NCBI RefSeq assembly: GCF_037040815.1
Contig: NZ_CP146232.1
Coordinates: 4,062,001 to 4,126,000, forward strand
Direction: 5' to 3'
DNA: 64,000 nt
Source: Pararoseomonas sp. SCSIO 73927
Lineage (GTDB): Bacteria; Pseudomonadota; Alphaproteobacteria; Acetobacterales; Acetobacteraceae
Part shown: piece by piece, positions 1 to 64,000 of the stretch
How the letters are laid out: every line of letters starts with the position of its first letter
Position numbering within the stretch: the stretch's first letter is position 1
The notes under the pieces: model-generated
The model's database searches: none
Seen by the model: only the letters and a program-made list of their open reading frames with translations
What the model was told of the DNA's origin: nothing
Position numbers and translations under genes: made by a program

Positions 1-1776
1 CCGCTGCCCGCCCTTCTCGGCCGCACCGCGCTGCTGATGCCCGTGTACAACGAGGACCCACGCCGCGTTCTGGCGGGGCTTGAGGCGATGGAGGCAGCGC
101 TGCGCGAGGCGGGCGCGGCGGACGGCTTTGACATCTTCATCCTCAGCGACACGACCGATCCGGACGCCTGGGCACGGGAGGAGGAGGCTTTCCTCGCGCT
201 GCGCTCGCGGGCCGGGGCGGGTGCCCGCATCTTCTACCGCCGCCGCGCGAAGAACGTGGACCGCAAGGCCGGCAACATCGCGGACTGGGTGCGGCGCTTC
301 GGCGGCGCCTACCCGCAATTCCTGATCCTGGACGCCGACAGCGTGATGTCGGCCGAGGCGCTGATCCGCCTCGCCGCCGCGATGGAGGCGCATCCCGGCG
401 TGGGGCTGATCCAGAGCCTGCCGGTGATCGTCAACGGCCGCTCCCTCTTCGCGCGGATGCAGCAGTTCGCCGGCCGGCTCTACGGCCCGGTCATCGCCCA
501 TGGCATCGCCTTCTGGCACGGGGCGGAGGGGAACTACTGGGGCCACAACGCGATGATCCGCACCGTGGCCTTCGCGGAGGCGGCGGGGCTGCCGCACCTG
601 CCCGGCCGCAAGCCCTTCGGCGGCACGATCATGAGCCACGACTTCGTGGAGGCCGCGCTGATGCGGCGCCAGGGCTGGGCGATCCACTTCGTCCCCGCAC
701 TGTCCGGCAGCTACGAGGAGAGCCCGCCGGCCCTCTCCGACCTTGCCATCCGCGACCGGCGCTGGTGCCAGGGCAACCTGCAGCACATGGCGGTGCTGCC
801 CACGCGCGGGCTTCACCCAATCTCCCGCTCCCACCTCCTTGTCGGGATCGGTTCCTACATCACCGCGCCGCTCTGGCTGCTCTTCCTGGTCGCGGGCGTG
901 CTGCTGTCGCTGCAGGCGCGCTTCGTGCTGCCCGTCTACTTCCCGCAGGGGCCGGCGCTGTTCCCGAACTGGCCGGTGGTCGATCCGGTCCGCGCGAAAT
1001 GGGTCTTCATCGCCACGATGGGCCTGCTGTTGGTGCCGAAGCTGCTGGCCTGGGGCGCCATGCTGCTGGACGGGCCCTGGCGGCGCGGCCATGGCGGCGG
1101 GCTGCGCGCCCTCGTCAGCATGCTGGTGGAGACGGTGCTGGCCGGCCTGCTGGCGCCGGTGACGATGCTGACCCAGTCCGTGGACGTGTTCTCCATCCTG
1201 CGCGGGCGGGACTCCGGCTGGTCGGCGCAGACGCGGGACGATGGCAGCCTGCCGATCGGGCAGGTGGCGCGGCTCTACTGGCGGCACACGGCCTTCGGGC
1301 TGGCCTTCGGCGTCGCGGCCTTCCTCGTCTCGCCCTACCTCGCGGCCTGGATGTCGCCCGTGGTGGTCGGGCTCGCCCTCGCCATTCCGCTCGCGGCCTG
1401 GACGGCGGGGCGCGCGGCCGGGCAGGGGCTCCGCCGCGCCGGGCTGCTGCTGATCCCCGAGGAGCGGGATCCCCCGCCGATCCTGCGCCACACCCTGGCC
1501 CTGCGCGCGGAGTGGGAAGCGATGGCGCCGGAAGGCGAGGCCCTGGCGCGGCTGCGCGCCGATCCCGCCCTGCTGGCCGCGCATCGCGCCATGCTGCCGC
1601 CCCCGGCGCCGGCGCGGGTGGACGCGCTGGACTCCAGCCTCGTCATGGGCCGTGCCCGCGTGGCGGCCGCCGGTTCCGCGGAGGAGGCGCTGGCGGCGCT
1701 GACCCGCGCGGAGAAGGCCGCCCTTCTCGGTGATCCGGATGGGCTGGACGCACTGCTGGCGCTGCCCTCGCGCTGA
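1..1776 (+). CDS. mdoH: Glucans biosynthesis glucosyltransferase MdoH/OpgH (5' truncated)
   Basis: Inner-membrane family 2 glycosyltransferase that builds the backbone of osmoregulated periplasmic glucans from UDP-glucose. The frame is open from base 1 and the conserved start of the catalytic domain (RTALLMPVYNEDP) lies at the very edge, so the N-terminal membrane segments are outside the window. Visible motifs are LILDADSVMS (the DxD-type metal site), MSHDFVEAALMRR, and RDRRWCQGNLQH, the Q/RxxRW acceptor motif. Several hydrophobic helices follow between about 838 and 1440. The C-terminal tail is soluble. The stop overlaps the next start (TGATG), so the downstream gene is probably co-transcribed. 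The partner opgG is not visible and may lie upstream. Confidence 0.93.
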   Translation, partial: PLPALLGRTALLMPVYNEDPRRVLAGLEAMEAALREAGAADGFDIFILSDTTDPDAWAREEEAFLALRSRAGAGARIFYRRRAKNVDRKAGNIADWVRRFGGAYPQFLILDADSVMSAEALIRLAAAMEAHPGVGLIQSLPVIVNGRSLFARMQQFAGRLYGPVIAHGIAFWHGAEGNYWGHNAMIRTVAFAEAAGLPHLPGRKPFGGTIMSHDFVEAALMRRQGWAIHFVPALSGSYEESPPALSDLAIRDRRWCQGNLQHMAVLPTRGLHPISRSHLLVGIGSYITAPLWLLFLVAGVLLSLQARFVLPVYFPQGPALFPNWPVVDPVRAKWVFIATMGLLLVPKLLAWGAMLLDGPWRRGHGGGLRALVSMLVETVLAGLLAPVTMLTQSVDVFSILRGRDSGWSAQTRDDGSLPIGQVARLYWRHTAFGLAFGVAAFLVSPYLAAWMSPVVVGLALAIPLAAWTAGRAAGQGLRRAGLLLIPEERDPPPILRHTLALRAEWEAMAPEGEALARLRADPALLAAHRAMLPPPAPARVDALDSSLVMGRARVAAAGSAEEALAALTRAEKAALLGDPDGLDALLALPSR

Positions 1777-2285
1777 TGGAGCCCGCGCCGCTGATCCTGA
1801 CGCTGCGCTTCGACGACGCCGCCTTCGCACGGCTGGACGCCATGCGCCGTGCCCATTTCCCGCCGGAGCGGAACCACATTCCCGCGCACCTCACCCTGTT
1901 CCACGCCCTTCCCGGGGCGGCGCTGCCGGAGATCACGGAGAACCTGCGCGTCGCCTGCGCCGGAACGCCGCCCATGGCGCTGCGGGTGACCGGGCCGCGC
2001 TCCCTCGGCCGGGGCGTGGCGCTGGGAGTGGAGGCGCCGGCACTGGTGGCGTTGCGCCGTCTCCTCGCCTCGCACTGGCGGGAATGGCTGACGCCGCAGG
2101 ATGCGGGCGGCTTCCGCCCGCATGTCACCGTGCAGAACAAGGTGGCGCCGGAGGAGGCGCGGGCGCTGCAGGCGGAGATGGCCGTGGGATTCCAGCCCTG
2201 GGAGGCGCGGGGCGAGGGGCTGCTGCTCTGGCACTATCGCGGCGGACCCTGGGAGGCCGCCGCGGAGTTCCCCTTCGCGGGCTAG
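1776..2285 (+). CDS. 2'-5' RNA ligase / 2H phosphoesterase family protein
   Basis: Protein of 169 residues with the two HxT motifs of the 2H phosphoesterase fold, HLTLFH (His38) and HVTVQN (His116). These are the paired catalytic histidines of ThpR/LigT-type 2',3'-cyclic phosphodiesterases. The length matches single-domain members. The start ATG shares one base with the mdoH stop, implying translational coupling, although there is no known link to glucan synthesis. The natural substrate cannot be told from sequence; RNA end healing or cyclic nucleotide cleavage are the family possibilities. Confidence 0.82.
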   Translation: MEPAPLILTLRFDDAAFARLDAMRRAHFPPERNHIPAHLTLFHALPGAALPEITENLRVACAGTPPMALRVTGPRSLGRGVALGVEAPALVALRRLLASHWREWLTPQDAGGFRPHVTVQNKVAPEEARALQAEMAVGFQPWEARGEGLLLWHYRGGPWEAAAEFPFAG

Positions 2286-2291
2286 ACCCGC

Positions 2292-2543
2292 CTAGCGCCG
2301 CGCGCGGCGGCGCGGCTGGGCCGGCGCCACGGCCTGCCCCCGCGCCGCGGCGGCACGCTGGCGCACCGCCTCATTCCGAGAGAGCGGCGCCCCCTGGGCG
2401 TTGAAGTCGGAACTTGGTGCCTGCCCGCGGGACCAGCCCGGGCGCGAGATGGAGCCGGTGGCCCCTTGCGCCATGGCCGTGCCGGCGACGGCAACCCCGC
2501 CGAGCGCGAGGATGGCCAGGGCGATACGCTTCTTCATCGACAT
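2292..2543 (-). CDS. Small secreted hypothetical protein (GQAPSSDF motif, paralogue 1)
   Basis: Mature protein of about 60 residues behind a clear Sec signal peptide (MKKRIALAILALGG, cleavage near AMAQ). The body holds WSRGQAPSSDFNAQG and ends in a very basic tail (PAQPRRRARR). An AGGGAGAGG ribosome site precedes two possible ATGs: 2543, close to the site, and 2537, better spaced at about 7 bases. The longer form is given. The next minus-strand gene upstream encodes a related protein with the same core motif. Function is unknown; a periplasmic or surface location is inferred from the leader. Confidence 0.62.
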   Translation of the reverse strand: MSMKKRIALAILALGGVAVAGTAMAQGATGSISRPGWSRGQAPSSDFNAQGAPLSRNEAVRQRAAAARGQAVAPAQPRRRARR

Positions 2544-2626
2544 GCCTCTCCCTATGAGACGGCGGATTGATTGCGCGACGGAACGTGCCGCGCAAGCACC
2601 GTTCCGGCTTTTCCCGCGACGGTGTT

Positions 2627-2938
2627 TCAGGAACGGTCGTCGCGCGCTCCCGCGGCCGCGCTCCGCTCCGCGGCCATGGCAGCGGCCGAGCGGCGGCGGA
2701 TAATCTCGGTCCGGGTCAGCGGGCGCCCGTCGCGGCCGACCGGCATGCCCTGGCGGTCGAAGTCGGAGGTCGGCGCCTGGCCTACCGACCAATCCCCGTA
2801 AGACTCGGCGCCGGTGGCACCGCCCACGGGGGCGCGGCTGGTGCTGAAGACGGACTGGGCGTGCGCGGCCGGCGCGGCCATGAGCAGGCCGGCGAGTGCG
2901 GCGGGAAGGGCAAGGCGGCGGGGCATTGGGCGGGTCAT
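2627..2938 (-). CDS. Small secreted hypothetical protein (GQAPTSDF motif, paralogue 2)
   Basis: Protein of 103 residues with an N-terminal signal peptide (LALPAALAGLLMAAPAAHA, cleavage before QSVF). The core WSVGQAPTSDFDRQGMPVG closely matches the neighbouring small secreted protein, and both continue with a basic, alanine-rich helix (RTEIIRRRSAAA against RNEAVRQRAAAA). The pair looks like a tandem duplication about 80 bases apart. The start is uncertain: ATG 2938 or ATG 2926, neither with a good ribosome site. No known domain is recognised. Confidence 0.6.
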   Translation of the reverse strand: MTRPMPRRLALPAALAGLLMAAPAAHAQSVFSTSRAPVGGATGAESYGDWSVGQAPTSDFDRQGMPVGRDGRPLTRTEIIRRRSAAAMAAERSAAAGARDDRS

Positions 2939-2973
2939 GCCCGGACTAACGCCGGGAGGCCCCGCCCGTTCCG

Positions 2974-4158
2974 TCAGACGCTCGCCAGGAGACCGGCGAG
3001 CAGCTTTGCGCGTGGCACGAGACTGTCCTCGCGGATGTACTCCCCCAGGGTGTGGTACCCGGCGCCGAGCACGCCCAGCCCGTCCAGGGTCGGGATGCCC
3101 ATGGCGCCCGTGAAGTTCCCGTCGGAGCCGCCGCCCGCGCTCTCATGCGGCAGAGGGTAGCCGAGGCGGGCGGCGAGGGCCTTCGCCCGCTCGTGCAGCG
3201 CCATCACGGCCCCGTCCGGCTCCCACACGGGGCGGGTGACGCCGCGGCGCACCTCCACCAGCACGTCCGGCGCGCCCGGCTTCAGCGCGAGCATCCGCTC
3301 CACCGCCTCGTCCAGGTCGGCCTGGCGCCTGGCCATGCTCAGCGCCTCGGCGTCGCAATGGGTGGCCACGCAGTTCACCCATTGCCCGCCCCCGATCACG
3401 CCGACGGAGAAGGTGGCCGCCTCCGTCGTCATCGCCTCGATCGCCAGGACCTGCCGGCACATCTCCCGGATGGCGGAGCGGCCGTCCGAGAGCTTCGCCC
3501 CGGCGTGGCTGGGGCGGCCGGTGGTGCGGAGGTTGAAGCGGGCGATGGCGTAGCGGCCGGTGACGACGCCGCCCATGCTGCCGCCCTTGGGGCTCGCCTC
3601 GTCCGTCGGACGCCCGGGCTCGGGCACCAGCACCACGGCGTGGCGCGCGGCCTCCGCCTCGATCACGTCGCGGGTGGAAGGGGTGCCCACCTCCTCGTCC
3701 GGGGTCAGCAGCACCGTCACCGGGCGGGAGGTGGCGATCCCCGCCCGGGCCAGCTCCCGGATCGCCTCCAGCGCCAGCAGCGTGCCGCCCTTCATGTCGC
3801 AGATGCCCGGGCCGTAGCAGCGCCCGTCCTCGCGCCGGAAGGGCAGCGCCTCCAGCGTGCCCACCGGGTGCACCGTGTCGAGATGGGCGAGGACGAGGAT
3901 GCCCGGCACGTCCCCGGCCGGGTGCGGGAAGCGGGCGCGGACGCAGCCGCCGAACCCCATCCGGCCGGGGATGCGCTCGATCCGCGCGCCCATCATCGCC
4001 AGGTCCCGCGAGGCCAGGTCCATCATGCGGTCCACCGCCGCCGCGTCGAAGGTCGGGCTCTCGCACTCCACCCAGGGGCGGAGCCGGCCGAGGATGGCCT
4101 CCGCGTCGAAGGGCAGGTCCAGGGCGGGGTGGGAGGGCAGGGCGTCCAAGGCGTGCAT
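2974..4158 (-). CDS. M20 family metallopeptidase, glutamate carboxypeptidase (CPG2)-like
   Basis: Cytoplasmic di-zinc hydrolase of 394 residues. The M20 metal and catalytic set is complete: His92 in AHLDTVHP, Asp121 in GICDMKGG, the Glu155-Glu156 pair in TPDEEVGTPSTRD, Glu180 in LVPEP, and His369 in GAGYHTLGE. The wording of these motifs is closest to carboxypeptidase G2, which removes C-terminal glutamate from folates and peptides, so amide or peptide hydrolysis is inferred; the substrate is unknown. The start at 4158 was chosen because the homologous region begins there and GGAAGG directly precedes it. Upstream in-frame sequence is the antisense of the divergent gene. No signal peptide is seen. 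Confidence 0.85.
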   Translation of the reverse strand: MHALDALPSHPALDLPFDAEAILGRLRPWVECESPTFDAAAVDRMMDLASRDLAMMGARIERIPGRMGFGGCVRARFPHPAGDVPGILVLAHLDTVHPVGTLEALPFRREDGRCYGPGICDMKGGTLLALEAIRELARAGIATSRPVTVLLTPDEEVGTPSTRDVIEAEAARHAVVLVPEPGRPTDEASPKGGSMGGVVTGRYAIARFNLRTTGRPSHAGAKLSDGRSAIREMCRQVLAIEAMTTEAATFSVGVIGGGQWVNCVATHCDAEALSMARRQADLDEAVERMLALKPGAPDVLVEVRRGVTRPVWEPDGAVMALHERAKALAARLGYPLPHESAGGGSDGNFTGAMGIPTLDGLGVLGAGYHTLGEYIREDSLVPRAKLLAGLLASV

Positions 4159-4273
4159 CCTTCCGTCAGAGGGGCGCAGCCTGCGCCCGCGGCGGACCGG
4201 AGTGAAGCCTGGGGAGGGAAGGGCTTGCGGCATGTTTTTGGCGCGGGCCGCCGGGGGCGCTACCCTGGGGGCG

Positions 4274-4990
4274 ATGAGTGATCCCCTGAACATCGCCCCG
4301 CGGCGCCTGGTGCCGCTGGCCGGCCCCATCCTCTGGTCCGCCGCGGAGCTTGCGCCGAACGAGCAGATGATCCCGCTGGGCGCGGAGCACGCGGCCGAGC
4401 TGGCCGCACCGGAGGGCGCGACCCCGCGCCTGGATGCCCTGGCGCAGGAGCTGCGCGGCCGACTGGACCACGGCCGGGGCTTCGCCCTGCTGCGCGGCCT
4501 CCCCGCCTCCGGCGATCCGGAGGCCGCGCCGCGGGCTATCGCCGCGCGGCTGGGCCAGGCCGTCTCGCCCGCGCCCGCCACGGGCAACCGCCATACCGAG
4601 GCCTGCGACGCGCTGCTGCTGCGCGTGGCGGAGCCCGCCGTCGCGCGGCTGCGCTCCGCGGCCTGCATCCACAACACCCTGCTCCGGGCGGACCGCGCCG
4701 GGCTGGCCGCGCTCTACGAGGCGCGCGGGGAGCCGGCCGTGCCCGTCTTCTCCTACGAGGGCGGGGTGTTCGCCGCCCGCTGGGACGATGCCGCCCTGCC
4801 GGAGGACCGGGTGCCCGCCGCCATCGGCGAGGCGCTGGGCGAGCCGCTGTCCCTCAGCTTGCGGAGCGGGGACATCCTGGCCTTCAACCCCTTCCTCGTC
4901 TGGGTGGACCGGCTTCCCGGCGCCGCCGTGGCCGCGGCGCGGGAGGAACCCTCCCGCCTGGACAGCCCGGGCTTCGCCGGGCTCCGCTAG
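4274..4990 (+). CDS. TauD/TfdA-like dioxygenase-fold protein with incomplete iron site
   Basis: Protein of 238 residues. GRGFALLRGLP near residue 68, then NRHTEACDALLL (His107-x-Glu109) and SGDILAFNPFLVWVDR near residue 200, follow the order of motifs in 2-oxoglutarate/Fe(II) dioxygenases of the TauD group. The distal histidine normally found in the last motif (type VLHGR) is absent and the usual HxD is HTE. It may be a divergent or non-catalytic member. The gene lies divergent from the M20 peptidase and 5 bases upstream of the racemase homologue, so the three may act on one amino-acid-like compound (inference). Confidence 0.6.
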   Translation: MSDPLNIAPRRLVPLAGPILWSAAELAPNEQMIPLGAEHAAELAAPEGATPRLDALAQELRGRLDHGRGFALLRGLPASGDPEAAPRAIAARLGQAVSPAPATGNRHTEACDALLLRVAEPAVARLRSAACIHNTLLRADRAGLAALYEARGEPAVPVFSYEGGVFAARWDDAALPEDRVPAAIGEALGEPLSLSLRSGDILAFNPFLVWVDRLPGAAVAAAREEPSRLDSPGFAGLR

Positions 4991-4995
4991 CCCGC

Positions 4996-5730
4996 ATGCG
5001 AATCCTCGTCGCCAACGCGAACACCACCGAGGCCATCACCGCGCGCTGCGCGGAGGCGGCCCGCGCCGCCGCCTCGGCAGGCGTGGAGATCGTGCCGGGC
5101 ACGCCGCGCTTCGGGCCGGCCGTGATCTCCTCCGGGCTGGAGAACGCCATCGCGGCGCACGGGCTGCTGGACCTGCTGGCGGAGCACGCGGGGGCGGTGG
5201 ACGCCGTGGTTCTCGCCGTCTCGCTCGACACGGCGCTGGAGGCGGCGCGGCAGCTCATGCCCTGCCCGGTGGTCGGGATGACGGAGGCGGCCTGCTTCGC
5301 CGCGTGCATGCTCGGCAACCGCTTCGGGCTGGTGACCTTCGGGGGCACGGAATCCTACCGCCGCCTGATCGACGCGCACGGGCTGACGGCGCGGTGCGCC
5401 GGGCTCGTCGGCGTGGACTTCACGCCGCAGCGGGCGCTGACGGATCCCGAGGGCGCAGTCCGCGCCGTGGGTGAGGGTGTCTCGCGCCTCGCCGCGGGCG
5501 GCGCGGATGCCGTGGTGCTCGGCGGCGCGGCGCTGGCGGGGATGGAGCCGGCGCTGAGGGACAGTTCCCCCGTGCCGCTGCTGGACGGGATCGCCTGCGG
5601 GGTGCGGATGGCCGAGGCGCTGGCGGCGATGCGGCCCGCTCGCCCGCGCCAGGGGCCGCTCGCGCCGGTGCGGGGCCGGGACTCCCTCGGCCTCTCCCCG
5701 GCGCTGGCCGCGCTGCTGCGCGGGGCGTAG
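4996..5730 (+). CDS. Aspartate/glutamate racemase superfamily (hydantoin racemase-like) protein
   Basis: Protein of 244 residues with the family's opening strand (MRILVANANTT) and two alpha/beta half-domains. Racemases of this group use two cysteines, one in a VLACFxDP-type loop and one in a VLGCAG-type loop. Here the equivalent positions read VLAVSLDT (Val75-Ser76) and VLGGAALAGM (Gly177), so both are missing. Cysteines occur nearby instead (Cys90, Cys100, Cys104). Racemase activity therefore cannot be assumed. It starts 5 bases after the TauD-like gene, suggesting one transcript. Confidence 0.78.
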   Translation: MRILVANANTTEAITARCAEAARAAASAGVEIVPGTPRFGPAVISSGLENAIAAHGLLDLLAEHAGAVDAVVLAVSLDTALEAARQLMPCPVVGMTEAACFAACMLGNRFGLVTFGGTESYRRLIDAHGLTARCAGLVGVDFTPQRALTDPEGAVRAVGEGVSRLAAGGADAVVLGGAALAGMEPALRDSSPVPLLDGIACGVRMAEALAAMRPARPRQGPLAPVRGRDSLGLSPALAALLRGA

Positions 5731-5800
5731 CGCGCTCCAACTCCGGCGCCCAACTCCGAAGTCGGGGACGCGTTCCGCTCGCGCACACGGAGGAGGCCGC

Positions 5801-6796
5801 ATGAGCAAGGTCGTCGTCGTCACCGGGGCCGGGGCGGGCATCGGCCGCTCCACCGCGCTGGAGTTCGCGCGGGCGGGCTGGGACGTGGCCCTGCTCTCGC
5901 GGGATCCCGGGCGGCTGGAGAGCGCGGCGGAGGAGGTGCGGTCCTTCGGCGTGCGCGCCCTGCCGGTCCCGACCGACGTGGCCGATGCCGCGGCCGTGGA
6001 GGCGGCGGCGGAGCGCGCCGAGGCGGAGTTGGGGCCGATCGACGCCTGGGTGAACGTGGCGATGGCGACGGTCTTCGCCCCGGTTTCCGAGCTGACGCCG
6101 GAGGAGGTGCTGCGGGCCACCCAGGTGACCTATCTCGGCCAGGTCCACGGGATCATGTCGGCGCTGAGGCGCATGCGCGCGCGCGACCGTGGCACGATCG
6201 TCAGCGTCGGCTCCGCGCTCGCGCACCGCGCCATCCCGCTGCAGGCCGCCTATTGCGGCGCCAAGTTCGCGACGCGCGGCTTCATCGATTCGCTGCGGTC
6301 CGAGCTGATCCATGACGGCAGCAAGGTCCACGTCACCACCGTGGACCTGCCGGCCTGCAACACGCCGCAGTTCGACTGGTCCATGAACAAGATGGGGCGA
6401 AAGGCGCAGCCGGTGGAGCCGATCTACCAGCCGGAGGTGGCGGCGCGGGCCATCCTCTACGCCGCCATGCACCGGCGGCGGCAGGTCTGGGTGGGGCTGC
6501 CCACCGTCGCGACGATCGTGGCGGACCGGATCGCGCCGGGGTTGGTGGACCGCTACCTCGCCGACGCGGGCTACAAGGGCCAGTTGACGGAGGAGAAGCG
6601 GGCGGCGGACGCGCCGGCGAACCTGTTCGAGCCCGTGCCCGGCCCCTACGGCGCGCATGGCCGCTTCGACGACCGGCAGCCGCGCACGGCCGGCTGGGAG
6701 GTCTTCACCAGCCGTCAGCGCGACGCCTTCTGGCTGGGGGTGCTGGCGACCGCGGCCGTCGGCGTGAGCGCCCTGGCCCGCCGCCTGCGCCGCTGA
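5801..6796 (+). CDS. SDR family NAD(P)-dependent oxidoreductase with C-terminal membrane helix
   Basis: Classical short-chain dehydrogenase of 331 residues. The TGAGAGIG cofactor loop lies at residues 8-15, a serine near Ser138, and the catalytic YCGAK at Tyr151/Lys155. The usual NNAG segment is degenerate (VNVAMAT). After the Rossmann domain comes an extension of about 90 residues ending in a single hydrophobic helix (WLGVLATAAVGVSALA) and a basic tail, which suggests membrane attachment. A strong GGAGGA ribosome site lies about 9 bases before the ATG. The substrate is unknown. The gene is separated by 70 bases from the racemase homologue. Confidence 0.85.
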   Translation: MSKVVVVTGAGAGIGRSTALEFARAGWDVALLSRDPGRLESAAEEVRSFGVRALPVPTDVADAAAVEAAAERAEAELGPIDAWVNVAMATVFAPVSELTPEEVLRATQVTYLGQVHGIMSALRRMRARDRGTIVSVGSALAHRAIPLQAAYCGAKFATRGFIDSLRSELIHDGSKVHVTTVDLPACNTPQFDWSMNKMGRKAQPVEPIYQPEVAARAILYAAMHRRRQVWVGLPTVATIVADRIAPGLVDRYLADAGYKGQLTEEKRAADAPANLFEPVPGPYGAHGRFDDRQPRTAGWEVFTSRQRDAFWLGVLATAAVGVSALARRLRR

Positions 6797-6812
6797 TCAG
6801 AGGGCCGATTAG

Positions 6813-7562
6813 TTAGAGGGGCAGCGCGTCCAGCTCCCGCGAGAGCAGCGCGAGGTCCTGCGGGCGGGAGAGGCGGTGGTTGCCGTCCTTGATAAGGGTG
6901 AGCACCGTGTCCGGCCCCGGCAGGGCCTCGACGATCCGCAGCGCGTGACGCCAGGGCACGTCCGGATCCGCCATGCCCTGGAGGAGGCGTACCGGGCCGT
7001 CGTAAGGGATGGGGCCGGGCAGGAGCAGGTGGTTCCGCCCCTCCTCCAGCAAGCAGCGCGTGATGGGAATCGGCTCCCCGTACTGCGAGGGGCGGCGCAG
7101 TACGCCGTCGCGCTCCAGCGCGGCCCGGTCCGCCTCCGAGAACTCGCCGGGCATCAGCGCCTCCGTGAAGTCCGGCGCCGCGGCGAGGCCGATCACCCCG
7201 CGCACGCGCTCCCGGCCCAGGCGCCGGGCCAGCAGCAGCGCGATCCAGCCGCCCATGGAGGAGCCGACCAGGACCAGCGGGCCGGGCGCCCGCGCCTCGA
7301 TCACCTGGGCCGCGTCCTCCGCCCAGGTGCCGATGGTGCCGTCCTCGAAGGCGCCGCCGCTGATGCCGTGGCCGGAATAGTCCAGCCGCAGGAAGGCGCG
7401 GCCCCGCGCGGCGCAATGGTCGCGCAGGTGCAGGGCCTTGGAGCCCTCCATGTCCGAGCGGAACCCGCCGAGGAAGACCACCGTGGGCCCTTCGCCCGGC
7501 AGCGCGGCCCAGGCCAGGGGGGTGCCGTCCGGGCGGGTGAGGGTGCCGCGTTCTTCGCTCAT
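6813..7562 (-). CDS. Alpha/beta hydrolase, ABHD10-like
   Basis: Serine hydrolase of 249 residues. The nucleophile elbow is GSSMGG (Ser102), the acid is Asp199 or Asp201 in GMADPDVPW, and the histidine is His229 in KDGNHRLS. FLGGFRSDMEGSKA and LRLDYSGHG resemble mitochondrial ABHD10, a depalmitoylase/thioesterase of bacterial origin, so thioesterase or esterase activity is the best guess. It is cytoplasmic, with no leader. The ATG at 7562 was chosen because homology begins there; the in-frame extension upstream crosses a repeat. It converges with the SDR gene. Confidence 0.82.
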   Translation of the reverse strand: MSEERGTLTRPDGTPLAWAALPGEGPTVVFLGGFRSDMEGSKALHLRDHCAARGRAFLRLDYSGHGISGGAFEDGTIGTWAEDAAQVIEARAPGPLVLVGSSMGGWIALLLARRLGRERVRGVIGLAAAPDFTEALMPGEFSEADRAALERDGVLRRPSQYGEPIPITRCLLEEGRNHLLLPGPIPYDGPVRLLQGMADPDVPWRHALRIVEALPGPDTVLTLIKDGNHRLSRPQDLALLSRELDALPL

Positions 7563-7593
7563 GCGCCCGGGCCTAGCGCCGAGGGGCGGCCGG

Positions 7594-7633
7594 CGGCAAG
7601 CGCCCCACGGCAAGCGCCCCACGGCAAGCGCCC
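7594..7633. repeat. 14-bp tandem repeat, nearly three copies
   Basis: CGGCAAGCGCCCCA occurs at 7594-7607 and 7608-7621, and a third partial copy occupies 7622-7633. It sits in the 125-base gap between two divergent genes, upstream of the hydrolase and the GT4 gene. Confidence 0.8.
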
Positions 7634-7687
7634 GGCGTAGCAGGGCTGGCGTGACGGGGCAGCCGCCGCGGGGTAAGGGGCGGGGCC

Positions 7688-8815
7688 ATGCCAGCCCCCC
7701 CGCCCACCGTCCTGCAGGTGCTGCCCGCCCTGGGCCAGGGCGGGGTGGAGAGGGGCACGGTGGAGATCGCCCGCGCGATCGTGGAAGCCGGCGGGCGCGC
7801 CCTGGTCGCCTCCGCCGGCGGGCCGATGGTGGCGGAGCTGGAAGCGGTCGGGGCGCGCCACCTCGCCCTGCCGCTGAACCGGAAGAATCCCGTCGCCCTC
7901 CTTGCCGGGGCGGTTGCCCTGGCGCGGCTGGTCCGGGCGGAGCGCGTGCGGATCGTCCACGCCCGCAGCCGCTTCCCGGCCTGGTCCGCGCTGATGGCGG
8001 CGCGGGCCACCGGGGCGCGCTACGTCACCACCTATCACGGCAGCTACAACGAGGGCTTTCCCGGCAAGCGGCTCTACAACTCCGTCATGGCGCGGGGGGA
8101 CCGGGTGATCGCAATCAGCGACTATATCGCCGGGCTCGTCCGCGCGCGGCACGGTGTGGGGCCGGACCGGCTGCGGGTGATCCCGCGGGGCGTGGACCCC
8201 GCGCGCTTCGATCCTTCGGCGGTGGAGCCGGCCCGCCTCGCCGCGCTGCGGCGCGCGTGGGGGCTGCCGGAAGGCCGCCCGCTGATCCTCATGCCGGCGC
8301 GGCTGACGCGCTGGAAGGGCCAGGCCGTCCTGCTGTGCGCCGTGCGTATGCTGGACGGGCCGCGCCCGCACATCGTGCTGGCGGGCGACGACCAGGGGCG
8401 GGCGGCCTACCGGGCGGAGCTGGAGGGGCTGGCGGCGGAGAGCGGCGCGACGGTGCGCCTGCCCGGCCCGGTCGCAGATATGCCCGCCGCGCTCGCCCTG
8501 GCCGACATCGTCATCCACGCCAGCACGGACGCCGAGGCCTTCGGCCGCACGGTGATCGAGGCCCAGGCCATGCGCCGCCCGGTCATCGCCTCCGACCTCG
8601 GCGCCCCGCGGGAGACGGTGGAGGAAGGGGTGACGGGCTGGCGTGTGCCGCCCGGCGATCCGGCCGCGCTGGCCGCCGCCATGTCGCGCGTTCTATCCAT
8701 GCCGACCGAGGCGCGGGACGGGGTGGGCAGGGCGGCGCGGGCGGCCGTGCTGGAGCGCTACACCACCCGGGCCATGCAGGACGCGACCCTGGCCGTGTAC
8801 CGGGAACTGGCATGA
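7688..8815 (+). CDS. Glycosyltransferase family 4 protein
   Basis: Retaining GT-B glycosyltransferase of 375 residues. The N-terminal acceptor domain begins VLQVLPALGQGGVERG, a typical GT4 opening with a glycine-rich loop. The donor domain has RVIPRGVDPARF and the nucleotide-sugar EX7E-type motif DAEAFGRTVIEAQ near residue 280. It is probably cytoplasmic or membrane-associated and adds a sugar to a lipopolysaccharide core or other glycolipid; donor and acceptor are unknown. It overlaps the next gene by ATGA, so the two are translationally coupled. Confidence 0.88.
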   Translation: MPAPPPTVLQVLPALGQGGVERGTVEIARAIVEAGGRALVASAGGPMVAELEAVGARHLALPLNRKNPVALLAGAVALARLVRAERVRIVHARSRFPAWSALMAARATGARYVTTYHGSYNEGFPGKRLYNSVMARGDRVIAISDYIAGLVRARHGVGPDRLRVIPRGVDPARFDPSAVEPARLAALRRAWGLPEGRPLILMPARLTRWKGQAVLLCAVRMLDGPRPHIVLAGDDQGRAAYRAELEGLAAESGATVRLPGPVADMPAALALADIVIHASTDAEAFGRTVIEAQAMRRPVIASDLGAPRETVEEGVTGWRVPPGDPAALAAAMSRVLSMPTEARDGVGRAARAAVLERYTTRAMQDATLAVYRELA

Positions 8816-9729
8816 GCGGGCAGGTTCTCGTCATCAAGCTCGGGGCGCTCGGCGACTTCGTGCAGGCCTTCGGGCCCTTCGCGGCCATCCGCGCCCACCA
8901 CCCCGGGGCGCGCATCACCCTCCTGACCACGCCGCCCTTCGCGGAACTGGCCCGGCGCAGCCCCTGGTTCGACGAGGTCTGGACGGAGGGCCGCCCGCGC
9001 TACACGGACCTCCGCACCCAGTTCCGCCTGTTCCGGAGGCTGCGGGCCGGGCGCTTCGGGCGGGTCTACGACCTGCAGACCTCCCCGCGCTCCTCGCGCT
9101 ACCGCCTGTTCGTGGGGCGTGATGCCGAATGGTCCGGCGTGGCGCGCGGGGCGAGCCATCCGCACGCCAACCCGCACCGCAATGCCATGCACACGGTGGA
9201 CCGGCAGCGCGAGCAGCTGGAGATGGCGGGAATCCCGGACTTCCCCGCCCTGGAACTGGGGTGGCTGGACGCCGACCTCTCCGCCTTCGACCTGCCGCCG
9301 CGCTTCGCCCTGCTGGTGCCCGGTGCCAGCCCGTCCCGGCCGGGCAAGCGCTGGCCGCACTTCCCGGAACTGGCCTTGCGGCTGGACGTGCCGACCGTGG
9401 TGACGGGCGGCTCCGGGGAGCGCGCCCTGGCTGAGGCGATCCAGGCCGCCGCGCCGGGCGCGCTGGACCTGACCGGCCGCACGAGCCTTTTCGAGCTCGC
9501 GGCGATCGCGCGCCGGGCGGCCGTGGCGGTGGGGAACGACACCGGCCCGACCCACCTGGCCGCGGCGGCAGGCTGCCCGACCCTCGCCCTGTTCGGGGAG
9601 GAGAGCGACCCGGCCCGCTGCGCCCCGCGCGGCCCGGCCGCCACCTTCCTGCGGCAGGAGCCCCTCTCGGCCTTGGCGCCCGATCGGGTGGCAGAATCCG
9701 TGCGGGGCCTTCTCCGCCTGCCGTCTTAG
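8812..9729 (+). CDS. Glycosyltransferase family 9 protein (heptosyltransferase-like)
   Basis: Protein of 305 residues with the GT9 opening VLVIKLGALGDFVQ and the donor-site motif GNDTGPTHLAAAAG (Asp243), characteristic of ADP-heptose:LPS heptosyltransferases. The pairing with a GT4 enzyme is typical of lipopolysaccharide core loci. The specific sugar cannot be deduced. The start ATG lies in the ATGA overlap with the GT4 stop. Confidence 0.88.
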   Translation: MSGQVLVIKLGALGDFVQAFGPFAAIRAHHPGARITLLTTPPFAELARRSPWFDEVWTEGRPRYTDLRTQFRLFRRLRAGRFGRVYDLQTSPRSSRYRLFVGRDAEWSGVARGASHPHANPHRNAMHTVDRQREQLEMAGIPDFPALELGWLDADLSAFDLPPRFALLVPGASPSRPGKRWPHFPELALRLDVPTVVTGGSGERALAEAIQAAAPGALDLTGRTSLFELAAIARRAAVAVGNDTGPTHLAAAAGCPTLALFGEESDPARCAPRGPAATFLRQEPLSALAPDRVAESVRGLLRLPS

Positions 9730-9815
9730 GCGGCACTCCCGGTTCGGCGGGGCCGGATCGGCCTCGCACGCTCCCTTGCGTCCCACTCCCCCCGGTGCCG
9801 ATGATGCGCGCCGGA

Positions 9816-9840
9816 ATCGAACGTCCAGTATCGAACGTCC
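9816..9840. repeat. Direct repeat upstream of the TRAP operon
   Basis: ATCGAACGTCC occurs at 9816-9826 and again at 9830-9840, a 14-base spacing, 19 bases before the dctP-like start codon. It could be a regulator site or simple duplication. Confidence 0.6.
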
Positions 9841-9858
9841 CACAGGCGGAGCAGGCCC

Positions 9859-10842
9859 ATGTTCACCCGACGGAACCTCCTCGCGGCCGGCACGGCCGGT
9901 GCCGCCGCCCTCTCCGGGGCCGGCAGTGCCCGCGCCCAGGCTCGCTGGCAGTTCGCCACCCCCTACCAGGACACGAACTTCCACACGAAGAACGTGAAGG
10001 CCTTCGTGGAGGACGTGGCCAAGGCGACCAACAACGCCGTGCAGTTCCAGCTGCACACCAACGCCTCCCTGCTGCCGATGGCGCAGATCAAGGCGGGCGT
10101 GCAGCGCGGCCAGGTGCAGATGGGCGAGGTCCTCACCTCCGCCTACGGCAACGAGGACGCCTTCTTCGAGGTGGACGGCATCCCCGTGCTGGCGCCGACC
10201 TACGACGACGTGCAGAAGCTGGCGCGGCTGGCGCGGCCCTACCTGGAGGCGCGCTTCCAACGCCAGGGCATGATGGTGCTCTACACGGTGCCCTGGCCGC
10301 CGGGCGGCTTCTACAGCAACGCGCCGGTGACGAACCTGGACGTGTTCAAGGGCACGCGCTTCCGCACCTTCAACACCATGACCAACCGGCTCGCCACGCT
10401 GATGGGCGCGAACCCCACCCTGGTGCAGGCCACCGAGGTGCCGCAGGCCTTCGCCACGGGCGTGATCCGGGGCATGGTCACCAGCGCGGCCACTGGCGTG
10501 GACACCCAGGCCTGGGACTATTGCAAGGTCTATACGCCCGTCGGCTTCAGCTACACGAACAATGCCGTCTTCGTGAACCGCCGCGCCTTCGAGGCGCTGC
10601 CCGCGGGCCAGCAGGCCGCTATCCGGGAGGCGGCAGCCACGGCCCAGACGCGGGGGCTGCAGATGTCCCGGGACGCGGAGAAGGAGACGACCGACACGCT
10701 CGGCGCCCGCGGCATGCAGGTGCTGCAGCCGAGCGACGTGCTGAAGCAGCAGCTGGCCGCGATCAGCCGCACCATCACGGACGAGTGGGTGGCCCGGACC
10801 GGCGAGGACGGCAGGAAGCTCATCGAGTCCTATCGCGCCTGA
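9859..10842 (+). CDS. TRAP transporter substrate-binding protein (DctP family)
   Basis: Periplasmic binding protein of 327 residues for a TRAP uptake system, probably for an organic acid. The leader MFTRRNLLAAGTAGAAALSG has a twin-arginine pattern and a cleavage site near ARAQ. The mature part has the DctP fold, including the central region GVIRGMVTSAATG, where family members carry the carboxylate-binding arginine. It is the first gene of a three-gene set with the small and large permeases directly downstream. Confidence 0.88.
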   Translation: MFTRRNLLAAGTAGAAALSGAGSARAQARWQFATPYQDTNFHTKNVKAFVEDVAKATNNAVQFQLHTNASLLPMAQIKAGVQRGQVQMGEVLTSAYGNEDAFFEVDGIPVLAPTYDDVQKLARLARPYLEARFQRQGMMVLYTVPWPPGGFYSNAPVTNLDVFKGTRFRTFNTMTNRLATLMGANPTLVQATEVPQAFATGVIRGMVTSAATGVDTQAWDYCKVYTPVGFSYTNNAVFVNRRAFEALPAGQQAAIREAAATAQTRGLQMSRDAEKETTDTLGARGMQVLQPSDVLKQQLAAISRTITDEWVARTGEDGRKLIESYRA

Positions 10843-10852
10843 GGACACGGGA

Positions 10853-11389
10853 ATGATCAGGCGGGCGCTGGACGCGCTCTACGCGGCCAGCGCCGGCCTC
10901 GCGGCGCTGTGCCTGTTCGGCATCTTCGTCGTGATGATGGCGCAGGTGGGGCTGCGCTTCGTGAACATGCAATTCCCCGGCGCTGACGACATCAGCGCCT
11001 ATCTCTGCGTGGCCACCACCTTCTTCGCCCTCGCGCTGACTTTCCGGCGCGGGGAGCTGATCCGGGTGGGGCTGCTGATCGAGCGGCTCTCCCCCGGCCC
11101 GCGCCGCGCCTTCGAGATCGGGGCGCTGGCCTTCGCCGCCACCGGGTGCGCCTACGCCTTCTACTGGACGCTGGACGACGTCCTCTTCTCGCTCGAGATC
11201 GAGGACGTGGCGCAGGGCGCGCTGGCCGTGCCGCTCTGGATCCCCAAGATGGCCATGCCTGCCGGCGCGGCGATCCTGCTGATCGCCGTGCTGGACGAGC
11301 TGGTGACGGTGCTGCGCGGCGGGCGACCCCACTACGTGATCGCGGCCGAGGAGCGGGCGGCGCGCGGCGACTTCTCGGCCGAGGTGTAG
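10853..11389 (+). CDS. TRAP transporter small permease (DctQ family)
   Basis: Inner-membrane protein of 178 residues with four predicted helices: GLAALCLFGIFVVMMAQVGL, ISAYLCVATTFFALALTF, FEIGALAFAATGCAYAFYW and PAGAAILLIAVLDELVTV. This is the usual DctQ layout. It lies 10 bases after the binding protein and 4 bases before the large permease. Confidence 0.88.
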   Translation: MIRRALDALYAASAGLAALCLFGIFVVMMAQVGLRFVNMQFPGADDISAYLCVATTFFALALTFRRGELIRVGLLIERLSPGPRRAFEIGALAFAATGCAYAFYWTLDDVLFSLEIEDVAQGALAVPLWIPKMAMPAGAAILLIAVLDELVTVLRGGRPHYVIAAEERAARGDFSAEV

Positions 11390-11393
11390 CGAC

Positions 11394-12695
11394 ATGGGCC
11401 TTATCGAGCTCGCCGGCCTGCTCCTTCTGCTGCTGGGCCTGTTCCTGGCCGGCGGTCTCTGGATCGGGATGAGCCTCGCCTTCGTCGGCTTCGTCGCCAT
11501 GACCTTCGTGCACCCGCAGCCCGGCACCTACCTCGCCACCTCCTTCTGGGAGGCGACGGGATCCTGGACGCTGGCGGCGCTGCCGATGTTCGTCTGGATG
11601 GGCGAAATCCTGTTCCGCACGAAGCTGTCGGAGGAGCTGTTCAACGGCCTCGCGCCCTGGGTACGGCGCATCCCCGGGCGGCTGCTGCACGTGAACATCC
11701 TGGCCTGCGGCATCTTCGGCTCCGTCTCCGGGTCGTCGGCCGCCACCTGCGCCACCGTCTCGAAGATCGCGCTGCCGGAGTTGAAGCGGCGCGGCTACGA
11801 CGAGGACGTGGCGATCGGCAGCCTCGCCACCTCCGGCACGCTGGGGATCATGATCCCGCCCTCCATCATCATGGTGGTCTATGCCGTGGCGGCGGAGGTC
11901 TCGATCGTCCGGGTCTTCATCGCCGGCTGCATTCCCGGGTTGATCGTGATGGCGCTGTTCAGCCTCTACATCGCCGTCTGGGCGCTGCTGAACCCGCGAA
12001 AGCAGCCGCCGATGGAGCCGCGCCTCCCCTTCGCGGAAAAGATGCGGCAATCCGCGCAGCTCATTCCCTGCGCGCTGCTCATCATCGGCGTGATCGGCTC
12101 CATGTTCGTCGGCTGGGCGACGGCGACGGAGGCGGCGGCCTTCGGCGTGCTGGGCAGCCTGCTGCTGGCCGCCGTGACGCGCTGCCTGACCTGGGAGAGC
12201 TTCCGGGACAGCCTGACGGGCGCCACCCGCCTCTCCTGCATGATCATGTTCATCCTGGCCGGCGCCGCCTACCTGACGAAGGCCATGGCGCTGACGGGCA
12301 TCCCCGCCGCACTGGCGGCCGCGGTGGCCTCCCTCGGCCTCGGCCCCTACGGGATCATCGCGATGCTGACGGTGGTCTACGTGATTCTCGGCGCGGCGCT
12401 GGACGGGACCTCGATGATCGTCCTTACCACCTCCATCGTCATCCCCATGATCCAGGCGGCCGGCTTCGACCTGGTGTGGTTCGGGATCTTCATCGTGCTG
12501 CTGGTGGAGATCGCGGAGATCACGCCGCCGGTGGGCTTCAACCTTTTCGTCATGCAGACCATGACGGGGAAGGAGCAGACGGCGGTGGCGAGGGCCTCGC
12601 TGCCCTTCTTCCTGATGCTGGTGGTGACGGTGGCCGTCATCACCGTCTGGCCGGCGACCGTCACATGGCTGCCGGATGTCGTGCTGAGCCGCTAG
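11394..12695 (+). CDS. TRAP transporter large permease (DctM family)
   Basis: Polytopic carrier of 433 residues, the normal length, with about 12 hydrophobic segments. Family signatures include GIFGSVSGSSAATCATVSKI and SLATSGTLGIMIPPSI. It moves the ligand with Na+ or H+ symport. It is the last gene of the TRAP operon and is followed by a GC hairpin. Confidence 0.92.
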   Translation: MGLIELAGLLLLLLGLFLAGGLWIGMSLAFVGFVAMTFVHPQPGTYLATSFWEATGSWTLAALPMFVWMGEILFRTKLSEELFNGLAPWVRRIPGRLLHVNILACGIFGSVSGSSAATCATVSKIALPELKRRGYDEDVAIGSLATSGTLGIMIPPSIIMVVYAVAAEVSIVRVFIAGCIPGLIVMALFSLYIAVWALLNPRKQPPMEPRLPFAEKMRQSAQLIPCALLIIGVIGSMFVGWATATEAAAFGVLGSLLLAAVTRCLTWESFRDSLTGATRLSCMIMFILAGAAYLTKAMALTGIPAALAAAVASLGLGPYGIIAMLTVVYVILGAALDGTSMIVLTTSIVIPMIQAAGFDLVWFGIFIVLLVEIAEITPPVGFNLFVMQTMTGKEQTAVARASLPFFLMLVVTVAVITVWPATVTWLPDVVLSR

Positions 12696-12700
12696 AGGAG

Positions 12701-12729
12701 GGGGCGCCGTGGAGGTCCAGCGGCGCCCC
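12701..12729. terminator. Hairpin between convergent genes
   Basis: GGGGCGCC (12701-12708) pairs perfectly with GGCGCCCC (12722-12729) around a 13-base loop. It lies between the dctM-like stop and the end of the convergent small gene. There is no U-tract, so it is a possible bidirectional transcript end rather than a classical terminator. Confidence 0.5.
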
Positions 12730-12735
12730 GCCCAC

Positions 12736-13107
12736 TCACATGACAGGGCGCAGGGAGCCGTCGGCGCCGCGCTCGTACACCGCGCCACCGCCCATGTAGG
12801 CCGCGTCGGAGCCCTGGGCCCGGGAGGCGGCGCGGGCACGGCGCGCCTGGCGCATGGAGCGGCGCTCGCCGCGGTAGCTCTGGCGCGCCATCGGGGCGGA
12901 GGAGCCCGCGGCGGATCCGCCCACCGCCGTGCGGCCGGCCGGCGCCATCGAGCCGTCCGACATCGCCGGCGCGCGGGTGGAGCCGCCCGGCAGCGGGGCG
13001 CCCGGCGGGATCATGTCGCTCTGGGCCTGGGCGAAGGCGCCGGGGGCAGCGCCGAGGACGGCGCCGAAGGCGCAGACGGCGGCGAGAAGCGCGAACTTGC
13101 GGGACAT
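12736..13107 (-). CDS. Small secreted hypothetical protein
   Basis: Protein of 123 residues with a good Sec leader (KFALLAAVCAFGAVLGAAPG, cleavage near AFAQ). The mature part is low-complexity: proline/glycine/serine-rich, then a basic stretch (RGERRSMRQARRARAASR) and a glycine-rich end. A clean AGGAGA ribosome site 6 bases before ATG 13107 fixes the start. No domain is recognised. It resembles the secreted pair near 2.3-2.9 kb only in general style. It converges with the TRAP operon. Confidence 0.65.
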   Translation of the reverse strand: MSRKFALLAAVCAFGAVLGAAPGAFAQAQSDMIPPGAPLPGGSTRAPAMSDGSMAPAGRTAVGGSAAGSSAPMARQSYRGERRSMRQARRARAASRAQGSDAAYMGGGAVYERGADGSLRPVM

Positions 13108-13251
13108 GCCTGTCTCCTGATCTCTGACTCCACCCTCCGGCCGGATTGGCCGCCGTGGCGGATCGGCAACGCAACGTGGCTTCCGGGCACAGGGTTTCCG
13201 CGGGGCGCGGCGGGGCGGCAACCCCGGCAGGGAAGCGTCGTTGCGGCAGGC

Positions 13252-14523
13252 ATGTGGGAACCGGTCAAAGCCTTCCTCCGCAGCTGGGGGCTGGTCATCG
13301 TCATCACCGTGGTGGGGCTGGCGATCGCCTGGCGCTTCGTCTCGCCGGCGCCGCCGGAGACTGTGCGGCTCGCCGTGTCAGCCAATCCGCAGAGCGTCTA
13401 CTCCGAGACGATGGAGGCCTATGCGCGGCGGCTCGAGGCCGAGGAGTTCAAGGTGGAACGGGTGCCCACTCAGGGTTCCGCCGACAACGCCCGGCTGCTG
13501 CGGGAGGGGAAGGTGGACCTCGCCCTCGTCCAGGGCGGTGTCGCGCCGGCGGTCGGGGCGGATCGCCTGGTCTCCCTCGGCCAGGTCTTCTTCGAGCCGG
13601 CCTGGTTCTTCATCCGCGCGCAGCAGGGCGGCGGCAGCCCGGTGCAGGCGCTGCGCGGCCAGCGCGTGGCCATCGGGCCGGAGGGCAGCGGCACGCGCAT
13701 CCTCGCCCTCGCGCTGCTCGCGGCGAACGGGCTGGGCGCGGACGCGATCCAGGCCGATCCGCTGGCGGGCAACGAGGCGGCCGAGGCCCTCGCTTCCGGC
13801 CAGGTGCAGGCCGTGGTCCTCGTCTCGGCCCGGCCGAACGACGCGATCAACAGGCTGATGCGGACGCCGGGCGTGACCCTGCTGAACTTCGCCAGCCGCG
13901 CGGACGCCTACGCCGCGAACCTGCCCTATTTGAATCCTGCGCGCCTGCCGAATGGCGGGCTGAGCCTGCAGGAGGACTTGCCTCGGGGCGACGTGGTGAT
14001 GATGGCCCCTGCCGCCTCCGTGCTGGCGCGGGACGACCTCAACCCGCAGATCGCCGTGCTGATGACGCAGATACTGAGCGACACGCACAAGCGGCGCACC
14101 CTCTTCTCGGCCGAGGGCCGCTTTCCGTCCGGGCTGAACCACGAGGTGCCGCTGCAGGAGGATGCGGAGCGCTTCTACGAGCGCGGCCCGAGCTTCCTGC
14201 AGAGCTACCTGCCCTTCTGGCTGGCGGTCACGGTGGACCGGCTCTGGGTGCTGGCGATCCCCCTGGTGACGCTGCTGCTGCCGCTGATCCGCATCGCGCC
14301 CTCCATCTACACCTGGCAGATGGACCGGCAGCTCTGGGCCATCTACGAGAAGGTGCGGAAGGTGGAGGACCAGAGCGAGAAGGGCCTGTCCATGCAGACC
14401 GCGGCGAAGCTGGATGCGCTGGACAAGGAGGCGGAGAAGCTGAAGCTGCCCGACAGCTACTCCGACAAGATCTATGAACTTCGCCGCCACATCGCCTTCG
14501 TGCGCGAGAGGCGGGCGGCCTGA
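13252..14523 (+). CDS. TAXI family TRAP solute-binding protein, membrane-anchored
   Basis: Protein of 423 residues. A single N-terminal helix (GLVIVITVVGLAIAWRFV) anchors a periplasmic TAXI binding domain (LAVSANPQSVYSETMEAYA, VQALRGQRVAIGPEGSGTRI). A second helix near residues 325-345 (WVLAIPLVTLLLPLIRI) is followed by a probably cytoplasmic tail of about 80 residues rich in Lys/Glu and likely helical (KVRKVEDQSEKG, KLDALDKEAEKLKL). No TRAP permease of the TAXI type lies next to it. The two-anchor layout suggests a sensory or scaffolding role rather than simple ligand delivery (inference). It ends 3 bases before mscL. Confidence 0.82.
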   Translation: MWEPVKAFLRSWGLVIVITVVGLAIAWRFVSPAPPETVRLAVSANPQSVYSETMEAYARRLEAEEFKVERVPTQGSADNARLLREGKVDLALVQGGVAPAVGADRLVSLGQVFFEPAWFFIRAQQGGGSPVQALRGQRVAIGPEGSGTRILALALLAANGLGADAIQADPLAGNEAAEALASGQVQAVVLVSARPNDAINRLMRTPGVTLLNFASRADAYAANLPYLNPARLPNGGLSLQEDLPRGDVVMMAPAASVLARDDLNPQIAVLMTQILSDTHKRRTLFSAEGRFPSGLNHEVPLQEDAERFYERGPSFLQSYLPFWLAVTVDRLWVLAIPLVTLLLPLIRIAPSIYTWQMDRQLWAIYEKVRKVEDQSEKGLSMQTAAKLDALDKEAEKLKLPDSYSDKIYELRRHIAFVRERRAA

Positions 14524-14526
14524 ACG

Positions 14527-14991
14527 ATGGACCTGCCCCTCCGCAAGCCCGGCTGGCTCGACGACTTCCGGGCCTTCATCGCCCGGGGGAACGTGATCGA
14601 CCTCGCGGTCGGCGTGGTGATCGGCGCGGCCTTCACCACGATCGTCAACAGCCTTGTCGAGGACCTGCTGAATCCGATCATCGGGCTGCTGGTGGGCGGG
14701 ATCGACTTCTCCAACCTCTTCGTCGTCATCTCCGGGGAGCGGGGGGCGTCGCTCGCGGCGACGCGCCAGTCCGGCGCTGCGGTGCTGGCGGTCGGCCAAT
14801 TCATCAATGCCGTCATCAAGTTCGTCATCGTCGCCTTCGCCGTGTTCTGGCTCGTGCGCCTGGCGAAGCGCCTCTATGCGACGCCCGAGAAGGAGACGGG
14901 GCCGACGCGGGACCAGATGCTCCTGCAGGAGATCCGGGACGAACTGCGGGCGGCGCGGGAAGGGCGCCCCCGGGGTCCGGACGCGCCCTGA
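14527..14991 (+). CDS. mscL: Large-conductance mechanosensitive channel MscL
   Basis: Protein of 154 residues. The N-terminal amphipathic segment and pore helix (FIARGNVIDLAVGVVIGAAF), a periplasmic loop, a second helix (INAVIKFVIVAFAVFWLVRL) and a C-terminal helical bundle (LLQEIRDELRA) give the complete MscL architecture. It opens on membrane tension to release solutes during hypo-osmotic shock. It lies 3 bases after the TAXI protein, so the two are probably co-transcribed. Confidence 0.95.
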   Translation: MDLPLRKPGWLDDFRAFIARGNVIDLAVGVVIGAAFTTIVNSLVEDLLNPIIGLLVGGIDFSNLFVVISGERGASLAATRQSGAAVLAVGQFINAVIKFVIVAFAVFWLVRLAKRLYATPEKETGPTRDQMLLQEIRDELRAAREGRPRGPDAP

Positions 14992-15010
14992 GCCGCCCGC
15001 GGGGGGCTCA
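14989..15010. terminator. Hairpin containing both stop codons of convergent genes
   Basis: TGAGCC (14989-14994) pairs with GGCTCA (15005-15010), and an inner CCC/GGG pairing closes the loop. The left arm contains the mscL TGA and the right arm the complement of the DUF445 stop. It is probably a shared, bidirectional transcript end, without a U-tract. Confidence 0.5.
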
Positions 15011-16306
15011 GAAGGCCACCCTGCCGAAGATCGCGTGCAGCAGAGCGAAGATCGTCCCGCCCGCCAGCGCCCCGACGACCGTCCCGTTGATCCGCACGTA
15101 CTGCAGGTCGCGCCCCACCCGCAGTTCTATCTTGTCCACCACCGTGGCCGTGTCCCATCCCGCCACCACCTCCGCGATGAATCCGGAGATGCGGCCCTGG
15201 GCGGCGGGCAGCACCGCCAGCAGCGTCGTCTCGATGAAGCCGTCCACCCGGGCGCGGGCGGCGGGGTCGGCCTCCAGCAGGTCGCCGAGGTTGGAGAGGG
15301 TGCCGGCGATGAGGGCGACGGTCCGCCCCTCCGGCCGGGCCGCATCCGCCTCCAGCGCGCCGCGCAGGCGGCCCCAGGCGTCCATCAGCCAGGCGGCGAC
15401 GGCGGGGTGGGCCAGGGCGCCGCGCAGGGCGGCGCCGATCGCCTCGGCGCGAGCGGGGTCGTTCTCCAGCCGGTCGATCTCCGCCTCAAGCCAGGCGTCG
15501 AAGGCGGCGCGCAGGTCGCTGTCGCCCGGCTCCATCTTCTCCAACTCCGCGTTAAGGGCGGCGAGGACGCGGCGGGCCACGGCGGCGCCCGCCACCCAGC
15601 CCACCAGCGCCCCGCCCTCGGCCCGAACCCGCTCGGCCACGGCGGTCTTCAGGCTGTCCTGCTTCGACGCGACCAGCGTCTTGATATGGGTGAGGGCGAG
15701 GCCGAACACCTCCTGGTGGCGGCCGCCCTGCACCAACAGCCGCAGCGCGCGGGCCGTCAGCCGGGCGGCGGCGGGGCCGGAGACCATGCGGGGCAGCAGC
15801 CGTAACAGCAGCCGCCGCGCGCGCCCGTCCTCCAGGCTGCGGAGGATGCGGGGGAGGGAGGCGGCGATCGCCTCGGCCGCCGGGCGCACCCGCTCGGGGT
15901 CGGAGAGGAAGCGGCGGAGCAGGGCGGGGGCGTCGATCCGCCCGGACACCCGGCGCACCTCCGCCTCCGTCAGCACGTGGTTCGCCACGAAGCGGCCGAG
16001 CCCCTGGCCGAGCCGCGCCTTCTGGGTGGGGATAATGGCCGTGTGCGGGATGGGCAGGCCCAGCGGGCGGCGGAACAGGGCGGTGACGGCGAACCAGTCC
16101 GCCAGCCCGCCCACCAGCCCGGCCTTGGCCGAAGCCTGGAGAAGGTCCGTCCAGTAGCCCGGCGGCAGGGCGTAGGAGCCGAGGGTAACGCCCGCCATTC
16201 CCGCCAGCAGGCCGGTGGCGAGGGTCTTGTGGCGGCTGAGGCGGGCGCGGAGCTCGGCCTCGTCGGAGAAGATGCGGGGCGGGGCAGGCGGGGGCGACAT
16301 GTCCAT
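15008..16306 (-). CDS. DUF445 domain-containing membrane protein
   Basis: Protein of 432 residues. The N-terminal region has a membrane segment (TLATGLLAGMAGVTLGSYAL) followed by the conserved GLVGGLADWFAVTALFRRPLG and IPHTAIIPTQKARLGQGLGRFV of the DUF445 (YjiN) family. A long soluble helical section follows, and the C-terminal NGTVVGALAGGTIFALLHAIF forms a second membrane helix. The molecular role is unknown. Start ATG 16306 is used; ATG 16300 is equally possible, as neither has a clear ribosome site. It is divergent from the zinc transporter genes. Confidence 0.88.
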   Translation of the reverse strand: MDMSPPPAPPRIFSDEAELRARLSRHKTLATGLLAGMAGVTLGSYALPPGYWTDLLQASAKAGLVGGLADWFAVTALFRRPLGLPIPHTAIIPTQKARLGQGLGRFVANHVLTEAEVRRVSGRIDAPALLRRFLSDPERVRPAAEAIAASLPRILRSLEDGRARRLLLRLLPRMVSGPAAARLTARALRLLVQGGRHQEVFGLALTHIKTLVASKQDSLKTAVAERVRAEGGALVGWVAGAAVARRVLAALNAELEKMEPGDSDLRAAFDAWLEAEIDRLENDPARAEAIGAALRGALAHPAVAAWLMDAWGRLRGALEADAARPEGRTVALIAGTLSNLGDLLEADPAARARVDGFIETTLLAVLPAAQGRISGFIAEVVAGWDTATVVDKIELRVGRDLQYVRINGTVVGALAGGTIFALLHAIFGRVAF

Positions 16307-16356
16307 CGTGGCGGGGAGAGTGGCGATTGCCGGCGGGCATCTCCAGGGCACGGGCG

Positions 16357-16396
16357 TTGAAGCCTGCGTGGCCGGGCGCTATGTTATGTCGTAACA
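16357..16396 (+). promoter_or_regulatory. Promoter with overlapping Zur-like palindrome
   Basis: TTGAAG (16357-16362) and TATGTT (16380-16385) are spaced by 17 bases, a good sigma-70-type promoter. The palindrome TGTTATGTCGTAACA (TGTTA/TAACA arms at 16382-16386 and 16392-16396) overlaps the -10 box and ends 2 bases before the ATG of the first gene. Its arms match the core of zinc uptake regulator (Zur) boxes (ATGTTAT). The position suggests repression by zinc-loaded Zur (inference). Confidence 0.66.
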
Positions 16397-16398
16397 CC

Positions 16399-16524
16399 AT
16401 GCCCTCCCTTCCCACCCTCACCGATCCCCTGGCCCTCTCGGCCGGCGCCCTGCCGCGGCTGGCCTGGGCGGCGCTCGTCTCCGCGTTTCTCTGGGGCGCG
16501 GTCTTCTGGGCCCTCCTGGCGTGA
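16399..16524 (+). CDS. Small single-helix membrane protein coupled to a zinc ABC transporter
   Basis: Peptide of 41 residues: a hydrophilic start (MPSLPTLTDPLALSAGALPR) and one hydrophobic helix (LAWAALVSAFLWGAVFWALL). It starts just behind the Zur-like promoter, and its stop overlaps the GTG start of the ATPase gene (GTGA). It may be a real subunit or accessory of the transporter, or mainly a translated leader that couples initiation. The family is not recognised. Confidence 0.55.
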   Translation: MPSLPTLTDPLALSAGALPRLAWAALVSAFLWGAVFWALLA

Positions 16525-17249
16525 GCGGCGCGATCCGCCTCCGCGACGTCACCCTGTCGCATGACCGGCACCCGGCGGTGCACCACGTCTCCGGCGAGTT
16601 CGCGCCGGGGAGCCTGACCGCCATCGTGGGTCCGAACGGGGCGGGCAAGACGACCCTGCTGCGCGCCATCGCCGGGTTGCACCCGGTGGATGAGGGCCGG
16701 ATCGATCGGCCCGGGCGCATCGCGCTGCTGCCCCAGATGTCGGCGCTGGACCGGAGCTTCCCGATCTCCTGCCTCGATGTCGCGATGCTCGGCCACTGGC
16801 GGCGCTGCGGCGCCTTCGGGGCCGTCGCCCCCGTCGCGCGGGCGCAGGCGGAGGCGGCGCTGGATGCCGTGGGGCTGGGCGGCCTCGCGCGCCGGCCCGT
16901 GGGAAGCCTCTCCGCCGGGCAGTTCCAGCGCCTGCTCTTCGCGCGGCTGCTGGTGCAGGACGCGCCGGTGATCCTGCTGGACGAGCCCTTCAACGCCGTG
17001 GACGCCCGCACCGCTGCCGACCTGCTGCGGCTGGTGCGGGAATGGCACGGCCAGGGCCGCACGGTGGTGGCCGTGCTGCACGACCTCGACCTGGTGCGGC
17101 GGGAGTTCCCGCAGACCCTTCTGCTGGCCCGCGATGCCGTGGCCTGGTGCGGCACGGAGGAGGCGCTGGCCGCCTCCAACCGCCTGCGCGCCCGGATGAT
17201 GTCCGAGGGCTGGGACGAGGCGGCGGCGGCCTGCGACCGCGCGGCCTGA
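16521..17249 (+). CDS. Metal (zinc-type) ABC transporter ATP-binding protein, AztA/ZnuC-like
   Basis: ABC ATPase of 242 residues. Walker A GPNGAGKT lies at residues 37-44, the signature LSAGQ at 130-134, Walker B ILLDEP at 151-156, and an H-loop in VLHDLD. The histidine-rich start (HDRHPAVHH) and overall wording resemble AztA/ZnuC ATPases of zinc importers. The start is GTG at 16521, overlapping the small upstream gene by 4 bases. It works with the permease 4 bases downstream; no periplasmic binding protein gene lies adjacent. Confidence 0.86.
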   Translation: MSGAIRLRDVTLSHDRHPAVHHVSGEFAPGSLTAIVGPNGAGKTTLLRAIAGLHPVDEGRIDRPGRIALLPQMSALDRSFPISCLDVAMLGHWRRCGAFGAVAPVARAQAEAALDAVGLGGLARRPVGSLSAGQFQRLLFARLLVQDAPVILLDEPFNAVDARTAADLLRLVREWHGQGRTVVAVLHDLDLVRREFPQTLLLARDAVAWCGTEEALAASNRLRARMMSEGWDEAAAACDRAA

Positions 17250-17253
17250 TCCC

Positions 17254-18123
17254 TTGCTCTACGATCTGCTGATCGGTCCGTTCGCCGAGTTCGGCTTCCT
17301 GCGGCGTGCCCTGGTGGGCTGCCTTGCCCTTTCGGTCGCGGCGCCGCCTCTGGGCGTCTTCCTCGTCCTCCGGCGCATGAGCCTGACGGCGGATGTGCTG
17401 GCGCACGGCATCCTGCCCGGCGTCGCGGCGGGCTTCATCCTGGCCGGGCTCTCCGTCACCGCCATGTCAGTCGGCGGGTTGGTGGCGGGGCTGGTGGTCA
17501 CGCTCGGCGCCGGCGCCATCTCCCGCGCCACGGGCGGGCGGGAGGATTCGGCCCTCGCCGCGCTCTACCTCGTCGCCCTGGCGCTCGGCGTGACCATGGT
17601 CTCGGCCTCGGCGGGCTCCGTGGAGCTGACGCACCTTCTCTTCGGCAGCGTGCTCGGCGTGGACGACCCGGCGCTGTTCATGATGGCCGGCGTCGCGACG
17701 CTGACCCTGCTGGCCCTCTCGCTGGCGTGGCGCCCGCTGGTGCTGGAGTGCTTCGACCCCTCCTTCGCCGCGGCCGAGGGGGCCCGCGGCGGGGCCTGGC
17801 ACCTGCTCTTCATGGCGCTCGTGGTGCTGAACGTGCTGGCCGCCTTCCAGGCGCTGGGCACGATGATGGCGGTGGGGCTGATGATGCTGCCGGCGGTGGC
17901 CGCCCGCCACTGGGCGCGGAGCGTGGGCGGGATGGCCTACGCGTCCTCCGGCATCGCCATCCTGGCCTCCGGCGCAGGCATTCTCGTCTCCTACCACCTG
18001 GACGTGCCGACGGGGCCGGCAGTGGTGCTCTCGGCGGGGGTGGCCTGGGCGGCCTCGGTGGTCGCGGGTCCCGTGGACGGGGTGCTGGCCCGGCTATTGC
18101 GGCGCCCGCACCTGGCGGGCTAG
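17254..18123 (+). CDS. Metal (zinc-type) ABC transporter permease, AztB/ZnuB-like
   Basis: Integral membrane protein of 289 residues with about eight helices, of the ABC-3 (Mn/Zn/Fe) permease family: VFLVLRRMSLTADVLAHGIL at the start and FQALGTMMAVGLMMLPA in the conserved coupling region. Translation probably starts at TTG 17254, because homology begins at LYDLLIGPFAEFGF and there is no nearby ATG. It forms the importer with the ATPase upstream. The aztC/znuA-type binding protein that usually follows is absent; a YqhA gene on the other strand follows instead. Confidence 0.86.
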   Translation: MLYDLLIGPFAEFGFLRRALVGCLALSVAAPPLGVFLVLRRMSLTADVLAHGILPGVAAGFILAGLSVTAMSVGGLVAGLVVTLGAGAISRATGGREDSALAALYLVALALGVTMVSASAGSVELTHLLFGSVLGVDDPALFMMAGVATLTLLALSLAWRPLVLECFDPSFAAAEGARGGAWHLLFMALVVLNVLAAFQALGTMMAVGLMMLPAVAARHWARSVGGMAYASSGIAILASGAGILVSYHLDVPTGPAVVLSAGVAWAASVVAGPVDGVLARLLRRPHLAG

Positions 18124-18130
18124 CCGTTTC

Positions 18131-18727
18131 TCAGGCCCTGGCGGCGTCCTCGTCCGGACCCGTCTCCGTCCGCTGCGGCCTGCCGGGCAGGGCACCGTCC
18201 TTCTGGCCCGTCGGCACCTCGGCGCGCGGCTTGCCTTCTGGCGTTCCCTCCAGCCGGTCGGCGATCGCCAGGGCGAGCACGCCCAGAAGGAAGGCGCCGT
18301 GGATGGACAAGGCCCACCAGAGGACGCGGTCCTCCGTCTGCTTGATCTCCAGAAAGAGCTGGAGAAGGTTGATGCCGGAGATGGCGACGAGCGCCGTGGC
18401 GAGCTTGATCTTCAGGTTCCCCGGATCGACCTTCGCTACCCAGCTCATGTTCTCCTGCTCCGCCTCGTGCTTCAGGCGCGAGACAAGCGTATCCCAGGAG
18501 GAGAGGGCGACGGTGACGATCAGGGCCGCGACCAGCGAGGAATCGAGCAGGTAGAGGATCGCGAGGAGGTTGTCGTGATCCTCGGACACGAAGACCTTGG
18601 AGGCGAACTCCCACACCTTCTTCAGGAAGGCCGCCGCATAGGCGGCGAGCGCGGCGATCAGGCCGATGTAGAAGGCAGCCAGCACGTACCGGCTCGCCAG
18701 GATAATTCGGTTCAGCAGATCGCCCAT
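18131..18727 (-). CDS. YqhA/UPF0114 family membrane protein
   Basis: Protein of 198 residues with four predicted helices (VLAAFYIGLIAALAAYAAAF, LLDSSLVAALIVTVALSSW, IKLATALVAISGINLLQLF, ALSIHGAFLLGVLALAIAD) and the conserved KVDPGNLKIKLA segment of the UPF0114 family. Function is unknown. The hydrophilic tail of about 35 residues is poorly conserved in type. Start ATG 18727 matches the family N-terminus (GDLLNRIILASRYVLA). Confidence 0.85.
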   Translation of the reverse strand: MGDLLNRIILASRYVLAAFYIGLIAALAAYAAAFLKKVWEFASKVFVSEDHDNLLAILYLLDSSLVAALIVTVALSSWDTLVSRLKHEAEQENMSWVAKVDPGNLKIKLATALVAISGINLLQLFLEIKQTEDRVLWWALSIHGAFLLGVLALAIADRLEGTPEGKPRAEVPTGQKDGALPGRPQRTETGPDEDAARA

Positions 18728-18837
18728 GGCAGCGTGCTGGCATGGCCGCCCCGGCCGCGCAATGAACAAGGCAGCGATGGCGGGGCATCGCCGGGCGCTC
18801 CGCGGCGTTCCCCCCGTGTTGCGCGCGGGGAGCGACC

Positions 18838-19056
18838 ATGGCGACGAAGTGGGACGAGAGGCTGGAGCGGGCGGCGCAGTCGCGGGGGACGGTCGTGGTC
18901 CTCTGCGGCGAGGGCGACAAGGACGAGGTCGTGGAGGCGGCGCGGACGGTCGGCGCTCGCCACGGGCTGACGCCGCAGATCGACCGCCAGCCCGCCGACG
19001 GCGTGCGGGTGGGCTATCGCGACGAGAGCAACGTCGGGGACTCGCCGCTGGTCTGA
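18838..19056 (+). CDS. Hypothetical protein, 72 residues
   Basis: Short soluble protein (ATKWDERLERAAQSRGTVVV at the start, then GDKDEVVEAARTVGARHG). A GGGAG ribosome site is suitably placed before the ATG and codon use matches the neighbours, so it looks real. The family is not recognised. It lies 42 bases upstream of ridA. Confidence 0.55.
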   Translation: MATKWDERLERAAQSRGTVVVLCGEGDKDEVVEAARTVGARHGLTPQIDRQPADGVRVGYRDESNVGDSPLV

Positions 19057-19098
19057 CGCCCTGCCGCCTTGCGGCGCTTTTCGAGGGAGAGACTCTGA

Positions 19099-19449
19099 AT
19101 GGACATCCGCCGGCTCGCCGAGGAGGAGCGCCTGAGCGGCGCCGTCGTCTCCGGCGGCTTCGTCTTCCTGGCTGGGCAGGTGGCGGACGACGCCACGCTG
19201 GACGCGGAGGGGCAGACGGCCGACATCCTGGCCCAGATCGACGCCCTGCTGGCCGAGGCCGGCACGGACAAGCGCGCCCTGCTGCAGGTGCAGATCGTCC
19301 TGGCCGACATCGCCGACGCCCCGGCCATGAACCGCGCCTGGGACGCCTGGCTTGACCGCTCCGCCAAGCCCGCGCGGATGACGATCCAGGCCCCGCTGGT
19401 GAACCCGGCCTGGAAGGTGGAAATCACCGGGATCGCCCGTGCTCCATGA
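19099..19449 (+). CDS. RidA family protein
   Basis: Protein of 116 residues in the YjgF/RidA fold. GGFVFLAGQVADD and the C-terminal KPARMTIQAPLVNPAWKVEI match the family; the Arg of KPAR is at the position of the substrate-binding arginine of RidA. Family members deaminate reactive 2-aminoacrylate-type enamines, though divergent subgroups such as this may have other substrates. A GAGGGAGAG site precedes the ATG. Confidence 0.86.
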   Translation: MDIRRLAEEERLSGAVVSGGFVFLAGQVADDATLDAEGQTADILAQIDALLAEAGTDKRALLQVQIVLADIADAPAMNRAWDAWLDRSAKPARMTIQAPLVNPAWKVEITGIARAP

Positions 19450-19473
19450 TGGCCGCGCCATGATGCTCCGAAC

Positions 19474-20418
19474 GTGAGGATCGCGGCCGAGGGCGGCTGG
19501 CGACGCCCCTTCCTCGCCACCATGGGGCTGGGCGCGCTCGTCGCGGCCGGGGTGGGGGATGGCGGCGCCTGGTTCTCCCTCACCGTGCTGCTGGCGGCGG
19601 CGCTGGGCTTCGGGGTCCTGTTCCGCCTCTTCCCGAGGGGCCTGGACTTCGCCCTCGGCGCCGGAATCGGCTTTGCCACCTACGCCGCGCTGTTCTCCGT
19701 GATCGGCCGCTCCGCCCTTCCGGACGCCTCGGGTCCGGCCGTCGGGGCGGCGTTCCTGCTGCCGGTCGTCACCTTCCTGCTGGCGGTGATCCGCTGCCGG
19801 GGCTCGCTGCGCCGGATCGTGGAGGAGGGCGAGACGCCGGACGAGCTGCACCTGCGCCGGATCGGGCGGGTGCTGCTGCTGCTGGCCCTTGTCGGGGTGG
19901 CCAGCCTCTCGCTGCCCGCGAACCGGCTGGGCCCGGCCTGGCAGGATGTGGCGATCATCGGCGGCGCCGCGGTGATCGGCTGGCTCACCGCTCGCGCGGT
20001 GCGGGAACTGGTGCGGCTGCTGGTGGACATGGCGCAGCTGCTGGACGCGCTGAGCGGCCGGGCCACCGCCCTGGTGGTGCCCATCGCCGCCTACGCCGCC
20101 CTCTTTTCCCTCATCACCATCGTCTTCGCCTGCTTCTTCCGGATCTCGGACGGCCTCTCGCGCCACCCCCTCTTCGCGGGGCCGGACGGGCCGATCCGGC
20201 TTGGGTTCCGGGACGCGCTGCACTTCAGCCTCGTGACCATCTCCACCGTGGGCTACGGCGACATCTGGCCCACGGATGACGGGGCGCGGATCCTGGCCGC
20301 CGTGGAGGTGCTGGCGGGGCAGGTCCTGCTGCTGTTCGGCTTCTACGAGATCACGCGCAATCGCCTCTCCGACGACGGGGGCGCGGAGGACAAGAATGGT
20401 GCGGGCAAGGAGGGTTAG
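19474..20418 (+). CDS. Two-helix potassium channel family protein
   Basis: Membrane protein of 314 residues. The C-terminal pore module has the K+ selectivity filter TISTVGYGDIWP (TVGYGD at residues 258-263) between two helices (VVPIAAYAALFSLITIVFAC and ILAAVEVLAGQVLLLFGFYE). About six further hydrophobic segments precede it, so it is longer than simple two-helix channels. The likely start is GTG 19474; ATG 19522 is an alternative. It may contribute to potassium or membrane-potential control. Confidence 0.82.
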   Translation: MRIAAEGGWRRPFLATMGLGALVAAGVGDGGAWFSLTVLLAAALGFGVLFRLFPRGLDFALGAGIGFATYAALFSVIGRSALPDASGPAVGAAFLLPVVTFLLAVIRCRGSLRRIVEEGETPDELHLRRIGRVLLLLALVGVASLSLPANRLGPAWQDVAIIGGAAVIGWLTARAVRELVRLLVDMAQLLDALSGRATALVVPIAAYAALFSLITIVFACFFRISDGLSRHPLFAGPDGPIRLGFRDALHFSLVTISTVGYGDIWPTDDGARILAAVEVLAGQVLLLFGFYEITRNRLSDDGGAEDKNGAGKEG

Positions 20419-20517
20419 GGGGCTGGACAGACGCCCACCCGCCGCCGCATTTGCGTCCCCGTTTCGCCGCCGCTCCGCTCTATGGGGGTGGGCGGTGCGG
20501 CGCGACGGAGATCGATC

Positions 20518-21519
20518 ATGGAAGGGAACTGGCGCGGAAGGCGCGTGCTCGTCACGGGCGGCGCGGGCTTCCTGGGCTCGGCGCTGTGCCACGCCCTGGG
20601 CGCGGCGGGCGCGGAGGTGGTGACGCTGGACGCGCTGCTGCCCGGCACGGGCGCGCGGCGCGCCAACCTGGAGGGCAGCGGCGCCCGGCTGGTGGAGGGC
20701 GACCTGCGCGACGCCGAGCTGGACGGGCTGACCGAAGGGCTGGACGTGCTGTTCAACATGGCCGGCCAGACCAGCCACGCCGGCAGCATGGCCGATCCCT
20801 TCACGGACCTGGCGATCAACGGGCACGCGCAGCTGCGGCTGATCGCGGCGCTGCGGCGGGGATCGCCCCGCGCGCGGGTGGTCCACGCCTCCACCCGGCA
20901 GTTCTACGGCCGCCCGCAGGTGCTGCCGGTGCCGGAGAGTCACCCCATCGTCCCGCCGGACGCCAACGGCGTGTCCAAATTCGCCGCCGAGCAGTACTGG
21001 CTGCTGGAGGCCCGCGTGCACGGCCGCCCCGTGACCGCGCTGCGGCTGACGAACTGCTACGGCCCGCGCATGCGGGTGATGGATGCGCGCCAGACCTTCC
21101 TCGGCATCTGGGTGCGCCGGGTTCTGGAGGGTGAGCCCTTCGAGGTCTGGGGCGGCGCGCAGCTGCGCGACTTCTCCTACGCCGACGACGTGGTGGCCGC
21201 CTTCATGGCCGCGGCCGAGGCGCTCGAGAGCCGCCCGGAGGAGGCCTCCGGCCGCTCCTTCAACATCGGGGGCGACGCCCCGATCAGCCTGCAGGCGCTG
21301 GGCGACGCCATGGTGGAGGCGGCGGGGGCGGGGCGCTACACCCTGCGCGAGTTCCCGGCCGAGCGGGCCTCCATCGACATCGGTTCCTACCACGCCGACG
21401 ACCGCGCCTTCCGGGCGCTGACGGGCTGGGCCCCGCGCGTGCCGCTGCCCGAGGGGCTGCGCCGCACCGTGGAGTGGTTCCGGCCGCGCCTCCCCCACTA
21501 TCTCACCGAAGCCAGCTGA
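20518..21519 (+). CDS. NAD-dependent epimerase/dehydratase family protein (NxxxK variant)
   Basis: Extended SDR of 333 residues. The GGAGFLG dinucleotide loop is at 14-20, ASTRQFYG at about 124-131, and NGVSK at 150-154, where most relatives have YxxxK; the catalytic tyrosine position is Asn150. LRLTNCYGPRMRVMDARQT and LRDFSYADDVV fit nucleotide-sugar epimerases or dehydratases. A GGAG site 8 bases before ATG 20518 decides the start. It sits 10 bases before a sugar aminotransferase, so the pair probably makes an amino-deoxy sugar. Confidence 0.85.
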   Translation: MEGNWRGRRVLVTGGAGFLGSALCHALGAAGAEVVTLDALLPGTGARRANLEGSGARLVEGDLRDAELDGLTEGLDVLFNMAGQTSHAGSMADPFTDLAINGHAQLRLIAALRRGSPRARVVHASTRQFYGRPQVLPVPESHPIVPPDANGVSKFAAEQYWLLEARVHGRPVTALRLTNCYGPRMRVMDARQTFLGIWVRRVLEGEPFEVWGGAQLRDFSYADDVVAAFMAAAEALESRPEEASGRSFNIGGDAPISLQALGDAMVEAAGAGRYTLREFPAERASIDIGSYHADDRAFRALTGWAPRVPLPEGLRRTVEWFRPRLPHYLTEAS

Positions 21520-21529
21520 GGAGCGCCCT

Positions 21530-22678
21530 ATGAGCGCGCAGGACACCATCGTTCCACAGGCCGATCTCGGCGCCGCCTACCGCGCGCAGAAGGGGGAGAT
21601 CGATGCCGCGGTGGCGCGGGTGCTCTCCAGCGGCTGGTACATCCTGGGGCAGGAGGGCGAGGCCTTCGAGGCGGAGTACGCCGCCTGGCTCTCGGCCGGG
21701 CAGGGCGCGCCCGCCATGCAGGCGGTGGGCTGCGCCAACGGCACGGACGCGATCGCGCTGATCCTGCGCGGCCTCGGCATCGGGCCGGGCTGCGCGGTCG
21801 CCACCGTGTCCCACACCGCCGTCGCGACGGTGGCCGCGATCGAGATGGTGGGCGCGACGCCGGTCCTGATCGACATCGACCCCCGCACCTTCTGCATGGA
21901 CATGGAGGAGCTGAAGGCCGTGCTGGCGAGCCCGCCGCCCGGCCTGCCGCCGATCCGCGCCGTGGTCCCCGTGCACATCTACGGCCATCCCTGCGACCTG
22001 GACGCCATGCTGGAGACCTGCCGGAGCGCGGGCGTCGCGGTGGTGGAGGACTGCGCGCAGGCGCATGGCGCGCGCCTCGGCGGCCGGATGGTCGGGACGA
22101 TCGGCGACGCGGCGGCCTTCAGCCTCTATCCCACCAAGAACCTCGGCGCGCTCGGCGATGGCGGCATCACCGCCACGCCGGACGCGGCGCTGGCGAGGCG
22201 CATGGCGGCCCTCCGGCAGTACGGCTGGCACACCCGCTACATCTCGGACGAGCCGGGCGTGAACTCCCGCCTCGACGAGATGCAGGCCGCCATCCTGCGC
22301 GTGCGGCTGCCGGGGCTGGACGCGAACAACGCCCGCCGCCAGGCGATCGCGGCCGCCTATGACGAGGCCCTGGGGGACGGCCCCTACGCCGCGCCCTACC
22401 GCGCACCGGGTGTGGAGCACGTCTTCCACCAGTACGTGCTGCGCGTGCCGGAGCGCGAGGCGGTCATGGCGCGGTTGCGGGCCTCCGGCGTAGCGACCGC
22501 CGTCCATTATCCCGTGCCGGTGCACGAGCAGGGCGCCTATGCCGGGCGGATCGCCACCGGCCCGAAGGGCTGCGCCGAGACCTCCCGCGCCGCGGCGGAG
22601 GTGATGAGCCTGCCGGTCTTCCCGGAGATGACGGGGGCGCAGCTGGACAAGGTCTGCGCGGCGCTGCGGAGCCTCTGA
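21530..22678 (+). CDS. DegT/DnrJ/EryC1/StrS family aminotransferase
   Basis: PLP-dependent sugar aminotransferase of 382 residues. The Schiff-base lysine is Lys203 in YPTKNLGALGDGG, and VVEDCAQAHGA carries the PLP-binding aspartate. GCANGTDAIALIL and YGWHTRYISDEPGVNSRLDE are further family motifs. It would aminate a nucleotide-linked keto-sugar made by the preceding epimerase/dehydratase. Product stereochemistry cannot be read from sequence. Confidence 0.92.
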   Translation: MSAQDTIVPQADLGAAYRAQKGEIDAAVARVLSSGWYILGQEGEAFEAEYAAWLSAGQGAPAMQAVGCANGTDAIALILRGLGIGPGCAVATVSHTAVATVAAIEMVGATPVLIDIDPRTFCMDMEELKAVLASPPPGLPPIRAVVPVHIYGHPCDLDAMLETCRSAGVAVVEDCAQAHGARLGGRMVGTIGDAAAFSLYPTKNLGALGDGGITATPDAALARRMAALRQYGWHTRYISDEPGVNSRLDEMQAAILRVRLPGLDANNARRQAIAAAYDEALGDGPYAAPYRAPGVEHVFHQYVLRVPEREAVMARLRASGVATAVHYPVPVHEQGAYAGRIATGPKGCAETSRAAAEVMSLPVFPEMTGAQLDKVCAALRSL

Positions 22679-22682
22679 GCGG

Positions 22683-23426
22683 TCAGCCGAAGCCGCGCGC
22701 GATGAGCTGGGCGCCGAGGGCGAGGAGCCCGAAGTAGAACCAGCGGCGGAAGGTCTCCGGGCTGATCCGCTTGCGTGCGGCGTTGCCCAGCGCCATCCCC
22801 GCCATCGCGGGAATGAGACAGAGGGCGGAGGCCCAGGCCAGGCCGTCGCTGTAGACGCCGGCCTGCCCGAAGGCGCTGGCGAGGCCGACCATGGTGACCG
22901 TGAAGGAGAGGCCGAGCGCCTGCACCATCTGGTCCCGCGGCAGGCCGAGCGAGCCGAGATAGGGCGCCAGGGGAATCACGGACACCCCTGTGGCCCCGGT
23001 GACGACCCCCGTGGCGGCGCCGGCCAGCGGCCCGGCCCAGCCCTCGTGCTGCGGCGGCAGGCGGGGGAAGGGGCGGGGGCGCAGGCCGATGGCCGCGTTG
23101 GCGATCAGCGCCGCGCCCAGCCCCGCGAGCGCGAGGCGCGGGTTGCCGTTCGTGAGCAGGCCGGAAGCCAGCCAGGTGCAGGTCCCCGCCAGGAGCAGCA
23201 TCGGCCAGAGGCGCCGGACCATCGCCCCCAGCCCAGGCCCGCTCGCCATCTGCCAGATGTTCGTCACGATGGTCGGGAAGAGCAGCAGCGCCGCCGCCTG
23301 CGCCGGCGGGATGGCGGAGCCGAGCAGCCCCATGGCGACGGTGGGCAGGCCCAGCCCGATCACGCCCTTCACGAAGCCCGCCAGGGTGAAGGTGAGCGCG
23401 GCGAGGGCGATGAAGGTGATGTCCAA
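22683..23426 (-). CDS. Sulfite exporter TauE/SafE family protein
   Basis: Membrane protein of 247 residues with about eight helices. The two inverted family repeats are visible as TLAGFVKGVIGLGLPTVAMG and GVVTGATGVSVIPLAPYLGS. Members export sulfite, sulfoacetate or other organosulfur anions; the substrate here is unknown. It faces an ArsR-type regulator gene with a gap of about 120 bases, so that regulator may control it. Confidence 0.87.
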   Translation of the reverse strand: MDITFIALAALTFTLAGFVKGVIGLGLPTVAMGLLGSAIPPAQAAALLLFPTIVTNIWQMASGPGLGAMVRRLWPMLLLAGTCTWLASGLLTNGNPRLALAGLGAALIANAAIGLRPRPFPRLPPQHEGWAGPLAGAATGVVTGATGVSVIPLAPYLGSLGLPRDQMVQALGLSFTVTMVGLASAFGQAGVYSDGLAWASALCLIPAMAGMALGNAARKRISPETFRRWFYFGLLALGAQLIARGFG

Positions 23427-23548
23427 GGCGTCTCTCCCGGTGGCGCCCCGTCAGGCTGCGCCGGGGGCGCCGCGGGATGCTTCGGCACCGGCCGTAGCAT
23501 GGGCGCGGCGGCGGAGGTATCCGGGAGGGGAACGATCGGGGACGCGCC

Positions 23549-24268
23549 ATGGTCACGACTGCCGCGCTGGCCGAGACCGCCGCCGCATTGGGCGAGCCCG
23601 CGCGGGTAGCGATGCTCGGCGCCCTCATGGATGGCCGCGCGCTGACCGCGGGGGAGCTGGCCGCCGTGGCCGGGGTGGCGCCCACCACCGCCAGCGGCCA
23701 CCTTTCCCGGCTGCTGGAGGCGGGGCTGCTGGCGGTGGAGCGCCAGGGGCGGCACCGCTACCACCGCTTGGCCTCGCCCGAGGTGGCGCGGGTGCTGGAG
23801 GGGCTGATGGCGCTCTCCGCCGCGCGCCCCGAGCCGCGCCGCCCCTCGAGGACCGGCCCGCGCGACGCGGCGCTGCGGGAAGCCCGCACCTGCTACGACC
23901 ACCTGGCCGGGCGGCTGGCCGTGGGCATGGCGGACGCGATGGTGGCGCGCGGGCAGATCCAGCTCTCCCCCGATGGCGGCGCGCTGACGGATGCCGGGGC
24001 GGGCTTCCTGCAGGGCCTCGGAGTGGCGGTGCCGGAGGCGCGCGGCCGCCCCTTCTGCCGCCCCTGCCTGGACTGGAGCGAGCGGCGCCCGCACCTGGCC
24101 GGCGCGCTGGGCGCCGCGCTGTGTCGGCGCTGCCTGGAGCTGGGCTGGATGCGGCGGGTCTCAGGCTCCCGCGCGCTCGACGTGACCCCGGCCGGCCGGC
24201 TGGGGCTGCGGCAAGCCTTCGGGCTGGACCGGGCGGATCAGTCCTCCACGATCTCCGCGGCCCGGTAG
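23549..24268 (+). CDS. ArsR family helix-turn-helix regulator with four-cysteine C-terminal domain
   Basis: Protein of 239 residues. Residues 10-75 form an ArsR-type winged helix (ALGEPARVAMLGALMDGR, VAPTTASGHLSRLLEAGLL). The longer C-terminal domain has CRPCLDWSERRPHLAGALGA and, about 20 residues on, CRRC: Cys170, Cys173, Cys192 and Cys195 make a possible metal or redox site. It is divergent from the TauE/SafE exporter. Its last 31 bases overlap the end of serB on the opposite strand. Confidence 0.83.
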   Translation: MVTTAALAETAAALGEPARVAMLGALMDGRALTAGELAAVAGVAPTTASGHLSRLLEAGLLAVERQGRHRYHRLASPEVARVLEGLMALSAARPEPRRPSRTGPRDAALREARTCYDHLAGRLAVGMADAMVARGQIQLSPDGGALTDAGAGFLQGLGVAVPEARGRPFCRPCLDWSERRPHLAGALGAALCRRCLELGWMRRVSGSRALDVTPAGRLGLRQAFGLDRADQSSTISAAR

Positions 24269-25131
24269 CCCTGCACGAAGAGAAGGGCGCGCAGGTCGTT
24301 GTGGTCCACCCTTGCGCGGGCCGCGGCGGCCACGATCGGCTTGGCGTGGTAGGCGATGCCCAGCCCCGCGGCGCCGATCATCGCCAGGTCGTTCGCGCCG
24401 TCGCCCACCGCCAGGGTGGCGGCCATGGGCAGACCCTTCTCGGCCGCCAGCCGCGTCAGGGTGGCCAGCTTTGCTTCCCTGTCGAACACCGGCTCCTCCA
24501 CCCGGCCGGCCAGGACGCGGCCATTATCCACCAGCACGTTGGAATGGTGGCTGTGGAAACCGCATTCCGCCGCAACCCGGCCCGTGAAGTAGGTGAAGCC
24601 GCCGGAGGCGAGGGCGCAGTGGGCGCCATTGGCCGACATGGTCCGCACCAGCGCCATTGCGCCGGGCATGAGCCGGGTCTCCTTCCAGGTCGCCTCCAGC
24701 GCGCCGAGGGAGAGGCCCTTCAGCATCGCCACCCGTTCCCGCAGGGCGGCGGCGAAGTCCAGCTCCCCGTTCATGCTGCGGCGGGTGATCTCGGCCACCT
24801 GCTCCTTCAGCCCGGCAAACGCCGCCAGCTCGTCCAGCGTCTCGCTGGTCACGATGGTGCTGTCCATATCGGCGATGAGGAGCCGCTTGCGGCGGCCCTC
24901 GGCGGGCCCTGCGATCGCGTCCACCGGCGCGTCGCCGAGCGCGGTGCGGGCGGCGGCGGTCGCCTGGTCGGGGTTAAGGCGGGTGAAGGGCAGGTCCGCC
25001 GCCTCGCCCTCGGACAGCCAGTCCGCCGCGCCCAGGTCTGCGCCCAGGGCGTGCAAGGTGGTGCGGACGGGGGCGATCGCCTCGGCCGGGAGCTGCCCCG
25101 GGGGTGCGACGAGGGTGAGGACGTGCGACAT
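24238..25131 (-). CDS. serB: Phosphoserine phosphatase SerB
   Basis: HAD-family phosphatase of 297 residues that makes serine from O-phosphoserine. The nucleophile motif is IADMDSTIV (Asp88, Asp90), motif II is ALASGGFTYFTG, and the Mg-binding motif is VGDGANDLAMIGAA. The N-terminal 80 residues form an ACT-like regulatory region. Its start codon lies at the 5' end of miaA, on the other strand. Confidence 0.94.
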   Translation of the reverse strand: MSHVLTLVAPPGQLPAEAIAPVRTTLHALGADLGAADWLSEGEAADLPFTRLNPDQATAAARTALGDAPVDAIAGPAEGRRKRLLIADMDSTIVTSETLDELAAFAGLKEQVAEITRRSMNGELDFAAALRERVAMLKGLSLGALEATWKETRLMPGAMALVRTMSANGAHCALASGGFTYFTGRVAAECGFHSHHSNVLVDNGRVLAGRVEEPVFDREAKLATLTRLAAEKGLPMAATLAVGDGANDLAMIGAAGLGIAYHAKPIVAAAARARVDHNDLRALLFVQGYRAAEIVED

Positions 25132-25159
25132 GGACCGGGTTCATGCCCCCGGACCCGAG

Positions 25160-26122
25160 ATGGAGCAACCTGAGGCCCTTCTGATCGCCGGACCCACCGC
25201 CTCCGGCAAGTCCGCCCTGGCGCTGGCCCTGGCCCGCCGCCTGGGCGGGGCGGTGATCAACGCCGACTCGATGCAGGTCTATCGCGAGCTGCGCGTGCTG
25301 ACCGCCCGGCCGACGCCGGATGAGGAGGGGAGGGCGCCGCACGCTCTCTACGGCGTCCATCCCGCGGCCTCGGCCGCCTCCGTCGCCTGGTGGCGGGCGG
25401 CGGCGCTGGCGGAGATGGCGAAGGCGCGGGGGGCGGGGCTGCTGCCGATCCTCTGCGGCGGCACGGGGCTGTACTTCCGATCCCTGACCGTCGGGCTCTC
25501 GGAGATGCCGGCGATCCCGGATCCGGTGCGGGAGGAAGCGCGGGGGCTGCTGGCGGAGGAGGGGCCGGCCGCGCTGCACGCCCGCCTGCTGGCGGCCGAT
25601 CCGGCGAGCGCCGCGCGGCTGCGGCCGACTGACAGCCAGCGCCTCGCCCGCGCTTGGGAGGTGTGGCGGGCGACGGGGCGCGGCATCGCCGCCTGGCAGG
25701 CGGATGGGCCGGCGACCGGCCCCGCGCCCTTCGCCTTCCGCGCCATCCTGATTGATCCGCCGCGCGACGCGCTGCGCGCGGCGATCGGCGCGCGGTGGGA
25801 TGCCATGCTGCGCGCCGGCGCGATGGAGGAGGTGCGCGCCCTGCGCGCGCTGGGGCTGGACCCCGCGCTGCCGGCCATGCGCGCCCACGGCGTGCCGGAG
25901 CTCTCCGCGGTCCTGGACGGGCGGCTCTCCCCGGAGGAGGCCGGGGGGCGGGCGACCCTCGCGATCGGGCAGTACACGAAGCGGCAGGCGACTTGGTTCA
26001 GGCATCAGCCGCTGGCCGACCCGAGCAGGACGCATATCATCAATGCGCGTATCGGGGGTAAGGCGCAATTTTCGGAAAGTCAAATGGGTAGAATCTTATC
26101 ATTCATGAAAATGGTTGGTTGA
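25160..26122 (+). CDS. miaA: tRNA dimethylallyltransferase MiaA
   Basis: Transfers a dimethylallyl group to A37 of tRNAs reading UNN codons. Protein of 320 residues. P-loop GPTASGKS is at 11-18, then INADSMQVYRELRVLTARP, CGGTGLYFRSL and IGQYTKRQATWFRHQ. ATG 25160 places the P-loop at the usual distance. An in-frame ATG at 25130 with a better ribosome site would add 10 residues and share CATG with the serB start. The last 30 codons are conspicuously less GC-rich than the rest (SESQMGRILSFMKMVG) and include the downstream ilv promoter. Confidence 0.93.
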   Translation: MEQPEALLIAGPTASGKSALALALARRLGGAVINADSMQVYRELRVLTARPTPDEEGRAPHALYGVHPAASAASVAWWRAAALAEMAKARGAGLLPILCGGTGLYFRSLTVGLSEMPAIPDPVREEARGLLAEEGPAALHARLLAADPASAARLRPTDSQRLARAWEVWRATGRGIAAWQADGPATGPAPFAFRAILIDPPRDALRAAIGARWDAMLRAGAMEEVRALRALGLDPALPAMRAHGVPELSAVLDGRLSPEEAGGRATLAIGQYTKRQATWFRHQPLADPSRTHIINARIGGKAQFSESQMGRILSFMKMVG

Positions 26123-26147
26123 CGTGCCGGTTGGCCGCCCGTAGATC
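26119..26147 (+). promoter_or_regulatory. Predicted promoter for ilvBNC
   Basis: TTGACG (26119-26124) and TAGATC (26142-26147) are separated by 17 bases, about 36 bases before the ilvB start. The -35 box overlaps the miaA stop. A transcript from here would have a leader of roughly 30 bases with an AGGGGAAA ribosome site and no room for an attenuator. Confidence 0.5.
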
Positions 26148-26182
26148 AGCCACCCGCGAAACTTTCCCAGGGGAAATGCCGC

Positions 26183-27976
<1,794 letters not shown>

Positions 27977-27978
27977 GC

Positions 27979-28506
27979 ATGTCGGAGAAGTTGTCGAACG
28001 AGGGGCAGCGCACGGCGACCATCGCCGTGCTGGTGGAGAACGAGGCGGGCGTGCTCGCGCGCGTTATCGGCCTCTTCTCCGGCCGGGGCTACAACATCGA
28101 GAGCCTGACCGTGGCCCCTGTGGACGAGGAGCGGCGCCTGTCCCGCATCACCGTCGTCACCACCGGCACGGACATGATCATCGAGCAGATCAAGGCACAG
28201 CTCGACCGGCTGGTGCCCGTGCACACGGTCTCCGACCTCACCATGGAGGGGCCGCACCTGACGCGGGAGCTGGCGCTGATCAAGGTGGTCGGTCGCGGCG
28301 AGGCCCGCATGGAGGCGCTGCGCCTGGGCGACGCCTTCCGCGCCCGCGTGGTGGACGCCAGCCACGAGAGCGCGACCTTCGAGATGACCGGCACCGCCGA
28401 GAAGATCGACGCCTTCGTGGCGCTGATGCGGCCGCTGGGTTTGGCGGAGGTGTCCCGCACGGGCGCTGTCGCCATCGCGCGCGGGCCGCGCAGCCTGGCT
28501 GCCTAG
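27979..28506 (+). CDS. ilvN: Acetolactate synthase small (regulatory) subunit
   Basis: Protein of 175 residues. An N-terminal ACT domain (IAVLVENEAGVLARVIGLFS, GYNIESLTVAPVD) mediates valine feedback, and the C-terminal domain (RELALIKVVGRGEARMEAL) activates the catalytic subunit. Length and motifs are typical of IlvH/IlvN. It lies 2 bases after ilvB. Confidence 0.95.
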   Translation: MSEKLSNEGQRTATIAVLVENEAGVLARVIGLFSGRGYNIESLTVAPVDEERRLSRITVVTTGTDMIIEQIKAQLDRLVPVHTVSDLTMEGPHLTRELALIKVVGRGEARMEALRLGDAFRARVVDASHESATFEMTGTAEKIDAFVALMRPLGLAEVSRTGAVAIARGPRSLAA

Positions 28507-28520
28507 CCCTGGCGCCTAGT

Positions 28521-29583
<1,063 letters not shown>

Positions 29584-29584
29584 G

Positions 29585-29621
29585 GGATCGGGGGCGGCGG
29601 ATCGTCCGCCGCCCCCGATCC
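29585..29621 (+). terminator. Strong hairpin after ilvC
   Basis: A perfect 17-bp stem (left arm 29585-29601, right arm 29605-29621) with a three-base loop starts 2 bases after the ilvC stop. No U-tract follows, so it may end transcription of ilvBNC in both directions or protect the 3' end. The convergent CHAD gene ends just beyond it. Confidence 0.7.
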
Positions 29622-29624
29622 GCG

Positions 29625-30602
29625 CTACGCCGCCAGTCGCGGCAGTTCCACATCCTTGAAGGACCGCCAGGCCGCGGGCGTTTCCTCGATGGCGCGCTCC
29701 CGCCGCTTGCGGGCCCAGGCGCGCAGCATCTTCCCCTGCGGGGCGACGGAGGGGTCCTCGGCCTCCAGCCGCCGCGTCAGCTCGGCGGCCACCACGGCGT
29801 CGTTCAGCGCGCCCAGCTCCTCCTGCAGGCTCTGGCAGGCACGGCGGAAGCTCTTGCGGCCGCTCCCGTGAAGCGGGGCCAGCAGTTCCACCCCGTAGCG
29901 CAGCTTCTTCAGCGCCTTCCGCAGCTCGTGCAGCTCCTCCTCCGAGCGCCCGCGGATATGGCGGCCGCGCCGCTGCACCGTGCGGGCCAGCCGTGCCTGA
30001 AGCCGGGGCGCCAGCTTGCGGACCGGCTTTGCCAGTTTGCCGTGCCCCTGCGGGGATGAGGGATCCGCCGCGTCCTCGGCCCAGGCGGAGAGGCTCTCGA
30101 CCGTATTGGTGAAGGCCGGGCCGCTCACCGCCGCGCGGAGCGAGGATTGCGCGGCGGCACGGGCGCGCCGCGCCGCCTCCTCCAGCTTGGCGAGCTCGTG
30201 GATCGGCACGCCGTCCACGGCGGCCGCGGGCAGGATCTGGGTGATGAACACGTCCCAGTCTCGCGCCTCCCCGAGAACCTGGCCCAGCCGCCGGAGGCTG
30301 GCGTTGAAGCGCTCCTCCGCCTCATCGGGCAGGCCGGGATGGAAGGTGGCGATGACGGCCCGCAGGCGTCGGGCGGCCACGCGCATCTGATGGACGCCCT
30401 CGGCCTCTCCCGCGACCGCGGCGGGGCGGTGGGCGGCGAGCGCGGCGAGGGTGGCCCGCACCATGTGGCGGAAGGCCTCGCCGGCGGTGGCATCCGCCGG
30501 CCAGTCCGCCGCGTCGGGCAGCTCCGGCCGCGGCGCCCCGCCCGCCCCGTCCTCGGGCGTGTCGGTGGGCGCGGCTTCGGTCTTCGGCCCGTCGATGGGC
30601 AT
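29625..30602 (-). CDS. CHAD domain-containing protein
   Basis: Protein of 325 residues, helical and strongly basic. It has the paired CHAD motifs GVHQMRVAARRLRAVIATF and ELHELRKALKKLRYGVELL, with the conserved histidines and surface lysines/arginines that bind polyphosphate in this family. No CYTH triphosphatase domain or polyphosphate kinase lies adjacent, so it is an orphan CHAD protein. A role at polyphosphate granules is inferred from the family only. Confidence 0.87.
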   Translation of the reverse strand: MPIDGPKTEAAPTDTPEDGAGGAPRPELPDAADWPADATAGEAFRHMVRATLAALAAHRPAAVAGEAEGVHQMRVAARRLRAVIATFHPGLPDEAEERFNASLRRLGQVLGEARDWDVFITQILPAAAVDGVPIHELAKLEEAARRARAAAQSSLRAAVSGPAFTNTVESLSAWAEDAADPSSPQGHGKLAKPVRKLAPRLQARLARTVQRRGRHIRGRSEEELHELRKALKKLRYGVELLAPLHGSGRKSFRRACQSLQEELGALNDAVVAAELTRRLEAEDPSVAPQGKMLRAWARKRRERAIEETPAAWRSFKDVELPRLAA

Positions 30603-30943
30603 GGTGGCTGGCCTCCTCTCGGCTGGGGCCTGGCGGCCCTTGCGGAAAGCACGGCCATGTTGGTGTTGACAGCTTCGCCATCAAGGCGGGAGGCGGCTTG
30701 CCCGGCCCCTCCGCACGGCCTAGTGTCCCTTCCATGCAGGCGATGCCCGCCCGTACCGCGCCTCTCCGCTCCGGCCGCCCGGCCGCCGCCCTCGCGCGCT
30801 CGGCCCTCGCCCTCCTCCCGCTCCTCCTTCGACTTCGCCGCCCCTGGGCGTGACGCGCGGCTGACAGGCCGGCATCGCTCAGGGGGTTCCCCGGGCCGCG
30901 CGCCCGCCTGACATCCACACGGCAGAACGAAGGAACGGCCCCG
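30603..30943. other. Intergenic region upstream of leuA
   Basis: This stretch of 341 bases separates the CHAD gene from leuA. It holds a perfect TTGACA hexamer (30666-30671) without a convincing -10 partner, a weaker TTGCCC/TAGTGT pair (30698-30703, 30721-30726, spacing 17), the leucine-rich leader reading frame (30734-30853) and a possible stem between 30854-30861 and 30895-30902. The leuA ribosome site AAGGA lies near 30930. Confidence 0.6.
30734..30853 (+). CDS. Putative leucine leader peptide of leuA (attenuation)
   Basis: A 39-codon frame in the leuA leader that ends in a leucine-rich run, LALLPLLLRLRRPWA: seven leucines in ten residues, using CTC and CTT codons. The stop at 30851-30853 is immediately followed by CGCGCGGC (30854-30861), which can pair with GCCGCGCG (30895-30902). 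This is the geometry of a leader peptide whose stalled ribosome controls downstream RNA folding. leu leader peptides are known in proteobacteria. A weak ribosome site and absence of a U-tract keep confidence moderate. Confidence 0.5.
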   Translation: MQAMPARTAPLRSGRPAAALARSALALLPLLLRLRRPWA

Positions 30944-32530
30944 ATGGCCCATAACCACCCGAGCTTCGGCAGCATCGCGGACGACCGCGTCATCATCTTC
31001 GACACCACGCTGCGCGACGGCGAGCAATCCCCCGGCTTCTCCATGAACCTGGAGGAGAAGCTGCGCATGGCGGAGAGCCTGGCGGAACTCGGCGCGGACG
31101 TGCTGGAGGCCGGCTTCCCCATCGCCAGCCCCGGCGATTTCGACAGCGTGCGCTCCATCGCCCAGCGCTTCGGCAAGGACGGCCCCGTGGTCTGCGGCCT
31201 GGCCCGCTCGGCCGATGCCGACATCCTGCGCGCCGCCGAGGCGATCAAGCCCGCCGCCCGCGGCCGCATCCACACCTTCATCTCCACCTCCGAGCTGCAC
31301 ATGCGCGTGAAGCTGCGCATGTCGGACGAGGAGGTGCTGGCCGCCGTGACCCGCAGCGTGACCCTGGCCCGCAACCACACGGACGACGTGGAGTGGTCCG
31401 CCGAGGATGGCAGCCGCACGGACATGGATTTCCTGTGCCGCTGCGTGGAGGCCGCCATCAAGGCCGGCGCCACCACCATCAACATTCCGGATACGGTCGG
31501 CTACGCCCTGCCGGAGGACATGACCCGCATCTTCTCCACCGTGCGGGAGCGGGTGCCGGGCGCGGATGGGGTGATCTTCTCCACCCACAACCACAACGAC
31601 CTGGGCCTGGCCGTGGCGAACACCATCGCCGCCATCCGCGCCGGCGCCCGGCAGGTGGAGTGCACCATCAACGGCATCGGCGAGCGCGCGGGCAATGCCG
31701 CGCTGGAGGAGGTGGCGATGGCGCTGCGCACGCGCGGCAACGCCATCTCCCGCACCACGAACATCCGGACGCCGAACATCCTCCGCACCTCGCGCCTGCT
31801 GGCGACCATCACGGGCTTCGACGTGCAGCCGAACAAGGCGATCGTCGGCCGCAACGCCTTCGCCCATGAATCCGGCATCCACCAGGACGGCGTGCTGAAG
31901 GACGCCTCCACCTATGAGATCATGACGCCGGAGAGCGTGGGCTGGGCCACCAATTCCCTGGTGCTCGGCAAGCACTCCGGCCGCGCGGCCTTCCGGGACA
32001 AGCTGAAGGCCCTGGGCTACGAGCTGGGCGACAATGCGCTGAACGACGCCTTCCGGCGCTTCAAGGACCTCGCCGACCGCAAGAAGGTCGTCTACGACGA
32101 GGACGTGTCGGCGCTGGTGGATGACGAGGTGATCCGCCAGAACGACCGGGTGAAGATCACGGCGCTGACCGTCACCTCCGGCATCAACTCCCGCCCAATG
32201 GCCTCCCTGAAGCTGGAGATCGACGGCGAGGAGGTGGAGGGCATCGCCGGCGGCGACGGCGCGGTGGACGCGACGTTCAACGCGATACGCGCGGCTTTCC
32301 CGCACGACGTCCAGCTGAAGCTCTACGCCGTGCAGTCTGTCACCGGCGGCACCGATGCGCAGGCGCGCGTGACCGTGCGCTTCGAGGAGAGCGGCAAGCT
32401 GGTGGACGGGCAGGGGGCGGATACCGACACCATCGTCGCCTCCGCCCGCGCCTATGTCCACGCGCTGAACAAGCTGCTGGTGAAGCGCGAGCGCACCGCG
32501 CCGGCGGAGATGGCGGTCCCGGCGGTCTGA
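30944..32530 (+). CDS. leuA: 2-isopropylmalate synthase
   Basis: First committed enzyme of leucine synthesis, condensing acetyl-CoA and 2-oxoisovalerate. Protein of 528 residues. The catalytic TIM barrel has FDTTLRDGEQSPG near residue 19 and the metal-binding THNHNDLGLA. HESGIHQDG follows, and the C-terminal LeuA regulatory domain (from about residue 395) carries leucine feedback. It is of the longer LeuA1 type. The gene is monocistronic and probably under leader-peptide control. Confidence 0.96.
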   Translation: MAHNHPSFGSIADDRVIIFDTTLRDGEQSPGFSMNLEEKLRMAESLAELGADVLEAGFPIASPGDFDSVRSIAQRFGKDGPVVCGLARSADADILRAAEAIKPAARGRIHTFISTSELHMRVKLRMSDEEVLAAVTRSVTLARNHTDDVEWSAEDGSRTDMDFLCRCVEAAIKAGATTINIPDTVGYALPEDMTRIFSTVRERVPGADGVIFSTHNHNDLGLAVANTIAAIRAGARQVECTINGIGERAGNAALEEVAMALRTRGNAISRTTNIRTPNILRTSRLLATITGFDVQPNKAIVGRNAFAHESGIHQDGVLKDASTYEIMTPESVGWATNSLVLGKHSGRAAFRDKLKALGYELGDNALNDAFRRFKDLADRKKVVYDEDVSALVDDEVIRQNDRVKITALTVTSGINSRPMASLKLEIDGEEVEGIAGGDGAVDATFNAIRAAFPHDVQLKLYAVQSVTGGTDAQARVTVRFEESGKLVDGQGADTDTIVASARAYVHALNKLLVKRERTAPAEMAVPAV

Positions 32531-32567
32531 CCGGGAAGTCCTCCTGGCGCATCCGGTCGACGCCGGT

Positions 32568-33395
32568 TCAGCGACGCTGATCGGCCAGGGCCGCGCTCCG
32601 GACGAGGAGCTGCTGGGCATCCTGCCGGACCTGCGGCGGAACCTCTTGCTTCGGTTCCGCCGCTACCATGGCGGGAACCCCTTCGAGTTCGTGTGCGATC
32701 AGGGCGTGCAGGGGAGGGACGGCCGGCCCCTGACCCATCTCAGGGTTGACGGCCTTCTCCCGCAGGAGCTGGCCAATCGCTTCCCGTTCCGACGACGAGA
32801 GGCTCACCTCGCGCAGGAGCGACGGCAGGTCCATAGGTGGAATCTCGCCGGCGTGGCTCCGGAGCCAGCGGAGGGTGAGGGCTGGACGGATCGCGTAGAG
32901 GTACTTCTTGCGGGGGAATTCATCCCGCCGGAGCCAGCGCTCATGCACCTGCCGCGCGAGGCTGGCGTAGTGATGGATGGCGGCCGGGCGCGAGGGGATG
33001 CTTCGGACCAGGCGCCGGAGCAGGTCTGCCATGGTCTCGTCCTCGGTATAGACGAGCGGCGAGGAGAGCCATTCCCGCAGGGCCTGGTTTCCCTTGAGGG
33101 CGAGGTTGATGGCCTTCCGCATGTCCCAGCCCGCCAGGTCCAGATCGTTCGGCAGGGCGCGCTCGATCACGTCGCGGCCGGCCTCGAGCTGCACGAACCA
33201 TCGTGTCGGGCGGGCGTAGAGGAACCGGACGTCCCAGTCGCTGTCCGGGCTTGCGAAACCCCAGGCCCGAGAGCCGGACTCGACGGCGAAGACGACCTTG
33301 ACGTCCTCGTCACGCTCGATGATCGCCAACGCCTCGTTCACCGAGCGCCGGTGGTCGGCGTCCAGCGTCGCCTGGTTCCCCTCGGCATCCCGCAC
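32568..33395 (-). CDS. Nucleotidyltransferase domain protein (RlaP/YcgL-like)
   Basis: Protein of 275 residues. The polymerase-beta-type motif is ESGSRAWGFASPDSDWDVRF, with GS at 41-42 and metal-binding Asp53 and Asp55. A helical C-terminal half includes EFPRKKYLYAIRPALTLRWL. This matches the predicted nucleotidyltransferases related to RlaP, which in other bacteria neighbour RNA ligases; none is adjacent here. GTG 33395 is the start: AAGGAG (33402-33407) lies 6 bases before it and no ATG is near. Confidence 0.8.
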   Translation of the reverse strand: MRDAEGNQATLDADHRRSVNEALAIIERDEDVKVVFAVESGSRAWGFASPDSDWDVRFLYARPTRWFVQLEAGRDVIERALPNDLDLAGWDMRKAINLALKGNQALREWLSSPLVYTEDETMADLLRRLVRSIPSRPAAIHHYASLARQVHERWLRRDEFPRKKYLYAIRPALTLRWLRSHAGEIPPMDLPSLLREVSLSSSEREAIGQLLREKAVNPEMGQGPAVPPLHALIAHELEGVPAMVAAEPKQEVPPQVRQDAQQLLVRSAALADQRR

Positions 33396-33499
33396 GATCG
33401 GCTCCTTCTCGATTCCTGGGTTCCCATCGTGCCGAAGCCTGCGCCCTTCCGGCGAGTAGAGATGCCGTCGTGGCCGCCGCGCCGCCGGTCGCGCCGTAC

Positions 33500-34585
33500 T
33501 TACGCGCGCAGCCGAGGCATCAGCGCCTCGGCATTGCCGCTCTCGATCGCCCGTAGCGTCGCCTCGTCCAGCCCCAACCCGGCGAGGCCCTGCACCTGCT
33601 CGGCGGAGGTCCGGTAGGGAAAGTCCGTCCCGAGCACCACCTGGCTTGCCGGCACCACCTGCAGCAGGCCGCCCATGGCCACGGGGTTGGCCGCCTGGGC
33701 CGTGTCGTAGAGGAAGCGGCCGAGCGCTGGCCGCACCCCGCCCGCCAGCTGCGCGCCGGAGGCGGGGATGCGGGCCTGGAACTCGAAGCGCTCGATCAGG
33801 AAGGGCGCGGTGCCCCCGGCATGGGAGAGGATGAAGCGGATTTCCGGGAACCGCTTCGCCGTGCCGCTGAACAGCAGGCTGCCGATGGTCCGCGTGGTGT
33901 CCGTGCCGTACTCGATCAGCGGGTCGGGGAGGAGGGGCATCTGCAGGTTGGTGCAGCAGGGGGCGGAGATGGGGTGGGTAGCCGCCACCGCCCGCCGCCG
34001 GTTCAGCTCCTCGTAGAGCGGCTGGAACAGCGGGTCGCCCAGCCATTTCCCGCCGTAATTGGTGAAGAGCAGCACGCCGTCGGCCTTCAGCACGTCCAGC
34101 GCGTAGGCCGCTTCCGCCAGGCTTCCCTCCATGTCCGGCAGGGGCAGGGCGGCGAACGAGCCGAAGCGGCCGGGGTGGCGCTGCATCAGCTCCGCCGCGT
34201 ACTCGTTGCAGGCCCGCGCCAGCCGGCGCCGCTCCTCCCCCTCCGCAAAGGTCAGCCCGGGGGTGGTGACGGAGAGGATCGCCACGTCGATCCCCGCCGC
34301 GTCCATGTCCTCGATCGTCCGCTCCGGCGTCCAGTCCCGCTGGAGGGGGAAGAAGTCCATGCGCCGGAGCACCGCGTCCTTGTAGGCGGGCGGGGTGAGG
34401 TGGTGATGCACGTCGATCCGGCGCCGCCGGGCAGGGGCAGGGGCGGAGGGCTGGGACCGGGCAGCGGACGGGATGAAACTCGCGGCACCGGCCGCGAGGG
34501 CGGTGCGGAACAGCCCCCGACGGGGCAGGGCGCAGCCGCAGGCACTATCCGGATGGCCTGCCGGCCCGCAGCGAAGGTTCAGCAT
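33500..34585 (-). CDS. Amidohydrolase family protein, exported by a Tat-like leader
   Basis: Protein of 361 residues related to ACMSD/gamma-resorcylate decarboxylase amidohydrolases. It has the metal motif IDVHHHLTPPAY near residue 58, ATHPISAP, FILSHAGGTAPFLIERF and GTDFPYR. The N-terminal PRRGLFRTALAAGAASFIPS is a twin-arginine type leader, unusual for this family. Members hydrolyse or decarboxylate aromatic acids; the substrate here is unknown. The start ATG 34585 has GGGAG upstream. Confidence 0.83.
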   Translation of the reverse strand: MLNLRCGPAGHPDSACGCALPRRGLFRTALAAGAASFIPSAARSQPSAPAPARRRRIDVHHHLTPPAYKDAVLRRMDFFPLQRDWTPERTIEDMDAAGIDVAILSVTTPGLTFAEGEERRRLARACNEYAAELMQRHPGRFGSFAALPLPDMEGSLAEAAYALDVLKADGVLLFTNYGGKWLGDPLFQPLYEELNRRRAVAATHPISAPCCTNLQMPLLPDPLIEYGTDTTRTIGSLLFSGTAKRFPEIRFILSHAGGTAPFLIERFEFQARIPASGAQLAGGVRPALGRFLYDTAQAANPVAMGGLLQVVPASQVVLGTDFPYRTSAEQVQGLAGLGLDEATLRAIESGNAEALMPRLRA

Positions 34586-34688
34586 GGTCCCGCTCCCGTC
34601 CCCGGCGCCCGCCTTTTCCGGCGGAGTCGCCGCGGAATGGAACCCCTCCGCCGCAGCGCCACGCAATGCCGTAGGGGCGCGGGCAACG

Positions 34689-34717
34689 AAAAAGGGCGCC
34701 CCCGAGGGGACGCCCTT
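34689..34717 (-). terminator. Rho-independent terminator for the small lipoprotein gene
   Basis: Read on the minus strand: AAGGGCG pairs with CGCCCTT, CCCC with GGGG, loop TCG, followed directly by a run of five T. It lies 38 bases past the stop of the lipoprotein gene and upstream of the amidohydrolase. Confidence 0.75.
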
Positions 34718-34754
34718 CCCTGCCACGCCCCCGGGAAGGGGGCGGGAACTGACC

Positions 34755-34997
34755 TCAGCGCCAGATCGGACGGCCGAGGTTGACGTCGTTGCCGCTGGTC
34801 AGCGCGCCGCCGGCCGCACCGGCCGCGCCGCCGATCAGGGCGCCCGTGCCGGCATTGCCGCCGGTGATCGCGGCGACGCCGGCACCGGCGCCGGCGCCGA
34901 GCAGGCCACCGGAGACCGCGCGGTCGCCGGTGCTGTAGCCGCAGGCGCCGAGGCCGAGGCCTGCAACGGCGAGGAGGGCGAGGGTGGACTTGCGCAT
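34755..34997 (-). CDS. Small glycine-zipper lipoprotein
   Basis: Protein of 80 residues. The lipoprotein leader KSTLALLAVAGLGLGAC has a LGAC lipobox (Cys19). The mature part is a glycine-zipper hairpin (GGLLGAGAGAGVAAITGG, GALIGGAAGAAGGALTSG), as in small outer-membrane entericidin- or YMGG-like proteins. It is anchored in the envelope; function is unknown. It is divergent from mreB and followed by a good terminator. Confidence 0.75.
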   Translation of the reverse strand: MRKSTLALLAVAGLGLGACGYSTGDRAVSGGLLGAGAGAGVAAITGGNAGTGALIGGAAGAAGGALTSGNDVNLGRPIWR

Positions 34998-35204
34998 GGT
35001 CTGCTTTCCCGTTGTTTCAACTGTGCGACCAGAACGCGACCACCCCGGCCGGGTTGCGCGGCTGTCATGTGCGCCGACATGCGGGGCGTGCACGGGGGAG
35101 GCGGGCGTTTCCCGCTTGAGCGGCCCCCTCCTTGCCGCTAGTGACCTCCGCGCCCGGCTCCGGGCCGTTCCAGTCCCGCCCGGACGCCCCCGTTCCAGCC
35201 CTGA

Positions 35205-36260
<1,056 letters not shown>

Positions 36261-36399
36261 CCTGCGGTGGAAGACGGGGAGTCGCCCGGCCCGGACTTCC
36301 ATTAAATTTCTTCAGGAACAGCCTTTTAGGGCGGTTTCGTCGTATACGGGATGAGGGGGCCGGGGGTTCCCGAGGGCGTAGTGTGAGGGGGAGATCGGC

Positions 36400-37269
36400 A
36401 TGATTCGTCTGAGCGTCCCGCTCCGCCAGGCCCTGGCCCGGCTCTCCGTGCCCGTGCTGATCGCGGCCGCCTTCGGGACGATGCTGCTGGGCAAGGCCGA
36501 CACCCTGCTGGTGGAGCGCACCCGCATGGCGCTGGCCGACCTGCTCGCCCCCCTCTACGCCGTGGCCGCAGAGCCGATCGGGGCGGTGCGGGGGACCGTC
36601 GCGGAGGTCCAGGGCCTGCTGAACCTGCGGCAGGAAACGGCCCGGCTGCGCGAGGAGAACGACCGTCTGCACCGCTGGCAGGCCGCCGCCCTGGCGCTGG
36701 AGGCGGAGAACGCCCTACTGCGCCGGCAGCTCACCTTCGTGCCGGACCCTGCCCCGCAGTTCCACACCGCCCGCGTGGTGGCCGACGCCGGCGGCACCTA
36801 TGCCAAGGCCGTGCTGATCGCGACCGGCCCCTTCCTCCAGGTGCAGAAGGGGCAGGTGGCGCTGGACGAGCGCGGCCTGGCCGGGCGGGTGTCGGAGGTG
36901 GGTTCCCGCTCCGCCCGCATCCTGCTGGTGACGGACATGAACAGCCGCATTCCCGTGGTGCTGGAAGGCTCGCGGGCGCGGGCCATGATGGTAGGCACCA
37001 ACGGCGCCCGGCCGCGGCTGCAGCATTGGCCCTCGGGGATGCAGCCGCAGGAAGGGGATCGCGTGGTCACCTCCGCCGAATCCGCCACCTTCCCGGCCGG
37101 GCTGCCGGTCGGCATCGTCCATCTCGGCGAGACGGGCTGGCCGGAGGTCGAGCTCTATGCCCGGCTGGACCGGCTGGACCTGCTGCGGATCTTCGAGTTC
37201 GGCCTCGCCGGCATCCTGCCGCCGGAGGCCGTCACGCGCCCGGACCCCTCCGTCCGGCCGCGGCACTAG
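36400..37269 (+). CDS. mreC: Rod shape-determining protein MreC
   Basis: Protein of 289 residues: one N-terminal membrane helix (VLIAAAFGTMLLGKADTLL), a coiled coil (EVQGLLNLRQETARLREEND), then the periplasmic beta domain (VLIATGPFLQVQKGQVALD, GLAGRVSEVG, VVTSAESATFPAGLPVGIV). It links MreB to PBP2 and RodA across the membrane. A GAGGGGGAG ribosome site precedes the ATG. Confidence 0.95.
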   Translation: MIRLSVPLRQALARLSVPVLIAAAFGTMLLGKADTLLVERTRMALADLLAPLYAVAAEPIGAVRGTVAEVQGLLNLRQETARLREENDRLHRWQAAALALEAENALLRRQLTFVPDPAPQFHTARVVADAGGTYAKAVLIATGPFLQVQKGQVALDERGLAGRVSEVGSRSARILLVTDMNSRIPVVLEGSRARAMMVGTNGARPRLQHWPSGMQPQEGDRVVTSAESATFPAGLPVGIVHLGETGWPEVELYARLDRLDLLRIFEFGLAGILPPEAVTRPDPSVRPRH

Positions 37270-37281
37270 GGGCGCCAGGGC

Positions 37282-37827
37282 ATGTGGATGACGCGCCGCG
37301 GCCGCCCCGCCTCGGCCCCCGGCCTGCTGGCACGGCTGGACGCGCTGGCCCGAGCGGCCGCGCCCAGCGTCTCCACCGTGGCGGCGATGGTCCTCGCCGC
37401 CGCGCCGGTGGGGCTGCCGACCCTGGTGCCGGCGGTGGCCCTGGCCGGGGTGTTCTTCTGGAGCCTGTTCCGCCCGGCCTCCATGCCGGCCCCGGCGGTC
37501 TTTGGCCTGGGGCTGCTGCAGGACCTGCTGGGCTTCAGCCCGCTCGGCATCGGCGTGCTGACCCTGCTCCTCGTCCACGGCGCGGCACTGCGGGTGCGGC
37601 GGGCGCTGGCAAAGCAGTCCTTTCCCCTGGTGTGGCTGGCCTATTGCGGCTTCGCGGTCCTCGCGGTCGGGCTCGGCTACCTGTTGCAGGCCCTGCTGGG
37701 CTGGCACCTGCCCCCGACGCCCCCCGCCTTCGCGGGGTTCTGGCTGGCCGTCGGCCTCTACCCGATCCTCGCCTGGCCGATGAGCCTGGCGCACCGGGGC
37801 ATGCAGCGGGCGGAGGGGCTCGCGTGA
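37282..37827 (+). CDS. mreD: Rod shape-determining protein MreD
   Basis: Inner-membrane protein of 181 residues with about five helices, including SVSTVAAMVLAAAPVGLPTL, GLGLLQDLLGFSPLGIGVLT and LPPTPPAFAGFWLAVGLYP. It is recognised mainly from hydrophobic profile, the FGLGLLQDLL segment and its place between mreC and mrdA. The stop overlaps the mrdA start (GTGA). Confidence 0.9.
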   Translation: MWMTRRGRPASAPGLLARLDALARAAAPSVSTVAAMVLAAAPVGLPTLVPAVALAGVFFWSLFRPASMPAPAVFGLGLLQDLLGFSPLGIGVLTLLLVHGAALRVRRALAKQSFPLVWLAYCGFAVLAVGLGYLLQALLGWHLPPTPPAFAGFWLAVGLYPILAWPMSLAHRGMQRAEGLA

Positions 37828-39704
37828 GCGCGGCCAGGAAGGAGGAGGAGGCGCGGCGGGGCGTCTTCACCCGCCGCGCCCTGATGCTCGGCGGCATCCA
37901 GCTCGGGGCGCTGGGCTTCCTGGGATACCGGCTGAACAAGCTGCAGGTGGAGGAGGGGGAGCGCTACGCGACTCTCGCGGAGGAGAACCGCATCTCCGCC
38001 CGGCTCGTCGCCCCGCCGCGCGGCCGGGTGCTGGACCGGGAGGGGAAGGTGATCGCGGGCAGCCAGCTGAACTGGCGCGCCCTCATCGTGGCCGAGGACG
38101 CGCGCGACGTGCCGGCCGTGCTGGACACCTTCAGCAAGATCGTGCCCCTGACGGACGCGGAGCGCACCCGGATCGAGCGGGAGGTGCGCCGCCGCCGCCG
38201 CTTCATCCCGGTGACCCTGCGCGAGTTCCTCTCCTGGGAGGAGATGGCGCGGATCGAGGTGAACGCGCCGGACCTGCCGGGCATCTCGGTCGATGTCGGC
38301 ACCACCCGGGAATACCCGGAGAAGGAGCACCTGGCCCATATCGTGGGCTACGTCGCCCCCCCGGCCGAGGCGGACATGGGCGAGGACCCGCTGCTGGAGC
38401 TGCCGGGCATCCGCGTCGGCCGCGCCGGGATCGAGCGGTTCCACGACAAGACCCTGCGCGGCCGCGCCGGCTCCATCCGGCTGGAGGTGAACGCCGTGGG
38501 CCGGGTGATCCGGGAGCTGGACCGGCGCGAGGGCCAGCCCGGCCAGGACGTGGCGATCAGCGTGGATTCGGAGCTGCAGCGCACCGTCCGCGCCCGCTGC
38601 GAGGAGGGGACGAGCGCCGTGGTGCTGGACGCCCGCACCGGCGAGGTGCTGGCCATGGCCACCCAGCCCTCCTTCGACCCCAACCTGTTCAACGCCGGCG
38701 TCTCCGCCGCCCAGTGGCGGGAGTGGACGAGCAGGCGCCAGACGCCGCTGATCAACAAGTGCACCAACGGCCTCTACGCGCCCGGCTCCACCTTCAAGAT
38801 GATCGTGGCGCTGGCGGCGCTGGAGGCGAAGGTCTGCACTCCGGGGGACCGTGTGGCCTGCCCGGGTTACTACGACCTGGGCGACACGCGCTTCCATTGC
38901 TGGTCCAAGTACGGCCATGGCAGCGTGGACATGCGGGGGGGCATCAAGAACTCCTGCGACTGCTACTTCTACGAGATGGCCAAGCGCACGGGCATCGACC
39001 GGATCGCGGCCATGGCGAATCGCTTCGGCCTCGGCGTGGACCTGGAGATTGAGCTACCAGGCGCCCGGCGCGGCCACGTGCCCACCCGCGCCTGGCGGCA
39101 GGCCCAGGGCAAGCCCTGGAACCTTGGGGACACGGTGGTGCACGGCATCGGCCAGGGCTTCTACCAGCTCACCCCGCTCTCTCTCGCCACCATGACAGCC
39201 CGGCTGGCCACGGGGCGCGCGGTGCAGCCGCACCTGACGCGCAGCATCGGCGGCCGCCCGGTGAAGGGTGTACGGCCGGAGGACTGGCCCTCCCTCGGCA
39301 TCCCCGAGCGCGACCTGCGCGTGGTGCGGGAGGGGATGTGGGCCGTGGTGAACGAGACCGGCGGCACCGCCAAGGCCGCCGCGCTGCCGGGAGGTATGGG
39401 GCAGATGGCCGGCAAGACCGGCAGCACCCAGGTCCGCCGCGTGAGCCGGGAGCAGCGGGAACGCGGCTTCCGGGTGGAAGCCATGCCGCGGGAGTGGCGG
39501 CCCCATGCGCTCTTCGTCGCCTACGCGCCCTACGATAACCCGCAATACGTGGTCACGGTCATCGTGGAGCACGGCTCCTCCGGCTCCGGCGCCGCGGCGC
39601 CGATCGCGCGCGACATCATGGCCGACACCATCAACCGCTTCCGCCAGCCGGTGAACGCCCCGCCCGCCCGGGTGGCGGAGGCGGCGCCGCCCCGGAACCC
39701 GTGA
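37824..39704 (+). CDS. mrdA: Penicillin-binding protein 2 (peptidoglycan transpeptidase)
   Basis: Class B PBP of 626 residues for side-wall elongation. An N-terminal anchor (ALMLGGIQLGALGFLGYRL) is followed by the dimerisation domain (PPRGRVLDREGKVIAGSQLN). The transpeptidase domain has the active-site STFK (Ser322, in APGSTFKMIVALA), SCD in KNSCDCYFYEMA, and KTGS (Lys531). The GTG start at 37824 overlaps the mreD stop by 4 bases. RodA, its glycosyltransferase partner, follows 16 bases later. Confidence 0.96.
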   Translation: MSAARKEEEARRGVFTRRALMLGGIQLGALGFLGYRLNKLQVEEGERYATLAEENRISARLVAPPRGRVLDREGKVIAGSQLNWRALIVAEDARDVPAVLDTFSKIVPLTDAERTRIEREVRRRRRFIPVTLREFLSWEEMARIEVNAPDLPGISVDVGTTREYPEKEHLAHIVGYVAPPAEADMGEDPLLELPGIRVGRAGIERFHDKTLRGRAGSIRLEVNAVGRVIRELDRREGQPGQDVAISVDSELQRTVRARCEEGTSAVVLDARTGEVLAMATQPSFDPNLFNAGVSAAQWREWTSRRQTPLINKCTNGLYAPGSTFKMIVALAALEAKVCTPGDRVACPGYYDLGDTRFHCWSKYGHGSVDMRGGIKNSCDCYFYEMAKRTGIDRIAAMANRFGLGVDLEIELPGARRGHVPTRAWRQAQGKPWNLGDTVVHGIGQGFYQLTPLSLATMTARLATGRAVQPHLTRSIGGRPVKGVRPEDWPSLGIPERDLRVVREGMWAVVNETGGTAKAAALPGGMGQMAGKTGSTQVRRVSREQRERGFRVEAMPREWRPHALFVAYAPYDNPQYVVTVIVEHGSSGSGAAAPIARDIMADTINRFRQPVNAPPARVAEAAPPRNP

Positions 39705-39720
39705 AGGGGACATCCCCGCC

Positions 39721-40884
39721 ATGATGCTGCGCGAACCGGCCGTGTATGAGCGCCGGCTGCTGATGAGGCAGCACAGCTTCGGCATCCTTGAGAAGCTGTG
39801 GCAGATCCCCTGGCTCTTCGTCCTGGTCCTCTGCGGGGTGGCGGCGATCGGCTACGTCGCTCTCTACTCCGCCGGCGGTGGCACGCCGGACGCCTATGCC
39901 AGCAAGCACGCGCTGCGCTTCGGCTTCGGGCTGGTCATCATGCTGTCCCTCTCCCTGGTCGACATCCGGGTGATCGCCCGCTTCGCCTGGGTGGGCTACG
40001 CCGTCGGCGTGGCTCTGCTGGTTCTCGTGCTCGTCCACGGCAATGTGGGGAAGGGGGCGCAGCGGTGGATTGATGTCGGCCCCATCCAGCTCCAGCCCTC
40101 CGAGCTGATGAAGATCATGCTTTGCCTCGCCCTGGCCCACTGGTTCCACCGGGCGAGCTGGGAGCGGATGGGCAACCCGCTCTTCCTTATCCCCCCGGCC
40201 CTGGCCGTGCTGGTGCCGGTGGCGCTGATCCTGAAGCAGCCGAATCTCGGCACGGCCCTCATCACCTGCATGATCGGGGGCGCGATGTTCTGGGCGGCCG
40301 GGGTGCGGTGGTGGAAGTTCGCCATCCTCTTCGCGGGCGTCGGCTTCGCCGCCCCCATCGCCTATGAGCGGCTGCACGACTATCAGAAGGCCCGGATCAC
40401 GACCTTCATGGACCCGGAGAGCGACCCGCTGGGCGCGGGCTACAACATTATCCAGTCCAAGATTGCGCTGGGCTCCGGCGGCATGTGGGGGAAGGGGTTC
40501 CTGCAGGGCACCCAGGGCCACCTGAACTTCCTGCCGGAGAAGCAGACGGACTTCATCTTCACCATGATCGCGGAGGAGTTCGGGCTTGTCGGCGCGCTCG
40601 GCACGCTGGGGCTGCTGGCGCTGGTCATCATCTTCGCGCTGCTCACGGCGCTGCGCTGCCGCCACCAGTTCGGGCGGCTGCTGGCCCTCGGGCTGGGGAC
40701 GAACTTCTTCCTCTACGTCTTCGTGAACATCGCCATGGTGACGGGCAGCATCCCCGTGGGCGGCGTGCCTCTGCCGCTGATCAGCCATGGCGGCTCCGCC
40801 GTGCTGACGGTGATGCTGGGCTTCGGGCTGCTTGGCAGCGCCTATGTCCACCGCGATGTGGAGTTCGCCGCGGCACGAGACTAG
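39721..40884 (+). CDS. rodA: Rod shape-determining protein RodA (SEDS glycosyltransferase)
   Basis: SEDS-family peptidoglycan polymerase of 387 residues with about ten helices. The conserved GPIQLQPSELMKIML carries the catalytic-site region, followed by LKQPNLGTALI, GFLQGTQGHLNFLPEKQTDF and the C-terminal GGVPLPLISHGGSAVLT. It acts with PBP2 from the preceding gene and ends the mre operon. Confidence 0.96.
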   Translation: MMLREPAVYERRLLMRQHSFGILEKLWQIPWLFVLVLCGVAAIGYVALYSAGGGTPDAYASKHALRFGFGLVIMLSLSLVDIRVIARFAWVGYAVGVALLVLVLVHGNVGKGAQRWIDVGPIQLQPSELMKIMLCLALAHWFHRASWERMGNPLFLIPPALAVLVPVALILKQPNLGTALITCMIGGAMFWAAGVRWWKFAILFAGVGFAAPIAYERLHDYQKARITTFMDPESDPLGAGYNIIQSKIALGSGGMWGKGFLQGTQGHLNFLPEKQTDFIFTMIAEEFGLVGALGTLGLLALVIIFALLTALRCRHQFGRLLALGLGTNFFLYVFVNIAMVTGSIPVGGVPLPLISHGGSAVLTVMLGFGLLGSAYVHRDVEFAAARD

Positions 40885-41017
40885 GCAGCGCCTTCGTCCC
40901 GGAGGGGCAACAACCGGTCTCGCCGGTGCGAAAGGGGTTGACCTCCTCGCCCGATCCGGTAGAAGGCGCCTCCCGGACGGCGGCGCCCAGCGCTTCCCTC
41001 CGGGACGACGATGCGAT

Positions 41018-41093
<76 letters not shown>

Positions 41094-41207
41094 TCGCATC
41101 TTACCTCTCTTTCGACGTCGGCGCAGTTTTCGGGCAGTTGCTCGATGCCTGCTCTCGCGCTTGGTCTAGCACGGCGAGGGCCTCGGAAAGCGTTCCCGGC
41201 CCAGCCC

Positions 41208-41912
41208 CTACTCCGCCGATCCCAGCCTATAGCCCACGCCCGGCTCCGTCCGGATCAGCCCCGCCGCCTCGCCAAGCTTCTGGCGGAGGTGCCCGATATA
41301 GACGCGCAGGTACTGCGCATCCTCCGCGTGCCCCGGCCCCCAAACGGCGAGAAGAAGCTGGCGCTGCGTCACCACCCGGCCGGCCCCCGCACGCGCCAGG
41401 GCGGCCAGCAGGGCCCACTCGCGCGGCGTCAGCCGCAGGTGCGCGTCGTTCAGCCTCGCCATGCGGCCGGCCAGGTCCACCTCCAGCGGCCCCACCCGGA
41501 TCACCGCCTCCGTCGCGCCCCCGCCGCGCGCCGCGGCCCGGCGCAGCGCGGCCCGGAGCCGCGCCAGCAGCTCTCCCAGCGCGAAGGGCTTCTCCACGTA
41601 GTCGTCCGCCCCGGCATCCAGGGCGGCCACCTTGCCCTCCTCCCTGTCCCGGGCGGAGAGGACGATGATCGGCGCCTCCGTGAAGCCGCGCAGCCGGGGG
41701 ATCACCGCCTGCCCGTCCAGGTCGGGCAGGCCGAGGTCGAGCAGGATGGCTGCGGGGGCGAAGGAGGCGGCCAGGCGCAGCCCCTCCGCCGCATTCTCCG
41801 CCCGCAACGGCTCATAGCCCGAGGCGGCGAGGGCGGGGCCGAGGAAGCGGTGGATCTGCGCCTCGTCATCCACCACCAGCACGCGCGGCCGGGAGAGGTC
41901 CGCGCCGCTCAC
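41208..41912 (-). CDS. kdpE: Two-component response regulator KdpE
   Basis: OmpR-type regulator of 234 residues. The receiver domain has VLVVDDEAQIHRFL, phospho-acceptor Asp59 in ILLDLGLPDLDG, and YVEKPF. The DNA-binding winged helix (LTPREWALLAALARAGAGRV to RTEPGVGYRL) follows. It is translationally coupled to kdpD (4-base overlap) and expected to activate kdpFABC on the other strand through the TTTACG boxes. Confidence 0.95.
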   Translation of the reverse strand: MSGADLSRPRVLVVDDEAQIHRFLGPALAASGYEPLRAENAAEGLRLAASFAPAAILLDLGLPDLDGQAVIPRLRGFTEAPIIVLSARDREEGKVAALDAGADDYVEKPFALGELLARLRAALRRAAARGGGATEAVIRVGPLEVDLAGRMARLNDAHLRLTPREWALLAALARAGAGRVVTQRQLLLAVWGPGHAEDAQYLRVYIGHLRQKLGEAAGLIRTEPGVGYRLGSAE

Positions 41913-44623
41913 GCCCCGCCTCCCCCGATCGGGAAGCGCAGCGACATGCGCGTGCCCCTGCCGCCCCCCACCGGACTCTCGGCCGCGATCTCTCCCCCCA
42001 TGGCGCGCGTCAGGCCGCGGGCGATGGCGAGCCCCAGCCCGGTGCCGGCGGCAATGCGGTCCGTGCGGCTGGCGCGGAAGAAGGGGTCGAAGATCCGCAC
42101 CAGGTCCTCCCGCGGGATCCCCGGCCCGTCATCCTCTACCTGCACCAGCACATTCGCCCCCTCGCGCCGCGCGGCGATCGTGACACGGCCCCCCGGGCCC
42201 GAGAACTTCATCGCGTTGTCCAGCAGATTGGCCAGCACCTGATCGAGCAGCACCGGGTCGAGCGACGGGGTGGGCAGCCAGGCGCCGAGCCGCCGCTCCA
42301 GCGGGCGCCCGGCCGCGTGCTCCGCGCGCTCCGCCGCGGCCTCGATGGCGGCGGGCAGGTCCACCGGCTCGCGCCGCAGGGGCACCGCGCCGGTCTCCAC
42401 CCGCACCATGTCCAGGACGTTGGCGGCAAAGCGCCCGAGCCGCGCCGTCTCCTCCTCGGCGGCCAGGATCAGGTCGGCCCGCGCCTCCGGCGAGAGCGCG
42501 TCGCCCATGGTCCGCAGCGTCTCCAGCGATCCGCGGATGCCCGTCAGCGGCGTGCGGAGGTCGTGGCCGAGGGAGGTGAGCAGCGTCGTCCGCAGCGCGT
42601 CCGCCTCCGCCCGCGCGGCGCCGCGCGCGCGCTCCTCCATCAACTCGGCCCGCTCCAGCGCGACGGCGGCCTGGTCCAGCAGCGCGTCCAGTGCCCGGGC
42701 GCGCTCCGCGTCCAGCGGTTCGGCCCGCTCCGCGAAGCGCAGGCCAACGAGGCCGGCCACGCCCGCCCCGGTGGTCAGGGGCTGGAACTGCCAGGGCACC
42801 GCCGGCAGCGTGTCCGTGCCCCATCCCGCCGCGCCGCCGCGGGCGAAGGCCCAGCGCGCGGCGGCCATGGAAGCGTCGTCCGGCCCCGCCTCGGCGGGCG
42901 CGGCCGCGCGCACGACGAGGTCGGCCTCGTGGGTGGAAAGAGAGGCCTCCAGCCCCAGCCCCGGCAGGTCCACGCCCGTGACGGGCATCAGCACGCAGCA
43001 GGGGCAGCCCGCCACCCGCTCCGCCTCCGCCGCGATGAGGGTGAGGAGGTCGCCGCGGCTCATCGGCGCGCCCAGGCGGCGGCTGAACTCCACCAGCCGG
43101 CGCAGCCCGAAGACCCGCGCCCGCGCCGCCCGCACGGAGTGCCCGAGCCGCCCCGCCGTGCCGGCCATCAGCAGCGCGACGAGGCTGAAGACGACCGCCC
43201 CCACCACCTCCTGCGGGCCGCTGATGGTGAGGGTGTAGCGCGGCGGGATGAAGAGGAAGTTCCAGGCCAGGAAGGAGAGCACGGCCGCCGCCACGCCGTG
43301 CGCGGGGCCGAAGGCGACGGCGGAGGCGACGGTGGCCGCAAGGTACACCATGCCCAGCGCGCCCTCCGCCACGATCCCGTCCAGCCCGAAGCCGATCCCG
43401 GTGGCCGCCAGCACCAGCAGCGGCACGGAGGCGCGTGCGAGCCAGGGCGGAACGGAGCGGGGCGGGGGAGGGGAGGGGCGCCGCCCCGTGCCAACGGGAT
43501 CGGGCACGAGGTGCAGGGCGAAGTCCGTCGCCCGCCGCAGCAGCGTGGAGGAAAGGGTGCGGCCGGTCAGCCGCCGCCAGAGGGAGGGGCGCCCGCGGCC
43601 GAGCACGAGATGGGTGACGTTCCGCTCCGCCGCCGCGGCGAGGATGGCGCGGGGTACGTCGGTGTCCACCACCGTCTCCGTCTCCGCCCCCAGCGTCTCG
43701 GCGAAGCGCAGCGCAGTGCCTGGATCGCCCCCCGCCGCGCCCGGCCGTTCCACGTGCAGCGCCACGAGGGGCGCGCGCAGCGTGGCGGCGATGCGCTGCG
43801 CATGGCGCACCACGTTCTCCGCGGCGGGATCGCCCCCCACCAGCACCATCACGCGGTCGCCGGTCGGCCAGGGGCCGGAGATGGCGTTGGCGCGCATGTA
43901 GCCGGTGACGTCCGCGTCCACCCGCTCCGCCGTGCGGCGCAGCGCCATTTCCCGCAGCGCGGCGAGGTTGCCCTCGCGGAAGAAGCCGCGGAGGGCGCGC
44001 TCCGCCTGGTCCGCGCGATACACCTTGCCCTGGCGCAGCCGCTCCAGCAGCTCGGCGGGCGGGATGTCGATCAGCTCCACCGCGTCGGCGCCCGCCAGCA
44101 CACCGTCCGGCACCGTCTCCGCCACGCGCACGCCGGTGATGCGCGCAACGGCGTCGGACAGGCTCTCCAGGTGCTGCACGTTCATCGCCGTCCAGACCTC
44201 GATCCCGGCGGCGCGCAGCTCCTCCACGTCCTGCCAGCGCTTGGGGTGGCGGCTGCCCGGCGCGTTGGTATGCGGCAGCTCGTCCAGCACGAGGATCGCC
44301 GGCCGGCGGGCCAGCGCCCCGTCCAGGTCGAACTCCTCCAGCGCCTGGCCGCGGTAGTCCAGCCGGGCGCGGGGCAGCACCTCCAGCCCCGCGAGCTGCG
44401 CGGCCGTCTCCGCGCGCCCGTGCGTCTCGGCCAGGCCCACCACCACATCCGTGCCGCCCAGCGCGCGGCGGCGCGCCTCCGTCAGCATCTCGAAGGTCTT
44501 GCCCACGCCCGGGGCGGCACCGAGGAACACCTTCAGCCGGCCTCGCCCCTCCCGCCGCGCCGCATCGAGCAGGGCGTCGGGATCCGGGCGGGGCGGCTCG
44601 GCAGGTCGTGTGGAGGACGGCAT
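41909..44623 (-). CDS. kdpD: Potassium sensor histidine kinase KdpD
   Basis: Protein of 904 residues. The N-terminal KdpD domain has the P-loop GAAPGVGKTFEML near residue 35 and VLDELPHTNAPGSRHPKRWQ. A universal-stress-like domain follows (about 250-370), then four membrane helices (about 400-500), a GAF-like region, the HisKA motif SLGHDLRTPLTG (His687) and the HATPase domain (NLLDNAMKFSGPGG, FFRASRTDRIAAGTGLGLAI). It senses K+ limitation and osmotic stress. The order matches full-length KdpD. Confidence 0.96.
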   Translation of the reverse strand: MPSSTRPAEPPRPDPDALLDAARREGRGRLKVFLGAAPGVGKTFEMLTEARRRALGGTDVVVGLAETHGRAETAAQLAGLEVLPRARLDYRGQALEEFDLDGALARRPAILVLDELPHTNAPGSRHPKRWQDVEELRAAGIEVWTAMNVQHLESLSDAVARITGVRVAETVPDGVLAGADAVELIDIPPAELLERLRQGKVYRADQAERALRGFFREGNLAALREMALRRTAERVDADVTGYMRANAISGPWPTGDRVMVLVGGDPAAENVVRHAQRIAATLRAPLVALHVERPGAAGGDPGTALRFAETLGAETETVVDTDVPRAILAAAAERNVTHLVLGRGRPSLWRRLTGRTLSSTLLRRATDFALHLVPDPVGTGRRPSPPPPRSVPPWLARASVPLLVLAATGIGFGLDGIVAEGALGMVYLAATVASAVAFGPAHGVAAAVLSFLAWNFLFIPPRYTLTISGPQEVVGAVVFSLVALLMAGTAGRLGHSVRAARARVFGLRRLVEFSRRLGAPMSRGDLLTLIAAEAERVAGCPCCVLMPVTGVDLPGLGLEASLSTHEADLVVRAAAPAEAGPDDASMAAARWAFARGGAAGWGTDTLPAVPWQFQPLTTGAGVAGLVGLRFAERAEPLDAERARALDALLDQAAVALERAELMEERARGAARAEADALRTTLLTSLGHDLRTPLTGIRGSLETLRTMGDALSPEARADLILAAEEETARLGRFAANVLDMVRVETGAVPLRREPVDLPAAIEAAAERAEHAAGRPLERRLGAWLPTPSLDPVLLDQVLANLLDNAMKFSGPGGRVTIAARREGANVLVQVEDDGPGIPREDLVRIFDPFFRASRTDRIAAGTGLGLAIARGLTRAMGGEIAAESPVGGGRGTRMSLRFPIGGGGA

Positions 44624-44671
44624 GGACCCGGTCAGGCAGTAGGAGGGAGCGGGGGAGCGGTCCCCCTCTCC

Positions 44672-44947
44672 CTAGGATTTCGCATGGCCGGCGAGGAAGC
44701 CCAAGACGAGCGCGACGGCGGCAATCACCACCGCCCCGGCCAGCCACAGCATGGCGTGGGCCGGATTGGCCGTGGCCGGGCTGCGTAGGCCCATGGCGAG
44801 CGATCCGAAGAGGCCCCAGAGCAGCAGGGCCAGGAAGGCGCAGAGCCCGGTGCGGCCGGGCGGGATGCGCCTGGCGAAGGTGAGGCTTCCGCCCGGGCCG
44901 AGGGATGAGCGGTGCAGCCCCGGCAGAGGCGCGATGGCGGCCGACAT
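44672..44947 (-). CDS. Small two-helix membrane protein upstream of kdpDE
   Basis: Protein of 91 residues with two hydrophobic segments (LCAFLALLLWGLFGSLAMGL and LWLAGAVVIAAVALVLGFLA) and a basic N-terminal half. A GGGGAG ribosome site fixes ATG 44947. It is the first gene after the kdp control region on the minus strand, 48 bases before kdpD, so it should be expressed with kdpDE. The family is not recognised; a role in K+ sensing is only positional inference. Confidence 0.6.
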   Translation of the reverse strand: MSAAIAPLPGLHRSSLGPGGSLTFARRIPPGRTGLCAFLALLLWGLFGSLAMGLRSPATANPAHAMLWLAGAVVIAAVALVLGFLAGHAKS

Positions 44948-44994
44948 GCTCCCACTCCCCGAGGCGCGAACCCGCGGGAGTCTGGCGAAGGGCA

Positions 44995-45115
44995 CGTAAA
45001 GGCGCGATGCCGGGAACGGGCGCCCGGCATAAAGGCCGCGTAAAAACGAGAGGTTACCTCCGGGCTTTACGCGCTTTTTACGGGGCTGCCCGCCTTCCCG
45101 AATGGTGTTTTTACG
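44995..45115. promoter_or_regulatory. Dyad-symmetric array of KdpE-like boxes between divergent kdp units
   Basis: TTTACG occurs on the plus strand at 45066-45071, 45077-45082 and 45110-45115. On the minus strand the same hexamer (TTTATG in one copy) occurs at 45039-45044, 45028-45033 and 44995-45000. Both arms have the spacing 11 then 33 bases, mirror-symmetric about 45055, so all boxes lie on one DNA face. The boxes resemble the T-rich direct repeats bound by KdpE in E. coli. Control of both units by KdpE is inferred. Confidence 0.62.
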
Positions 45116-45169
45116 CCCGCGGGACTGAATCCCTGTGCAGTCGCCGGCCCGTGCCGGCAGGGAACCGCC

Positions 45170-45253
45170 ATGCTCGACATCCTCCTCCTCGCGCTCGGCC
45201 TCGGGGCCTTCGCGCTCCTCGCGGCCTATGCCGCCGCCTGCGAACGGGTCTGA
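45170..45253 (+). CDS. 27-residue membrane peptide preceding kdpF
   Basis: Tiny protein, essentially a single hydrophobic helix (MLDILLLALGLGAFALLAAY) ending CERV. An AGGGAA ribosome site lies about 6 bases before the ATG. It starts with the same MLD as the KdpF-like peptide 6 bases downstream and may be an accessory small subunit of the Kdp pump. Confidence 0.6.
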   Translation: MLDILLLALGLGAFALLAAYAAACERV

Positions 45254-45259
45254 CGCGCC

Positions 45260-45346
45260 GTGCTCGACCTCATCCTCGGCGGTGCCGTCTCCGCCGGCCT
45301 CCTGGCCTATCTCCTGTGGGCGCTGCTGCGCCCCGAGAGCCTGTGA
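45260..45346 (+). CDS. kdpF: K+-transporting ATPase subunit KdpF
   Basis: Peptide of 28 residues, start GTG. A single helix (DLILGGAVSAGLLAYLLWAL) ends in RPES, the typical KdpF form, which stabilises the KdpABC complex in the inner membrane. It lies 16 bases before kdpA. Confidence 0.75.
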   Translation: MLDLILGGAVSAGLLAYLLWALLRPESL

Positions 45347-45362
45347 TCCGGATCTCTGACCC

Positions 45363-47060
45363 ATGACCATCCTCGGCTGGGCGCAGATCGCGCTCGTCCT
45401 CGCGCTCACCGTGGCGGCCGCCGTACCGCTCGGGCGCTACATCGCCGCCGTCGCCGACGGCCGCGTCACCTGGCTGCGGCCGGTGGAAGCCCTGTTCTAC
45501 CGCGCCGGCGGGGTTGATCCCGGGCGCGGGCAGGACTGGCGCGGCTACGTCCTCGCCATGCTCGCCGCCAATGCCGCCGGCTTCGTGCTGCTCTTCGCGA
45601 TCCTGCGCCTGCAGGGCGTGCTGCCGCTGAACCCGGCGGGCGTTTCCGGCATGTCCTCCTGGCTCGCCTTCAACACGGCCGTCAGCTTCGTCACCAACAC
45701 GAACTGGCAGGCCTATTCGGGCGAGGTCGCGGCCTCCTACCTGTCCCAGATGGCCGGGCTGGCGGTGCAGAACTTCCTCTCGGCCGCGACCGGCATGGCC
45801 CTTGCCCTCGCCGTCTCACGCGCCTTCGCGCGCGGTGGGGTGCGGGAGCTCGGGAACTTCTGGGCGGACCTCACCCGCGTCACGCTCTATGTCCTTCTGC
45901 CGCTGGCGGTGGTGCTGGGCCTCGTCTTCGTCGCGCTCGGCATGCCGCAGACCTTCGCGGGCTACGTCACCGCCACCACGCTGGAGGGGGCGGAGCAGAC
46001 GGTCCCGCTCGGCCCGGCCGCTTTCCAGATCGCCATCAAGCACCTCGGCACCAATGGCGGCGGCTTCTTCGGCGTGAACTCGCTCCACCCCTTCGAGGGG
46101 CCGGACGCGATCGCGACCGCGCTGCAGATCATGGCGCAGGCCGTGATCCCCTTCGCGCTCTGCCTCGCCTTCGGGCGCATCGTCGGCGACATCCGCCAGG
46201 GCCGCGCGCTGCTGGCGGTGATGCTCGGCTTCGTCGTGGCCGCCACCGCCGCCATCTACGCCGCCGAGGCCGCGGGCAACCCGTTGATGACGGCCATGGG
46301 CGTCGATCCGGCGCTCGGCAACATGGAGGGCAAGGACCTCCGCTTCGGCCTGCCGCTCGTCGCGCTCTTCACTGCCACCACCACGGGCGCCTCCTGCGGC
46401 GCGGTGAACGCGATGCTGGACAGCTTCACGCCGCTGGGCGGGATGGTCCCCCTGTTTCTCATCCAGCTCGGCGAGGTGCTGCCGGGCGGCGTGGGATCGG
46501 GCCTCTACGGCATGCTCGTCTTCGCCCTGCTGGCGGTGTTCGTCGCCGGGCTGATGGTGGGGCGCACGCCGGAATACCTGGGCAAGAAGGTGCAGGCGCG
46601 GGAGATCAAGCTGGCCATGCTGGCGGTGCTGATCCTGCCCACCGCGATCCTCGGCTTCACCGCCGTCTCGGTCGTGCTGCCACTGGCCGCCTCCTCCATC
46701 CAGGATGCCGGGCCGCACGGGCTGACGGAAATGCTCTACGCCTACACCTCCGCGGCGGGGAACAACGGCTCGGCCTTCGGCGGCCTGACCTCCGACACGC
46801 CCTGGCTGAACACCACCCTCGGCATCGCCATGCTGCTCGGGCGCTTCGCCTTCGTGGTGCCCGTCATGGCCATCGCTGGCTCCCTCGCCGCCAAGGCCAA
46901 GGCGCCGGAGGGCTCGGGCACCTTCCCCACCCACGGTCCGCTCTTCGCCGGGCTGCTGGCGGGCGTGATCCTCATCCTCGGCGGGCTGCAGTTCCTGCCC
47001 TCCCTCACCCTCGGGCCGATCGCGGAGCACTTCACGATGCTCGCCGGCAAGTCCTTCTGA
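45363..47060 (+). CDS. kdpA: K+-transporting ATPase potassium-binding subunit KdpA
   Basis: Polytopic channel-like subunit of 565 residues. It carries the four degenerate selectivity-filter repeats of the K+ transporter superfamily, visible around [49 protein letters not shown] and [15 protein letters not shown]. It binds and passes K+ into KdpB of the complex. Length and order are standard. Confidence 0.96.
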
Positions 47061-47068
47061 GGCACACC

Positions 47069-49129
<2,061 letters not shown>

Positions 49130-49132
49130 GCC

Positions 49133-49717
49133 ATGTCCATCCTTCGTCCCGCCGCCACGGTCGTCCTCGGCTTCACCCTTCTCCTCGGCCTCGCCGTCCC
49201 GGCGGCGATGACCACGGTCGCCGGCGCGTTGATGCCGCATCAGGCTAGCGGCTCCCTCGTCGAGCGCGACGGGCGCGTGGTCGGCTCCGCGCTCATCGGC
49301 CAGAACTTCACGGCGGACCGCTACTTCCACCCGCGCCCCTCGGCCACCAGCGCGGCCGACCCGCAGGACAGCAGCAAGACCGTCGATTCGCCCTACAACG
49401 CCGCTGCCAGCGCCGCCTCCCAGCGCGGGCCGACGAGCGGCGCGCTGCTGGACGCGGTGCGGGAGCGGGTGGCGGAGGCCGGGCCGGCGCCTGTGCCGGC
49501 CGATGCCGTCACTGCCTCCGGCTCCGGCCTCGACCCCGACATCAGCCCGGAGAACGCGGCCCGCCAGGTCGCGCGGGTGGCGCGGGCGCGGGGCATGCCG
49601 GAGGACCGGCTGCGCGCGCTGGTGGCCGCCAACACCGAAGGGCCCGCGCTGGGCCTCCTGGGCGTGCCGCGCGTGAACGTCCTGCGGCTCAACATGGCGC
49701 TCGACGAGGCGCGCTGA
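49133..49717 (+). CDS. kdpC: K+-transporting ATPase subunit KdpC
   Basis: Protein of 194 residues. One N-terminal helix (AATVVLGFTLLLGLAVPAAM) and a periplasmic domain with SALIGQNFTADRYFHPRPSA and SGSGLDPDISPENAARQVAR, the KdpC signatures. It is a structural or chaperone-like subunit of the pump and the last gene of the operon; a hairpin follows. Confidence 0.95.
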   Translation: MSILRPAATVVLGFTLLLGLAVPAAMTTVAGALMPHQASGSLVERDGRVVGSALIGQNFTADRYFHPRPSATSAADPQDSSKTVDSPYNAAASAASQRGPTSGALLDAVRERVAEAGPAPVPADAVTASGSGLDPDISPENAARQVARVARARGMPEDRLRALVAANTEGPALGLLGVPRVNVLRLNMALDEAR

Positions 49718-49725
49718 TCCGTGCC

Positions 49726-49753
49726 GCCGGGCGGGGAGGGATCCTCGCCCGGC
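49726..49753 (+). terminator. Hairpin after kdpC
   Basis: GCCGGGCG (49726-49733) pairs with CGCCCGGC (49746-49753) around a 12-base loop, starting 8 bases after the kdpC stop. No U-tract is present. It is the likely end of the kdpFABC transcript. Confidence 0.5.
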
Positions 49754-49938
49754 CTTCCCCGGCCGGTCCGGACCGCTCCGCTTGCCCCCGGCCGCGGCCC
49801 GGTGGAAAAGGAAGGCATGGACGGGGTGCGCGGTGCGGGCGGCAGGGCTGCCCGCCGGGAAGTCGAGGTCATGACCTCTTGTGGCCCGTCCCGGGCCGCG
49901 GCCCGCCGCCGTCCGCCGGCAGCGCGGGACGCCATGCG

Positions 49939-50907
49939 ATGAACCTGGCCGGGCTGAGCTTCCGCGACATCGAGTACCTCGTCGCCGTCGCCGACCACCT
50001 GCATTTCGGCAAGGCCGCCACCGCCTGCGCCGTCAGCCAGCCCACTCTCTCCGCCCAGGTCCGCAAGCTCGAGGACTACCTGGGCATCCAGGTCTTCGAG
50101 CGGGCCAGCCGCAGCGTCATGGTCACCGACCGCGGCGCCGAGGTGCTGGCCCAGTGCCGCGCCGTCCTGGCCGAGGGGCGCCGGCTTCTGGAAATGGCCC
50201 AGTCCCGGACCGAGCCGCTGGGCGGGCAGTTCCGGCTGGGCGTCATCTCCACCCTGGCCCCCTACGTGGCCCCCATCATCCTGACGCCCTTGCGGGAACG
50301 CTTCCCGAAGCTCCGGCTGCACCTGGTGGACGGGACGGCGGGCGGGCTGGTCCGCGCGCTGGAGGCAGGGGAGCTGGACGCGATGCTCGCCTCCTCGCCC
50401 GTCCGGGGGATTGAGCTGTCCGAGCTGCCGGTCTTCCACGAGAGCTTTGTCCTCGCCGTCCCGCGCGACCACCGCCTCGCGGTGATCGAGCGCGTGACGC
50501 TGGAGGACGTGCCCCCGGGCGAGCTGATCCTGCTCAGCGACGGCCACTGCCTGCGGGAGCAGACGGTCGCCCTGTTTCCCGCCGGGGCGCGCGCGGCGGG
50601 GGGCGGCGGCGCCATGCAGGCCACGAGCCTGGAGACGCTGCGGCAGATGATCGGGGCGGGAATCGGCCTCTCCTTCCTGCCGCAGCTCGCCGTGCAAGTG
50701 GGCACGCTGCTGGACGACATGGTGGCCTACCGCCTGATCCGCGCGCCCACCCTGCCCGGGCGCGACATCTCCCTCTTCCACCGCCCGAGCTTCGGCCGGA
50801 TCCGCGAGGTGCGTCTGCTGCGGGACGTGATCCGCGACGCACTGGCCGGGCTTGGCACCATCCGGGTCCACGGCCACCCGGGAACGCGATCGCTCGGGGC
50901 CGGCTAG
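49939..50907 (+). CDS. LysR family regulator, OxyR-like, lacking the second redox cysteine
   Basis: Protein of 322 residues. The N-terminal helix-turn-helix (FGKAATACAVSQPTLSAQVR) and effector domain follow OxyR closely (LLSDGHCLREQTV, ATSLETLRQMIGAGIGLSFLPQLA). Cys204 corresponds to the peroxide-reactive Cys199 of E. coli OxyR. The position of resolving Cys208 is Phe213, and the loop reads ALFPAGARAAGGG. It may sense oxidants by a one-cysteine mechanism. The start ATG 49939 matches the family N-terminus. No catalase or peroxidase gene lies next to it. Confidence 0.85.
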   Translation: MNLAGLSFRDIEYLVAVADHLHFGKAATACAVSQPTLSAQVRKLEDYLGIQVFERASRSVMVTDRGAEVLAQCRAVLAEGRRLLEMAQSRTEPLGGQFRLGVISTLAPYVAPIILTPLRERFPKLRLHLVDGTAGGLVRALEAGELDAMLASSPVRGIELSELPVFHESFVLAVPRDHRLAVIERVTLEDVPPGELILLSDGHCLREQTVALFPAGARAAGGGGAMQATSLETLRQMIGAGIGLSFLPQLAVQVGTLLDDMVAYRLIRAPTLPGRDISLFHRPSFGRIREVRLLRDVIRDALAGLGTIRVHGHPGTRSLGAG

Positions 50908-50923
50908 CCCCGCGGGAGCCGCC

Positions 50924-52414
50924 TCAGAACACGTTCCGCCCGGCGAGCCCGACCAGCAGCGTGCGGAGCATGATCTTCAGGTCCATCCAGAGGGACCAGT
51001 GCGTCATGTAGTGCAGGTCCATCTCAATGCTGCGCCGCGCGTTCTCCGGCGAGCGCAGGGCGTAGCTGCGCATCCCGTGCGCCTGGGCGTAGCCCGTCAG
51101 CCCCGGCTTGATCCGGTGCCGTTCCGCGTACTGGTTCACGAGGTCCGAGAAGCGCTCGTTCCCGACGAGCATGTTCGCCACGTAGGGCCGCGGGCCGACG
51201 ATGGACATCTCGCCCTTCAGCACGTTCAGCAGCTGCGGCAGCTCGTCGATGCTCAGCCGCCGCAGCACGCTCCCCACCCGGGTCACGCGCGGGTCCGAGG
51301 GGCCCGTCGTGCCGGTCGTGGCGTCGTCGTGCGGGTTCACCTTCATCGTGCGGAACTTGTAGATGGAGAAGGGCCGCCGGCCGAAGCCGGGCCGCCGCTG
51401 CCGGAACAGGATCGGCCCCGGTCCCTCGAGCCGGATGGCGACCGCGGCCAGCAGCATGAGCGGGCTGAGCACGATGAGGGCGACGGAGGCCACCACGTAG
51501 TCCTCCATGACCTTCAGCAGCCCCTGGGTACCCTTGAAGGGCCGGCTCAGCACCTGCAGGGACCGCAGCCGTCCCAGGGGCATGATGGCGGCGAAGCTCG
51601 GGCTCGTCTCCGGCCGCTCGAAGGGGATCACCACGTCGGCCGCGATCCAGCTCACGGCCTCCATCAGGCCGATCGCCTCGGAGACCTGGGGCAGCGCCAG
51701 GACGACGATGTCGATCGTGTGCGCGGTGGCGTACTCGCCGAGCGCGGCCAGGTCGCCCCGCACGGGCATTCCGGCCACCTCCTCCGTCCGCGGCTCGTCC
51801 TCCAGGCGGTAGATGCCGCGGATCTCGTAGGCTGCCGGGTCCTCCCGCAGCGCCCGCACCGCCGCCTCCGCCACCGGCCCCGTCCCGACCACGACCACCC
51901 TTCGCCGCAGCAGCCTCCGCCGCGCCGCCACCCCGATCAGCCAGCGCTGCAGCAGCCGCCCCAGCATCAGCAGGGCGAGGAGCAGCAGGTGCCAGCCCAG
52001 CAGCCACTGCGCCTGCCACAGGGCCGAGGGCAGGAAGGTCCAGAGCAGGACAAGGGAGACGAGGAGGGCGGGCGCGAGGCCGGCGAGCAGGAAGAGGAAG
52101 GCGGCGAGGGGATCCGCGTAGCGCTCCACGCGGTAGCCGCCGAGCCGCTCGTGGACGGAGACGTAGACCAGCAGCTCCGCAAGCGAGATCACCGCCATCT
52201 GCGGCAGCTGAAGGCCGCTCTCCAGCAACGCCACCGGCGGGTTGGCCAGGATGGCGGCCGCGATCAGGAACAGGACGAGGTCCGAGACGCCGACGAGCCG
52301 ATTGATCATGCCCTGCGTCCAGCGGACGAAGGAGGGGGTCGAACCGCCCTCCGTCGCCGGCGCGGGCGGCTCCACCCCGACGGGCCCGGGAAGGTCCCTC
52401 ATGGTTCCGGCCAC
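50924..52414 (-). CDS. Polyprenyl glycosylphosphotransferase (priming sugar transferase, GumD/WcaJ-like)
   Basis: Protein of 496 residues. Hydrophobic helices fill the first 150 residues, a Rossmann-like CoA-binding-type domain follows ([19 protein letters not shown]), and the C-terminal bacterial sugar transferase domain has [40 protein letters not shown] and GPRPYV. It transfers a sugar-1-phosphate, often glucose, to undecaprenyl phosphate to start the exopolysaccharide repeat unit. It marks one end of the polysaccharide cluster. Confidence 0.92.
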
Positions 52415-52442
52415 TCCATCGGCGCGCCCAGGGCCCTCGCGC

Positions 52443-53408
52443 CTACCAATAGCATCCCCTCTCGATGCTCCCGGCCGCGGGCGGCGCCTCCTCGCCGCTC
52501 GGCCGGACCCAGGCCGGGGTCATGGCGGCCTGGAAGAACGGCTCCTTGTCCCAGCGGCGCCCGCGAATGCCGAACAGGACCTGCGTGGGACCGCCCATGT
52601 GGAAGCCGATCCGGCCCATCCGCCTGGCATGGGCCGCGAGCAGGATGGAGATCCCCCCGGCGCCGACGAGCAGCACGTCGTAGGGCTCGGCCTCCACCGC
52701 CTCCGTCACCCGCGCCAGCCGCGCCTCCCAGTCCGGCTCCTCCGGCGGGGACAGGCCGGGGGAGTGGGGCATCAGCACCGTCCGCAGGCTGAACTCCGGC
52801 AGCACGTCCCGGCCCGGCCAGATCTCCGCCCGCCGGGCGTACTGCCGCTCCACCGTGCGGGCGAAGGGGGAGACAACCGTCACCCGGCGCCCGGCGAGGT
52901 GGCGCGACCAGGGGTCGTCGAAATACCAGGGATCCAGCGCCCGCAGTGAGATCAGCCGGGCGCGGGTGGCGTGGTGCAGCAGCACCTCCGGCTCCCCCGG
53001 ATAGCCCATCACCCCCATGATATCGAGCTGAGACGCCGCCTCGACCAGGGCGGCGCAGAAGCGGTCGATCGAGGCATCGTCCACGGGGAAGAGGCCGACA
53101 TTGAGGAAGAGCTGGTCCCGCAGCCGCCGGGGATAGCTCTCCCCGCGCTGCCGCGGGCCGAGGTAGAAGCCCGCCGCCTCTCCCTCGAGCCCACCCACCT
53201 TGCCCACGCCCAGCGGCCCGCCGCGCTCCATCGCGGCCGCCAACAGGGTCTGCCCGGCGGCGTCGGTGCGGGCCATGCGGTCCGAGAGGAGCCAGCGGAT
53301 CCGCGCGTCGCGCACGCGCTGCCGCACCCAGTCGTAGCCGGGATGCAGCAGGTCCCAGAGCGCCGGGTGCTCCCGGACGAACTGGGCAAGGGCACGTCGG
53401 GCTTCCAT
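52443..53408 (-). CDS. GT-D fold-like putative glycosyltransferase
   Basis: Protein of 321 residues with no leader. VLLVGAGGISILLAAHARRM followed by IGFHMGGPTQVLFGIRGRRW is the wording seen in proteins with the GT-D glycosyltransferase fold, and a metal-type acidic segment (FLNVGLFPVDDASIDRF) lies in the middle. It was recognised from these motifs only. Its position between the priming transferase and other polysaccharide genes supports a sugar-transfer role. Confidence 0.6.
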   Translation of the reverse strand: MEARRALAQFVREHPALWDLLHPGYDWVRQRVRDARIRWLLSDRMARTDAAGQTLLAAAMERGGPLGVGKVGGLEGEAAGFYLGPRQRGESYPRRLRDQLFLNVGLFPVDDASIDRFCAALVEAASQLDIMGVMGYPGEPEVLLHHATRARLISLRALDPWYFDDPWSRHLAGRRVTVVSPFARTVERQYARRAEIWPGRDVLPEFSLRTVLMPHSPGLSPPEEPDWEARLARVTEAVEAEPYDVLLVGAGGISILLAAHARRMGRIGFHMGGPTQVLFGIRGRRWDKEPFFQAAMTPAWVRPSGEEAPPAAGSIERGCYW

Positions 53409-53638
53409 GGCCGGGGCGTATCCCAGTATCAAAAAGATTGACAGTGCCGCTCTCGCGGTATTGCCCAACCGCGATGCCCGGGATGTCGTTCCCCCGAGGA
53501 TCGGGGATGGCGGGTTAAGGCTTTCGGAAGGGCTCCGGCCCACCATGCCGGGGTGTGCGGGCGGGTCAGCGGTGGAGGCGAGTTCATGCATGCGGGCCTA
53601 GCGACCCCCGGAGGGCCCGGCTGCCGGGCCCGGCCCCT

Positions 53639-55312
53639 TTGATCCTGGACGCCGAGGCGCTGGAGAACGGCGCGGCGCTGGAGGCCGACCTGTGCATCCT
53701 CGGCGGTGGCGCGGCCGGCATCACCCTGGCCCTGCAGTTCCTGCGCGGACCCTGGCGGGTGATCCTGGTCGAGTCGGGCCGGCGCGCCGCCCACCCCGGG
53801 AGCCAGGCCCTCTACGAGGGGGAGGTCGCGGACCCGGCGCTGCACTCGCCCGTCCACACCTACCGCGCCCGGCGCTTCGGGGGCTCCACCACGCTCTGGG
53901 GCGGGCGCTGCGTGCCGCTGGACCCGGTGGACTTCCGGGCGCGCCCCTGGGTGCCGCATTCCGGCTGGCCCTTCGGCGGAGAGGAACTGGCGCCCTGGTA
54001 CCCGGCCGCCAACGCGCTCTGCGAGGCCGGGGAGTTCGACTACGCGGCCGCGACTGCCATCCCCGGCGGGATGCGGCCGATGATCGCGGGCTTCGCCCCC
54101 CAGGACTTCTCCGAGGCCGGGATCGAGCGCTTCTCCACCCCCACCGACTTCGCCGGGCGCTACGGCCACCGTCTGGCCGCCAGCGAGTCCGTGCGCGTGC
54201 TGCTGGGCGCCAACTGCACGGGGGTGGAGACGGCGCCGGAGGGCGACCGCGTGACCGCGCTGCGCCTCCGCACCCTTTCCGGGCGGGAGGCCACGGTCCG
54301 GGCGGCGCGGGTGGTGGTCGCGCTGGGCGGGCTGGAGACGCCGCGCCTTCTGCTCGCCTCCCGCGGGCCGGGGGCGGAGGCCGGGCTGGGCAACGGGCGC
54401 GGCCTCGTGGGCCGCTACTACATGTGCCACATCGCCGGCACCTCCGGCCGGCTGCGCCTCGCCGTGCCGCGGGACTACGTGAACGCCGGCTACGAGGTGG
54501 CGGAGGACGGCACCTACATCCGCCGCCGCCTGCACCTGACGGAGGCGGCCCAGGAGCGGGAAGGGGTGGCGAATGCCGTGCTTCGCCTGCACTTCCCGCG
54601 CATCCCCGACCCGTCCCACGGCAGCGGCGTGCTCTCCGGCCTTTACCTCGCCCGGCACCTGCTTCCTTATGAGTACCGAAAGCGCCTGGAGACGCCGGGG
54701 GAGCGGCCCTCCGTGCTGCGCCACCTGCGGAACGTGGCGGCCGATCCGTTCAGCGCCACCGGCTTCGCCTGGACGATGCTGCGGAAGCGCCGCCTGGCCG
54801 CGCGGAAGTTCCCCTCCGTCATCGTGCGGCCGCCGGGCAACGTCTTCTCCCTCGACTTCCACGGGGAGCAGGAGCCGAACCCGGAGAGCCGCGTGACCCT
54901 CTCGGACGCCACGGACGCGCTCGGCATGCCGCGGCTGCGGGTGGACTGGCGGGCGACGGCGGGGGACATCCGCACGGCGCAGGTCGCCTACCGGCTGCTG
55001 GCCGAGGATCTCGCGCGCTGGGGGCGCGGCACCCTCCTGCACGACCCGGAGGAGGTGGCGGCGGACATGCTGCGGGACGGCGCCTATGGCGGCCACCACA
55101 TCGGCACGGCCCGGATAGGCTTCACCCCGGCGACGGGCGTGGTGGACGCGGAGTGCCGGGTCCACGGCATCGCCAACCTGTGGGTCGCCGGCAGCGCCGT
55201 CTTCCCCACCTCCGGCCAGGCGAACCCGACCCTGACCGTGGTGGCGCTCGCCCTGCGGCTAGCCGCGCGGCTGAAGCGGGATATGGAGCCCGGCCCGGTC
55301 GCGGCGGGGTAG
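53639..55312 (+). CDS. GMC family FAD-dependent oxidoreductase
   Basis: Protein of 557 residues. The FAD loop LCILGGGAAGITLALQF is at about 19-35, with RRFGGSTTLWGGRCVPLDP and RVVVALGGLETPRLLLAS following. The C-terminal GMC signature is GGHHIGTARIGF and ANLWVAGSAVFPTSGQANPT; the histidine is the usual catalytic base region. It would oxidise an alcohol, perhaps a sugar hydroxyl of the polymer. The start is uncertain: TTG 53639 gives the family-like N-terminus (ILDAEAL); GTG 53555 is the longer option. Confidence 0.83.
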   Translation: MILDAEALENGAALEADLCILGGGAAGITLALQFLRGPWRVILVESGRRAAHPGSQALYEGEVADPALHSPVHTYRARRFGGSTTLWGGRCVPLDPVDFRARPWVPHSGWPFGGEELAPWYPAANALCEAGEFDYAAATAIPGGMRPMIAGFAPQDFSEAGIERFSTPTDFAGRYGHRLAASESVRVLLGANCTGVETAPEGDRVTALRLRTLSGREATVRAARVVVALGGLETPRLLLASRGPGAEAGLGNGRGLVGRYYMCHIAGTSGRLRLAVPRDYVNAGYEVAEDGTYIRRRLHLTEAAQEREGVANAVLRLHFPRIPDPSHGSGVLSGLYLARHLLPYEYRKRLETPGERPSVLRHLRNVAADPFSATGFAWTMLRKRRLAARKFPSVIVRPPGNVFSLDFHGEQEPNPESRVTLSDATDALGMPRLRVDWRATAGDIRTAQVAYRLLAEDLARWGRGTLLHDPEEVAADMLRDGAYGGHHIGTARIGFTPATGVVDAECRVHGIANLWVAGSAVFPTSGQANPTLTVVALALRLAARLKRDMEPGPVAAG

Positions 55313-55315
55313 GGC

Positions 55316-56287
55316 TCAGGCCGCCCGGAGGAACCAGGCGGCCGCCTCGGCGATCGCCCGGTCGGGCGGGGTCCGGGGGAAACCCAGCCCCGCATCGGCC
55401 CGGCGGTGGTCCAGGGTGATCTCCTGCCCGAAGAGGCGGAGCAGGGAAGGGGGCATCGGGTCCGGGGTCCGGATCCGTGCCCGGCGGCCGCCGATCTCCG
55501 CCACCTTCAACGGGTAGGCGGCAAGCTTCTCCGCCTTCAGCTGCCAGCCGGGGATCCGGCGCAGCGGCGTGGCCCCGATGGCGCGGGCGAGGCACAGGAA
55601 ATAGGCGTTCCAGTCGCCCGGATCGGGATCGGAGACATTGAACGCCTCCCCGGTCGCCTCCGGCCGGCGCAGCGCGGCGATGGCGGCGGCCACGAGGTCG
55701 GCGACGGCGGTGAGGTTGCAGGTGCCATCCCCGCCGGGCCCGAGATCGCCGAGCCGCCCGGCCCGCAGCAGCCGCGCCGGGCGGGCGGTCCAGCCCTCCG
55801 ATCCCGGGCCGTGCACGCAGCCCGGGCGCAGCATCACCACCTGCCCGCCGCCGGCCGCGTGCTCGCGCAGCCGCCGCTCGGCCTCCGCCTTGCTCTCGCC
55901 GTAGGCGCCGTCCGGCGCCAGGGGCGCGCTCTCGTCCACCAGCCCTGTGGCCGCCCCGTACACGGCCATGCTGCTGAGGTGGACGATGCGCCGCGGCCCC
56001 GCCGAGGACGCCAGGGCGCGCACCCCCTCCAGCATCGCCGCGGGGTCGCCCGCCACGCAGTTCACCACGGCGCCAACGCCCTCCTGCGCAGCGGCCAGCG
56101 AGTCGGGGCGGGTGGCATCCAGCAGGCGCGCCTCTACCCCGGCAGGCAGGTCCGCCGGCCGGCGCAGCCCGGCGAGGACGGGAAGGCCCGCGGCGGCGAG
56201 CCCGGCCACCATGTGCCGCCCGATGAAGCCGCCTGCCCCGAGGACGAGGACGGGTTGCGGCAGGGGTTCCGTGGCGGAGGCTGGCAT
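55316..56287 (-). CDS. NAD-dependent epimerase/dehydratase family protein
   Basis: Extended SDR of 323 residues. GAGGFIG is at 17-23, IVHLSSMAVYG at about 101-111, and YGESK with Tyr129/Lys133, so the catalytic set is complete. FNVSDPDPGDWNAYF and C-terminal helices follow. It is probably a nucleotide-sugar or other sugar-modifying enzyme of the polysaccharide cluster. It converges with the GMC gene, with 3 bases between the stops. Confidence 0.85.
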   Translation of the reverse strand: MPASATEPLPQPVLVLGAGGFIGRHMVAGLAAAGLPVLAGLRRPADLPAGVEARLLDATRPDSLAAAQEGVGAVVNCVAGDPAAMLEGVRALASSAGPRRIVHLSSMAVYGAATGLVDESAPLAPDGAYGESKAEAERRLREHAAGGGQVVMLRPGCVHGPGSEGWTARPARLLRAGRLGDLGPGGDGTCNLTAVADLVAAAIAALRRPEATGEAFNVSDPDPGDWNAYFLCLARAIGATPLRRIPGWQLKAEKLAAYPLKVAEIGGRRARIRTPDPMPPSLLRLFGQEITLDHRRADAGLGFPRTPPDRAIAEAAAWFLRAA

Positions 56288-56492
56288 CGGCGAGGCTTAA
56301 CATTCGTCCATCCGGGCGGCCAGCTTCGGCGGGGCCCCGTATCGCCCGGCGCAAATCTCATGTTATCCCGGGCCATGCACTGGGGCTCCGCCCCTCTCCG
56401 CGGCAGATCGGATCGGCGACGGTGAGGATTGATGAGGGCCGCCAGGGCCCGCGGGACGGGGCGCGGCCCCGCCGGACCGGGGGCGCCCCGTT

Positions 56493-58655
56493 GTGAGTCT
56501 CGTCCCCAGCGCGGGGCGTGGCGCTGCGCCGGCCGCCCTGCCGCGCGCGCCGCTGCCGCAGGCCCCGCCGCCCGCCCCCGGCTTCGCGCTTGCGCCGCGC
56601 GACATCCTGACCACGATCTTCCTCCGCAAGCGCTGGATTGCGCTCGCCTTCCTTGTGCCGGTGGCCCTCTCGCTCGCGGCCGCGCTCGTCATCCGGCCGC
56701 GCTGGCCGGCCGAGGGCCTGCTGCTGGTCCAGGTCAGCCGGGAGAGCGCGGGCGCCGCTGACCTGACGGGCACCGGGCCCACGGTGGTGAGCGTGGAGAT
56801 GCCGAAGGTCGTGCAGTCCGAGCTGGAGATCCTCCTCTCCGACGTGGTGCTGCGGCGCGCCCTCGAATCGGCCCCGCCCGGCTCCATCCTGTCCGGCACG
56901 GGGGAGCGGCGGCTCTTCGGCCTGCTGCCGCCGGCGGAGGATTCGATTCCGCGCGCTGCGCAGCGCCTGCGGCAGTCCATGATGGCGCTCACCTCCGCCA
57001 CCTCCAACCTCATCCGCGTCTCCGCCGCCCTGCCGACGCGGGAGAGGTCGGTCGCGGCGCTGCGGGCGGTGTTCGACGCCTACGCCGCGCAGCGGCGGGA
57101 GATCTACGCGCAGACGGACGCGGCGGTGCTCTCCGTCGAGACGGACCGGATGGCCTCCGACCTGCGGTCGCTGGACGACGAGATCGCCCGCGTGCGGTCC
57201 GGCGCGCGAATCCTGGACCTGCCGCAGGACATCGGCCTGGCGAACACGCGGCTGGACAGCACCACCACCCGGATCGACGCGCTGCGGGAGCGCAAGGCCT
57301 CCACCGACGCGCAGCTCGACGCGGCGCGGGCACGCCTGGCCGCCTATCCCGCCCGCGTCGTGGCGGCGGCCGAGACGACGAACCTCGCCCCCAACGACGA
57401 CAGCCGGAACGAGCTGACCCGGTTGGTGCTGGAGCGGCGGAGGATGGCGTTGCAGTACGCGCCGGACTGGCCGCCGCTGCGGGAGCTGGACCAGCGCATC
57501 GCGACGCTGCAGCAGAGCATTGCCGGCAATCGGAACACCCGCTTCGAGACGGTGCGGGAGGTGCGGAACCCCGCGGTCGAGCAGCTCTCCCTCCGCATCG
57601 CGACGTTGGAGGTGGAAGCGGACGCGGCCGGCAAGCAGATGGCGGAGCTGGAGAGCCAGCGCGCCGAGGCGCGGGCACGCGCGGACTCGCTGCTGCGGGT
57701 TGAGGCGCAGCTGCGCGACCTCGGCCGCCGGCGGGACGCGATGGAGGCCTCCTTCCGGCAGATCGCAAATCGTGAGACGGGAGCCCGCATCACGGAGGAT
57801 GCGCGCCGCTCCCGCTCCCCCTCCGTCACCGTGGCCCAGGCGCCCGTGGCGGCGGCGCAGCCGCGCGACCTGCGCCCGGCCTTCGTGGTGGCAGGCGTGC
57901 TCGGCGGCATCCTCGCGGCGGTCTCCGCGGCCGTGCTGCTCACCCTGTTCCGCCGCAGCTTCGCCACCACGGACGAGGCGGCGCGCGGTCTGGGGCTCCC
58001 CGGTCTCGCCTCCATCCCGCCGAACGTGAAGCTGATCGGCGGTTCCACCACGCCGCAGGTCACGGACCTGACGGCGATGCTGCTGGATGCACGCTCGGGC
58101 GGGGAGAGGCTCGCCGTCATCCAGTTCGTGGCGACGGACGCGGAGGACGGGCGCAGCGCCATCGCCCTCACGGTCGCGGCGGAGATGGCGCGCTCCCGCG
58201 GATTGCGGACGCTGCTGGTGGACCTGGAGACCGATGGCCGCGCCTACCTCGCCGCCATGGGGTCCCACCCCGTGCACGAGCCGGGCGACCCCGACAACCT
58301 GCTGGCCTTCAACACCGCCATCCCGAACCTCTGGGTTGCCTACGGCGCGCGGGAGAGCATCCTGGGCGACGCGCATGCCGGGATCGAGCGCACCGTGGCG
58401 CTGCTGGCGCGGTTACGGCGGGACCTGGACGTGGTGGTGATCGTTGCGCCCACCGAGGCGGAGGACTACGCCATGCGCCGCCTGACCGCGCTGGTGGACG
58501 CGAACGTGCTCGCGCTGCGGGCGCAGCGGACCGACAAGTCCGTGGTGCGCGCGGCGCGGGATTCCGTGCTCTCGGCCGGCGGCCGGCTGGTGGGCTTTGT
58601 GATGAGCGGCGAACGGCCGGTGCTGCCCCGCCGGCTGGCGCAACTGGTGTCCTGA
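56493..58655 (+). CDS. Polysaccharide chain-length/export protein, GumC/Wzc-like with degenerate kinase domain
   Basis: Protein of 720 residues. A proline-rich start is followed by a helix (WIALAFLVPVALSLAAALVI), a long periplasmic Wzz/coiled-coil region, a second helix (AFVVAGVLGGILAAVSAAVL) and a C-terminal P-loop-like domain. In that domain the Walker A lysine is replaced (EDGRSAIAL, Arg554) and the Walker A' motif reads LLVDLETDG, so tyrosine kinase activity is unlikely. The start is GTG 56493. The next gene starts on its stop codon. Confidence 0.85.
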   Translation: MSLVPSAGRGAAPAALPRAPLPQAPPPAPGFALAPRDILTTIFLRKRWIALAFLVPVALSLAAALVIRPRWPAEGLLLVQVSRESAGAADLTGTGPTVVSVEMPKVVQSELEILLSDVVLRRALESAPPGSILSGTGERRLFGLLPPAEDSIPRAAQRLRQSMMALTSATSNLIRVSAALPTRERSVAALRAVFDAYAAQRREIYAQTDAAVLSVETDRMASDLRSLDDEIARVRSGARILDLPQDIGLANTRLDSTTTRIDALRERKASTDAQLDAARARLAAYPARVVAAAETTNLAPNDDSRNELTRLVLERRRMALQYAPDWPPLRELDQRIATLQQSIAGNRNTRFETVREVRNPAVEQLSLRIATLEVEADAAGKQMAELESQRAEARARADSLLRVEAQLRDLGRRRDAMEASFRQIANRETGARITEDARRSRSPSVTVAQAPVAAAQPRDLRPAFVVAGVLGGILAAVSAAVLLTLFRRSFATTDEAARGLGLPGLASIPPNVKLIGGSTTPQVTDLTAMLLDARSGGERLAVIQFVATDAEDGRSAIALTVAAEMARSRGLRTLLVDLETDGRAYLAAMGSHPVHEPGDPDNLLAFNTAIPNLWVAYGARESILGDAHAGIERTVALLARLRRDLDVVVIVAPTEAEDYAMRRLTALVDANVLALRAQRTDKSVVRAARDSVLSAGGRLVGFVMSGERPVLPRRLAQLVS

Positions 58656-59386
58656 TGCGGTCCTTCCTCCTGCCCCTTCTCCTCCTCGCGGGCTGCGCCT
58701 CGGGGACCGACAACCTCGGCACCACCCAGTCCGTGCGGGTGCAGGAGCGGATGCCCGAGGGCTTCGCCGCCTGGACCGACGCACCCGCCCCCTACCGCTT
58801 CGGCCCGGGGGACCGGGTGAAGGTGCAGTTCCTCCTCACGCCGGAGGTGAACGAGACCTCGCTGGTTGCGCCGGACGGCACCATCTCGCTCCGCGTCGCG
58901 GGGCGGGTGGAGACGGCCGGGCGCACCACGGCGGAGCTGGAGCGGACGGTCGCCTCCGCCTCCCGCCGGACTCTGAACAACCCCATCGTGACGGTGGGGC
59001 TGGACGAGGCGGGTTCCTCCGTCGCCTTCGTCGGCGGGCAGGTGCGGCGGGCCGGCGCCTATCCCGTTACCGGGCGGCGCGGCATCGCGGAGGTGATCGC
59101 CCAGGCCGGGGGGCTGGAGGACGCGGCGCGGATGGACCAGGTGGTCCTCATCCGCCGCTCGCCGGAGGACCGGCCGATGCTGCGGGTGGTGAACCTGCAG
59201 GGCTTCATCTCCGGCGCGGACGCCACGGGCGACGTGCCGCTGGTGGCGGGGGACATCGTCTTCGTGCCGCGCAACCGGCTCTCGGAGGTCGGGCTCTGGG
59301 TGGACCAGGCGATCAACCGGATCATCCCCTTCTCCCGCTCCTTCTCCTACGCGATCAACAAGAACACGCCCGGGAACCTGTTCTGA
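58655..59386 (+). CDS. Polysaccharide export lipoprotein (Wza/GumB family)
   Basis: Outer-membrane export channel protein of 243 residues. The lipoprotein leader SFLLPLLLLAGC has its lipidated cysteine at residue 14. The Poly_export domain (YRFGPGDRVKVQFLLTPEV, LVAPDGTISLRVAGRV) and SLBB segments (VAFVGGQVRRAGAYPVTGR, GGLEDAARMDQVVLIRR) follow. It shares one base with the GumC-like gene and is its partner across the envelope. Confidence 0.92.
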   Translation: MRSFLLPLLLLAGCASGTDNLGTTQSVRVQERMPEGFAAWTDAPAPYRFGPGDRVKVQFLLTPEVNETSLVAPDGTISLRVAGRVETAGRTTAELERTVASASRRTLNNPIVTVGLDEAGSSVAFVGGQVRRAGAYPVTGRRGIAEVIAQAGGLEDAARMDQVVLIRRSPEDRPMLRVVNLQGFISGADATGDVPLVAGDIVFVPRNRLSEVGLWVDQAINRIIPFSRSFSYAINKNTPGNLF

Positions 59387-59402
59387 TGGGCGATCCCATC
59401 TG

Positions 59403-60149
59403 ATGCAGGAGGTCGCGCTTCTCGGCCGCGCGCCGGTGGCGCCGCTGGACCTGGAGGGGGCGGTGGCGGCGATCGCGGCGCGCGATTCGGGGGAGCCTTT
59501 CGCCTACGTCGTCACGATCAATGCGCAGATCCTGCTGCTGGCCGAGGACCTGCGCACGGGCCTCCGCGCCGCGCATGAGGGCGCCTGGCTGCGCCTGAAC
59601 GACAGCGGCATCCTCGCCCGGCTGCATCGCTGGGCGCTGCGCGAGAGGGTGCCCGTGGCCGCCGGCAGCGATCTCTGCGTCGCGCTGCTGAACGGCGTGA
59701 TGCGGCCCGGGGACCCGGTCACCGTCATCGGCGGCGGCCCGTCTCTGGTGCCGGCGCTGAAGGCGCGCTTCGGGCTGCGCCAGGTGGCGCAGCACGAGCC
59801 GCCGATGGGCTATATCGACAGCCCGGAGGCGCGCGAGGCGGCGATCCGCTTCATCGAGGACCACCCGGCCCGCATCACCTTCGTCGCCACCGGCGCGCCG
59901 CGCTCGGAGCGACTGATGCAGGAGGTGGCCGCGCGGGGCCGCGCGACGGGAGTGGGGATCGCGGTCGGCAGCGGGCTCCTCTTCGCCGTGGACCTCACGC
60001 CGCGCGCCCCGGCCTGGATGCGGCGGAACGGCCTGGAATGGCTGCACCGCGCGCTGACGGAACCGCGCCGGCTCGGGCGCCGCTACGCCGGTGACATGCT
60101 GCCGCTCGCCCGGCTGGCCCTGGCCGCGCGGCGGGGGCGCCCCTCCTGA
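59403..60149 (+). CDS. WecG/TagA/CpsF family glycosyltransferase (GumM-like)
   Basis: GT26 enzyme of 248 residues. Motifs are FAYVVTINAQILLLAEDL, the aspartate-bearing LRLNDSGILARL, VTVIGGGPSLV, TFVATGAPRSERLM, and the C-terminal RAPAWMRRNGLEWLHRALTEP of the family. It adds a sugar to the lipid-linked intermediate on the cytoplasmic face. The stop overlaps the probable CTG start of the flippase gene. Confidence 0.91.
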   Translation: MQEVALLGRAPVAPLDLEGAVAAIAARDSGEPFAYVVTINAQILLLAEDLRTGLRAAHEGAWLRLNDSGILARLHRWALRERVPVAAGSDLCVALLNGVMRPGDPVTVIGGGPSLVPALKARFGLRQVAQHEPPMGYIDSPEAREAAIRFIEDHPARITFVATGAPRSERLMQEVAARGRATGVGIAVGSGLLFAVDLTPRAPAWMRRNGLEWLHRALTEPRRLGRRYAGDMLPLARLALAARRGRPS

Positions 60150-61417
60150 CCGGGGTCCTGGTCCGGCGGCTGCTGCGCCCGGGTGTCCTCCGCTACGCGC
60201 TGGCCTTCGCCGAGCAGGGACTGGCGGCGCTGATCTCCCTCGGCCTCACCCTCTGGCTCATCCGGCGCGGCACGGCGGATCAGCTCGGCGCCTACGTCTT
60301 CTGGGCGAACGTGGTGCTGGTGGCGGGCACGCTCGTCTCCTCCTTCACCTCGGTCCACCTCTACCGCCTGCCACCGGAACCCGCGGGGCGGCGTGGGGCG
60401 GAACGGGCCATCCTCTCCGCCAACCTTGCCCTGGCGGGGCTGGCCGGGTTGCTCGTGGCGGCGGTGGCCCCGCTGCTCGGGCCAGGTCTCGGCACAGGGG
60501 CAGCGGCGGTGCTCGTGGCGGGCTCGGTGATCGGCCTCTGCGCGCGCTCTCTTGCGGCCTCCCGCGGGGCGATGGCGCTCTCCGCCGCCGTCTCCGCCTT
60601 CAGCTTCGCCGTGGTCTTCCTCATGGTGGCGCTGGAACTGGCCCTCGGCCACGGGCCGTCCGTGCCGCTGCTCTTGGTGCTGATGGGGCTCGCCCAGGCC
60701 TTGGCCGGGGGCGCGGTGATCCGGCGCCTCTCCGGTCCGGGGGCGGCGGATTTCGGCCCGGCCGCCCGGCGGCGCTGGCGGGTGCTGGCCCGGCGCTCGG
60801 GCTGGTCGCTGCTGGCGGGCGCCTCCAACGAGGTGTTCACGCGGCTGGGGATCTTCACCGTGCCGCTCCTGTTCGGCGCGCCCGCCCTGGCCGGGCTGGC
60901 GGCGGCGTCCACGATGCTGCGCCCGGCCACGCTCCTGGCCGGCGCCTTCGGCAGCGGGGCGCGCGGGCCGCTGGCGGCGCGGCGGCACGCCGGGGATGCG
61001 CGCGGGTTCTGGCGGCTGCTGGTCCTCGGCGCCGCCGTCCCCACGACCGTCACCCTGGCCTGGAGCGGGGTGGTGGCCGCGCTCTGGCCCCTGGTCTCGG
61101 GCTGGATCTACGGCGGACGCTACGAGGGGTTGGAGACGGAGGTCCTGCTCTGGGGCGCGGTCTTCGGCCTCGGCTGCTGCTGGGTGGCGGGGCTGGCCGG
61201 GCTGCAGACGCTCGGGCGGCTGCGCTCGCTCGCCTTGGCGGAGCTCGGCGGGGCCGTCGCCTGCGCGGCGGCGATGGTGCCGATGCTCCTTCTCCTCGGG
61301 CCGCGCGGGGCGCTGGTGGCCACGATCCTCGGCGGGCTGGTGCAGGTGACGCTGCTGGCGCGCGCCGTCTCCCGCGGGCTGCGCGCGGGCGGGGAGGGGC
61401 CGTCCTTCATCCGTTAG
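60146..61417 (+). CDS. Polysaccharide biosynthesis flippase (Wzx/GumJ-like), apparent CTG start
   Basis: Membrane protein of about 423 residues with 12 or so helices. It would move lipid-linked repeat units to the periplasmic face. The frame opens after a stop at 60092 and has no ATG, GTG or TTG before GTG 60311. Yet the sequence from 60146 encodes a first helix in family style (YALAFAEQGLAALISLGLTL, IRRGTADQLGAYVFW). CTG 60146 overlaps the preceding stop as CTGA, mimicking an ATGA junction, with GGGGGC upstream. The conventional alternative, 60311, would remove the first helix. Confidence 0.75.
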   Translation: MTGVLVRRLLRPGVLRYALAFAEQGLAALISLGLTLWLIRRGTADQLGAYVFWANVVLVAGTLVSSFTSVHLYRLPPEPAGRRGAERAILSANLALAGLAGLLVAAVAPLLGPGLGTGAAAVLVAGSVIGLCARSLAASRGAMALSAAVSAFSFAVVFLMVALELALGHGPSVPLLLVLMGLAQALAGGAVIRRLSGPGAADFGPAARRRWRVLARRSGWSLLAGASNEVFTRLGIFTVPLLFGAPALAGLAAASTMLRPATLLAGAFGSGARGPLAARRHAGDARGFWRLLVLGAAVPTTVTLAWSGVVAALWPLVSGWIYGGRYEGLETEVLLWGAVFGLGCCWVAGLAGLQTLGRLRSLALAELGGAVACAAAMVPMLLLLGPRGALVATILGGLVQVTLLARAVSRGLRAGGEGPSFIR

Positions 61418-61468
61418 GGCGCGGGTGCTAAAGAGCCGGGACGAGGCAGCATCGGAGCGGTGGCGGGC

Positions 61469-62368
61469 ATGATCCAGGGGGCTGCGCGATCGGCGCTGCG
61501 TTTCCTCGGCCGGCACTACCCGCTCTACAGCGGTTGCGGCACCTTCGCGAACCTCGCGCCCTGGCGCGCCGTGATGGCCACGGGGCCGGAGGAGGCGGTG
61601 GCCGGGATCCGGGACACGGGCGCCCGGCTCGTCGTCCCCGTCGGCGACTTCATCGGCGCCGCGGTCCACTCCTTCGGCGACCTCGACCCGAAGGTGACCT
61701 GGGTGGCGCGGAGGATCCTGCGGCCCGGGGACACGGCGATCGACATCGGGGCGAATCTCGGCCTCGTCTCCATGGCGATGGCGGACGCGGTAGGCCCCAC
61801 GGGCAGGGTGGAGGCCTTCGAGCCGCAGCCGCGCTTCGCCGCACTCGCCCGCCGCAGCGCGGAGCTGAACGGGTACCGCCACTTCAACCTGCAGGCGATC
61901 GCGCTGGGGCGCGGGGATGCGGAGGTGGACCTGCACATCCCGCACGACAACATGGGCCGCGCCTCCATCGGCCGGGCGGAGGGAACGGACGAGGTGATCC
62001 GGGTGCGCCAGCGGGATGCCGGCGCGGCGCTGGAGGCACTGGGGCTCGGGCCCATCCGCCTGATCAAGATGGACGTGGAGGGCTACGAGACGGAGGTGAT
62101 CGCGGGGGCGGAGGCCTTTCTGCGCCGCAACCCGCCGGACGCCATCCTCTTCGAGCTGAACGACTACGAGGGCGACTTCCGCGACCAGCCCCTGGTCGGG
62201 CAGCTCGCCGCGCTCGGCTACGGGTTCGCGGAGATGCCGAAGGTGCTCTGGCGAATGCGGCTGCGGCGCATCGGGCCGGATGCCGGCGGCAGGCTCGCCA
62301 ACGACATCCTCGCCGTGCGGCGGGACGCGACCGGCGAGGCGATCCTGAGGGCCGTCAACGCGGTGTGA
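61469..62368 (+). CDS. FkbM family methyltransferase
   Basis: SAM-dependent O-methyltransferase of 299 residues. The SAM loop is TAIDIGANLGLVSMAMADAV, then VEAFEPQPRFAALARR, and the conserved LIKMDVEGYETEVIAGAE and FELNDYEG. It probably methylates a sugar of the polysaccharide. ATG 61469 is used; GTG 61460 would add three residues. Confidence 0.9.
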   Translation: MIQGAARSALRFLGRHYPLYSGCGTFANLAPWRAVMATGPEEAVAGIRDTGARLVVPVGDFIGAAVHSFGDLDPKVTWVARRILRPGDTAIDIGANLGLVSMAMADAVGPTGRVEAFEPQPRFAALARRSAELNGYRHFNLQAIALGRGDAEVDLHIPHDNMGRASIGRAEGTDEVIRVRQRDAGAALEALGLGPIRLIKMDVEGYETEVIAGAEAFLRRNPPDAILFELNDYEGDFRDQPLVGQLAALGYGFAEMPKVLWRMRLRRIGPDAGGRLANDILAVRRDATGEAILRAVNAV

Positions 62369-63647
62369 CGGCGGCGCCCAGCCCCGGCTCGTCCTCGGCC
62401 AGCCCCGCCTCGTCCCGCGCCCGCAGCCACCAGGCGAGCGCGGCCACGGTGACCACCGGCCCCACCGCGAACATCACGGAATAGACCGCCGAGCACAGGA
62501 TCTCGAACAGCACGTAGTCGCCGAGCGCGGCGCGGAAGGCGCTGCGATGCCCGAGCGCGCGGGCCGTGAGGAAGGCGCGGGCGTGCAGGGCCACGATCAG
62601 CGCCGTGCCGATCAGCCCGTACTCCAGCAGCACGCCGAGCCAGCCGATGTCGGTGAGCCAGAAGTCGGCGCTGCCGAACACGTCCGCCAGGGTCAGCTCC
62701 GAGAAGGAGGAGATGGAGCCGCTCCCGAAGACGAAGCGGGACAGGTCTCCCGACACCCAGCCCCAGGCGAGGACGGCGGAGCGCAGGCGGATGAAGAGCG
62801 ATTCGTCGAAGACCCGCCCCAGCAGCTCCGGCAGGCCCGGGCCGAGGATCATCGCCGCCGCCGCCACGGGCAGCAGCGCCGCCGCGCCGAGCCCGAGCAG
62901 CCAACGGCGGGAAAGGCAGAGCGCGAGGTTCATCAGGAGGATGAGAACGGTGACGCCGATCGGCAGCCGCGCCTTGTACATCGTCGCCATCGCGACGACC
63001 GCCGCGACGACGAGGAGGAGCTGCCAGGTACGCCATTCCCGAAGGAACCGGCGCCCCATCCAGAACATCGCCACCTCGCCCAGCATCATGGGCATGCGGA
63101 TGTACATGCCGCGCCCCTCGTCCCAGGAGAACAGGTTCCCGCCGAGGACGTTCGGCTGGTACCAGGGCGCGGGAACGGTGATCCAGAGGAGGACCATCAC
63201 CCCGAAGGTGGAGAGGCCGAAGGCCAGCATCCCGCGCTTCACCGCCGTTTCGGAGGGGCGGAGCAGCATCAGCGCCGCGGCCACGGAGAAGTAGTAGGTC
63301 AGCGGCCAGGACTTCACCGTGCCGAGCAGCGCGTCCAGCAGCTCGACCGGCAGCTCGATCATCGAGAGCAGGGGAACGAGACCGAGCGTGTAGGCGAGAA
63401 GGACGAGGTAGAGCGGCCCGTCCGGCAGGCGCAGCATCAGGATGCCGAGCAGGGTGAGCGGGGCGACGAGAAAGGCCCAGCCCTTCGAGATCGCGTAGAG
63501 CGGCCCGACCTCCTCCTTGTAGCTGAAGATCTGGAAGAACATCGGCATGAGGAGGAACCACGGCCAGGCCGGGCCCGCGCGCCGGGCCGCCGCCTCCGCA
63601 GGTCGCTCTTCGACCGGCCGCGCCGTCTGGGCTAGGAGGCCTGCCAT
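62355..63647 (-). CDS. Wzy/O-antigen ligase-like polysaccharide polymerase
   Basis: Polytopic protein of 430 residues with about 11 hydrophobic helices and a large loop (WYQPNVLGGNLFSWDEGRG; later FDESLFIRLRSAVLAWGWV and FGSGSISSFSELTLADVFGS), the layout of Wzy/GumE-type polymerases. Sequence identity to named families is weak, so the call rests on topology and context. An AGGG site precedes ATG 63647. The start codon shares CATG with the divergent GH10 gene. Its last 14 bases overlap the end of the FkbM gene. Confidence 0.72.
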   Translation of the reverse strand: MAGLLAQTARPVEERPAEAAARRAGPAWPWFLLMPMFFQIFSYKEEVGPLYAISKGWAFLVAPLTLLGILMLRLPDGPLYLVLLAYTLGLVPLLSMIELPVELLDALLGTVKSWPLTYYFSVAAALMLLRPSETAVKRGMLAFGLSTFGVMVLLWITVPAPWYQPNVLGGNLFSWDEGRGMYIRMPMMLGEVAMFWMGRRFLREWRTWQLLLVVAAVVAMATMYKARLPIGVTVLILLMNLALCLSRRWLLGLGAAALLPVAAAAMILGPGLPELLGRVFDESLFIRLRSAVLAWGWVSGDLSRFVFGSGSISSFSELTLADVFGSADFWLTDIGWLGVLLEYGLIGTALIVALHARAFLTARALGHRSAFRAALGDYVLFEILCSAVYSVMFAVGPVVTVAALAWWLRARDEAGLAEDEPGLGAAVTPR

Positions 63648-64000
63648 GCCCGTCCCTGATCTCACCGCCCGGAAGCTGGTCCAACGGCCGGGATCCCGCA
63701 AGCCGGCCCTGCCCCGGCGCGCCCTGCTGGCCGCGCCGCTGCTGCCCCTGCTGGGCGGGGCCGGGCCGGCGGCCGGGCTCGGTGCCCTGGCCGCGGGGAA
63801 GGGGGTCCTTTTCGGCACCGCCCTGACGCGGATGGAGCTGGAGGGATCGCCCGGGCTCGGCCGCATCGCGGAGACCGACGCCGCCGTGATCGTGCCGGGG
63901 CTGGAGCTGAAATGGTCCGGCCACCGCCCCTCGCCGGAGGGTTTCGACTTCGGCGATGCCGACTTCATGGTCCGCTTCGCCGGGGAAAGGGGGAAGGCGC
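63646..64000 (+). CDS. Endo-1,4-beta-xylanase-like glycoside hydrolase family 10 protein (3' truncated)
   Basis: The first 118 residues are in the window. A leader with twin arginines (ALPRRALLAAPLLPLLGG) is followed by GVLFGTALTRMELEGSPG and then VIVPGLELKWSGHRPSPEGF and FDFGDADFMVRFA, the conserved N-terminal part of GH10 (the family motif ELKW then FDF). AGGAGG lies 6 bases before the ATG. The catalytic glutamates are beyond the edge. It would act outside the cytoplasm, perhaps trimming the polymer made by this cluster. Confidence 0.83.
   Translation, partial: MPVPDLTARKLVQRPGSRKPALPRRALLAAPLLPLLGGAGPAAGLGALAAGKGVLFGTALTRMELEGSPGLGRIAETDAAVIVPGLELKWSGHRPSPEGFDFGDADFMVRFAGERGKA

Follow-up and report, generated by a model that had tools for sequence, protein, structure and literature searches.

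Two back-to-back KdpE promoters predicted in a divergent kdp locus: an unusual, well-conserved arrangement

KdpD and KdpE form a textbook two-component system. The operator of E. coli KdpE is described, in the available text of PMC3264566, as a pair of half-sites lying upstream of the promoter; the protein binds TTTATA-N5-TTTACA and its footprint extends from -72 to -50, which corresponds to site A, as defined below, alone. Binding of KdpE to the kdpFABC promoter is also reported for Sinorhizobium fredii in the accessible part of PMC9239096. The pho box of E. coli, target of PhoB, usually lies near the -10 element, in place of the -35 element (PMC4971064, text available in part). As in the locus presented here, the kdpDE and kdpFABC operons of M. 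tuberculosis are divergent and share an intergenic region (PMC8358298); unlike here, M. smegmatis KdpE is associated with a 22-bp site and a SigF promoter (PMC5401905). No mention of a mirrored array was found in the available portions of these two mycobacterial reports. The accessible main texts of the KdpE and PhoB literature, as distinct from supplements such as the kdp alignment in Fig. S3 of PMC3264566, describe neither a mirrored array of KdpE boxes nor a core promoter that contains a second KdpE site. Within the KdpE literature we found no description of a fixed two-site module, of a specificity code, of a mirrored pair or of a second target such as those considered below. The locus appears to combine an ordinary regulator with an unusual and well-conserved arrangement, namely two back-to-back KdpE promoters.

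Layout of the kdp intergenic region

In the window (the whole 64-kb stretch of DNA that was analysed), direct reading places TTTAYG hexamers at 44995, 45028 and 45039 on the minus strand and at 45066, 45077 and 45110 on the plus strand. A first-pass annotation had claimed six TTTACG or TTTATG boxes on opposite strands, and all six are real and lie exactly where it had put them. The equal spacing that it had noted, 11 and then 33 from the inner to the outer box, is also borne out in both arms. Each arm is predicted to be a single KdpE-type promoter module, in which boxes occupy registers 0, 11 and 44 and register 33 holds a degenerate half-site. We read this module as a site A (registers 0 and 11) and a site B (registers 33 and 44), the latter putatively replacing the -35 element. 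The features of both arms and of the flanking genes are as follows.

45066..45071, plus strand: right arm box 1, TTTACG, proposed first half-site of site A; register 0 of the conserved module
45077..45082, plus strand: right arm box 2, TTTACG, proposed second half-site of site A; register 11
45099..45104, plus strand: degenerate half-site CGAATG, proposed upstream half of site B; register 33, module consensus A-T-S-G at 36-39
45110..45115, plus strand: right arm box 3, TTTACG, proposed downstream half-site of site B; register 44
45126..45131, plus strand: proposed -10-like element TGAATC of a kdpFABC promoter; a weak match, placed from the A-rich signal at 61-62
45039..45044, minus strand: left arm box 1, TTTACG; direct reading and relatives
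45028..45033, minus strand: left arm box 2, TTTATG; direct reading and relatives
45006..45011, minus strand: degenerate half-site GGCATC within CATCGCGCC; register 33, from the module consensus
44995..45000, minus strand: left arm box 3, TTTACG; direct reading and relatives
44979..44984, minus strand: proposed -10-like element CAGACT of a kdpDE promoter; a weak match, in the same register as in the right arm
44672..44947, minus strand: ORF for a 91-aa small membrane protein with two hydrophobic stretches (judged by eye); first ORF past the left promoter
41909..44623, minus strand: kdpD (PF02702, E 1.7e-91)
41208..41912, minus strand: kdpE (Response_reg and Trans_reg_C)
45170..45253, plus strand: small ORF of 27 aa, first ORF past the right promoter; direct reading
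45260..45346, plus strand: ORF of 28 aa with a GTG start, which we take to be kdpF-like from its resemblance; direct reading
45363..47060, plus strand: kdpA (PF03814, E 1.5e-226)
47069..49129, plus strand: kdpB (E1-E2 ATPase)
49133..49717, plus strand: kdpC (PF02669)

The minus strand carries, in this order, the small membrane-protein ORF, kdpD and kdpE, and the plus strand two very small ORFs followed by kdpA, kdpB and kdpC. The start codon of the 91-aa ORF lies 47 bp past left box 3, the ORF is upstream of kdpD, and its product matched no Pfam family above the family's cut-off.

The array accounts for six of the seven TTTAYG hexamers of the window (shuffles predict 2.9). In the 5.59-Mb genome, the pattern TTTAYG-N5-TTTAYG has two matches, both in the kdp intergenic region, and its reversed control has none; the full three-box array, with up to three mismatches allowed, has three matches and again none for the reversed control. 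The mirror axis of the six boxes, 45055, is exact. It had been taken as a sign of more order than chance would give; this part of the claim does not stand as separate evidence because any inverted pair of one module has an exact axis. The statement that all spacings are multiples of 11 is correct within the arms (11 and 33) and fails between them, the inner boxes of the two arms being 27 bp apart.

Site A is of the same hexamer class as the operator of E. coli kdpFABC, with the same 5-bp spacer and the same orientation toward kdp: two TTTAYN half-sites stand as direct repeats upstream of the kdp genes. Unlike E. coli, the window has two inverted copies, its boxes end in G, and a further box is found at +33. 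Compared with promoters carrying pho boxes, the direct repeats are shared and site B seems likewise to be placed near the -10 element; the box sequence and the regulator are different, and here two sites stand at a fixed distance of 33 bp.

The module upstream of kdpA and the recognition helix of KdpE

Conservation was assessed in several samples. KdpA was present in 125 of 200 genomes of the family, and 118 of these loci were analysed; loci were added from the window's genus (10), from the best 80 named contigs and from a second genus (13, two of whose genomes had already been sampled). A phylum-wide draw found KdpA in 80 of 249 genomes, and 70 loci were analysed, that of E. coli among them. 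The closest named relatives among the matches listed are Roseomonas species. Divergence of kdpD from kdpA was seen in 8 of the 118 family loci, the others being colinear or having no KdpD in the stretch examined.

Repeated hexamers were sought, with no motif given in advance, in 205 different regions upstream of kdpA. Offsets of 11, 33 and 44 were found in 97, 80 and 69 loci, respectively, compared with 17-19 in shuffled sequences; the lower peaks fell mostly on multiples of three, the pattern expected of coding ORFs. In the 70 phylum-wide regions the same offsets led with 34, 23 and 23 loci (next 18, median 10), counts that include unthinned close relatives and one region whose masked run of N adds one to every offset. 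The comparison of the intergenic region across relatives, which the first-pass annotation had proposed, shows that boxes and spacing are kept. An origin of the boxes as chance repeats has in its favour solely that the motif is short; it is rejected, as its probability is practically nil given the rarity of the paired and full patterns in the genome and the conservation in relatives of the offsets, of box 3 and of the left arm.

The third box was tested by picking the best pair of boxes 11 bp apart blind to box 3. This was feasible at 122 of 204 loci (82 had no unique clear pair, and L150 had been dropped as too near the end of its contig). The best offset for a third box was +44, where 4.43 of 6 letters match boxes 1 and 2 (next 2.36, median 1.39). 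The first three letters of box 3 track those of boxes 1 and 2 at 2.39 of 3; 5000 permutations gave a mean of 1.68, an sd of 0.06 and a maximum of 1.90, a comparison that overstates the number of independent cases because box type follows kinship. One protein would read all three boxes. Alignment of the 107 modules whose third box matches at least 4 letters gave the consensus box, N5, box, N16, a half-site with A-T-S-G at 36-39, and a full box at 44, with a weak A-rich signal at 61-62, where the -10 element is proposed. In terms of a PhoB-like layout of site B, box 3 and the register-33 half-site are clear and the -10 signal is weak. Among ten loci chosen from 71 for closer inspection, two clear pairs were present in five (E. 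coli, L318, L319, L330 and L333), a partial second pair in L323 and L332, and a weak one or none in L326, L316 and L341. Since the footprint of E. coli KdpE covers site A alone, site B may be weak, may need polymerase or may stay unbound. These comparative data point to an extra half-site, or an extra site, within the core promoter.

In E. coli K-12 (L151 2810-2905, minus strand), a second KdpE-like pair, TTTGCG-N5-TTTGCA, is found 32 bp beyond the published site on its downstream side, with TACCCT a further 10 bp on. The available part of the published operator description (PMC3264566) was found to make no mention of this pair.

The boxes of any one locus are of a single sequence type, which is TTTAYG or CCTATG in most cases; the commonest sets among the 122 loci were TTT-TTT-TTT (42 loci) and CCT-CCT-CCT (18 loci). 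Box type was compared with the recognition helix at 51 loci having equal boxes 1 and 2 and a KdpE sequence, with residues in E. coli numbering. In the CCT loci, residue 191 is Gln (19 of 20) and residue 197 Arg (19 of 20); in the TTT loci the same positions hold Tyr (25 of 26) and Gly (22 of 26), respectively. This association rests mainly on TTT versus CCT, with kinship uncounted, the rarer types TAT (2 loci), TTG (1) and CTT (2) being too few to judge. The two exceptions at residue 191 come from KdpE matches that lack R193 and R200 and are probably not KdpE. On a KdpA tree of 95 tips, box type requires at least 15 changes, compared with 38 for shuffled labels; it has changed repeatedly, yet it also follows kinship. 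The letters of the box and residues 191 and 197 may constitute a natural specificity code. In an alignment to 4kny and E. coli KdpE, the KdpE of the window carries the counterparts of R193, R200 and T215, which contact DNA.

These data also bear on the possibility that the boxes serve another regulator of the OmpR/PhoB type. Direct half-sites 11 bp apart would suit that whole family, and one genome keeps the module before another gene (see below) with no kdpA or KdpD found. Box type, however, tracks the recognition helix of each locus's own KdpE, and E. coli KdpE itself binds TTTAYA repeats (PMC3264566, available text), which leaves another regulator very improbable. The claim of a KdpE-type operator serving both operons is well supported by the kept boxes and spacing and by the tracking of box type with the helix.

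It is very probable, in our judgement, that the array comprises two divergent promoters, placed back to back and activated by KdpE, by which pump and sensor would be switched on together. From the sequence, its conservation, the association of box type with the helix and the genes that each arm faces, we infer the following course. In each arm, the upstream site A, with two direct half-sites 11 bp apart, would be occupied by a KdpE dimer; site B, 33 bp beyond, would have the full box as its downstream half, its degenerate upstream half lying at -35, and about 11 bp would separate box 3 from the -10 element. Upon K+ limitation KdpD would phosphorylate KdpE, and KdpE-P would fill A and B on both arms and recruit RNA polymerase. 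The right arm would then transcribe the two small ORFs and kdpABC, and the left arm the small membrane-protein gene and kdpDE, which would amount to positive feedback.

The inverted arm and its distance from the right arm

The left arm was surveyed in loci whose KdpA is at least 70% identical to that of the window, together with the second-genus and related additions, giving 27 distinct divergent loci. It is present in 18 of them, scoring 16-18 of 18 box positions; the carriers are all 13 kdp-bearing genomes of the window's genus and five of the second genus. It is absent from the other nine (L035, L043 with 12 of 18, L074, L114, L123, L171, L172, L269 and L276) and from all 13 colinear loci examined (best score 12 of 18). 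Nine of the 18 carriers (the window itself, L155, L161, L153, L154, L163, L034, L159 and L164) have an ORF of 90-99 aa whose start lies at +97/98 when counted from left box 1, that of L161 diverging in its second half. Longer, similar-looking ORFs are found at other offsets in L273 and L278, and in L033, L162 and L275 no more than about 170 bp separate left box 1 from the start of kdpD.

As the start of a small ORF or of kdpD closely follows it, the left arm most likely drives kdpDE. It could restore a self-activation for which read-through may suffice when kdpFABCDE is one colinear operon, a possible route to self-control of the sensor genes after their split from the pump operon. Such feedback is not essential, since nine of the 27 divergent loci are without a left arm. 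The same absences are what favours the view that the right arm alone is functional and the left arm either a decoy or what is left of an inverted duplication. Against this view, all 13 kdp-bearing genomes of the genus retain the arm at 16-18 of 18, half of the carriers have the 90-99-aa ORF at +97/98, and identity outside the boxes is near background, which argues against a recent copy; we consider a decoy or relic improbable. Outside the boxes the two arms of one genome are identical at a mean of 0.38 (0.42 in the window), compared with 0.363 between genomes. Because the arms are hardly more alike within than between genomes, a recent inverted duplication is unlikely and was rejected. Of the duplicated and inverted promoter module suggested at first, the inverted module is thus well supported by the comparison and a recent duplication is not.

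The two promoters proposed here could act independently or as one coupled KdpE nucleoprotein complex with a selected helical phase. In the 18 genomes with two arms, the inner boxes are 18 bp (one genome), 27-30 bp (nine) or 37-39 bp (eight) apart, and the phases of these gaps span 3.5 of 10.5 bp. A search of 397 family genomes with any gap of 11-41 matched 19 (reversed pattern, 4); 15 of these matches are at kdp, with gaps solely of 27-30 or 37-39, and those away from kdp are in G040, G054, G255 and G260. Both the restricted gap lengths and their narrow arc of phases speak for a coupled complex. On the other hand, the Rayleigh p of 2.6e-6 treats related genomes as independent and is not used as a probability; with five lineage representatives of our own choosing, p is 0.007-0.016. 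The distance from the right arm to kdpA, taken as a control, also gives an R of 0.62, compared with 0.845 for the inner gap, and the gap of the window is not a multiple of 11. On the KdpA tree, two or three steps of nearly 10 bp suffice because the clade holding gaps of 27-28 and 37-39 is poorly resolved; the genome with a gap of 18 groups apart from it. Once kinship is counted, the gaps are a weak hint of helical coupling between the arms. The single joint complex over both operons that had been proposed keeps this hint in its favour and loses the argument from symmetry, and we give it limited credence.

Modules upstream of an orphan gene family

Allowing up to two mismatches, the array occurs 35 times in 15 genomes of the genus, compared with one occurrence of the reversed control. 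The two kdp arms of 13 genomes make up 26 of these occurrences, and nine lie elsewhere. The eight of these that were inspected (all but G208:C34) precede members of one family of about 185 aa, as judged from translations and sequence comparison, and the start codon lies 22-35 bp past box 3. The first member has no Pfam family, and of 24 members one was matched by Pfam; a profile search of the PDB returned weak leads at best (E 0.072, rRNA methyltransferase).

A search with a single sequence found this orphan family in at least 35 of 299 family genomes. Thirty loci were taken, 28 could be placed, and a self-consistent 0/11/44 array lies upstream in 16 of the 28, whereas 14 alternative sets of offsets gave 0-2 of 28 each. 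We relied on these offset controls because the null windows, of which 72 of 732 reached a score of at least 23, overlap and contain true modules. Box type agrees between kdp and orphan promoters in nine of nine genomes where both score well (9 of 21 genomes; permutation p 0.012, kinship uncounted); among the 12 genomes dropped from this comparison, G057 and G091 disagree in box type. The orphan gene of about 185 aa can be named as a candidate new member of the KdpE regulon. A wider reading holds that proteobacterial kdp promoters, that of E. coli included, would consist of two KdpE dimer sites 32-33 bp apart, the second inside the core promoter, that two of them would in this clade be joined back to back in a fixed helical phase, so that pump and sensor answer to one switch, and that KdpE would also control the orphan gene; it is rather unlikely to hold in all its parts jointly.

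In the genome of the window, a third KdpE-type module with one mismatch precedes a 188-aa orphan protein (G000:C1:61532-62179; L356 900-1550, minus strand). This gene adjoins one resembling that of dihydrodipicolinate synthase (dapA-like), and the 16 of 28 homologue loci that carry the module include it. The place of orphan gene and module varies within the genus (L356, L373 and L357): next to the dapA-like gene in G000, on other contigs or far from kdp in G203 and G102, and about 4 kb from the kdp operator in G200, G206 and G210. In G159, a member of the genus, array and orphan gene are kept (G159:C3:330963-331550; L363, L396), and neither kdpA nor KdpD was found in this genome. In G260 (L251, L268, about 1400-1700), about 2 kb before kdpA, a full module stands back to back with an inverted one that scores lower (15 of 18); the inverted module faces an ORF resembling the orphan family, and the other faces an ORF that looks, by eye, like that of a secreted protein.
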